Assembly (NCBI GenBank): GCA_937128505.1
Contig: CAKZMM010000144.1
Location: forward strand, 1-32,785
Origin: an uncultured Thermogutta sp.
Lineage (GTDB): Bacteria > Planctomycetota > Planctomycetia > Pirellulales > Thermoguttaceae
DNA length: 32,785 nt
Direction: 5' to 3'
Shown here piece after piece: positions 1 to 32,785 of this stretch. The position numbers and the translations under genes were made by a program. How positions within the stretch are numbered: position 1 is the first letter of the stretch; each line of letters opens with the position of its first letter. Below the pieces are notes generated by a model. The model saw only the letters and a program-made list of their open reading frames with translations. It was not told the origin of the DNA and did not search any database.

Positions 1-276
1 ACTCTTTACCTGAGAAGAAAAACTCTTATACGATCGATCGACCTAAAACTTCGCTCGGTAACAGTCGGCAGGAGGGGTGAGCGGAGCCGGTACCCCTCAC
101 CGAGAAGCCCGAGATATTTGGGGCTGAACTTTGGCGTTTAAGCCGGAAGCGTAGAAATTTTCCGGTATCTTTCTAAGCCGTCTAATGCAGAAAGTTACTT
201 TTCTCCCGCGTAACCAGGATTTCCGTGAGTTTCAGCATTTCCCGCGTGTTTTGCGCAGGCTACCGCACGGTGATTG

Positions 277-306
277 TTGACAGGACTGGAAAGGAACGCC
301 TAAAAT
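277..306 (+). promoter_or_regulatory. Candidate sigma70 promoter
   Basis: TTGACA at 277-282 is a perfect -35 hexamer. It is followed after 18 bases by TAAAAT at 301-306, one mismatch from the -10 consensus. Transcription would start near 313 and run rightward. No gene begins for another 800 bases, so the product would be a long leader of the pyrophosphatase gene or a separate RNA. Confidence 0.45.
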
Positions 307-915
307 CTCCGCTTTCATGTCGTGAGGCATCAGAGATCGTTTATGTGACACTTTTTACCTAAAAGACGTTTTACATTTACCAAAAAGATAAAAGAGGTTT
401 TACATTCGCGTTGGGGTTTAAAGATGCATTTCCCTACAAAGAAATGAATGTATCTAAAAGCTGATAAAAAGTGCGCAGAAACAACTTGAATAACATTTTT
501 TCTTCCATGGAATAAGTTTTTGTGCTCTCACTCGGAGACGGGATTGAAAGTTTTTCATCTCGCGAACGGAATCACAGATTGTCGAGCGGCAAATCGGCGG
601 TCGGCAACCCCGAGATTGGAGGTGGTGTTTAGTCGGCATCCGAGTGCTCCTCGGCTCTGCCTCATGGAAAGATAAATTTCGTGGAAAAGGGGGCTTTTCC
701 CGGGTTTTCGCGTTTTTTGGATTGGCCGACAAGTATTCGAAGGCCAAGACGAAAAGGGGGACACGAGGAAAAACCCGGATAGCATTCGGAGCAAGGAGGC
801 TCGAGGGGGGTTGGCTCTTGCCGCCGTTCGGAGCGGCAGGTGGGGGGGAGCAAAGTAATCCGGTGCTCATCAAAGGCTCCTTGAGCACTGGAATATGCTA
901 AGGTCTTAAGAAGCC

Positions 916-953
916 GCGGAGTAAACGGGCAGCTTTCTGCCCGGGGATTCCGC
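916..953 (+). promoter_or_regulatory. Two-tier hairpin in the hppA leader
   Basis: An outer stem GCGGA (916-920) / TCCGC (949-953) encloses a perfect 7-bp inner stem CGGGCAG (926-932) / CTGCCCG (937-943) with a CTTT loop. There is no following T-run, so it is not a classical terminator. It lies about 175 bases before the start codon of the pyrophosphatase, where a cis-regulatory RNA could sit. No known riboswitch family was recognised. Confidence 0.3.
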
Positions 954-1127
954 TGAGTCAGATCCCACGCGAGGGGGACGGACGGAAATTTGCACGGCCT
1001 TGCTTGGGGCTAGCAAACAAACCGAGGATAGGCTGGAAGGCTTCGGAAGTTTCTGATTTTTAAAAGCCGAATAAGCAGCCGTAACACGCGGCTGAGAAGA
1101 GGTTCGGCAAAGATCAACACGGAGAGG

Positions 1128-3860
1128 ATGATGATGTTCGCCAACTCGAAACTCGAGAGGTCAAGAAACGATGGGAATGGGCAAAGCGTGTTGAAGTGGA
1201 TGATCATCGCCATCGTGGCGATTGCCGGTATGACCATCCCCACGCTGGCTTTCGCTCAGCAGGAGTCGGCCGGAGGTCAGGTGGCTTCGGGGGTTAGCTG
1301 GCGATTTGTGCCGTTTTGGCTGCTCAGTCTGGGGGCGTCTGCTGCCGCGCTTTGGTTTGCGTACCACTTTTTCCGTAGCATGCTCGAGTCGGATGAAGGC
1401 ACGGAAAAAATGCGGCAAATTGCCCAGGCCGTCCGCGAGGGAGCAGATGCCTACCTCTGGCAGCAGTATCGCGTGGTGGCCATGTTTTTCGTGGTCATTG
1501 TGGTCCTGCTGAGCATCGCCGCCTTCGTGCTGCACGTTCAAAGCTACTGGGTACCATTCGCCTTCTTGACCGGGGGATTCTTCTCCGGGCTGGCCGGCTG
1601 GTGCGGAATGAAGACGGCAACCCTGGCGAGCAGTCGCACCGCCTCGGGGGCCCAATTCTCTTTGAATCGGGCACTTCAGGTCGCTTTCCGCAGTGGTGCG
1701 GTGATGGGCCTGACGGTGGTGGGCCTGGGCCTATTGGATATCTGTCTTTGGTTTTTCATCCTTTATTGGCTGATTTCTTGGTTTGGCTTCGAAATGAGCC
1801 TGGTGGATATCACGGTCACGATGCTGTGCTTCGGAATGGGAGCAAGCACCCAGGCACTTTTCGCCCGGGTCGGCGGGGGAATCTTCACGAAGGCGGCCGA
1901 CGTCGGGGCTGACCTCGTGGGAAAGGTGGAGGCGGGAATTCCTGAAGATGACCCGCGCAATGCAGCCGTGATTGCCGACAATGTGGGCGATAACGTGGGC
2001 GACGTGGCGGGAATGGGCGCCGACCTATACGAATCCTATTGCGGATCCATCCTCGCTTCGGCGGCTTTGGGGGTGGCGGCTTTTGCCGGCGGCGAGATCC
2101 TCCCGCCCGAATTTCGCCACCCTGACATCATCCACCGTTTTCAATTGGCGGCCATCTTCCTGCCGCTAATCTTGGCCGCGGCGGGAATCGCTCTGTCCAT
2201 CTGGGGTGTTTACTTGGTTCGCACCGACGATGAGCAAGCTACCCAACGCACCCTGCTTAAGGCCCTACGGCGCGGCATTTACTTGGCCACCGGTGTCACG
2301 GCATTGGCGGCGATCGTTTTGACCTGGCTACTGCTGGGCAGCAGCTTCATGGGAGTGGCCATCAGCATCATTGTTGGTCTTTTGGCCGGTGTGATCATCG
2401 GTTACTGGACCGAATACTCCACCAGCGAAGAATATCAACCAACCCGAGAATTGGCCGGACAAGCCCTTACGGGACCGGCTACGCTTGTCATCGGCGGAAT
2501 CGCCGACGGAATGAAAAGCACTTGGGTGCCGGTGTTGACCGTGTGCTTCGCCATGCTTTTGGCGTTCGGCTTTGCTTGCAGCTGGCAGATTCAGGACCCC
2601 GAGTGGTTCGCGTTGGGATTGTACGGCGTGGGTATTGCCGCCGTGGGGATGCTCAGCACCTTGGGCATCACCCTGGCGACCGACGCTTATGGACCGATCG
2701 CCGACAATGCAGGCGGCAATGCCCAGATGGCAGGACTAGATCCGGAAGTCCGCCGCCGTACGGATGCTTTGGACGCGCTGGGAAACACCACCGCTGCCAC
2801 GGGCAAAGGCTTTGCCATCGGTTCGGCGGCCCTAACCGCTCTGGCCCTCCTGGCCGCATATGTTGAAGAGGTGCGTATGGGATTTGTCCGGTGGCAAGAG
2901 TCGGCTTGCCGGGCCGTCACCGAACCGGGCTTCTACAAACTGACCGATACCTTTCTTGCCCATGTCATCGACGGCCCCGGGGGGCGTCGGATCGAGGGAT
3001 ATCTGCTTTTCCGTGATCAGCTCAGCGACCTCCAGTTGGCCGAAACCCATGTCGAAGAGCTTCGTCAAAAGGCAGCATGGGCTCTTCCGCCCAATGCGAA
3101 GCGGGTTTTGTGGACGGATATCGACTTCAGCCGGGGCCCTGTGCCTATCCCGAAAGCCTGTTTCCTAGAGAGCAAAGACCGCTTCGGCCATACCGTGGTG
3201 CGTTTGCAGCCGGATAGTGCGGAGGTTGCCGCGCGGCTGGTATCGGTGCACCAAGCCACCATGCCGGATTTCATGCGTTACTATGTGGCCAACCTCATGA
3301 ACCCGGCCGTTTTGGTGGGAGCTTTCATCGGCGCTATGTCGGTATTTCTATTCTGCTCGCTGACGATGAAAGCCGTGGGCCGTGCGGCCTTCGGAATGGT
3401 CGAAGAAGTACGTCGGCAGTTCCGCGAAAAACCGGGGATCATGCAGGGTACGGATAGGCCCGACTATCGAACCCCCGTGGCGATCAGCACCAAAGCTGCC
3501 CAAAAGGAGATGATTCTACCGTCGGTGTTGGGTTTAGTAACCCCGCTGGCGGTAGGACTCGTCTTGGGTGTGGCAGGCGTAGTGGGGCTTTTAGCCGGCG
3601 CTCTGACCTGCGGTTTCTGCGTGGCCATCTTCATGGCGAATGCCGGCGGAACCTGGGATAATGCTAAAAAGCATATCGAAGGCGGTGCGCACGGCGGAAA
3701 AGGCACCGATGCCCACAAGGCTGCCGTGGTAGGAGATACGGTGGGCGATCCGTTCAAGGATACCAGCGGCCCCAGCTTGAACATTCTCATCAAGCTGATG
3801 AGTATGGTGAGTGTGGTAGCCGCGGGGTTGATCGTCCGTTACGCACTGAATTTGTTCTGA
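1128..3860 (+). CDS. hppA: Membrane-bound ion-pumping pyrophosphatase with periplasmic insertion
   Basis: Integral membrane pyrophosphatase that couples hydrolysis of PPi to H+ and/or Na+ export. Seen: the PPi-binding motif D258-x7-K266-x-E268, DNVGDNVGD, and the C-terminal [12 protein letters not shown] and [14 protein letters not shown] blocks. [10 protein letters not shown] (552-561) has Ala556 and Gly559, the pattern of the K+-dependent subfamily. Glu302 in the YES context is the position associated with Na+-pumping members, so a Na+ or mixed pump is plausible but inferred. At 910 residues it is about 200 longer than usual. A signal peptide (about 24-43) precedes membrane segment 1, fitting the N-out topology of the family, and about 140 residues (580-718) are inserted in the outer loop before the [11 protein letters not shown] helix. 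Three ATGs follow GGAGAGG (1121-1127); 1131 or 1134 have better spacing than 1128. Confidence 0.96.
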
Positions 3861-4464
3861 CCCACCACGGGAAACTTGTGGGTGGTGCGGCAAATACGAC
3901 GGCGGTCTGCCCAAAATTTGGATGACCGACGGCTGTCCCTCCAAAACTGGCGCTCCAAAAATTGGATGACTAGCCGTCAAAAATGATCCGTCAAAAATGA
4001 ATTGACGGCGTCGGCGGTGCCGGGGAAACCGCCTGCGGAATTGGTGGAATGAAAAGGCTGCGATTCGTCGGCAAAGTTCAGCCACCCGAATAAAGCGGTC
4101 GTGTAACTCCCCGCGATTGTTCGGGGGACTGAAGCACGTCGCATGGTGGAATGTACGAACCTCCCCGCTCGAGCGCACGGAGCTCCCCCATTTGGCGTGA
4201 ATGTTTTCCCAGAAAAAGCTCCGCCGGAACCGGAAGAGGTTTTCCGGAACAAGGCAAACAAAAATTCGACAATTCACCCTTTTGACCAATATTTTGGTGG
4301 AGCTGCTTTCCGCGGCTTTTGTGATCGAGCTGCTTTCTGCGGGTTTTCCTGCTAAGCACAGGTGTGTACCAGCACGGTAGAGACAGGGCAGAAAGCAGCG
4401 GGACCGACTCCATTCCAAATTTGGGAGTTTGTCGACCGGTAAAGAGAAGCTGTCAGTCAACGGC

Positions 4465-4521
4465 GATCGATGCGCTCGAAGTTCCGCTGCATCGATGTTC
4501 GACTTGCCGCTGGATCGATGC
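4465..4521. repeat. Three ATCGATG-centred direct repeats
   Basis: GATCGATGC at 4465-4473, CATCGATGT at 4490-4498 and GATCGATGC at 4513-4521. The intervening bases are also related: both spacers end in CCGCTG. The periods are 25 and 23 bases. The copies are degenerate and no flanking gene explains them. Confidence 0.5.
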
Positions 4522-4672
4522 TGAATTTGGTAAGGGGTTTACGATCGGGAGCCGGCCTCAAAGACCTGGGCTATAGAGCGCGTCTCGCTCACTGCTGACG
4601 CCGTGAATCGGGTTGCAGACGACTCCCAGTAATGCCTTTGCACTTCTCAGCACGCCGATCTGGGGAATCCGC

Positions 4673-4704
4673 TTGACAAGTCGCCGGCGTGCTGGTAGTA
4701 AGAT
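4673..4704 (+). promoter_or_regulatory. Candidate promoter of the 4.7-4.9 kb RNA
   Basis: A perfect -35 box TTGACA lies at 4673-4678. The -10 is weaker: TAGTAA (4696-4701) at 17-base spacing, or TAAGAT (4699-4704) at 20. A start near 4707-4711 would give an RNA of about 240 bases to the terminator at 4947. Confidence 0.35.
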
Positions 4705-4706
4705 AA

Positions 4707-4947
4707 AACACATCGTTTTCTTCAGGAGCAACGCTTGGGGAAAAGTGCAGCTTCTCAGAGTGTTTGTTTGTTCTAGAGACGGTATGGTTAGTGGCACGAA
4801 CACAAGAGTGAACAACGGGAGCATCATTGAGAAAAGAATCCCCTGAGTTACCCTCCCTGCCCTTGCTCGCTAGTCTTCTAGCGAGCACCACCTCCGCCGA
4901 CCGCTTGCGTAATCTTCCCCGCAGATTAGCAAGCGGTCGGTTTTTTT
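4707..4947 (+). ncRNA. Candidate structured non-coding RNA
   Basis: A roughly 240-base unit bounded by a TTGACA promoter and a strong intrinsic terminator, with no credible protein inside. Structure seen by eye: a 5' hairpin, AGGAGC and CGCTT (4724-4736) pairing with AAGTG and GCTTCT (4743-4755) across an AA/CA internal loop; possible long-range pairing CTCAG (4754-4758) with CTGAG (4843-4847); a perfect 10-bp stem TGCTCGCTAG/CTAGCGAGCA with a TCTT loop (4864-4887); then the terminator stem (4897-4940). It lacks the hallmark sequences of RNase P RNA, tmRNA and SRP RNA, and I could not match it to 6S RNA. The exact 5' end is uncertain. It could instead be the tail of a longer transcript. Confidence 0.4.
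4897..4947 (+). terminator. Strong intrinsic terminator
   Basis: CCGACCGCTTGC (4897-4908) pairs with GCAAGCGGTCGG (4929-4940), continued by TAATCT (4910-4915) with AGATTA (4923-4928) around a 7-base loop, with one bulged G at 4909. Seven T residues follow at 4941-4947. This is the clearest terminator in the window and points rightward, although no protein gene precedes it for about 1 kb. Confidence 0.85.
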
Positions 4948-4975
4948 GTTTTCTTACTGTTTCATTCTTTTTGGC

Positions 4976-5012
4976 GCTGTTGCATTTTTGACGCTGTTGA
5001 ATTTTTGATGCT
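4976..5012. repeat. 17-bp tandem repeat
   Basis: GCTGTTGMATTTTTGA occurs at 4976 and 4993, with a partial third copy from 5010. The exact period is 17 bases. It lies just after the terminator and has no coding context. Confidence 0.5.
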
Positions 5013-5729
5013 TTTGAGCGTATTCCCTGGCCATTCAAGGCCCAGCACAAAAGAAGCGATAAAGAACGTTGAAGGTTTGAGAATGGGTCCTGACCGAGCC
5101 GCAACGCAAAAGATAAAAAGATAAGAGGTACCAAACGCACAAGGTACGATGACAGACTGCCTCGCTCAAATAGACGACTATTTGCCTATTCCAATTACTC
5201 TTAATTACTCTTAACAACGCACTGGGCGTGGGTTTGGAAATCTTTTTTGTGGCCCAAACTTGCTACTGAAACTTGCGGCCCAAAGTTAGGAACTTAATGC
5301 AAGCCCATCCGGCCTCGAATTTGGTACGAACTTTTATGCAGCCACAAGAGCGTGGGTTACAAGATTGGGCTCCTTTTCGCGAAATTGCCGCCCTACCGCT
5401 TGATGAATCGATCAATTTTTGAGGCAAATGACAACAGATTCTGACGTGCCGAAACGAGCCTTACTGCGCATCCTCGTAAGAATTTATGGGAAGAACCCAT
5501 CGGAGGAACTTTTTCGGAGCAATTCATTCTGAGGAGCGATTTATCCGGCGAATCTCACCCTCTCTTGTCACCGAAGTTAGCATTAACCTTGCGGGCTTTT
5601 CGCAAACGAATAAAATTAAAGGTAGCCGCAGGATAAAAAAAGCTAATTGAAAGCTAATTGATTGCCTTGCGGCGCGAAAGAAAAACCATCCGCCTATTCA
5701 CTCAGTTGCAACACGAGGAGTGCTCAGTA

Positions 5730-6167
5730 GTGGCGCGACAGGTCGCGCGAAAGCAAGCTTCCGATTTGGCAGCATCCGACTCATCGCTTCATCGTGCCAT
5801 GCTCGCGGCTCAGGTCGCCGCGGATTGTCGGGCACAGGACATCGTAATCCTCGAAATGCGGGGCCTCAGCGATCTATTCGATTTTTTTGTGATTGCCTCC
5901 GGAGCCAGCCGCCGGCAACTGCATGCCATTAGCGAGGAAATCGACCGTGTGCTTTCGGAACAAACGGGAGCCCGGCGTTTGGGTATCGAAGGTTTTACGG
6001 AAAGCCGGTGGATTCTCCTGGATTACGGGGATGTGGTGGTTCACCTTTTCGACCCGGAACTCCGGGGCTACTACGCCTTGGAAGATCTATGGGGCCAGGC
6101 GAAAAGAATTCCCTTCACGCCGAAGGTATCCGTTGCCCAGAAACGGGTGAGTTCCCCGGAAAATTAA
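5730..6167 (+). CDS. rsfS: Ribosomal silencing factor RsfS
   Basis: Small DUF143/Iojap family protein that binds ribosomal protein uL14 on the 50S subunit and blocks subunit joining when nutrients are scarce. The family core is clear: GLSDLFDFFVIASGASRRQ followed by WILLDYGDVVVHLFDPE and YYALEDLWGQA. The frame opens upstream at a TTG (5658) without a ribosome binding site. I chose the GTG at 5730 because CGAGGAG ends nine bases before it, giving 145 residues, close to the usual 105-130 with a short N-terminal extension. Many bacteria place this gene beside nadD or proA; here neither neighbour is present, and argS follows after a 457-base gap. Confidence 0.92.
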   Translation: MARQVARKQASDLAASDSSLHRAMLAAQVAADCRAQDIVILEMRGLSDLFDFFVIASGASRRQLHAISEEIDRVLSEQTGARRLGIEGFTESRWILLDYGDVVVHLFDPELRGYYALEDLWGQAKRIPFTPKVSVAQKRVSSPEN

Positions 6168-6624
6168 AAGGGTGAGTTGCCTGAAAGACTTCAAGACTTG
6201 TAGTCGATTCTCAAGGCGGCATGCCGAAATGCGGAACCTGGGCGGCGGATCCTTGCCTCGCATACGCAGTGACGAAGTGGGCAAACGAACGCGCGTCCCT
6301 CATTCCTGAAACCATCCCCGGTTTTTGGCTTACCAATCGCGCGGGCAACTAGGCGGGCTGACGACTTACCTGCTGGGAACGGTGACTAATTGGGGGGCCG
6401 CTGACTCTTCCGGTTGATTCCCTCAGCCGTGCCTGCTACCTTGAGCAGATTAAACGCTCATGCCGTTCTAAATTCCGATACCGTGGTCATGTTTGCACAC
6501 GCTCGGCCGTAACGGACTCAGCTTGCTACGATACCGGTAAGCCATCGCCGTTTCAATCCGTTAGGAAAAAGGGAATCCTTCACAACTGTCAACAAAGTTG
6601 CCATTAGTCTTCGCATAGGGATCT
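6168..6624. other. Intergenic region, nothing recognised
   Basis: Between rsfS and argS. No open frame with protein-like features, no strong hairpin followed by T residues, and no clear promoter consensus seen. Confidence 0.5.
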
Positions 6625-8361
6625 ATGGGTGCACTTCGTGAATTAAAAAAGCGTTTTTCGGAGGCCTTGAGGGGGTTCGTGGATGAGCCAGAGACCTACC
6701 TGAACCAACTCCGCCGCAGTGGGGCGCCTCAATTTGGGGATTACCAGGCAAACCTCGCAATGCCGCTGGCAAAGCAGCTTCGGAAATCTCCCCAGGAGGT
6801 GGCTCGCACCTTATTGGACCGAGTAAAGCTTGACGATCTTTGTCAGTCGGTAAACGTCGCCGGTCCGGGCTTTATCAACTTGCGGCTCCATGACCGCTGG
6901 CTGGCCGAAGAGCTCGCACACGCCGTGGTCGATCCACGACTTGGCGTACCGCAGGTGGCCGAGCCGCGAACTTGTGTCGTCGATTATTCCGCCCCTAACA
7001 TCGCAAAGCCGATGCACGTCGGCCACATCCGCTCCACCGTGATCGGCGATTGCCTGTGCCGCATGCTGCGATTTGTGGGCCATCGGGTGATCAGCGACAA
7101 CCATATCGGCGATTGGGGCACGCAGTTCGGTATGCTGATCTACGGGTGGCGGCATTTTGCCGATCCGATCGCCTATCAACGAGATCCGCTGGCGGAACTA
7201 GGCCGAATTTATCGCCACGTCAATCAATTGGCCGAACAGGATCCTCAGGTCGCACAGAAAGTCTTGGAAGAAACCGCTCGGCTCCATGCCGGCGATCCGG
7301 AAAACGTCGCCCTTTGGCGGGAATTTGTGCCGCGTTGTCTGGCCGAACTCGATGCGCTCTACCGCCGTTTGGGCGTGCAATTCGACTATACGCTGGGGGA
7401 GAGCTTTTACCACGACCGTTTGCCCGATTTGGTAGACGAACTACTCCAGCGGGGAATTGCCCGCGAAAGCGAGGGGGCGATCTGCATTTTCCTGGACGGT
7501 TTCGAAGCTCCCATGATCATCCGAAAGAAAGACGGTGCATTCCTATACGCAACGACTGACTTGGCCACCCTGGTCTACCGTGTGAACACATGGCACCCCG
7601 ATTGTATTCTGTACGTGGTTGATCATCGGCAATCGCTGCATTTCCGCCAGCTTTTCACAGCGGCCAATCTGTTGGGGTATAAAGCCCTTCAGCTCGAGCA
7701 CGTAAGCTTCGGGACCATTCTGGGGGAGGACGGGCGGCCATTCCGCACCCGAGCGGGCGACACCGTTGCCCTGGAAGATCTTCTGGAGGAGGCGGTTCGC
7801 CGTGCCCGAGAAGTCGTCGACGCCAACGACGACGCCAAGCCGGACGGCCCTGAATTAAGCGAGGTCGATCGGGCTCGGGTAGCCGAGGTGGTGGGAATTG
7901 GGGCCCTAAAATACGCGGACCTGTCGCAGAATCGCACCAGCGACTACGTCTTCAGTTTCGACAAGATGCTGGCGATGACCGGAAACACAGGAACCTATAT
8001 GCAGTACGCATACGCCCGAGTACGCAGCATTTTCGCCAAGGCGGGTCTGAATGCCGACTCTTTGCGGCAGGAAGGAGCCGCGATCCTTCTCACCACGCCC
8101 GAGGAACGGGCACTGGCCCTAGAACTAACTCGATTCGACGAAGCCATCGAGCTTGCTCTTACCGATTGGCGTCCCAACCAATTGACGGCCTATCTCTTCG
8201 ATTTAGCCAACAAATACTCGGCCTTTTATGAGAACTGTCCGGTCCTGAAGGCCGAATCGCCGGCTCTGCGGCAAAGCCGCCTGCTTCTGTGCGATTTGAC
8301 GGCACGCACCATCCAAAAAGGCTTGGAGCTTCTGGGAATCGGTGTGGTCGAAAAAATGTAA
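6625..8361 (+). CDS. argS: Arginyl-tRNA synthetase
   Basis: Cytoplasmic class Ia synthetase that charges tRNA-Arg. At 578 residues it is full length for the bacterial family. An N-terminal tRNA-binding Add1-type domain covers about 1-90. The catalytic core carries SAPNIAKPMHVGHIRS, with the HIGH-type motif HVGH at 131-134, then GDWGTQFGML. The second signature is FRTRAGDTV (373-381); ArgRS enzymes characteristically lack a canonical KMSKS and have this type of loop. The C-terminal DALR anticodon-binding domain ends NKYSAFYENCPVL and LLGIGVVEKM. The ATG at 6625 follows AGGGAT closely; the family N-terminus fits this start. No obvious operon partner: the nearest upstream gene on this strand is rsfS. 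Confidence 0.98.
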   Translation: MGALRELKKRFSEALRGFVDEPETYLNQLRRSGAPQFGDYQANLAMPLAKQLRKSPQEVARTLLDRVKLDDLCQSVNVAGPGFINLRLHDRWLAEELAHAVVDPRLGVPQVAEPRTCVVDYSAPNIAKPMHVGHIRSTVIGDCLCRMLRFVGHRVISDNHIGDWGTQFGMLIYGWRHFADPIAYQRDPLAELGRIYRHVNQLAEQDPQVAQKVLEETARLHAGDPENVALWREFVPRCLAELDALYRRLGVQFDYTLGESFYHDRLPDLVDELLQRGIARESEGAICIFLDGFEAPMIIRKKDGAFLYATTDLATLVYRVNTWHPDCILYVVDHRQSLHFRQLFTAANLLGYKALQLEHVSFGTILGEDGRPFRTRAGDTVALEDLLEEAVRRAREVVDANDDAKPDGPELSEVDRARVAEVVGIGALKYADLSQNRTSDYVFSFDKMLAMTGNTGTYMQYAYARVRSIFAKAGLNADSLRQEGAAILLTTPEERALALELTRFDEAIELALTDWRPNQLTAYLFDLANKYSAFYENCPVLKAESPALRQSRLLLCDLTARTIQKGLELLGIGVVEKM

Positions 8362-8467
8362 CGATCAATCAAAAGAGATTCCAAAATTAACCCACCGCTC
8401 GGCGACCACTCCCTTCGGCGACGGAAAATCGTGAGGCCTCGTAGTGAGGCGGTCCACGCGGGGGAAT

Positions 8468-9184
8468 TCATTTCTCAGGGACGACGCTTATCTCCATAGC
8501 ATCGCGGGCAACCCACGGCAGGGTGACGTCGAACCACTCCGTGCGGCTTTTATAGTGTTTCCGCACAAACTCCAAGTAGTCTCTCATTCCCCGCTCGCCA
8601 ATGCCGACGTTGTCGGCCACAACAACCGCCCCCGGAGCTAGCCGATCCTTGATCCCCGCCAGGCACGGGTAATAGTTCTGATAACCACAATCGAGAAACA
8701 GAAAATCCACCGGTCCTTCAATCTGCTTCACCAGCTCCCGCGCATCGCCGAGACGGACCTCCGCAAATTCCTCCAGGCCGGCCTGACGGAGGAATTCCCG
8801 GGCCCGTTCCACTCGCTCCGGAAGGATTTCGATCGAGATGATTTTGCCGCAGCCGAGTTGCTTCAACTCCTGGGCCATCCATAAGGTGGAATACCCAATT
8901 GCCGTACCACATTCCACGATCAATCGCGGTTTGTGCTCCCGAACTAGTTCCGCCAGACGCACCGCTTTGACGCGGCCGACCATCGGCACGGCCTCGTCGA
9001 GGCAAATCCGCTCGACCTTGTCAATTACCTCTTGGATGCGATCAGGCTGGTGGGTAGCGGAGGTGCTCTGCTCCCGCTCGCCGCTTGGTTTTGTTTCTTG
9101 GCCGCTTGCTTCGCCGCCGCCCAGGCAATCGAAAATCACGCAAAGGCAAGCCAAAAGCGCGAATATCGCCGTCCATCCTTTCAT
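8468..9184 (-). CDS. Secreted-type class I SAM methyltransferase (O-methyltransferase-like)
   Basis: 238 residues. The body is an O-methyltransferase/class I Rossmann fold: motif I is IVECGTAIGYST (89-100), followed by IISIEILPERVERAREFL and VDFLFLDCGYQNYY, the catechol O-methyltransferase-like arrangement. Substrate unknown. The odd part is the N-terminus: a hydrophobic stretch with cysteines (about 5-22) followed by a polar, low-complexity linker to about residue 48, which looks like a signal peptide or membrane anchor although SAM is cytoplasmic. The start is supported by AAGGGGAG about eight bases before the ATG, so the hydrophobic segment appears genuinely encoded. It is transcribed alone, convergent with argS. 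Confidence 0.85.
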   Translation of the reverse strand: MKGWTAIFALLACLCVIFDCLGGGEASGQETKPSGEREQSTSATHQPDRIQEVIDKVERICLDEAVPMVGRVKAVRLAELVREHKPRLIVECGTAIGYSTLWMAQELKQLGCGKIISIEILPERVERAREFLRQAGLEEFAEVRLGDARELVKQIEGPVDFLFLDCGYQNYYPCLAGIKDRLAPGAVVVADNVGIGERGMRDYLEFVRKHYKSRTEWFDVTLPWVARDAMEISVVPEK

Positions 9185-10132
9185 TTAGGTATCTCCCCTT
9201 TCTCTGGTTTTGCCACACGTTCTTCAGGACAGTAATTCAAGCACCCAATCAAGCAACTCTATTACCAACGAAAATGAAGCCGGTCAATCGTCACCCGCTT
9301 TCGAGGTCAAAGCAACTCCCGCCCGCGGACAAAACATCCCCCAAGCCGACCAGATACGAGTCCGGATGCCACCTCTCCGCATCGGTACGCAAAAAATCGC
9401 TGTAATTGCGTGTTTCCGCAAGGGCCCCGACCTGGATCCACTTTCCAACAACTCCAAACCCTCTCGGAAGTTGGACCTTTCTAGGGGACCCAAATCGCAA
9501 AACCCGTCCCGGAAGTCGGGCCCCCAAACGGCCTCCACCCCCACACCCATAACCATTCAAACCTGCCACCGTTCAATTAGATACTCGATTTGAATCCCCG
9601 CCTTCGCCCCTGAATATCCAACATTCACCCCTAAGAAATGTCCGGAAAACCCCACCACTGCCGCGCCTTTTTTCACCGATTGCGCCTACCCCGATTCCGG
9701 AGCTGAACAAAATACGGGGGATTACCCCGAAAGAACTCGCACCCCATCAGAGTGGTTCAGCAAATTACATCGATGAGCCATCCCTTCCGCGCTTGCACCG
9801 TCAAGCAGGAAATACATCCTCTTTGCGCGTCACCGAACGCCCCCTAATCTTAAATTCGCCGACCCCAAAAAAGTAGCGGAAAGGCCGCGAAACTGCGCAC
9901 CCAACGGCATCGCAGGGCTTGTTTTCCCCGGGCTGAAACCCCACACTTTCCGGACGGCAAAAATTGAGGAAACTCCGGCGTCATTTTTCGCCTTCGAGTT
10001 TTCGAGACCCACAAGTCTCTGGGCACTTGTTCCCAGAAACGCCCCCCAAAATTTTCTTTGGGAAAGTGGTAATTTAACGCAGGGCAAGCCCCGAGAAATC
10101 ATTTTTTTGCGACACCTTTAACCCCTGAATTT
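9185..10132. other. Intergenic region with weak repeats
   Basis: Nearly 950 bases without a supported gene. Frames on both strands (for example 9210-9593 plus, 9284-9569 minus) overlap each other and are rich in Pro/Ser/Arg or Gly, as expected from C-rich non-coding DNA. A degenerate repeat (AAACCC, then CGGAAGT, then GGRCC) occurs at 9456-9477 and 9500-9523. A CTGGG/CCCAG hairpin lies near 10020-10036. Confidence 0.45.
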
Positions 10133-10975
10133 ATGCCCGAGTTGCCCGAAGTAGAAGTCATGTGTCGAGCCGTCGCCGCGGTCATCGGCAGCCGCGTGTT
10201 GCGGATCGTGCGTCCCCGATCGCGACTTCAGCCCATCAAAATTCTGCCTAACCCGGCTTTGTTGAATCGTTCTCTCAAAGGGGGCCGCATCCTCGGCGTC
10301 GAGCGTCTCGGCAAACGCGTTGTATTTCACGTAGAGCCCGAACTTTACTTGGTGATCGAACCGCGAATGACCGGCCGATTAATGCTCACCAAGCCGGAAG
10401 ACATGCTCCATCTTCGGCTTATCATCGAGGTAGATCACCCTGGTTACCCACGACTTTACTTCTGGGATTCCCGGGGATTAGGCGTAGTTAGCCTGCTCGA
10501 TAAGGCGGAGTTGCAACGGCGCCTGGGTCCTGAAACCCTGGGTCCGGACGCCCTGCAAGCCTCCCTTGCTGAGCTGCGTGCACGCCTCGGGCGGACGGCG
10601 CGCCCCATAAAGGTCGCTTTGATGGATCAACGATTGATTGCGGGTATCGGAAATCTTTATGCCTCTGAAATTCTCTTTCGAGCCCGCATCCATCCCGAAA
10701 ACCCGGCAAAAAGTCTAACCCCCTCGCAATGGCGTGCTTTACATCGTGCAATTCGGACGGTGTTGACGGAGGCGATAGCCAGCCTCGGCTCGACCTTAGC
10801 AGATGCCACCTACCTGGCTCCCGATGGTGGATCAGGCCAATTCCAAAACCAGCACAAAGTTTATCAACAAGCTGGAAAGCCGTGTTCGCGATGTAAAAAG
10901 CAAGAAATAATCAGACGGGTTCAAGCTCAGCGGTCCACTTTCTTTTGCCCAAATTGCCAACAACTCCCAAAATAA
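10133..10975 (+). CDS. mutM: Formamidopyrimidine-DNA glycosylase (Fpg/MutM)
   Basis: Base-excision repair enzyme that removes 8-oxoguanine and formamidopyrimidines and cleaves the abasic site. The mature N-terminus PELPEVE supplies Pro2 (Schiff-base nucleophile) and Glu3. Lys61 sits in the RLGKRVVF loop of the beta-clamp. The helix-two-turn-helix is seen as DQRLIAGIGNLYASEILF. The C-terminal zinc finger has Cys251, Cys254, Cys272 and Cys275, with Arg267 before STFFCPNC. All catalytic residues are present, so it is Fpg and not a Nei paralogue. 280 residues is typical. The start is fixed because Pro must be residue 2. Confidence 0.97.
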   Translation: MPELPEVEVMCRAVAAVIGSRVLRIVRPRSRLQPIKILPNPALLNRSLKGGRILGVERLGKRVVFHVEPELYLVIEPRMTGRLMLTKPEDMLHLRLIIEVDHPGYPRLYFWDSRGLGVVSLLDKAELQRRLGPETLGPDALQASLAELRARLGRTARPIKVALMDQRLIAGIGNLYASEILFRARIHPENPAKSLTPSQWRALHRAIRTVLTEAIASLGSTLADATYLAPDGGSGQFQNQHKVYQQAGKPCSRCKKQEIIRRVQAQRSTFFCPNCQQLPK

Positions 10976-11490
10976 CAAATTGCTTACTGTGACAATTGCT
11001 GCGATCCTTGCCGTTTTAGATCCCGATGTCTCGGAGGGCGCGATGGGCGGATAACCCCCTTGAGAAGCTATTTTTGCTTGTCAGCAATTGTTAATCGCCG
11101 CTGATTGTAAACGGTCATGATCAACATTCCTCAGGAAAATGCCGAACAAAGGTCTCTCGCATGAAAGCACGTACTTTCCAGCTACTTTCCGGAAAGGCTA
11201 CTTCCCAAGGAGCGATGCTTTCGTAAGAGAAGGACCGAAGAATTCGCCCCGTCTTGGAAGCGGGCAGAGTGCCCCGATCTACATAGGTAGCCGCGCAGTA
11301 AGATGCCTGGCTAAAGCGACCAAAAATTAAAACATCAAGTAAAAGATCAAGTATCGTAAGACTCAAGCACACGAGTCCGCCGGCAAAAAGTCCTCCGCTT
11401 AAAAGCCGTCAAGAAGTCCCCCGTTGGAAATATGAAAGGTAAAAGCTACGAAAAAGAGAAAAAACGGAGAGTCCAGGGGAACCTTAAAGT
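10976..11490. other. Intergenic region with an inverted repeat
   Basis: Between mutM and recO. A perfect 10-bp inverted repeat, ACAATTGCTG (10992-11001) and CAGCAATTGT (11082-11091), encloses about 80 bases that can form a further imperfect stem (CTCGGAGGG with CCCCTTGAG). It lies directly after mutM without a T-run. No protein gene is supported here. Confidence 0.35.
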
Positions 11491-12300
11491 ATGCCCTACG
11501 AGCAAGCCACAGCCATTGTGCTCAGGAATGTTCCTTTCAGCGAGACAAGCCTGGTGGCGACCCTTTTTTCCTTAGAATTTGGAAAGATACGGGGACTGGC
11601 TAAGGGAGGAAGGAGACTCAAAGGGCATTTTGAGGGTGCTCTTGACCTACTCTCGCTTTGTCGGATAGTCTTCGTCCGCAAAACATCCGAAGCTCTCGAT
11701 TTATTCACCGAGACCAAGTTGCTGCGTCGCTTCCCTTCCACGGAGACCGATTTGCCGCGAATCCTCGTTGGTTTTTACATGGCGGAATTGATAAATGAAC
11801 TTACTCAAGATTATCAGCCTCATCCCCAGTTATTCGGATTGGCCGATCGCACCCTCGAAAAGCTCCCCTCGGAGGAAAAAATACGAGCTCGAATGTTGCA
11901 TTTCGAGTTGTCGCTTCTGAACATATTAGGGTTTTTGCCAAGCTTGGAAATATGCACAGAATGCGGGGAATCAGTTGGATGGGACAACTCTGTAGCTTTT
12001 AGTGAGATAACCGGTGGCGTAATTTGCGAAAAATGTCAAAGCGGAAATCGGGCCACGTTCCGCCTATCGGTCCCATCTCGCCGAATCATGTATGCCCTTT
12101 CCCAACCACCTGACGCAGAGCACGGCGAGTCGGGGGCTTCGGAAGATCTTCGCCGCGTTAATCTTACGGCAAGGGAGTTTTACGAAATCCGCGGTTTGGT
12201 TTCGCACTACGTATGCACACTCTTGGGGAAGCGGCCCAAACTTTTTCCGCTTTTTGAAAAAATTGGACTATTCCGATGGGATCCAAGGGAAGCCGGCTAG
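11491..12300 (+). CDS. recO: DNA repair protein RecO
   Basis: Recombination mediator that works with RecR (and RecF) to load RecA on SSB-coated single-stranded DNA. 269 residues, usual for the family. The N-terminal OB-fold begins with the typical ATAIVLRNVPFSETSLVATLFS and the basic GLAKGGRR segment. The helical middle has VGFYMAELINELT. A four-cysteine zinc site is present: Cys155 and Cys158 (CTEC), Cys179 and Cys182 (CEKC). The start ATG follows an AGGGG-containing stretch at about ten bases. A separate transcription unit from mutM is likely given the 515-base gap. Confidence 0.95.
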   Translation: MPYEQATAIVLRNVPFSETSLVATLFSLEFGKIRGLAKGGRRLKGHFEGALDLLSLCRIVFVRKTSEALDLFTETKLLRRFPSTETDLPRILVGFYMAELINELTQDYQPHPQLFGLADRTLEKLPSEEKIRARMLHFELSLLNILGFLPSLEICTECGESVGWDNSVAFSEITGGVICEKCQSGNRATFRLSVPSRRIMYALSQPPDAEHGESGASEDLRRVNLTAREFYEIRGLVSHYVCTLLGKRPKLFPLFEKIGLFRWDPREAG

Positions 12301-12449
12301 GTGAGCCGAAACATTGCCGGCGCCCGCAGTCGGCAAACCATCTATCCGTCAAACAAGGAAAAACTAAATTCTCGTCTCACTAAAATTTCGCCAATTGTTT
12401 AGAGTTACTCGTCCAAAAGTTCACTCGAGCCGTATTCTAGCGGGAGACA

Positions 12450-12468
12450 CCCGCCTGTCACCGGCGGG
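12450..12468 (+). terminator. Hairpin after recO
   Basis: CCCGCC (12450-12455) pairs with GGCGGG (12463-12468) around TGTCACC. The bases after it are CCCCTTTACG, so there is no proper T-run. It may end the recO transcript or sit in the leader of the TPR lipoprotein gene that starts 30 bases later. Confidence 0.3.
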
Positions 12469-12498
12469 CCCCTTTACGATCAATCCGACGTACGATCC

Positions 12499-13881
12499 AT
12501 GTACCCAGCAAGCTACTCAGCCAGGAAGCAGTGGCAATCTTGGGTAATTTTCACAATTGCCCCCACGATTTTGGCTACCTGTTTCGGTTGTGCAGGGGGG
12601 CCCAATGTCCGGGCCTCGGGTAAGCTACCTGGCTCCACACAAGGCGGTTGGAGTTTTCGACTCAATAATCAACCCGAACCGGTACTCCCTCAGCAGCCTC
12701 AACGCTGGGGATTCGGAAACACTCCACCGAGTTGGCGACCACAAAGTGGGCATAGTTTCGGAAAGATGCTGCCGGTCGGCTCAGGCGCAAACTCCCCAGC
12801 CCAAACCGGGGCCATTGAAAAAGCTCGCTTCGACGCACAAATCGCAGAAGCGCCTCAGATCCTCCGCGCTCAAGATGGGGGCTCTACAGGCGGACCTTCT
12901 TGGCTTGAGTCATTGGGTGACCGGTTCAAGAAGCTTTTTCAGCGGATGACGGGCACGGAGCCGAATGATCACATCGCCCGAACCTTATTCGACGAAGCTC
13001 TCGAACTTTATCGCAGTGGCCAGTTCGAAGATGCAGCGCGGCGCTTTGAGCGTGCAGCTTCTCGGGCAGCCGACCGAATACTCCGGGAAGAGGCCCTCTT
13101 CTGGGCGGGGGAAAGCTGGTTTTATGCCGACTTTTACCCCAGAGCAACCCGCTGTTATCAAAAGCTGCTGAAAGAATTCGAATACACAAGGTACCTCGAT
13201 CCAGTCGTCTATCGCGAGTTTTTGATTGGCCGATATTGGGAGCAAATCGGGCTCAAGCGTCCGCGATTTCTTTCTCTTCAATTTACCGATCCGACCCGCC
13301 CGCGATTTGATACCCTGGGCCATGCCCTCAAACTTTATCAAACGATCCGGACTCACGATCCCACTGGCCCACTGGCCGACGATGCCCTCATGGCCTCGGC
13401 AAACCTTCACTTTGTGCGAAAGCGCTTTGCCGATGCTGCCGCCGAATACGATCTCCTCCGCAAAGAATACCCCAACAGCGAGCACTTGCTTGATGCCCAC
13501 CTATTAGGACTTCATAGTAAATTGTGGATTTATCAGGGGCCGCTTTACGACGGTACACCGCTTCTGGAATCTCGCGAGCTTACGCTGCAAACTTTGCAGC
13601 TTTTCGGCGAAAAGTTGGGCGAGGAACGACAGAGGTTGCTGAGGCTTGAACGGGAAATCGAGGAAGCCATTGCAGATCGCGACCTCGCCCTGGGCAAGTT
13701 TTACGAGCGGAAACGCAAGTACGCCGCAGCCCGATTCTATTACGAGTCGGTCATTGCCGAGCACCCCATGACCGAAGCTGCCGAAAAGGCAAAGATACGA
13801 TTGGATGCCATCCGCGAGATGCCCGACAATCCGCCCAACTACTTCGCGTGGCTTACGACGATTTTCCCCGAGAAGCGATGA
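12499..13881 (+). CDS. BamD-like TPR lipoprotein
   Basis: 460 residues. A hydrophobic N-terminal segment ends in a cysteine-containing site (LATCFGC, Cys28 and Cys31), a possible though not canonical lipobox. A Pro/Gly/Ser-rich linker runs to about 130. From about 157 onward there are tetratricopeptide-type helix pairs: ARTLFDEALELYRSGQFEDAARRFERA, then EEALFWAGESWFYADFYPRATRCYQKLLKEF, later ALMASANLHFVRKRFADAAAEYDLLRKEYPNS, and a final FYERKRKYAAARFYYESVIAEHP. That last block and the FAWLTTIFPEK tail resemble YfiO/BamD. The inferred role is beta-barrel protein assembly at the outer membrane. The LptE-like gene downstream supports an envelope function. BamD is usually about 250 residues; the middle here has an extended insertion. 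Confidence 0.78.
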   Translation: MYPASYSARKQWQSWVIFTIAPTILATCFGCAGGPNVRASGKLPGSTQGGWSFRLNNQPEPVLPQQPQRWGFGNTPPSWRPQSGHSFGKMLPVGSGANSPAQTGAIEKARFDAQIAEAPQILRAQDGGSTGGPSWLESLGDRFKKLFQRMTGTEPNDHIARTLFDEALELYRSGQFEDAARRFERAASRAADRILREEALFWAGESWFYADFYPRATRCYQKLLKEFEYTRYLDPVVYREFLIGRYWEQIGLKRPRFLSLQFTDPTRPRFDTLGHALKLYQTIRTHDPTGPLADDALMASANLHFVRKRFADAAAEYDLLRKEYPNSEHLLDAHLLGLHSKLWIYQGPLYDGTPLLESRELTLQTLQLFGEKLGEERQRLLRLEREIEEAIADRDLALGKFYERKRKYAAARFYYESVIAEHPMTEAAEKAKIRLDAIREMPDNPPNYFAWLTTIFPEKR

Positions 13882-14255
13882 CGTTACCGACTCCTTCCCA
13901 AAAAAACAACGCCCACAAATCACGCGGCAATAAGTTCCGAAATTCAGGCGGTCTTTGCAATGAGATGGTAAAGCCGAAATTGAAGAAATGCATAAAAACA
14001 CCGGCTCACAAGCGCGGAGTATTCGGGAAGATGAAAATCCGGAGGTGTGTTCCGTCAAAGCCGAATTCAAATGCACCCAACGCGTTCCAACTTGCACAAC
14101 GTATTCCATCAAGCGGATCTAATTTTCGAGAGTCTCTGATGGCTTCCTTGCGGGAACCATTGCCGCTCGACAGCACCACAGGTGAATTCGAATTAGCATC
14201 GCGAATTTGAGAAAGCAAACGACCGGGGGAATTTGTTCCGGTTTTCGGCGGATTA
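13882..14255. other. Intergenic region, nothing recognised
   Basis: Between the BamD-like and LptE-like genes. No supported open frame, strong hairpin or terminator; the two genes may still be co-transcribed. Confidence 0.45.
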
Positions 14256-14924
14256 ATGAAGCGTCTAAACTCACGTGAAACGATACTTCTTTATGCGGAT
14301 TACACCGTTGGGAAGGAAACGGTGCCGACATTCTTTTCTCATCGATCGCAAGTTCATTTCCGGGTCCAGACGTCAACGCAAAACCCCGGCGGAATTTCCC
14401 CCAGTTGGGGGATGTTGGTGTCGATCATTGCCTCGGTATGCCTTGGGGCCGGATGTGCCGGTTATCAGATCGGTCCACAGGGGTTATATGCGCCGCATAT
14501 TCGCACCGTGTATGTGCCGGTATTCGAATCGGATAGTTTCCGCCGGCATCTCGGCGAACGGTTGACGGAAGCGGTCATGAAACAGATCGAAATGCAAACC
14601 CCCTATAAAGTGGTGGGAACTCCTGATGCTGATAGCACGCTCCTTGGCCGCATCGTCACGGATACCAAGCATTTGGTCGTGGAAAACCGCTGGGACGAGC
14701 CGCGGCAATTGGACTACCGCTTGCAAGTGGAAGTGCGCTGGGTGGATCACCGGGGCACTTTGCTGGGTGAGACCAAAACGACGCTGCCTGCCGATGAAAC
14801 GTTCCTCCTCACCGGATCGGCGATCCTCGCGGCCGAGCTGGGCCATTCGGTCGCAGTCAGCCAACAAAAAGCGATCGAGCGTTTAGCACGGCAAATCGTG
14901 GGCATGATGGAAGCACCTTGGTAG
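14256..14924 (+). CDS. LptE-like outer-membrane assembly lipoprotein
   Basis: The mature part begins CAGYQIGPQGLYAPHIRTVYVPVFESDSFRRHLGERLTEAVMKQIE, which is the LptE/YP_ family pattern (a short lipoprotein that plugs the LptD barrel and delivers LPS). It continues with a DSTLLGRIV strand and VEVRWVDHRGTLLGE. CLGAGC with Cys67 is the lipobox-like site. The frame opens at ATG 14256, giving 222 residues and an unusually long, poorly conserved-looking 52-residue leader. Met53 (14412), just before LVSIIASVCLGAGC, would give a 170-residue lipoprotein of normal size but with no good ribosome binding site and no basic N-terminus. The start is therefore unresolved. It follows the BamD-like gene on the same strand. 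Confidence 0.82.
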   Translation: MKRLNSRETILLYADYTVGKETVPTFFSHRSQVHFRVQTSTQNPGGISPSWGMLVSIIASVCLGAGCAGYQIGPQGLYAPHIRTVYVPVFESDSFRRHLGERLTEAVMKQIEMQTPYKVVGTPDADSTLLGRIVTDTKHLVVENRWDEPRQLDYRLQVEVRWVDHRGTLLGETKTTLPADETFLLTGSAILAAELGHSVAVSQQKAIERLARQIVGMMEAPW

Positions 14925-15970
14925 CCCAGTTGCCGACCGATCTCTTGGGAAGCAAGACCTTCTTGGAATGGAAGCGAGATCATCTTGGAACTAAAGAACC
15001 GGTCCCCGGAGATCAAAGATTCTTACTCTGATGGCTGATTTCTAGGACTGACGCCGGTGCGTAACTCCACGGAGTCATCAACCGGTTTGCCCGCGGCAGT
15101 CTCGACATTCGCCGGATCATTTCCCGCTTTGCTACCCCATGATTTTGCCCCTTGCGGAATGCTCCGTGAGCTCATGCAACGCTCCGTGACCTCGCGGAAT
15201 GCCCCTGGGGTCTACGAAATGCTTTTGGATCCTCACGGAACGCGATCTCTCTCGTCTTTGAAACGTCCAGAGGAGAAATAAGCTTTCCCCCGGTCCGGCA
15301 ACCCGCTCAGTGAATCTCAGCTCGGCGCGGACTCTTTGCTTCGCTGGCTACGCTCATTTTGCGGAGAAGCCTGTGTATCTCTCACATCACTCGACAACTA
15401 AGGCAATAGCAGCGGTGCCATGCGAAGGCTCCTCCTCGGGCAAATCCGGTGTCGGCCCACCGAGTGCCCCGGCGCATTTATCCCGACCAGGTACGTATCC
15501 CTCGAGAGGGCGTAGCCAACCGCGGGAGTGAGGAGGAAGCAAATAATATCCAGACGATGTTTCCGACGCCTCCGCAAATCTTTCAGGCTTAAGCCCTTCG
15601 GACTCCGGCCCACCAAGGCGAGGATTTCCCGCAAGATCGCCGTGAGCCAATAACGGGGTAGGTCGGAGGCTCCGGAGGGTTGACCGCCTGCAAAATTTGG
15701 CAAGGGATAAAATTAAGGATCTTCCTGGGGCTTTTGCGGGGCCAATCGCAGGGCAATCAACCGGATGGGGCTGCGTCCTCTTGCGAATCCAGGCAAAATA
15801 AAGTTTGCAACGGGAATGCGGTCGGTATTCAGCTCGTTTGGGGAATAACGGAAAATAAGGTTTTTTCAAACAAAAAGTTACCCTACGCCACAAGTTTTTT
15901 CAGGCAACGCAGTCTAAAAAAGTTTTTCGTGTGCATGCGGGAGGATTCAATCCGCGAGGAGGCTCGTTCG
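14925..15970. other. Intergenic region with a 20-bp tandem array
   Basis: About 1 kb between the LptE-like and response-regulator genes. The main feature is the degenerate array at 15155-15255, annotated separately. Minus-strand frames at 15387-15893 look like chance translation of GC-rich DNA. The response-regulator frame itself stays open upstream of its start to 15680, but that part has no domain similarity. Confidence 0.45.
15155..15255. repeat. Five degenerate copies of a 20-bp tandem repeat
   Basis: Units begin at 15155, 15175, 15195, 15215 and 15236. The first is CGGAATGCTCCGTGAGCTCA; the others keep the GAAYGC core and drift elsewhere (the second has CAACGCTCCGTGACC, the third CGGAATGCCCC). 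Period 20-21 bases. No coding frame is maintained. Confidence 0.65.
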
Positions 15971-17437
15971 GTGGGAGAAACAAAATCGGCCGCGAGTTTG
16001 CCCGGCCAACGGATCCTTGTGATCGACGACGAGTCGGTCGTCGCGCTGAGTTGTCAGAGAGTGCTTCGGCCCGAAGGGCACCAGGTCGAAGTCTGTACCG
16101 ATCCCCGGCAGGGGTTAGAATCGGCACGCTCTGGGCTTTTCGACATCATTCTTCTCGACCTGCTGATGCCCGGCTTAGACGGGATGGAGATTTTGCGGGA
16201 ACTGAAATCCCAAGGGGTGGAAGCCGAGGTGATCATCATAACGGGCCATGCTACGGTAGACACGGCCGTGGAAGCCATGAAATTAGGAGCGGCCGACTAT
16301 CTGACGAAGCCCTTTACGCCCGACCAACTGAGAATTGCCGTGCGAAAAGTAGCGGAGCGGATGCTTTTGGCACGCGAGAACGTAGCGCTTCGTCGCGAGT
16401 TGGGTTTGGCCGCGGGCTTGGAGGGGATTTTGGGCGAAAGCCGGGCCATGCAGCAGGTTTTTGCCCTGATTCGGCGTGTCGCCCCCACCGACGGAACCGT
16501 CCTCATTACGGGCGAGAGTGGCACGGGTAAGGAGATGATTGCCCGGGCCATCCACCGGTTAAGCCGCCGAAAGGACCAGCCTCTTTTAGCCTGTGATTGC
16601 ACGGCACTTGCCCCCACGCTTTTGGAAAGCGAACTTTTCGGTCATGTGAAGGGTTCCTTCTCGGGGGCCATCGCCACCAAGCAGGGGCTATTCGAAGTGG
16701 CCCACCGAGGCACCCTTTTTCTCGACGAGGTGGGGAACCTGACGATGGAGATCCAAAGCAAGCTTCTTCGCGTGCTGGAAACCCGGCGTGTGCGAAAGGT
16801 CGGCGACACCCAGGAGCACGAAGTGGATATCCGCCTGATTGCCGCCACCAATCGCAACCTTGCAGAGATGGTGCAGGAAAATCGATTCCGCGAGGACCTG
16901 TACTATCGCCTCAATGTGGTGCCGGTATTCGTGCCACCCCTGCGCGAACGCCACGGGGATATTCCCTTGCTGGCAGCGACTTTCTTAGAGCGGATTTGCC
17001 AAAAGAACGACTTGCGGCCCAAGCGGTTCAGCCCTGAAGCGATGGCCCTGCTGGAAAATTACCCCTGGCCCGGGAATGTCCGCGAGTTGAAAAACGTCGT
17101 TGAACGCATGGCCATCCTGTGGGAGACCGACGTCATCGAACCACACCATCTTCCGCCTGAAATCCGGCAGGCTCCCGCGCGTCCCACCCCTTCGAGTGTT
17201 CCCAGCAGTTGGGAAGAATTGAAGCGTATCAAACAGCAGCTCAAAGATGCAGCCGTTCAAGACTTGGAACGACGGTTTTTAATCCAGGCTCTCGAACGCT
17301 GTCGGGGCAATGTGACGCGTGCAGCCGAAATGGTCGGTTTGCAGCGCACGAATTTTCACAAACTGATGCGCAAACATGGACTAACCTCGGAGCAATTCGG
17401 CGGCTCCTCAACGGGCGAGGCCGTGGACAACTCTTAA
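15971..17437 (+). CDS. Sigma54-dependent response regulator, NtrC family
   Basis: 488 residues from the chosen GTG. Receiver domain about 11-130: acidic Asp19 and Asp20, phospho-acceptor Asp63 in IILLDLLMPG, Lys113 in LTKPF. AAA+ domain about 155-390: Walker A GESGTGKE (181-188), the sigma54-contact loop, Walker B GTLFLDEVGNL, and the arginine-containing FREDLYYRLNVVPV. C-terminal Fis-type helix-turn-helix: GNVTRAAEMVGLQRTNFHKLMRKHG. It activates RNA polymerase-sigma54 after phosphorylation. The contact loop reads GSFSGA (228-233) instead of GAFTGA: the Phe is kept but two neighbours are changed. GTG 15971 has AGGAGG eight bases upstream; ATG 15935 has no such site. No histidine kinase is adjacent, so partner and targets are unknown. 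Confidence 0.93.
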   Translation: MGETKSAASLPGQRILVIDDESVVALSCQRVLRPEGHQVEVCTDPRQGLESARSGLFDIILLDLLMPGLDGMEILRELKSQGVEAEVIIITGHATVDTAVEAMKLGAADYLTKPFTPDQLRIAVRKVAERMLLARENVALRRELGLAAGLEGILGESRAMQQVFALIRRVAPTDGTVLITGESGTGKEMIARAIHRLSRRKDQPLLACDCTALAPTLLESELFGHVKGSFSGAIATKQGLFEVAHRGTLFLDEVGNLTMEIQSKLLRVLETRRVRKVGDTQEHEVDIRLIAATNRNLAEMVQENRFREDLYYRLNVVPVFVPPLRERHGDIPLLAATFLERICQKNDLRPKRFSPEAMALLENYPWPGNVRELKNVVERMAILWETDVIEPHHLPPEIRQAPARPTPSSVPSSWEELKRIKQQLKDAAVQDLERRFLIQALERCRGNVTRAAEMVGLQRTNFHKLMRKHGLTSEQFGGSSTGEAVDNS

Positions 17438-17954
17438 TTGTTTAGAAAGCACGATGTTTAGAAAGCACGATCGGTGTTCTTTAGAAAACACGATCCGTCT
17501 GCTTTAAAAAGCACGATCCGTGCTGGTGCCGGCAACCGTGCGCAGGTTGCACGACTACCGCGTCTGTGGCATCGCGAGCAGTCGTTTCCCCACCCGATTC
17601 CCCTTCTTGTATCCGCGGGAAAACTACGGTGAATCTGTTTTTTGGGGATAAGTCACCAAATTACGATGCACCCGATACGATTCGCCAGAATTCGGCCGCA
17701 ACGATATCAGACCGTCTCGCCCATATCTCGGCGCGGGAGGGTTCACCCGGAATGTCGGCGTTTTGAACCTCCTCTTCCGAAAATCTTCATACTCGCGCCT
17801 TTGGAAAAGATTTTGGCTCCGCCGAGGTTGCTTCTGCCGTCAAAGTCAAAAAAGCGGGGATAAGCGGTCCCTTTCGGCTTCTTGGAGAAGGTGTCATGTG
17901 CCAGATTGTGTCGGATTTCCGCGAGCCATCGCTCCGCAAACCCGGAAAGCCAAA
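17438..17954. other. Intergenic region with a repeat array
   Basis: Between the convergent response regulator and tilS. It holds the 17440-17526 array, annotated separately; otherwise no supported frame. No clear bidirectional terminator with T-run was found. Confidence 0.45.
17440..17526. repeat. Four direct repeats just after the response-regulator stop
   Basis: GTTTAGAAAGCACGAT occurs exactly at 17440-17455 and 17456-17471. Two variants follow, at 17479-17494 (one G to A change in the core) and 17502-17517 (GAAAG to AAAAG). The last unit also forms GCACG-ATC-CGTGC. Spacing is 16, 23 and 23 bases. Confidence 0.7.
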
Positions 17955-19136
17955 TCACCAGCTATTCGGCGAAATCAGCTCCAAACGCCCTGGGGTGGCT
18001 TTCGCGCGGACTGCCCCCGGAAGCGTGATTTCTTTGCCTCGACCTTTGCCTTTCGCGTGATTGGGTTTTGCCCCGCCAGGGGCATGCGTGCTGCATTCCG
18101 GGGACCGCAAAGCGTCATCTTGTATCGTACCGGCGTCCGCCTTGGGGGCTTGCGAGATACGGCGGCGATCCTCGGCCATCGCATCGGCAGCTCGCACCAA
18201 ATCGGTGAGAGCCATCCAGTGCCTTCGCGTCATATCACGCAGTGACCAACCCCGATGGAGCCAAATGTGCCTTAATAGCTCGCTGACCAAGTAATCGGGA
18301 ATATTTCGTAAGGGTTTTGTGCGGATAACCAGCCGGCCCAATTCCGGATCCAAGACCGCTTGCGCCTCGAGTTGCCCGACTTCCCGCAGAAGGTGGCGGA
18401 AAAGCTCCCCGGCGAGTTCCCCCAATCGCAGGATAGCTTCCCGGACCTTCGGACGGTATCGCTGCTCCAAAAGGGGGAGCAATTCGTGGCGAATTCGGTT
18501 TCGCATGAAGCGAAGGTCGGTGTTCGACCAATCCTCACGGAAGACCTGCCCCACCGATCGAAGGTACTCAAGAACTTCGATCCGATGAATACGAAGCATC
18601 GGCCGAATGACCCGCACTCCTTGCCCCAGCGGACGCACGGGATTAATCCCGGCTAAGCCGCGAATCCCCGTTCCTCGCAAGATACGATCCAAAATCGTCT
18701 CCACCTGGTCGTCGGCCGTATGGGCCGTGAGCACAAACGGTGCTTGGCACGTCAAGGCGATATTGCGCAGGAACTGATAGCGGAGCCGACGGGCTTCCCC
18801 TTCCAGATTGGAACCTTGCGACAATTGCAGAAGCGATTCACCGGGCCGCCCCACCTCAAGTGGCACCCGCAATTCTTGACATAATGCCCGGACAAACCGC
18901 TCGTCCTCGTCCGATTCTGATCCCCGCAACAGATGATTAAAATGAGCCGCCGCTAGCCGCATCTCGTGACCGGTGGCAAGCTCCACCATCCCCCTTAAAA
19001 GAGCTACGCTGTCCGGTCCGCCGGAGATGGCGACAACCGTCGGTTGCCGCTGCCATCCTAGCTCTTCCAACGCCTGGGCCAATTGCCCGACGAAGCTTTT
19101 TACCTCGCCCTTCGACATGTACAAATCTTCACCCAT
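17955..19136 (-). CDS. tilS: tRNA(Ile)-lysidine synthetase
   Basis: N-type ATP pyrophosphatase that converts C34 of the CAU-anticodon tRNA-Ile to lysidine, switching it from Met to Ile decoding; essential in nearly all bacteria. The PP-loop SGGPDS lies at 38-43, followed by AAHFNHLLRGSESDEDERFV and EGEARRLRYQFL. The HTADDQVETILDRILRGTGIRGLAGI block and the NTDLRFMRNRIRHELLPLLE block are typical. The C-terminal third is divergent and Lys/Arg-rich (AKGKGRGKEITLPGAVRAKA), only loosely like the usual TilS C-terminal domain. Start: ATG 19136 lacks a good ribosome binding site; Met7 (19118) is an alternative. It sits 84 bases downstream of the oxidoreductase gene on the same strand and may be read through from it. 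Confidence 0.95.
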   Translation of the reverse strand: MGEDLYMSKGEVKSFVGQLAQALEELGWQRQPTVVAISGGPDSVALLRGMVELATGHEMRLAAAHFNHLLRGSESDEDERFVRALCQELRVPLEVGRPGESLLQLSQGSNLEGEARRLRYQFLRNIALTCQAPFVLTAHTADDQVETILDRILRGTGIRGLAGINPVRPLGQGVRVIRPMLRIHRIEVLEYLRSVGQVFREDWSNTDLRFMRNRIRHELLPLLEQRYRPKVREAILRLGELAGELFRHLLREVGQLEAQAVLDPELGRLVIRTKPLRNIPDYLVSELLRHIWLHRGWSLRDMTRRHWMALTDLVRAADAMAEDRRRISQAPKADAGTIQDDALRSPECSTHAPGGAKPNHAKGKGRGKEITLPGAVRAKATPGRLELISPNSW

Positions 19137-19220
19137 GATATGGCAACAGAAGTGTTATCGGATTTGCGTCCGTTCACCCCCCGGTTGCTTCATTACACCA
19201 AGTGCGATCGAAGTAGCGAG

Positions 19221-20684
19221 CTAGATGCGATCCAATTGATACGGTGGTCGCTGAGGTCTTGAAAGCCAGCTTTCGGCCTCGGTATCACCGATGATCTTCT
19301 CTTGTTCAGGATCCCAGCGAATCGGGCGCCCCAGTCGCATCGAAATATTCACCAGGTGGCAAGCCGTAATGGTCCGATGCCCCACAAAGACATCCGAAAT
19401 CGGCTTTCCCCTGCTCTTCACGGAATCGAAAAAGTTCGCCATGTGATCGTCACTCGCTTCCAAGCGAACGGCATCCGCAGGCAAGGGTTTTTCCGCCAGT
19501 GCTTCCACGGGCTTTCCGAAAACACCGCCCCGGTTCACAAACACGCGACCTTGATCTCCGATGAACATGATCCCATTGCGTTTTTCATTTTTCCATTCTT
19601 CGGGAACCCCCGCAAATAGCTCCGCATCGGCTTGCGGCGTAATGTCCCCCTGAGCCATGCTTGCCAAATACTTGTCATCCCGAGCCACCAAGAAAAGCAG
19701 ATCGATCGGTCCGGGATAACTCAATCGGGCCACGAACCGATCCGGATTATTAAAGCAATCGGGCTGCCCGTGGTTAGGAAAATACCCTTGAGCCTCCACT
19801 TCTCGCGGGCCGGTATGCTCGACGTTCATCCCCCAATGGGCAATATCCATATGGTGCTGGCCCCAATCGGTGACAATTCCCCCGGCATACTCGAACCACC
19901 AGCGAAAGTGGAAATGGGTCCGCATCGGATGGTAAGGCCGCTCCGGGGCCTGACCTTGGTAGAGATCCCAATTCAATTCCGGCGGAACGGGCTGCCCGGG
20001 GAAAGGCCCACCCTTTGTGGTCCAAAAGGGGAGGAGAACGATCACCTGGTGAAGTTTACCGACTCGGCCATTGCGTACCAGCTCGCATGCCAGCCGAAAT
20101 GGGGCCTCGCTCCGCTGCTGGGTCCCCACTTGGACGACTCGACCGGTTTGCTTCACCACTCGGCAGAGGAGCTTACCTTCATCGATAGTCAGCGTGAGGG
20201 GTTTTTCCGTGTACACGTCTTTTTCGGCTTTGCAAGCCGCGACATTAATCAGCGTGTGCCAATGATCGGGGGTGGCGTTGATGACCACGTCTACGTCGGG
20301 ACGATCGAGAATTTTTCGATAGTCCTGATAAACCGCCGATTTACCCTCGAAAAACTGCCGCCCCTGCTCGGCATACCCCAAATCAGCATCGGCCACTGCC
20401 ACCACAGGACCAAAGCGAGCCGCATCCTTCGCGAGGGCACGTCCGCGACCTCCGAAGCCGACCACAGCTATTCCCGGCCTTTCATTCGGGGAAGCATATC
20501 CAGCCGCCGCACCCGATGGACGAATGAACACACCTCCTGCCACCAAGCCGAAGCCCCCGGCAAGACTTGCCCCAAGCCACCGCCGACGAGTAGTCGTCTT
20601 TCTGTTGCCGATCCTCTCCAAACTCTGGGAGATTTTCTGCTCGCAAGAATTCGACGAATGGAAGCGAAAACGTCTTTTATTCAT
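19221..20684 (-). CDS. Tat-exported Gfo/Idh/MocA family oxidoreductase
   Basis: 487 residues. A twin-arginine-type signal (TTRRRWLGASLAGGFGLVAGG, RR at 33-35) follows a basic leader, predicting folded export to the periplasm. The NAD(P)-binding Rossmann start is GIAVVGFGGRGRAL (71-84), with VVAVADAD after strand 2, TPDHWHTLINVAACKAEKDVYTEKPLTL containing the family EKP motif, and GGIVTDWGQHHMDIAHWGM in the substrate domain. Substrate not predictable; planctomycete members are sugar or polyol dehydrogenases in polysaccharide catabolism. AAAGGAA seven bases upstream supports the ATG. The isomerase/epimerase upstream on the same strand (443-base gap) fits a sugar-processing context. Confidence 0.93.
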   Translation of the reverse strand: MNKRRFRFHSSNSCEQKISQSLERIGNRKTTTRRRWLGASLAGGFGLVAGGVFIRPSGAAAGYASPNERPGIAVVGFGGRGRALAKDAARFGPVVAVADADLGYAEQGRQFFEGKSAVYQDYRKILDRPDVDVVINATPDHWHTLINVAACKAEKDVYTEKPLTLTIDEGKLLCRVVKQTGRVVQVGTQQRSEAPFRLACELVRNGRVGKLHQVIVLLPFWTTKGGPFPGQPVPPELNWDLYQGQAPERPYHPMRTHFHFRWWFEYAGGIVTDWGQHHMDIAHWGMNVEHTGPREVEAQGYFPNHGQPDCFNNPDRFVARLSYPGPIDLLFLVARDDKYLASMAQGDITPQADAELFAGVPEEWKNEKRNGIMFIGDQGRVFVNRGGVFGKPVEALAEKPLPADAVRLEASDDHMANFFDSVKSRGKPISDVFVGHRTITACHLVNISMRLGRPIRWDPEQEKIIGDTEAESWLSRPQRPPYQLDRI

Positions 20685-21126
20685 GGTCAGGTTCCTTTAA
20701 TCGCCATTCGTGCCGTATCCAAAATATTCTCAGAAGTCTGCCACCACCTTGCCGCAGAGATCACCCCACGCACTCAACTTCACGCCCGGGGGATCACCCC
20801 ATTCAAGGTCCTACGGCACGCCGGAAATGATCAAAACTCCGACGCCTAGCGACGCCAAACGCCCCGCAAACCTCCCCGGCTCACCGGACTAAGCGACCTC
20901 CCGCGACGACGCCACCACCGCGGGGCTTTAACGTGATCCTCTTCAGCATAGCCCGCTTGATGCTTCGGCCACTTGCCGGCAAGCCGGCCCTATTTTCTTA
21001 CCACTTTCCCGCGAATTTTTTGGATATGCCCAACTTTCGCCCGAGCAGATCCCGGTTCTAATTCTATTTGGTGAATTGGTGTGAAACCACCTCTTGTACT
21101 GACGAGAACGCAACTATCGCTCGTGT
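20685..21126. other. Intergenic region
   Basis: Between two same-strand carbohydrate genes. A perfect palindrome CTTGCCGGCAAG lies at 20972-20983, followed by GCCGGC. No supported gene. Confidence 0.4.
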
Positions 21127-21972
21127 TTAGGATACGATGGGTTGCAAAAAATCGATGCTTTTTCGGATATTCTCCTCAGTGCCGTAACACTCGATCGACA
21201 CCACTCCGGACCAATCGGTTTGCCGCAAGAATTCGAGGCAACGGCGGATATTCTCCGCATTGACCCCGCCTCCAATCGGAACTTCACTGCACGCAATTCC
21301 CGTTTCTTCGCCCCGGACGGTGGCGGCGAGCTGAGGACTAACATCTTTGATATGGGCATGCGTTAAGTATTTTCGGAAACGTTTCAAGTACTCCACCGGA
21401 TCAAGACCTGCAATAAAGGTATTTCCGGTGTCCATGTTAAAGCGCAAGTACTCCGATTCAAAATGGCGGAAAAGCCTTTCCAAAAAGTCCCCGTCCGTCG
21501 TGTACGGCCCGTGCGGTTCCACATTGATGATTATTCCGTAGTCCTCGGCCCACGACAAACACTGTCGGTAATTTTCGCAGGTAATGCGGAAGACTTCGTC
21601 GCGGGAATAGCCTTCGATCTCGAACCCACCGTCCACCGTATCCACCATCGGACAGCCGATCTCGGCCGCGAATCGAATCGCTTGTTGGACGTACTGCACC
21701 CCGAAGGTCGATCCCTCCGGGCCCATCATCGGATAAGAGGCGTCGATCTGCGAAATTTGGAGTCCCAATCGGTCGCAATACCGTTTCAATCGACGAGGAT
21801 TCGATTGCAGAGAAATACTCGGCTCGTAGCCCATGGCTTGGATAAAATACTGGCCATGAATCACGGCGAACTCGATGTGTTTCAGTCCCAACTTTGCCGC
21901 CGTCTCTGCCGCCTGCTGAAAACTGCCGCTCAAAGTTCGCCAATTGTCCGTGTGAAGTCCGAGGTCGATCAT
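21127..21972 (-). CDS. Sugar phosphate isomerase/epimerase (xylose isomerase-like TIM barrel)
   Basis: 281 residues of an AP-endonuclease-2-like TIM barrel. Likely metal ligands occur in family order: Glu in IINVEPHGP, Asp and Asn in RFNMDTGNTF, His in LTHAHIKDV, and Glu in GVVSIECYGTEEN. Activity is probably sugar or inosose isomerisation or epimerisation; the substrate cannot be read from the sequence. No signal peptide, so cytoplasmic. The frame can open at a GTG (21981), but AGGAGGAG lies only one base from it and at a normal distance from the ATG at 21972, which I therefore prefer. Such proteins are regularly next to Gfo/Idh/MocA oxidoreductases, as here. Confidence 0.92.
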   Translation of the reverse strand: MIDLGLHTDNWRTLSGSFQQAAETAAKLGLKHIEFAVIHGQYFIQAMGYEPSISLQSNPRRLKRYCDRLGLQISQIDASYPMMGPEGSTFGVQYVQQAIRFAAEIGCPMVDTVDGGFEIEGYSRDEVFRITCENYRQCLSWAEDYGIIINVEPHGPYTTDGDFLERLFRHFESEYLRFNMDTGNTFIAGLDPVEYLKRFRKYLTHAHIKDVSPQLAATVRGEETGIACSEVPIGGGVNAENIRRCLEFLRQTDWSGVVSIECYGTEENIRKSIDFLQPIVS

Positions 21973-22207
21973 CGGGCTCACTCCTCCTTCGTTTTGGTTT
22001 CGGTCCTCTTGGTCCGCACCTCGCAGGAACTAATCTACATTCGCATCCTGCCGAATGCGAGCGGCTCAAAGCTGAGCTATTCCCTTTTTCGACACGCCTG
22101 CAAGGAGATCAGCCGGGTTCTCCAAGGCCGCAAGCAAATCAGTCGGGCGCAAACAACCGATCCATTCTTCCCTTTATAAGGACACCTTTCCTGTATAAGG
22201 GCACCGG

Positions 22208-22423
22208 TCAAACAAAGCCGGGCATATCATCATGAATTGCCATCGGCCCACCGGCCCGATTCGCTTCGAAAGATTGCTCTTCGGAGCGCAGGGTTTGTGC
22301 TACGTTCTCCCCGGGGTTATCATTCGGCGTGTTATTTACGCGATCAAAAAACTCGTCGGACTTTTTGCTGCTTAAGTAACGGGCAACCTGATCCGCACAC
22401 GAACAACGTTTCACGGGTCGCAT
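22208..22423 (-). CDS. Possible small hypothetical protein
   Basis: A 71-codon frame with ordinary, mixed codon use and a protein-like composition: MRPVKRCSCADQVARYL, then a charged middle, ending HDDMPGFV. No domain, signal peptide or membrane segment is visible. There is no recognisable ribosome binding site before the ATG. It is the only frame in this gap that does not look like a shadow, but evidence for a real gene is weak. Confidence 0.22.
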   Translation of the reverse strand: MRPVKRCSCADQVARYLSSKKSDEFFDRVNNTPNDNPGENVAQTLRSEEQSFEANRAGGPMAIHDDMPGFV

Positions 22424-22484
22424 TTTATTCAGTGTGCCGGGGGGTTCGACTTGTGATTACCGTCGGCTAAAACCGCAGTGCGAA

Positions 22485-22634
22485 TTCTGCTCCCCATGCA
22501 GGGGTTAGTCTGCCACGATGTGTGCGAAGCAATCTCGAAAATGCTTTTGCTCCCACTGAAGGGGGTTAGTCTTGCCATATTACCAAAAATGAAAAACACA
22601 TGAATTTTGCCCCCTATGCAGGCGGCTAATTTGG
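22485..22634. repeat. Three 60-bp-spaced CCCC-N-GGGG elements
   Basis: A roughly 28-base element with core TGCTCCCCATGCAGGGG followed by TTAGTCT and GCC starts at 22488. Degenerate copies start at exactly 22548 and 22608. The C-run/G-run dyad and the GYTARTYT tail are kept; the 30-odd bases between copies are unrelated. The last copy ends about 65 bases before the GH28-like ATG. They could be operator sites, RNA hairpins in a leader, or remnants of a repeat family. Confidence 0.6.
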
Positions 22635-22698
22635 AATCTTGCTTCCGTTTTGGCCAAACGTTAGCATATCACTCAAGCCAAAAAAAAGGGGTGTGGGT

Positions 22699-24060
22699 AT
22701 GAAAAAAGCAGCCTTTCTTTTTGGGGTGATCACTCTGGTAGTAGGATGGACGCGATTATCGGAAGCCGAAGCCATCGTCTATCCTGCCCCCGCAGGTGCA
22801 CCCTTACTCGAGCAATTCGTCGTCACGGTGGACGGCAAACCGGCACCCGTGTATGCGGGTTCACCAAATCGGTTTTACGGGTTTTGTCAATTCGATGTGG
22901 TCGGGCCCGTCCAAGTCGAGGTGAAAACAACCTTAAAACTGTCCTCTCCGCGTTTGATTCCTGAGCGGCTCGGGATTCGTCCCGTTACGGAAGACAACGC
23001 GGTGCGCTTTAACTTGCCCGGTCCGTGCCAGGTGACGCTCCTGCCCGATGGTTCCACGCCGGAAAACGCCCTCCACCTCTTTGCCAACCCGTTGGAGCAA
23101 AGCCGTCCTCAAGCGGGCGAAAGCGGCGTGATCTACTTCGGGCCGGGGATTCATAAAACCGACGTTACGCTTGAAGACAATCAGCAGCTTTACCTGGCCG
23201 GCGGAGCGATCCTCAAAGGAGCGGTCACCGTCCTGGGCAACAATGCAAAGATTGCAGGCCGGGGAATTATCGATGGCAGCGATTGGGGCCATTTCGAACG
23301 CAGGGAGGTGCCCATTCGGATCCGCGGGTCCGGCACCACCGTTGAAGGCGTGATCGTTCGCCTTTCGTGGCGGGCCGGCATTTCCATCATTCGGGCCAGC
23401 GATACACGCATCGTCAACACCAAAATATGCGCAAGCCGCTTTGCCAACGATGATGGCATCACGGTCACCAACGCCGACAACGTCGTGGTCACCGACTGCT
23501 TCATTCGCACCGATGATGACTGCATCGCCCTGAAAGGCTACACCGCGGATCGCCGTGACGTATTCGCCTGTTTATTCGAGCGGTGCCAGCTCTGGTGCGA
23601 TCGGGCAAGGATTATCCTCGTCGGTCACGAAACCATGGTCCACCATATGAGGGATATCGTGTTTCGCGATATTGACGTGCTCAAATACTCGATGACACCT
23701 TTCCTGATCGAGCCCGGCGAGTTGGGAACCGCTGGCCCCAATATTTCGTTCGAGAATATCCGCCTCGAAGGTTGGGGGAATAGTACCAGCGCCTTAATTC
23801 AGGTCCAGCCGACCGTCAACCGATGGATGCAACTCAAAGAGCCCGGCTTTGTCGAGGGGGTCCGCTTCCGAAATATCACCTTGGTGGGTAAACACAATGG
23901 GCCCTGGGTTTTGATACGAGGCTACAACGAAAAGCACACCACCAAAGATGTCGTGCTCCAAGGGATATTTATCAACGGGCACCCCCTCAAGCGAAATTCG
24001 CCGGGGGTTACCGTGGGTCCGTACGCCACGGGTATCCCATTCGTTGATCCTGCCGATTAA
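22699..24060 (+). CDS. Secreted GH28-like right-handed beta-helix protein
   Basis: 453 residues with a clean signal peptide (MKKAAFLFGVITLVVGWTRLSEAEA). An N-terminal beta-sandwich-like part runs to about 130. A parallel beta-helix follows with repeated strand-turn units: LAGGAILKGAVTVLGNNAKIAGRGIIDGSDW, then VEGVIVRLSWRAGISII, then NDDGITVTNADNVVVTDCFIRTDDDCIALKG. The NDDG and DDD acidic cluster and HETMVHHMRDIVFRDI resemble the catalytic region of polygalacturonase-family glycoside hydrolases, but the exact GHG/RIK signatures are not evident, so the target glycan is uncertain. ATG 22699 is preferred; the open frame extends to TTG 22639 with no signal-peptide logic. AAAGGGGTG precedes the ATG. 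Confidence 0.85.
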   Translation: MKKAAFLFGVITLVVGWTRLSEAEAIVYPAPAGAPLLEQFVVTVDGKPAPVYAGSPNRFYGFCQFDVVGPVQVEVKTTLKLSSPRLIPERLGIRPVTEDNAVRFNLPGPCQVTLLPDGSTPENALHLFANPLEQSRPQAGESGVIYFGPGIHKTDVTLEDNQQLYLAGGAILKGAVTVLGNNAKIAGRGIIDGSDWGHFERREVPIRIRGSGTTVEGVIVRLSWRAGISIIRASDTRIVNTKICASRFANDDGITVTNADNVVVTDCFIRTDDDCIALKGYTADRRDVFACLFERCQLWCDRARIILVGHETMVHHMRDIVFRDIDVLKYSMTPFLIEPGELGTAGPNISFENIRLEGWGNSTSALIQVQPTVNRWMQLKEPGFVEGVRFRNITLVGKHNGPWVLIRGYNEKHTTKDVVLQGIFINGHPLKRNSPGVTVGPYATGIPFVDPAD

Positions 24061-24120
24061 AGAGGCCCCTACCGCGGGCAACCCTCTGGCTGCACTTTGT
24101 GGCACGAGATTGTGCTGGGT

Positions 24121-24142
24121 CCGGCCCCCGCCGCGGGGCCGG
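24121..24142. terminator. GC-rich hairpin between convergent genes
   Basis: CCGGCCCC (24121-24128) and GGGGCCGG (24135-24142) form a perfect 8-bp stem with a CGCCGC loop. It lies between the stop codons of two convergent genes, where a bidirectional terminator is expected, but there is no T-run on either side. CCTACCGCGG is repeated on both sides of it. Confidence 0.4.
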
Positions 24143-24252
24143 TCCTACCGCGGTTAACGCTTTCCCTCCCCTTCACGGCACCGCTCTTCAGGAGAATGGC
24201 AAGCTCTAAAGCGTAATCGGCACATGATGCATTTGCCAAGAACAACCTTTCG

Positions 24253-25326
24253 CTAACGTTCGGTATCTACGTCCACACACCAAGACATCCGCCGGGCAAA
24301 ATCGGCCTGGAACTCAGGACGCCACCGGCTTACGGTGGTGCGTGGGTCGAAGCTCTCGGTGCGCGGCAAATCGCGGTACCAACCGTCTGCCTCCCGTTGG
24401 TATTGTCCCCCCCAGCCTGGCTTGCTGGGATCGTTCGGATCGTTGCCCCCGCGTGGCAGAAAGAAAAACCAGGACGGAGTATCCCCTTCTTTTAAGCAGC
24501 CATGAGGATTCGGCGCGGTCCAAGTTTTTGTCGGGTACAATTCACCCAGCGGACCCCGCGAAAGTACGTGTTTTTCGACCCACTGGCGGCTTGTGAGCGA
24601 TTCGTCGCCCGTCAAGTACATCCCCCGATAGGTGCCCTCGCGTTTATCGCGGCCCGGTGCGGCCTTCGAAAGGATATAGAACATGCTCGGGAATTCGCTC
24701 CGCATCCAATCGGCAATTCCGTCCTGATCCGAGATGTCGTACACGCGAAATTTGCGGACGAAGTCGGCCAGCCCTTCCGGCCCGCGATCATGCTTCACCC
24801 GCCACAGCGCCTGAGCCAGGTCGGTTTGCCCTCCCCAAATGGAAATATTCAATGGCCGCTCAGGGGTGCCGGCGTCGATCCGCTCGATGAGAAACCACGA
24901 CGCCTCCGTATCGTGCCCTTCTCCTATATTTGCCCGCCCCCGCTTTGGGTTACCACTTTTCACGCAACGCAAAAGCTGCTCGGCCTCCGGCCACCCGTCG
25001 GCATGCCCGCGGAGCTTCGGCAGCACTTTGCCGTAGGCCTCGATGATTTGGCGGATTAAATGCGGCTGAGTAATCTCCTTCTTTAGCTCGCCTGGAGTAC
25101 CGGAGGCGCTGGCGATTAAACCTTCGATTTCAAACTCGTTGGCATACAGCATGAGCCGAATCATCGACTGTTGATCGTCCGGATCCCCGCCGATATCGGT
25201 GAGCACTACCAGTCGCGGCCGCCCGGTAGCCCCCGCAGTACACGAGCCGGCTTGCGCCGCGCTTGCCGCGGAAACCTGGACGAAAAGCCCTACAAGCGCC
25301 CAAAGAATCCAGTGTCGGATACTCAT
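24253..25326 (-). CDS. Secreted DUF1593 / nucleoside-hydrolase-like protein
   Basis: 357 residues. The signal peptide is MSIRHWILWALVGLFVQVSAASAAQA. RLVVLTDIGGDPDDQQSMIRLMLYANEFEIEGLIAS (38-73) is the calcium-binding Asp cluster of the nucleoside-hydrolase fold, as found in DUF1593 proteins such as the Saccharophagus cellulose-binding Sde182 type. Other family blocks are WGGQTDLAQALWRV, FRVYDISDQDGIADWM, and YPTKTWTAPNPHGCLKEGDTPSWFFFLPRGGNDPNDPSKPGWGGQY. The protein stops soon after this domain, so the C-terminal beta domain seen in longer members appears absent. Probably acts on a plant or algal polysaccharide or a released glycoside in the periplasm; this is inference from family and neighbours. 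Confidence 0.9.
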   Translation of the reverse strand: MSIRHWILWALVGLFVQVSAASAAQAGSCTAGATGRPRLVVLTDIGGDPDDQQSMIRLMLYANEFEIEGLIASASGTPGELKKEITQPHLIRQIIEAYGKVLPKLRGHADGWPEAEQLLRCVKSGNPKRGRANIGEGHDTEASWFLIERIDAGTPERPLNISIWGGQTDLAQALWRVKHDRGPEGLADFVRKFRVYDISDQDGIADWMRSEFPSMFYILSKAAPGRDKREGTYRGMYLTGDESLTSRQWVEKHVLSRGPLGELYPTKTWTAPNPHGCLKEGDTPSWFFFLPRGGNDPNDPSKPGWGGQYQREADGWYRDLPRTESFDPRTTVSRWRPEFQADFARRMSWCVDVDTER

Positions 25327-25502
25327 CGTGGCTATCTCCCGCTGCTTTAATTTACACGCACAATTTCTGTATCATGCGCAAAAGGTTTCCTTATCATGCC
25401 CAAAAGAAATCGCAAAAGAAACCGTTAAGCGGAGAATTCGCTAGACAATGCGCTCAGCTTGTTGGGGCACAAGAGTTTTCCTGAGCGACGATTTACTGGT
25501 TT

Positions 25503-25600
25503 AGGGAGTTCGCTAACTGCAAGGGGGAATTGGCTAACTACAAGACGGGGTTCGCTAATTACAAGAGGAGGTTGGCTAACTAGATAGGGGAAGCTAAGCA
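25503..25600. repeat. 21-bp tandem array (4.5 copies)
   Basis: Units centred on TTSGCTAAYTACAAG, each preceded by a G-rich GGGGRR stretch, start at 25509, 25530, 25551 and 25572 at a constant 21-base step; a decayed fifth copy (AAGCTAAGC) begins near 25591. The fixed step equals two helical turns. Copies differ by one to four bases. Confidence 0.72.
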
Positions 25601-25852
25601 GTCAGATGAATACTGCATAACGAAGAATGCTGCAAACGGGAAACGGCCTCTTGCTTCGGGCGGGAAAAAGAGATCGGAAAAAGAGATAAAACAACAGAAA
25701 CTACTGAAATTTATGACGGTTCCCGGTGAAAAACCCCCGAAAACGGCCCCCGATATCCGTCGGCAGGACCTGCCGAAGCGCACGCGAAAGATTCCGGGTT
25801 ATTCACCCTGAAGTAACCACCGCCCACCCTAAACAGCCGCGCGGCAGCCGAA

Positions 25853-25925
25853 TGGAGACGAGCGGGCTCGAACCGCCAACCCCCGGCTTGCAAAGCCGGT
25901 GCTCTCCCAATTGAGCTACGTCCCC
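25853..25925 (-). tRNA. tRNA-Ala(TGC)
   Basis: 73-base cloverleaf read on the minus strand. The acceptor stem GGGGACG pairs with CGTCTCC (one G-T pair). The D-arm is GTAGCTCAATTGGGAGAGC, the anticodon stem CCGGC/GCCGG has loop TTTGCAA with anticodon TGC, and the T-arm has GGTTCGAGCC. Discriminator A; CCA is not encoded. Confidence 0.97.
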
Positions 25926-27173
25926 AAGAATTACCGCCGTAATAACAACCGAACACCTCGTTGCAGTAATGCTTTCCGAATCACAAAATGTGTCTCAATG
26001 TAACGATTCGACCGTAACTCACTCTAAATAGTACGAACTTTAACAAGTCCGCAGGGTGTTAAACCCTGTCGCACATTAATCAATCTTGCACTATTGTCAG
26101 AAAAAAACTAAATTTATTTCCAGGCCGCAACACCAGATTACCTTCCAAAACCTTCAATCATCCCTCCACTAGCTATTTTCCTCAGCTTTTCCCAGCTCTG
26201 CTAGCCACTACGTGGTAGTTCACCGCCAAAACATCAGGAAAACGTTTCATTAATCTCATTAATCCCCGGCGGCAGCAATGCTAATCCCGCCGGTTACTGC
26301 TTGCCACCATCGCACAAACGGCAGCAATCGCCGTGTAGGCCGAGGCCGCGCGTTCTCCGGAGCTACCACTGGGAACTTCCGTCGCCCAGATTTTACCATC
26401 GCCCAGATTGTATTTTTAGACAACTACCGATCAAGGTGGGAAGTATCCTTCAATCCGCGACTGGCAACATGATGGGCCAAATCCTGCGGCAAATACCCAC
26501 AGAACAAAGTTCGTAAACGCCCATCCACTTACGCCGAAGCCCCCGGATCGGCCTTCGTTCCCATTTATTCCCCTAATCGGCACAAGTCTATTCTGCCATT
26601 CGGCACAAGACTTCGGGTGGGAGTCAATGCAAACCGATGGGGCAAAAAGCGCTCCCGTCATCCCGATGTGTTTTCCCGTTTTTCGCTTCCACTTTCCCGG
26701 GGTTTGCCGAAGGGGTCCAAAGCTGGTACCATTACCTAACTGTGTCGGCTTGCACCCTGTCCGGCGGGTATGGTTTACACCCTCCGAAGCTCGCAAGGCC
26801 AAGAACCATGAGGGATAGCCATCCCTTAACGTTTCGATAATATTGACTAATTTTTCAAACATTGAATGTTTTCTGAGTACTTCTGGGACGCACAATTTTC
26901 CACGCGACAAAACTATTTTTATGATCGTAGTAGTGCATAATTTTTGGCGAAGTTCCGTGCACAGATTTCGGGGGATGTACAGATTTTGAAAGAATATCAA
27001 GAGTTTCCGCGGATAGATTTTCGAGGGATTTCCTGGATTGGAGTCGCCCCTCGACAAACCACACCTTTGCAAGAATTAATTACGACACTCCATCGCCGGT
27101 GGGGCGATATCTTAAGGTAAACGGCTTGTTCCCTAACAGTTCGCGAGCTGAAAGATCGCGGGACTTTCCAATT

Positions 27174-27249
27174 GGTTTAGAATTTTTCGTGTGGTTTAGA
27201 ATTTTTCGTGTTTCATTTGATTCTGGTGTCTTATGATTCTGGCGTCTTA
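27174..27249. repeat. Two adjacent tandem duplications
   Basis: GGTTTAGAATTTTTCGTGT is duplicated exactly (27174-27192, 27193-27211). Seven bases later TGATTCTGGYGTCTTA is duplicated with one difference (27218-27233, 27234-27249). They lie 190 bases upstream of tRNA-Lys. Confidence 0.8.
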
Positions 27250-27438
27250 GGTCACGCCCTAAAGTAACGGTATCTGGGAAAAATCTTTGCGAAGAAGCGA
27301 AGGATCCGCGGTACGCGACGAAAAAGTTTTGAGTCCCGAAATGTATGGATGGACGATTCACACACTGCTCGCCATCCCCCACTTTAACTGGGCAGAAAGA
27401 ACCGGGGCGGTCCCGGTAGGGAAATGCCTGAAGGAGAC

Positions 27439-27511
<73 letters not shown>

Positions 27512-27704
27512 TTCGGTACATGGGGCGACACGCCTCCGTAATTTTGTCGGAAAAGGACTGTTGGAATTCGATCATGTTACTTTGATAACTCGATGATGTC
27601 ACTCTGACTATAAAAATATGATAAATCCCGATCTTCTAAAATCCCTTCCAACCTGCGTTTACCCCGCGTTTCACGCCCGCTAGTCCATCGCTAGTCGCAG
27701 TAAT

Positions 27705-27861
27705 GAGCTGATCACAGCTCGGCTTCGAAGTTGGGGAACTTCGGAGTCGTCACCGCCGCATGTCGGCTGCTTGATTTCAGCTGAGCACCATGGAGGTAGG
27801 GGGTTGCCCCCCCACCTCCTGATCCCCCCGCATGTCGGCTGCTTGATTTCGGCTCAGCACC
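27705..27861. repeat. Hairpin cluster with 34-bp direct repeats
   Basis: From left to right: the palindromic hairpin GAGCTG-ATCA-CAGCTC (27705-27720); a long stem built on CGAAGTT-GGGG-AACTTCG and extendable to about 12 bp (27721-27748); a 34-base sequence at 27756-27789 repeated at 27828-27861 with two differences (it begins CCGCATGTCGGCTGC and ends AGCACC); and between the two copies a strong hairpin GGAGGT-A-GGGGG / CCCCC-ACCTCC (27792-27819). The period is 72 bases. It sits between tRNA-Lys and the 3' end of the prepilin peptidase gene. It has no coding capacity. Confidence 0.7.
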
Positions 27862-27921
27862 TGAAGTTCAACGACGTAAGTAGCCCGGCACGCTTCTCCG
27901 AAAAACGGTTGTTCCGGGGCA

Positions 27922-29226
27922 TTACCGCCCGAAAAGCCCCTCAAGCAATTCTCGGATCGCGCGAACGGCGATCAAAAGCGGCGGCAAAAAAGCTAGGCAA
28001 GCCAACAACACCAGAGGGAGGATTGGCCCCAGACTAAAGATTCTGGACGTCTCAAGCCACATTACTTGCCAAAAAACCAGGACCAAAGCGGCGGCCATCG
28101 AAAGGAATGGGCCAAACGGGACGATGTTTTGTCCGCGAAATACCAGGCTTACTATCCCCACGATGAGCGCAAGAAAAGGTGCTAAGAAAAAAACGATCAA
28201 GGATCCTTGCCACCCAAGGAAGGTCCCTATCATCCCCATCAAGGTGACATCGCCAAAACCCATGGCCTCACGCTGTAAGGTGATGGAGCCCAAAAGGCGG
28301 ATAACCCACACTAGACCACCGGCTACCACTAGCCCTACCAAGGCCGAAAGCAGCGCCTGCCAACGACTCCCTCCAATCCACCACACCAGCCCAATGAGAA
28401 CGGTCCCACTTAGGCCTATGAGGAGCAGCGGTCTGGTCGAAGGAGCGCGTGCCAATCGTGCCCAAAAATAAGTCCATGCTCTCCGGAGGCCGACACGACC
28501 ATACCAACGTCGGTCCATCAAGGCAAAAGTCCATAGCCACCAGCAGCCCACGCCAACAAGTAGCGGAAAAATCTTCGGATAACCGTCCAATGACTGGGGC
28601 CACGGACCCGGGGAAGCAAGGTGGAGGAAGGCAACGTACTCCTCCTGCAACGGCCGAGCGGAAACGGCATCCGCCGGCCAATTCGCTGAGTCGAAAGGCC
28701 CATTCAGACGGTGATCACTGATGGGAGGTAGAATCCACGGGAAGATCGCAGCCAAGATCAAAGCAAGCCACGTGCCCGGTAGAGTAATGGCATCCGGTAG
28801 CGTCTTTTCGTCGATATCGATGAGTGTACCGACCGTCAGGAGTGATAACATGATCGAATGAAAGACAAATCGAACGTGGCCTGTCACGAGATCGGAACGT
28901 AGCCAGGGAGGGTCCAGGCCCCGATTGAGCACTTCCCACCAATAGAGGGCGGGAAGGGCAATCGCCGCCCCCAATTCCACGAGCATCGGCCTAATCCAAA
29001 AGCCCGAGCCGAACAGCTTTGCCTCGTGCCGGCGTCGCCACCAACCCCAAACGGGGAGGTAATCGAACGCCTGCGCGGGTGTCGGACGATGAGGTGACCA
29101 CGGACTTATAGGCCGGCGGTGGTATGCAAGTTCATAAACGCCGAGATTGATTATCGCCCCGACCGCAAGCCCCACTAGTCCCAGCGGGAAAAGAATCCAC
29201 ATGACCATCCCGGGCGGAACATTCAC
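27922..29226 (-). CDS. Prepilin peptidase, A24 family, enlarged and cysteine-free
   Basis: 434 residues, polytopic. The two catalytic aspartate motifs of type IV prepilin peptidases are present: LIDIDEKTLPD (135-145, active Asp137) and GFGD (323-326, active Asp326) followed by VTLMGMIGTFLGW. The N-terminal domain keeps the general pattern (AIINLGVYELAYHRRPISPWSP, later IRPMLVELGAA) but lacks all four cysteines of the usual zinc-binding methyltransferase loop. About 130 extra residues with additional membrane segments separate the aspartates; standard enzymes are 250-290 long. It would cleave type IV pilin or type II secretion pseudopilin leaders. GTG start at 29226 overlaps the aroK stop (GTGA), with GGAGG seven bases upstream inside aroK, so translational coupling is likely. 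Confidence 0.9.
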   Translation of the reverse strand: MNVPPGMVMWILFPLGLVGLAVGAIINLGVYELAYHRRPISPWSPHRPTPAQAFDYLPVWGWWRRRHEAKLFGSGFWIRPMLVELGAAIALPALYWWEVLNRGLDPPWLRSDLVTGHVRFVFHSIMLSLLTVGTLIDIDEKTLPDAITLPGTWLALILAAIFPWILPPISDHRLNGPFDSANWPADAVSARPLQEEYVAFLHLASPGPWPQSLDGYPKIFPLLVGVGCWWLWTFALMDRRWYGRVGLRRAWTYFWARLARAPSTRPLLLIGLSGTVLIGLVWWIGGSRWQALLSALVGLVVAGGLVWVIRLLGSITLQREAMGFGDVTLMGMIGTFLGWQGSLIVFFLAPFLALIVGIVSLVFRGQNIVPFGPFLSMAAALVLVFWQVMWLETSRIFSLGPILPLVLLACLAFLPPLLIAVRAIRELLEGLFGR

Positions 29227-29762
29227 GTGGCAGCCTCCGGCCCAGTCGCCAGGGATAATCGCCGAAGAATTTCGTCGGCCACTTGCTCGGGCGTTTTGCC
29301 CTCGGTGTCTACCTCGAAATCGGCCGATTCCCGATAGATCGGCTCGCGGCGAGACAAAACCGTAATAATCTCCTCCAAACCCCCCAAGGGCGTAAGGTTA
29401 GGGCGGCGCTCCTGCGTCGTGTGATCGGCAGCCATGCGCTGGTGGATTGTCTCCGGAGGTGCTTGAAGCCAAACTACTTTGCCGCATCGGCGCATCGCCT
29501 CGCGATTGTCCGGCCGCATGGGCGCTCCGCCACCGGCTGCGATGATGGAGCAATCCCGCGAGCACAACTCCTGAATGACCGCGGACTCCAAATCGCGGAA
29601 AGCCGGTTCCCCATCCTCGGCGAAAATCCGCGCGATACTCTTCCCGGCCCGACGCTCAATTTCCGGGTCCGCATCGATCCAATTCCAGCCCAACCGCTCC
29701 GCCAAAAGCCGAGCCACGGTGCTTTTGCCTGTCGCACGATACCCAATGAGGACGATATTCAT
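29223..29762 (-). CDS. aroK: Shikimate kinase
   Basis: Phosphorylates shikimate at the 3-hydroxyl with ATP (chorismate pathway, cytoplasm). 179 residues, usual size. Walker A GYRATGKST is at 7-15, the shikimate/Mg site DAD at 30-32, Arg56 in FRDLES, the Gly-rich AAGGGAP at 75-81, and the lid Arg region ERRPNL around 118-123. All expected residues are present. It lies 108 bases downstream of the fused aroDE gene on the same strand and overlaps the prepilin peptidase start by four bases, so three genes probably form one transcript. The ribosome binding site is weak (GGTGGGT). Confidence 0.95.
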   Translation of the reverse strand: MNIVLIGYRATGKSTVARLLAERLGWNWIDADPEIERRAGKSIARIFAEDGEPAFRDLESAVIQELCSRDCSIIAAGGGAPMRPDNREAMRRCGKVVWLQAPPETIHQRMAADHTTQERRPNLTPLGGLEEIITVLSRREPIYRESADFEVDTEGKTPEQVADEILRRLSLATGPEAAT

Positions 29763-29829
29763 GGGGACCCACCGAACGCAATCCGCATAGGATGCAAGCT
29801 TAGAAGCTGCCAGCCGATCATTCAGGTGA

Positions 29830-29872
29830 ATGTCAGTCAGTTGACGTTGAAAAATGTTAGTCAGTTGACATT
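29830..29872. repeat. 19-bp direct repeat between aroDE and aroK
   Basis: ATGTCAGTCAGTTGACGTT at 29830-29848 is repeated at 29854-29872 with two differences, a 24-base period. The second copy overlaps the 3' end of aroDE by two bases. It occupies much of the 108-base spacer inside the presumed operon. Confidence 0.75.
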
Positions 29873-31358
29873 ACATCTTTACGGGCGAGATCGCTCGCCG
29901 AATGACTTGTCGCATCAAGTCCGCAGGGCCTTCTAACCCGGTGAATAACTTAAACTGTAGGCAAGCTTGACGCACAAACATATCCACACCCGTAATGACC
30001 GTACACTCGGCGGCCCGAGCCTGCTTGATCAGCAAGGTGTTCTCCGGATTATAAACGGCATCGAAGATAACCATTCCCGGGCGCAGGTAGCGGTGATCGA
30101 AAGGTGTTTGGTCCACATTCGGGTGCATTCCCACGGGTGTTCCATTGATGAGGACATCCGCGGCGATGGTGTGACGGCGGGCCCAATCGATGGCCCGGCA
30201 ATTGAGTCGCTCGGCCAGTTGCCGGGCTTTCGAATCATCTCCATCGGCGATTACCACATCGGCTTTGCGTCGGACCAGGCCGTAAGCGATGGCTTTGCCT
30301 ACCCCGCCTGCGCCCAACATCAGCACCCTCTTACCGGCGAGGGGACTTTCCGATCCGAGTTTTCCACCCAGGGCCTCTTCCAGACTATCCATGGCGGCTC
30401 GATAGTCGGTGTTAAACCCGGAAACCTGTTCACCGTCAAAAATGATCGTATTGGCCGCGCCGATTCCCTTCACCGAGGCATCGGCTTCTGTGAGTTTCTC
30501 CAAGACCGCTTCTTTATGCGGGATCGTCACACTGAGTCCATTGATTCCAAATTTCGGAGCCTCCTCGAGGAAAGCCATCAGGGCTTCGCGGGGCACACGA
30601 AACGGGACATAGACTTTGTTCAATCCATAGTGGGCAAAAGCCGCGTTGTGAATCAGCGGGCTTAGACTGTGGGCGACCGGGTCCGCAATCACGCCGTAAA
30701 CCTCGGTATCGCAATTCACCAGCTCATAGCGGTAGATGTCGCGCATTTGCTGAAAACTCAGCTGGCCCGGTGCCAAAATCCGCTCCTCGGAAAAACTCGC
30801 ATACGAAAATGGGGCGCCGAACTTGCCGGTTAAAACCCGCGAGAAAACTCCCATCTCCCCCATGCAAAAGCCAATCGTGGGTACTTTGGCCTCTGCCACC
30901 AAGCGTAAGACCCGAAAGTTATCGCACGGATGATTGGCGGTCACCGCGATTTTGATGATGTCCGGATCTAGCTGAGTCATCCGTTGGTAGATGGACTGCA
31001 AATCGTCCGGCGTCTTGCGGAAATCATGAAAGCTAATGATCCGTTTGGTGGGACCGAACCGCGGGATTTGGCCCGCGATGTCCTCTTCTAAGTCGATGTA
31101 CTCGACGCCCTCGGCAATCGCCGCGCGCAGCAGGACTTGACGTTCTTCTTCTGTGCCACTCCAGCGCCCACCATCCCGTTTGCGCCGGCAAGCGACCACG
31201 ACCGGCGAGGGCCGATTCTTCAAAAGCCGCGCAAGGTCGACAGGACCTTTCAAATAATCCAACCGAAGTTCGACAAGCTTAGCCCCTTGTTGGACCAGCT
31301 CGTGGTGCGTTTCGATGATGGATTGATGTCTGCCGCGGCCAATGCTCACGCAAATCAT
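29871..31358 (-). CDS. aroDE: Bifunctional 3-dehydroquinate dehydratase / shikimate dehydrogenase
   Basis: 495-residue fusion of two consecutive shikimate-pathway enzymes. Residues 1-215 are a type I (AroD) dehydratase: VELRLDYL with Glu30 and Arg32, SFHDF with His111, the Schiff-base Lys136 in IIKIAVTA, Arg174, and PGQL with Gln199. Residues 218-495 are AroE: DPVAHSLSPLIHNAAF, SVTIPHKE with catalytic Lys282, GFNTDYRAA with Asp318, NADP-binding LGAGGVGKAIAYGL (348-361), and NGTPVGM. Both active sites look complete. The same domain order occurs in plants and some Chlamydiae/Planctomycetes. AAGGA six bases before the ATG supports the start. aroK follows, giving three successive pathway steps from two genes. 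Confidence 0.96.
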   Translation of the reverse strand: MICVSIGRGRHQSIIETHHELVQQGAKLVELRLDYLKGPVDLARLLKNRPSPVVVACRRKRDGGRWSGTEEERQVLLRAAIAEGVEYIDLEEDIAGQIPRFGPTKRIISFHDFRKTPDDLQSIYQRMTQLDPDIIKIAVTANHPCDNFRVLRLVAEAKVPTIGFCMGEMGVFSRVLTGKFGAPFSYASFSEERILAPGQLSFQQMRDIYRYELVNCDTEVYGVIADPVAHSLSPLIHNAAFAHYGLNKVYVPFRVPREALMAFLEEAPKFGINGLSVTIPHKEAVLEKLTEADASVKGIGAANTIIFDGEQVSGFNTDYRAAMDSLEEALGGKLGSESPLAGKRVLMLGAGGVGKAIAYGLVRRKADVVIADGDDSKARQLAERLNCRAIDWARRHTIAADVLINGTPVGMHPNVDQTPFDHRYLRPGMVIFDAVYNPENTLLIKQARAAECTVITGVDMFVRQACLQFKLFTGLEGPADLMRQVIRRAISPVKM

Positions 31359-32022
31359 ATAGGTCCTTCCCCTAAAATCGATCTAACCGCACCATTCTCT
31401 GCGGGAGCAGTTGTAGGGTTGCGGCTCTCGATTGTAACGCCCTTCGAGCGACACGGAAACACACAGGATCCCGAATTAAACGTTCCCCAGAAGCCAACAC
31501 ACGTGCTGCTTTGCTACCGCCCAAAACCGCAAGCTCCCGGACGTTCGAGCCCCCTCACACCGAAGCCATATTCTGCCTGGAAGCCAATCACTTGGCAAAG
31601 GCCACCGTGAAAATTTTCAGCGGGAAAAACTTAACGCCCTCCGCTCACCCCCCGAGTGACCGCTTACTTGCCGCTCGAGAATCCGAAGCTTCCCCGCGAA
31701 AAACGTGGGTAAAACCACCGCACGCTCCGGTAAAACGTTACTTGTAACGCCGTTTGAGGTGCTTCTTTCTATGCAACTTTCCCAGAGATTTCTACGTAAT
31801 CTCTCAGTGATCTCTACTGTAATTTGTAATCTGTAAAGTAGTTTCTAAGAAAGGAAAATGGCTCCGACTCGTGTCGAATGAATCAGCAATTTTCGTTTCA
31901 CCGGATTCGTGTGCAGCATATCGAAGTGAGCCCCTCCTAAATCGGAGGCTACGTCAGTTTGCCGCGGAGCTTACGACCGCTTGCTGCCGTCGCCGTTTGT
32001 ACCGTTTGTTAGAGCCTATCAA
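31359..32022. other. Intergenic region, palindrome and AT-rich repeats
   Basis: Between mutL and aroDE on the same strand. CGTTAC-TT-GTAACG forms a perfect 6-bp hairpin at 31736-31749. An AT-rich stretch at about 31784-31840 has three related units (GTAATCTCT, GATCTCTACTGTAAT, GTAATCTGTAAAG). No supported gene. Confidence 0.4.
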
Positions 32023-32785
32023 TTAAAGCCTTTTAAATTGTCGATCCAGTTCCTCGCGGCTTAAAAGCAAGGCTGCCGGCCGACCATGTGGACAGTGGTG
32101 GGCATCGCTCACCAAGTGGCGTTGCGAAAGTAGTTCGGCGATTTCTTCCGCAGTCAAGGGATCGCCGGCTTTTACGGCCGCTCGGCACGCCAGCGTGCTT
32201 GCTAATTGCGCCAATAATTCCCGGGATTCTGGCATCCGCCCCCATTGCTGCAAGCGTTCCGCTAAGCCCCGAATTAGTCCCTGTAAATGACCCTTCTGAA
32301 AAATGGCAGGATAGCCGGTTACCAGCACCGTGGAACCCCCAAACGGTTCCACCCCGAAACCTAATTGATTTAAAGCCGCGCGGTGTTCTAACAAGATAGC
32401 CGCCTCTTCCGGACGCAGATCGATAGGCTCCGGAATCATCAACCCCTGGGTCGGCAAGGGGCCGTAGGCCAGTTGCTCCATGATCTGACTGTAAAGGACC
32501 CGCTCGTGCAGGGCGTGTTGATCGATGAGCAAAACGCCGTTTTCTGCTTCCGTCACAAGATAGCGGTTTAGCACCTGCATGGCCTTCGGAGCCCCGAAGG
32601 CTCTTTCTTCCTGGCTGACCTGCGGCCGAATTCCTCCTGCGGAAGTTTTCTCGGCGGATAAGCCAGCATTTCCCGGAGCGATTCCTTCAGCCGCTACCGA
32701 AGCTCCCGGCTGAGGTATTGCCATACCGGTCGCCCCCGCTGACTCTGGCCGATCCGCAGCCGCTGACTCTGGCCGATCCGCGGCC
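32023..32785 (-). CDS. mutL: DNA mismatch repair protein MutL, C-terminal part (cut by window edge)
   Basis: Only the linker and the C-terminal dimerisation/endonuclease domain are in the window; the N-terminal ATPase lies beyond base 32785. The frame is open to the edge. The domain begins AMQVLNRYLVTEAENGVLLIDQHALHERVLYSQ, whose DQHALHE matches the metal-binding endonuclease motif, although the last glutamate of the DQHA-x2-E-x4-E pattern is Ser here. ACRAAVKAGDPL and CPHGRP are the other two metal-site motifs and are intact, so a nicking MutL is likely. The linker is Ala/Gly/Pro-rich and at the edge contains a tandem octapeptide AADRPESA. It runs in the same direction as aroDE, with a 664-base gap. 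Confidence 0.93.
   Translation of the reverse strand, partial: AADRPESAAADRPESAGATGMAIPQPGASVAAEGIAPGNAGLSAEKTSAGGIRPQVSQEERAFGAPKAMQVLNRYLVTEAENGVLLIDQHALHERVLYSQIMEQLAYGPLPTQGLMIPEPIDLRPEEAAILLEHRAALNQLGFGVEPFGGSTVLVTGYPAIFQKGHLQGLIRGLAERLQQWGRMPESRELLAQLASTLACRAAVKAGDPLTAEEIAELLSQRHLVSDAHHCPHGRPAALLLSREELDRQFKRL
32738..32785 (-). repeat. 24-bp in-frame tandem repeat in mutL linker
   Basis: Two 24-base units (32738-32761 and 32762-32785) differ at one base and encode AADRPESA twice. The array reaches the window edge, so more copies may follow. It is the only repeat array in the window that lies inside a gene and stays in frame. Confidence 0.8.

Follow-up and report, generated by a model that had tools for sequence, protein, structure and literature searches.

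The region between hppA and rsfS of an uncultured Thermogutta sp. harbours a non-coding element that is conserved, ends in a terminator and includes C-rich strands invariant in the three sequences compared; it is very probably a small RNA gene. The core opens with a C-rich strand, continues through a 10-bp hairpin to a C-rich linker and closes with an intrinsic terminator. The structured element that had been proposed here in an earlier note is genuine, and its boundaries differ from those of that first reading. Its conserved C-rich strands, on which the earlier note does not comment, are the main clue to function, and by analogy with known bacterial RNAs the element is most likely a C-rich trans-acting regulator.

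We refer to the whole stretch analysed, positions 1-32,785 of the forward strand of contig CAKZMM010000144.1 (assembly GCA_937128505.1), as the window. Its own genome (G000) was compared with two other genomes of the genus, G001 and G002. The following features are discussed below.

1128-3860, plus strand: hppA (PF03030)
4673-4701, plus strand: doubtful candidate promoter in the window species, TTGACA-17-TAGTAA; equalled by 19 of 200 shuffles, with no aligned counterpart in the relatives
4724-4755, plus strand: small 5' hairpin, private to the window genome and of doubtful role; z = -2.6 when folded alone, not aligned in the relatives
4838-4947, plus strand: conserved RNA core, making up roughly the last 110 nt of the predicted transcript; 79% and 75% identical to its counterparts in the relatives, z = -11.2, 127 bits with covariance model R1 (the model was built from three sequences, this one among them)
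4840-4845, plus strand: C-rich site 1, CCCCUG; invariant in 3/3 sequences
4849-4862, plus strand: C-rich site 2, UACCCUCCCUGCCC, proposed as the main strand for pairing; 14/14 letters invariant in the three sequences
4864-4887, plus strand: 10-bp hairpin with a UCUU loop; 9 bp kept in the relatives, in which the loop differs
4888-4898, plus strand: C-rich linker CCACCUCCGCC, containing CACCUCC as in the 16S tail (tails taken from G001 and G002); invariant in 3/3 sequences
4897-4947, plus strand: intrinsic terminator, a stem (4897-4940) followed by 7 U
4917-4923, plus strand: C-rich segment of the terminator loop, CCCCGCA; invariant in 3/3 sequences
5658-6167, plus strand: open reading frame of rsfS (PF02410), true start uncertain
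6625-8361, plus strand: arginyl-tRNA synthetase gene

Structure of the element

The predicted fold of the core is not equalled by any of 200 shuffled sequences. The same holds for the tetraloop hairpin at 4864-4887, which is, as the earlier note described it, a perfect 10-bp stem (z = -6.4; 0/200 shuffles equal). A base-paired 5' domain had also been proposed at 4724-4755. This hairpin does form a better structure than most shuffles when folded alone (3/200 as good), but the region 4710-4838 as a whole folds like random sequence (z = 0.06; 101/200 shuffles fold as well), and the hairpin falls outside all stretches that can be aligned with the relatives. Because neither this first stem nor the TTGACA box upstream of it is conserved, the 5' part of the original three-stem layout and of the proposed transcript ends is unsupported. 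The novel structured RNA survives these checks as a candidate, being found in 3/3 genomes of the genus and giving no match at the Rfam gathering score.

The terminator stem that precedes a 7-T tract at 4941 has a predicted energy of -31.7 kcal/mol and is indeed the most stable in the window, the runner-up reaching -25.6 kcal/mol; the ranking comprises 98 structure-plus-T-tract sites among 129 tracts of at least five T on both strands of the whole window. A generic scan of the window does not list the terminator at 4941. The G002 terminator is predicted to adopt a different fold, which is no better than that of its shuffles (z = -0.17).

Apart from the terminator, the stretch 4838-4947 contains a single hairpin, and the C-rich strands are located mostly between stems. 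Their mean unpaired probability is 0.72-0.87 in the core fold and 0.40-0.80 when longer forms or the relatives are folded. For site 2 the corresponding values are 0.84 in the core and 0.51-0.72 in longer forms and relatives, while the linker ranges from 0.40 to 0.73.

Conservation and covariation

A BLASTN search of 4660-4960 against 60 relatives, the own genome included, gives matches in three, G000, G001 and G002, and outside the own genome these matches span 4840-4947 only. Between G001 and G002, the sole alignable part of the intergenic DNA (about 560 and 640 bp upstream of the element, plus the sequence after it) is a stretch of 121 bp at 88% identity, comprising the element and about 10 nt upstream. 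Given that hppA of the window is 74-78% identical at the DNA level to its counterparts in G001 and G002, the element shows a degree of conservation close to that of a protein gene, within surroundings that cannot be aligned. In the three-way alignment the invariant letters are CCCCUG, UACCCUCCCUGCCC, the two 9-nt hairpin arms, CCACCUCCGCCGACC (4888-4902) and CCCCGCA; variation is seen in the loop of the hairpin and in the stem of the terminator.

Compensatory changes in the stems are seen in part. Three pairs of the terminator are changed on both sides and still paired, a result that 16/500 shuffles match. However, sliding the partners by three columns in either direction also yields two such pairs, the +3 slide scores 0.154 against 0.141 for the true pairing, and 8/17 terminator pairs are broken in G002. 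The hairpin is uninformative in this respect because it is invariant in all three sequences. With three sequences, covariation support for the element is thin.

Phylogenetic distribution

Covariance model R1 detects the element once in its own genome, together with one chance-level match (E 4.58), and in 3/119 genomes of the family. Over 396 genomes of the order it recovers the same three and two weak matches outside the genus (24.2 and 23.3 bits), which overlap other open reading frames with several pairs broken and were rejected. A two-part motif pattern returned 19 stretches from a named genome collection, which include the two known relatives. Scored with R1, none of the other 17, of five further family motif matches or of one viral match exceeds 15.7 bits, and these 23 loci were likewise discarded. 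The neighbouring gene rsfS is present in 105/119 family genomes; among 30 of these loci that were fetched, R1 detects the element only in the window and in G001, the G002 contig ending early. Searches over more than 40 genomes used stricter filters, with candidates scored in part, so that distant relatives may be missed. As far as the genomes searched indicate, the element appears confined to one genus of Thermoguttaceae.

Coding potential

Neither of the two plus-strand open reading frames tested has a Pfam match. Minus-strand frames overlap it in the window (183 aa) and in G001 (188 aa); the first has only a Pfam match below the cut-off (E 0.04) and the second none, and BLASTP aligns the two at 16/48 residues (E 0.010). 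Frames across the element are interrupted by single-base indels between species, and in G002 a stop codon at the U-tract interrupts the minus-strand frame. We reject a protein-coding reading on these grounds (no Pfam-supported frame, indels, the G002 stop), in agreement with the original view that the locus encodes no credible protein.

Proposed mechanism and candidate targets

We see a roughly even chance that the element encodes a free-standing C-rich sRNA that acts in trans by blocking Shine-Dalgarno sites, in the manner of RsaE/RoxS or NfeR1. Such anti-Shine-Dalgarno RNAs are treated here as a working category and not as a single family. The RNA would be transcribed from its own promoter (a sequence seen in the two relatives and uncertain in the window genome) and would finish in a U tail at a terminator of its own. 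Its stems would keep CCCCUG, UACCCUCCCUGCCC, CCACCUCCGCC and, in the terminator loop, CCCCGCA apart from one another. These strands would then anneal to mRNAs at their G-rich Shine-Dalgarno regions and exclude ribosomes, so that translation is lowered without Hfq. Because the computed target tests described below are negative or weak, we infer transcription, mRNA pairing and the repressive effect from the anatomy of the element and from analogy.

Shine-Dalgarno sites are in use in the window genome, where AGGAG stands before 25/208 starts compared with 4, 4 and 7 in control windows. A search for Hfq (PF17209) gives no match in 3/3 genomes of the genus; the same model matched in 5/14 control genomes. 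The CACCUCC of the linker also occurs within the tail GGATCACCTCCTTT at 16S-like 3' ends in G001 and G002, where the preceding letters are presumably those of 16S rRNA. In the own genome the sole exact GGATCACCTCCTTT (L111, G000:C113:7436-7449) is not preceded by the usual 16S letters, so that the 3' end of 16S rRNA may be absent from the G000 assembly or may differ. As a variant of the proposed mechanism that we consider improbable, the RNA could be a genus-specific mimic of the 16S tail, whose CACCUCC linker and other C-rich strands would broadly cover Shine-Dalgarno sites and slow initiation without Hfq. It would be encoded beside rsfS, the gene for the ribosome-silencing factor, and the two would perhaps act together.

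The target tests covered sampled start regions and patterns. For each of the four C-rich strands, pairing at 196 start regions was compared with pairing at internal regions, and 8, 13, 12 and 12 of 30 shuffles did as well or better. In raw counts, strong pairings of the linker are slightly more frequent at starts (19) than upstream (3) or inside (11). Complements of site 2, allowing a single mismatch, occur at 18, 21 and 25 places in the three genomes, compared with 15, 21 and 19 for the reversed control; 30 of these 64 places, a total that includes the element's own complement, were examined. The motif AGGGAGG precedes an ATG at 49 and 63 places in two genomes, compared with 43 and 75 places for the reversed control; a scripted count on the fetched places gave 49 and 64, with an open reading frame of at least 40 aa at 29 and 40 of them. 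Neither the site 2 complements nor the AGGGAGG-ATG places are clearly in excess over the reversed patterns.

Among individual genes, similar proteins stand behind AGGGAGG in both genomes for nusG (82% identity, Pfam), for a multicopy pseudopilin-like family and for one pair at 47% identity. In both genomes examined, G000 and G001, AGGGAGG lies before the nusG start (L181, L180, position 1516), which makes nusG a weak lead as a candidate target; chance or a conserved Shine-Dalgarno site could also give AGGGAGG. The NusG domain of these proteins begins only at residue 73 in G000 and residue 46 in G001. A flgE-like gene, named from a reading of the letters and first noticed in G002, has the lowest site 1+2 energy of the window genome under one start-calling method (0/196 lower). 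When orthologs were compared using starts that favour Shine-Dalgarno sites, 9/232, 70/235 and 14/253 regions had lower energies in G000, G001 and G002, respectively, and this candidate was dropped because it is inconsistent across species and fails in G001. CheW-like and sigma-factor-like proteins from the G001 list, also named from reading, were set aside as well, tblastn against the fetched stretches giving no close ortholog.

The absence of any signal beyond controls at start sites would also be expected if an independent sRNA used its C-rich strands for another purpose, namely to bind a protein, to sponge another RNA or to pair inside coding regions. The hairpin arms are invariant along with the C-rich strands, which fits protein recognition. 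However, C-rich strands facing Shine-Dalgarno sites have precedents in RsaE/RoxS and NfeR1, and the search for a partner protein, which covered Hfq alone, identified none. We regard such another purpose as a possible but tentative explanation.

Gene setting, promoter and transcript length

The element follows hppA in 3/3 genomes of the genus. It sits within the hppA-rsfS gap, about 1.8 kb long in the window, and in G001 it likewise lies between the two genes, on the same strand throughout. In G002 the contig ends soon past the terminator, and rsfS, preceded by about 195 nt, is found close to the end of a different contig, an arrangement that is compatible with the same neighbourhood.

The TTGACA box reported previously is present at 4673-4678, and the sequence around it makes a doubtful promoter. 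Its possible -10 partners are TAGTAA at a spacing of 17 and TAAGAT at a spacing of 20, neither of them good; the score of the better combination, TTGACA-17-TAGTAA, is reached by 19/200 shuffles, and the box is not conserved in the relatives. A generic promoter scan places no promoter within 4300-5300 of the window. The relatives contain the promoter-like pairs TTGACG-17-TATAAA (G001) and TTGACG-17-TATAAG (G002), each ending 37 nt before CCCCUG and differing in the letters of the spacer. For each of them 0/200 letter shuffles score as high, with score weights of our own that derive from the E. coli consensus. Generic scans of G001 and G002, which require a T at the end of the -10 box, omit these sites.

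If transcription started at the GTGGACG that follows the promoter-like pair, the RNA would be 143 or 144 nt long. The relatives thereby imply an RNA of about 143 nt instead of the roughly 240 bases that had been proposed. A transcript of about 240 bases in the window species is possible rather than established, because the TTGACA box lacks a good -10 element and shuffles equal its score.

The gene order bears on whether the element acts in cis and not in trans, either as a terminator-attenuator ahead of rsfS or as a 3' end processed from the hppA transcript. Co-orientation of hppA, the element and rsfS in the window and in G001, the strength of the terminator and the lack of a convincing promoter of its own in the window would all suit such a role. 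The element is, however, located about 0.6 to 1 kb past hppA and about 0.7 kb ahead of rsfS, a promoter-like pair stands just upstream of it in two relatives, and the folds examined contain no alternative antiterminator pairing. Taken together, we consider action in cis unlikely.

Comparison with known RNA families

In an Rfam scan with 4227 families (E up to 10 for the window stretch and up to 5 for the relatives), only two tRNAs of the window reach the gathering score and the element has no gathering match, 6S RNA included. Matches below threshold in the element and in the loci of the relatives were judged to be due to chance or driven by the terminator. No family of the RsaE/RoxS type appears among the matches at these E limits, in the window or the relatives, although Rfam presumably includes an RsaE model.

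Like the element, RsaE/RoxS of Staphylococcus and Bacillus have several conserved C-rich regions, and the element differs from them in giving no Rfam match to their family. Passages of one paper describe numbered C-rich regions of RsaE/RoxS as able to pair with Shine-Dalgarno sequences (PMC4409812). A second likeness is to the NfeR1/alpha-r14 sRNAs of rhizobia, in which, according to parts of two reports, unpaired anti-Shine-Dalgarno motifs are repeated along the RNA (PMC10746234, PMC3927594); C-rich strands likewise recur along the element. In NfeR1/alpha-r14, as these parts of the reports give it, an identical CCUCCUCCC is present in each of three hairpins, whereas the C-rich strands of the element differ from one another and lie mostly between stems. 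The string CCUCCUCCC is absent from 4838-4947.

Hrs13 (RF02631) resembles the element in that a terminator follows a hairpin, and the two terminators have similar stems. Its model scores 23.6 bits in the window and 19.3 bits in G001, compared with a gathering score of 52, and the agreement lies mainly in the terminator. A paper on candidate RNAs lists, in the part consulted, a Rhodopirellula-1 motif for Proteobacteria and Planctomycetes and gives no Rfam number for it there (PMC2864571).

6S RNA forms a long duplex with a central bubble. Its model RF00013 has no match in the own genome, an absence that proves little since the model matched in only 5/14 control genomes. That gap is what would leave room for the element as the missing 6S RNA of the lineage, an identity that is highly improbable given that its predicted folds consist of separate hairpins with no long duplex and central bubble and that it is restricted, as far as searched, to one genus. 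Since the element falls short of every family tested, we assign it to none.

Recorded small RNAs are few in this group of bacteria: a table in a review lists 8 distinct sRNAs for the Planctomycetes-Verrucomicrobia-Chlamydiae group, compared with 345 for Proteobacteria (PMC9029176). In the open-licence literature, the titles and abstract openings among the matches listed mention no trans-acting C-rich sRNA in planctomycetes. If expression and targets of the element were shown, C-rich blocking of Shine-Dalgarno sites would extend to a lineage in which no Hfq is detected (3/3 genomes).

Two tandem repeats were observed in the window. A 17-bp unit, TTTTTGACGCTGTTGAA, is present in 2.9 tandem copies at 4968-5017, just 3' of the terminator, and a 21-bp unit in 3.8 copies at 25503-25582, near a tRNA-Ala gene on the minus strand (25852-25926).
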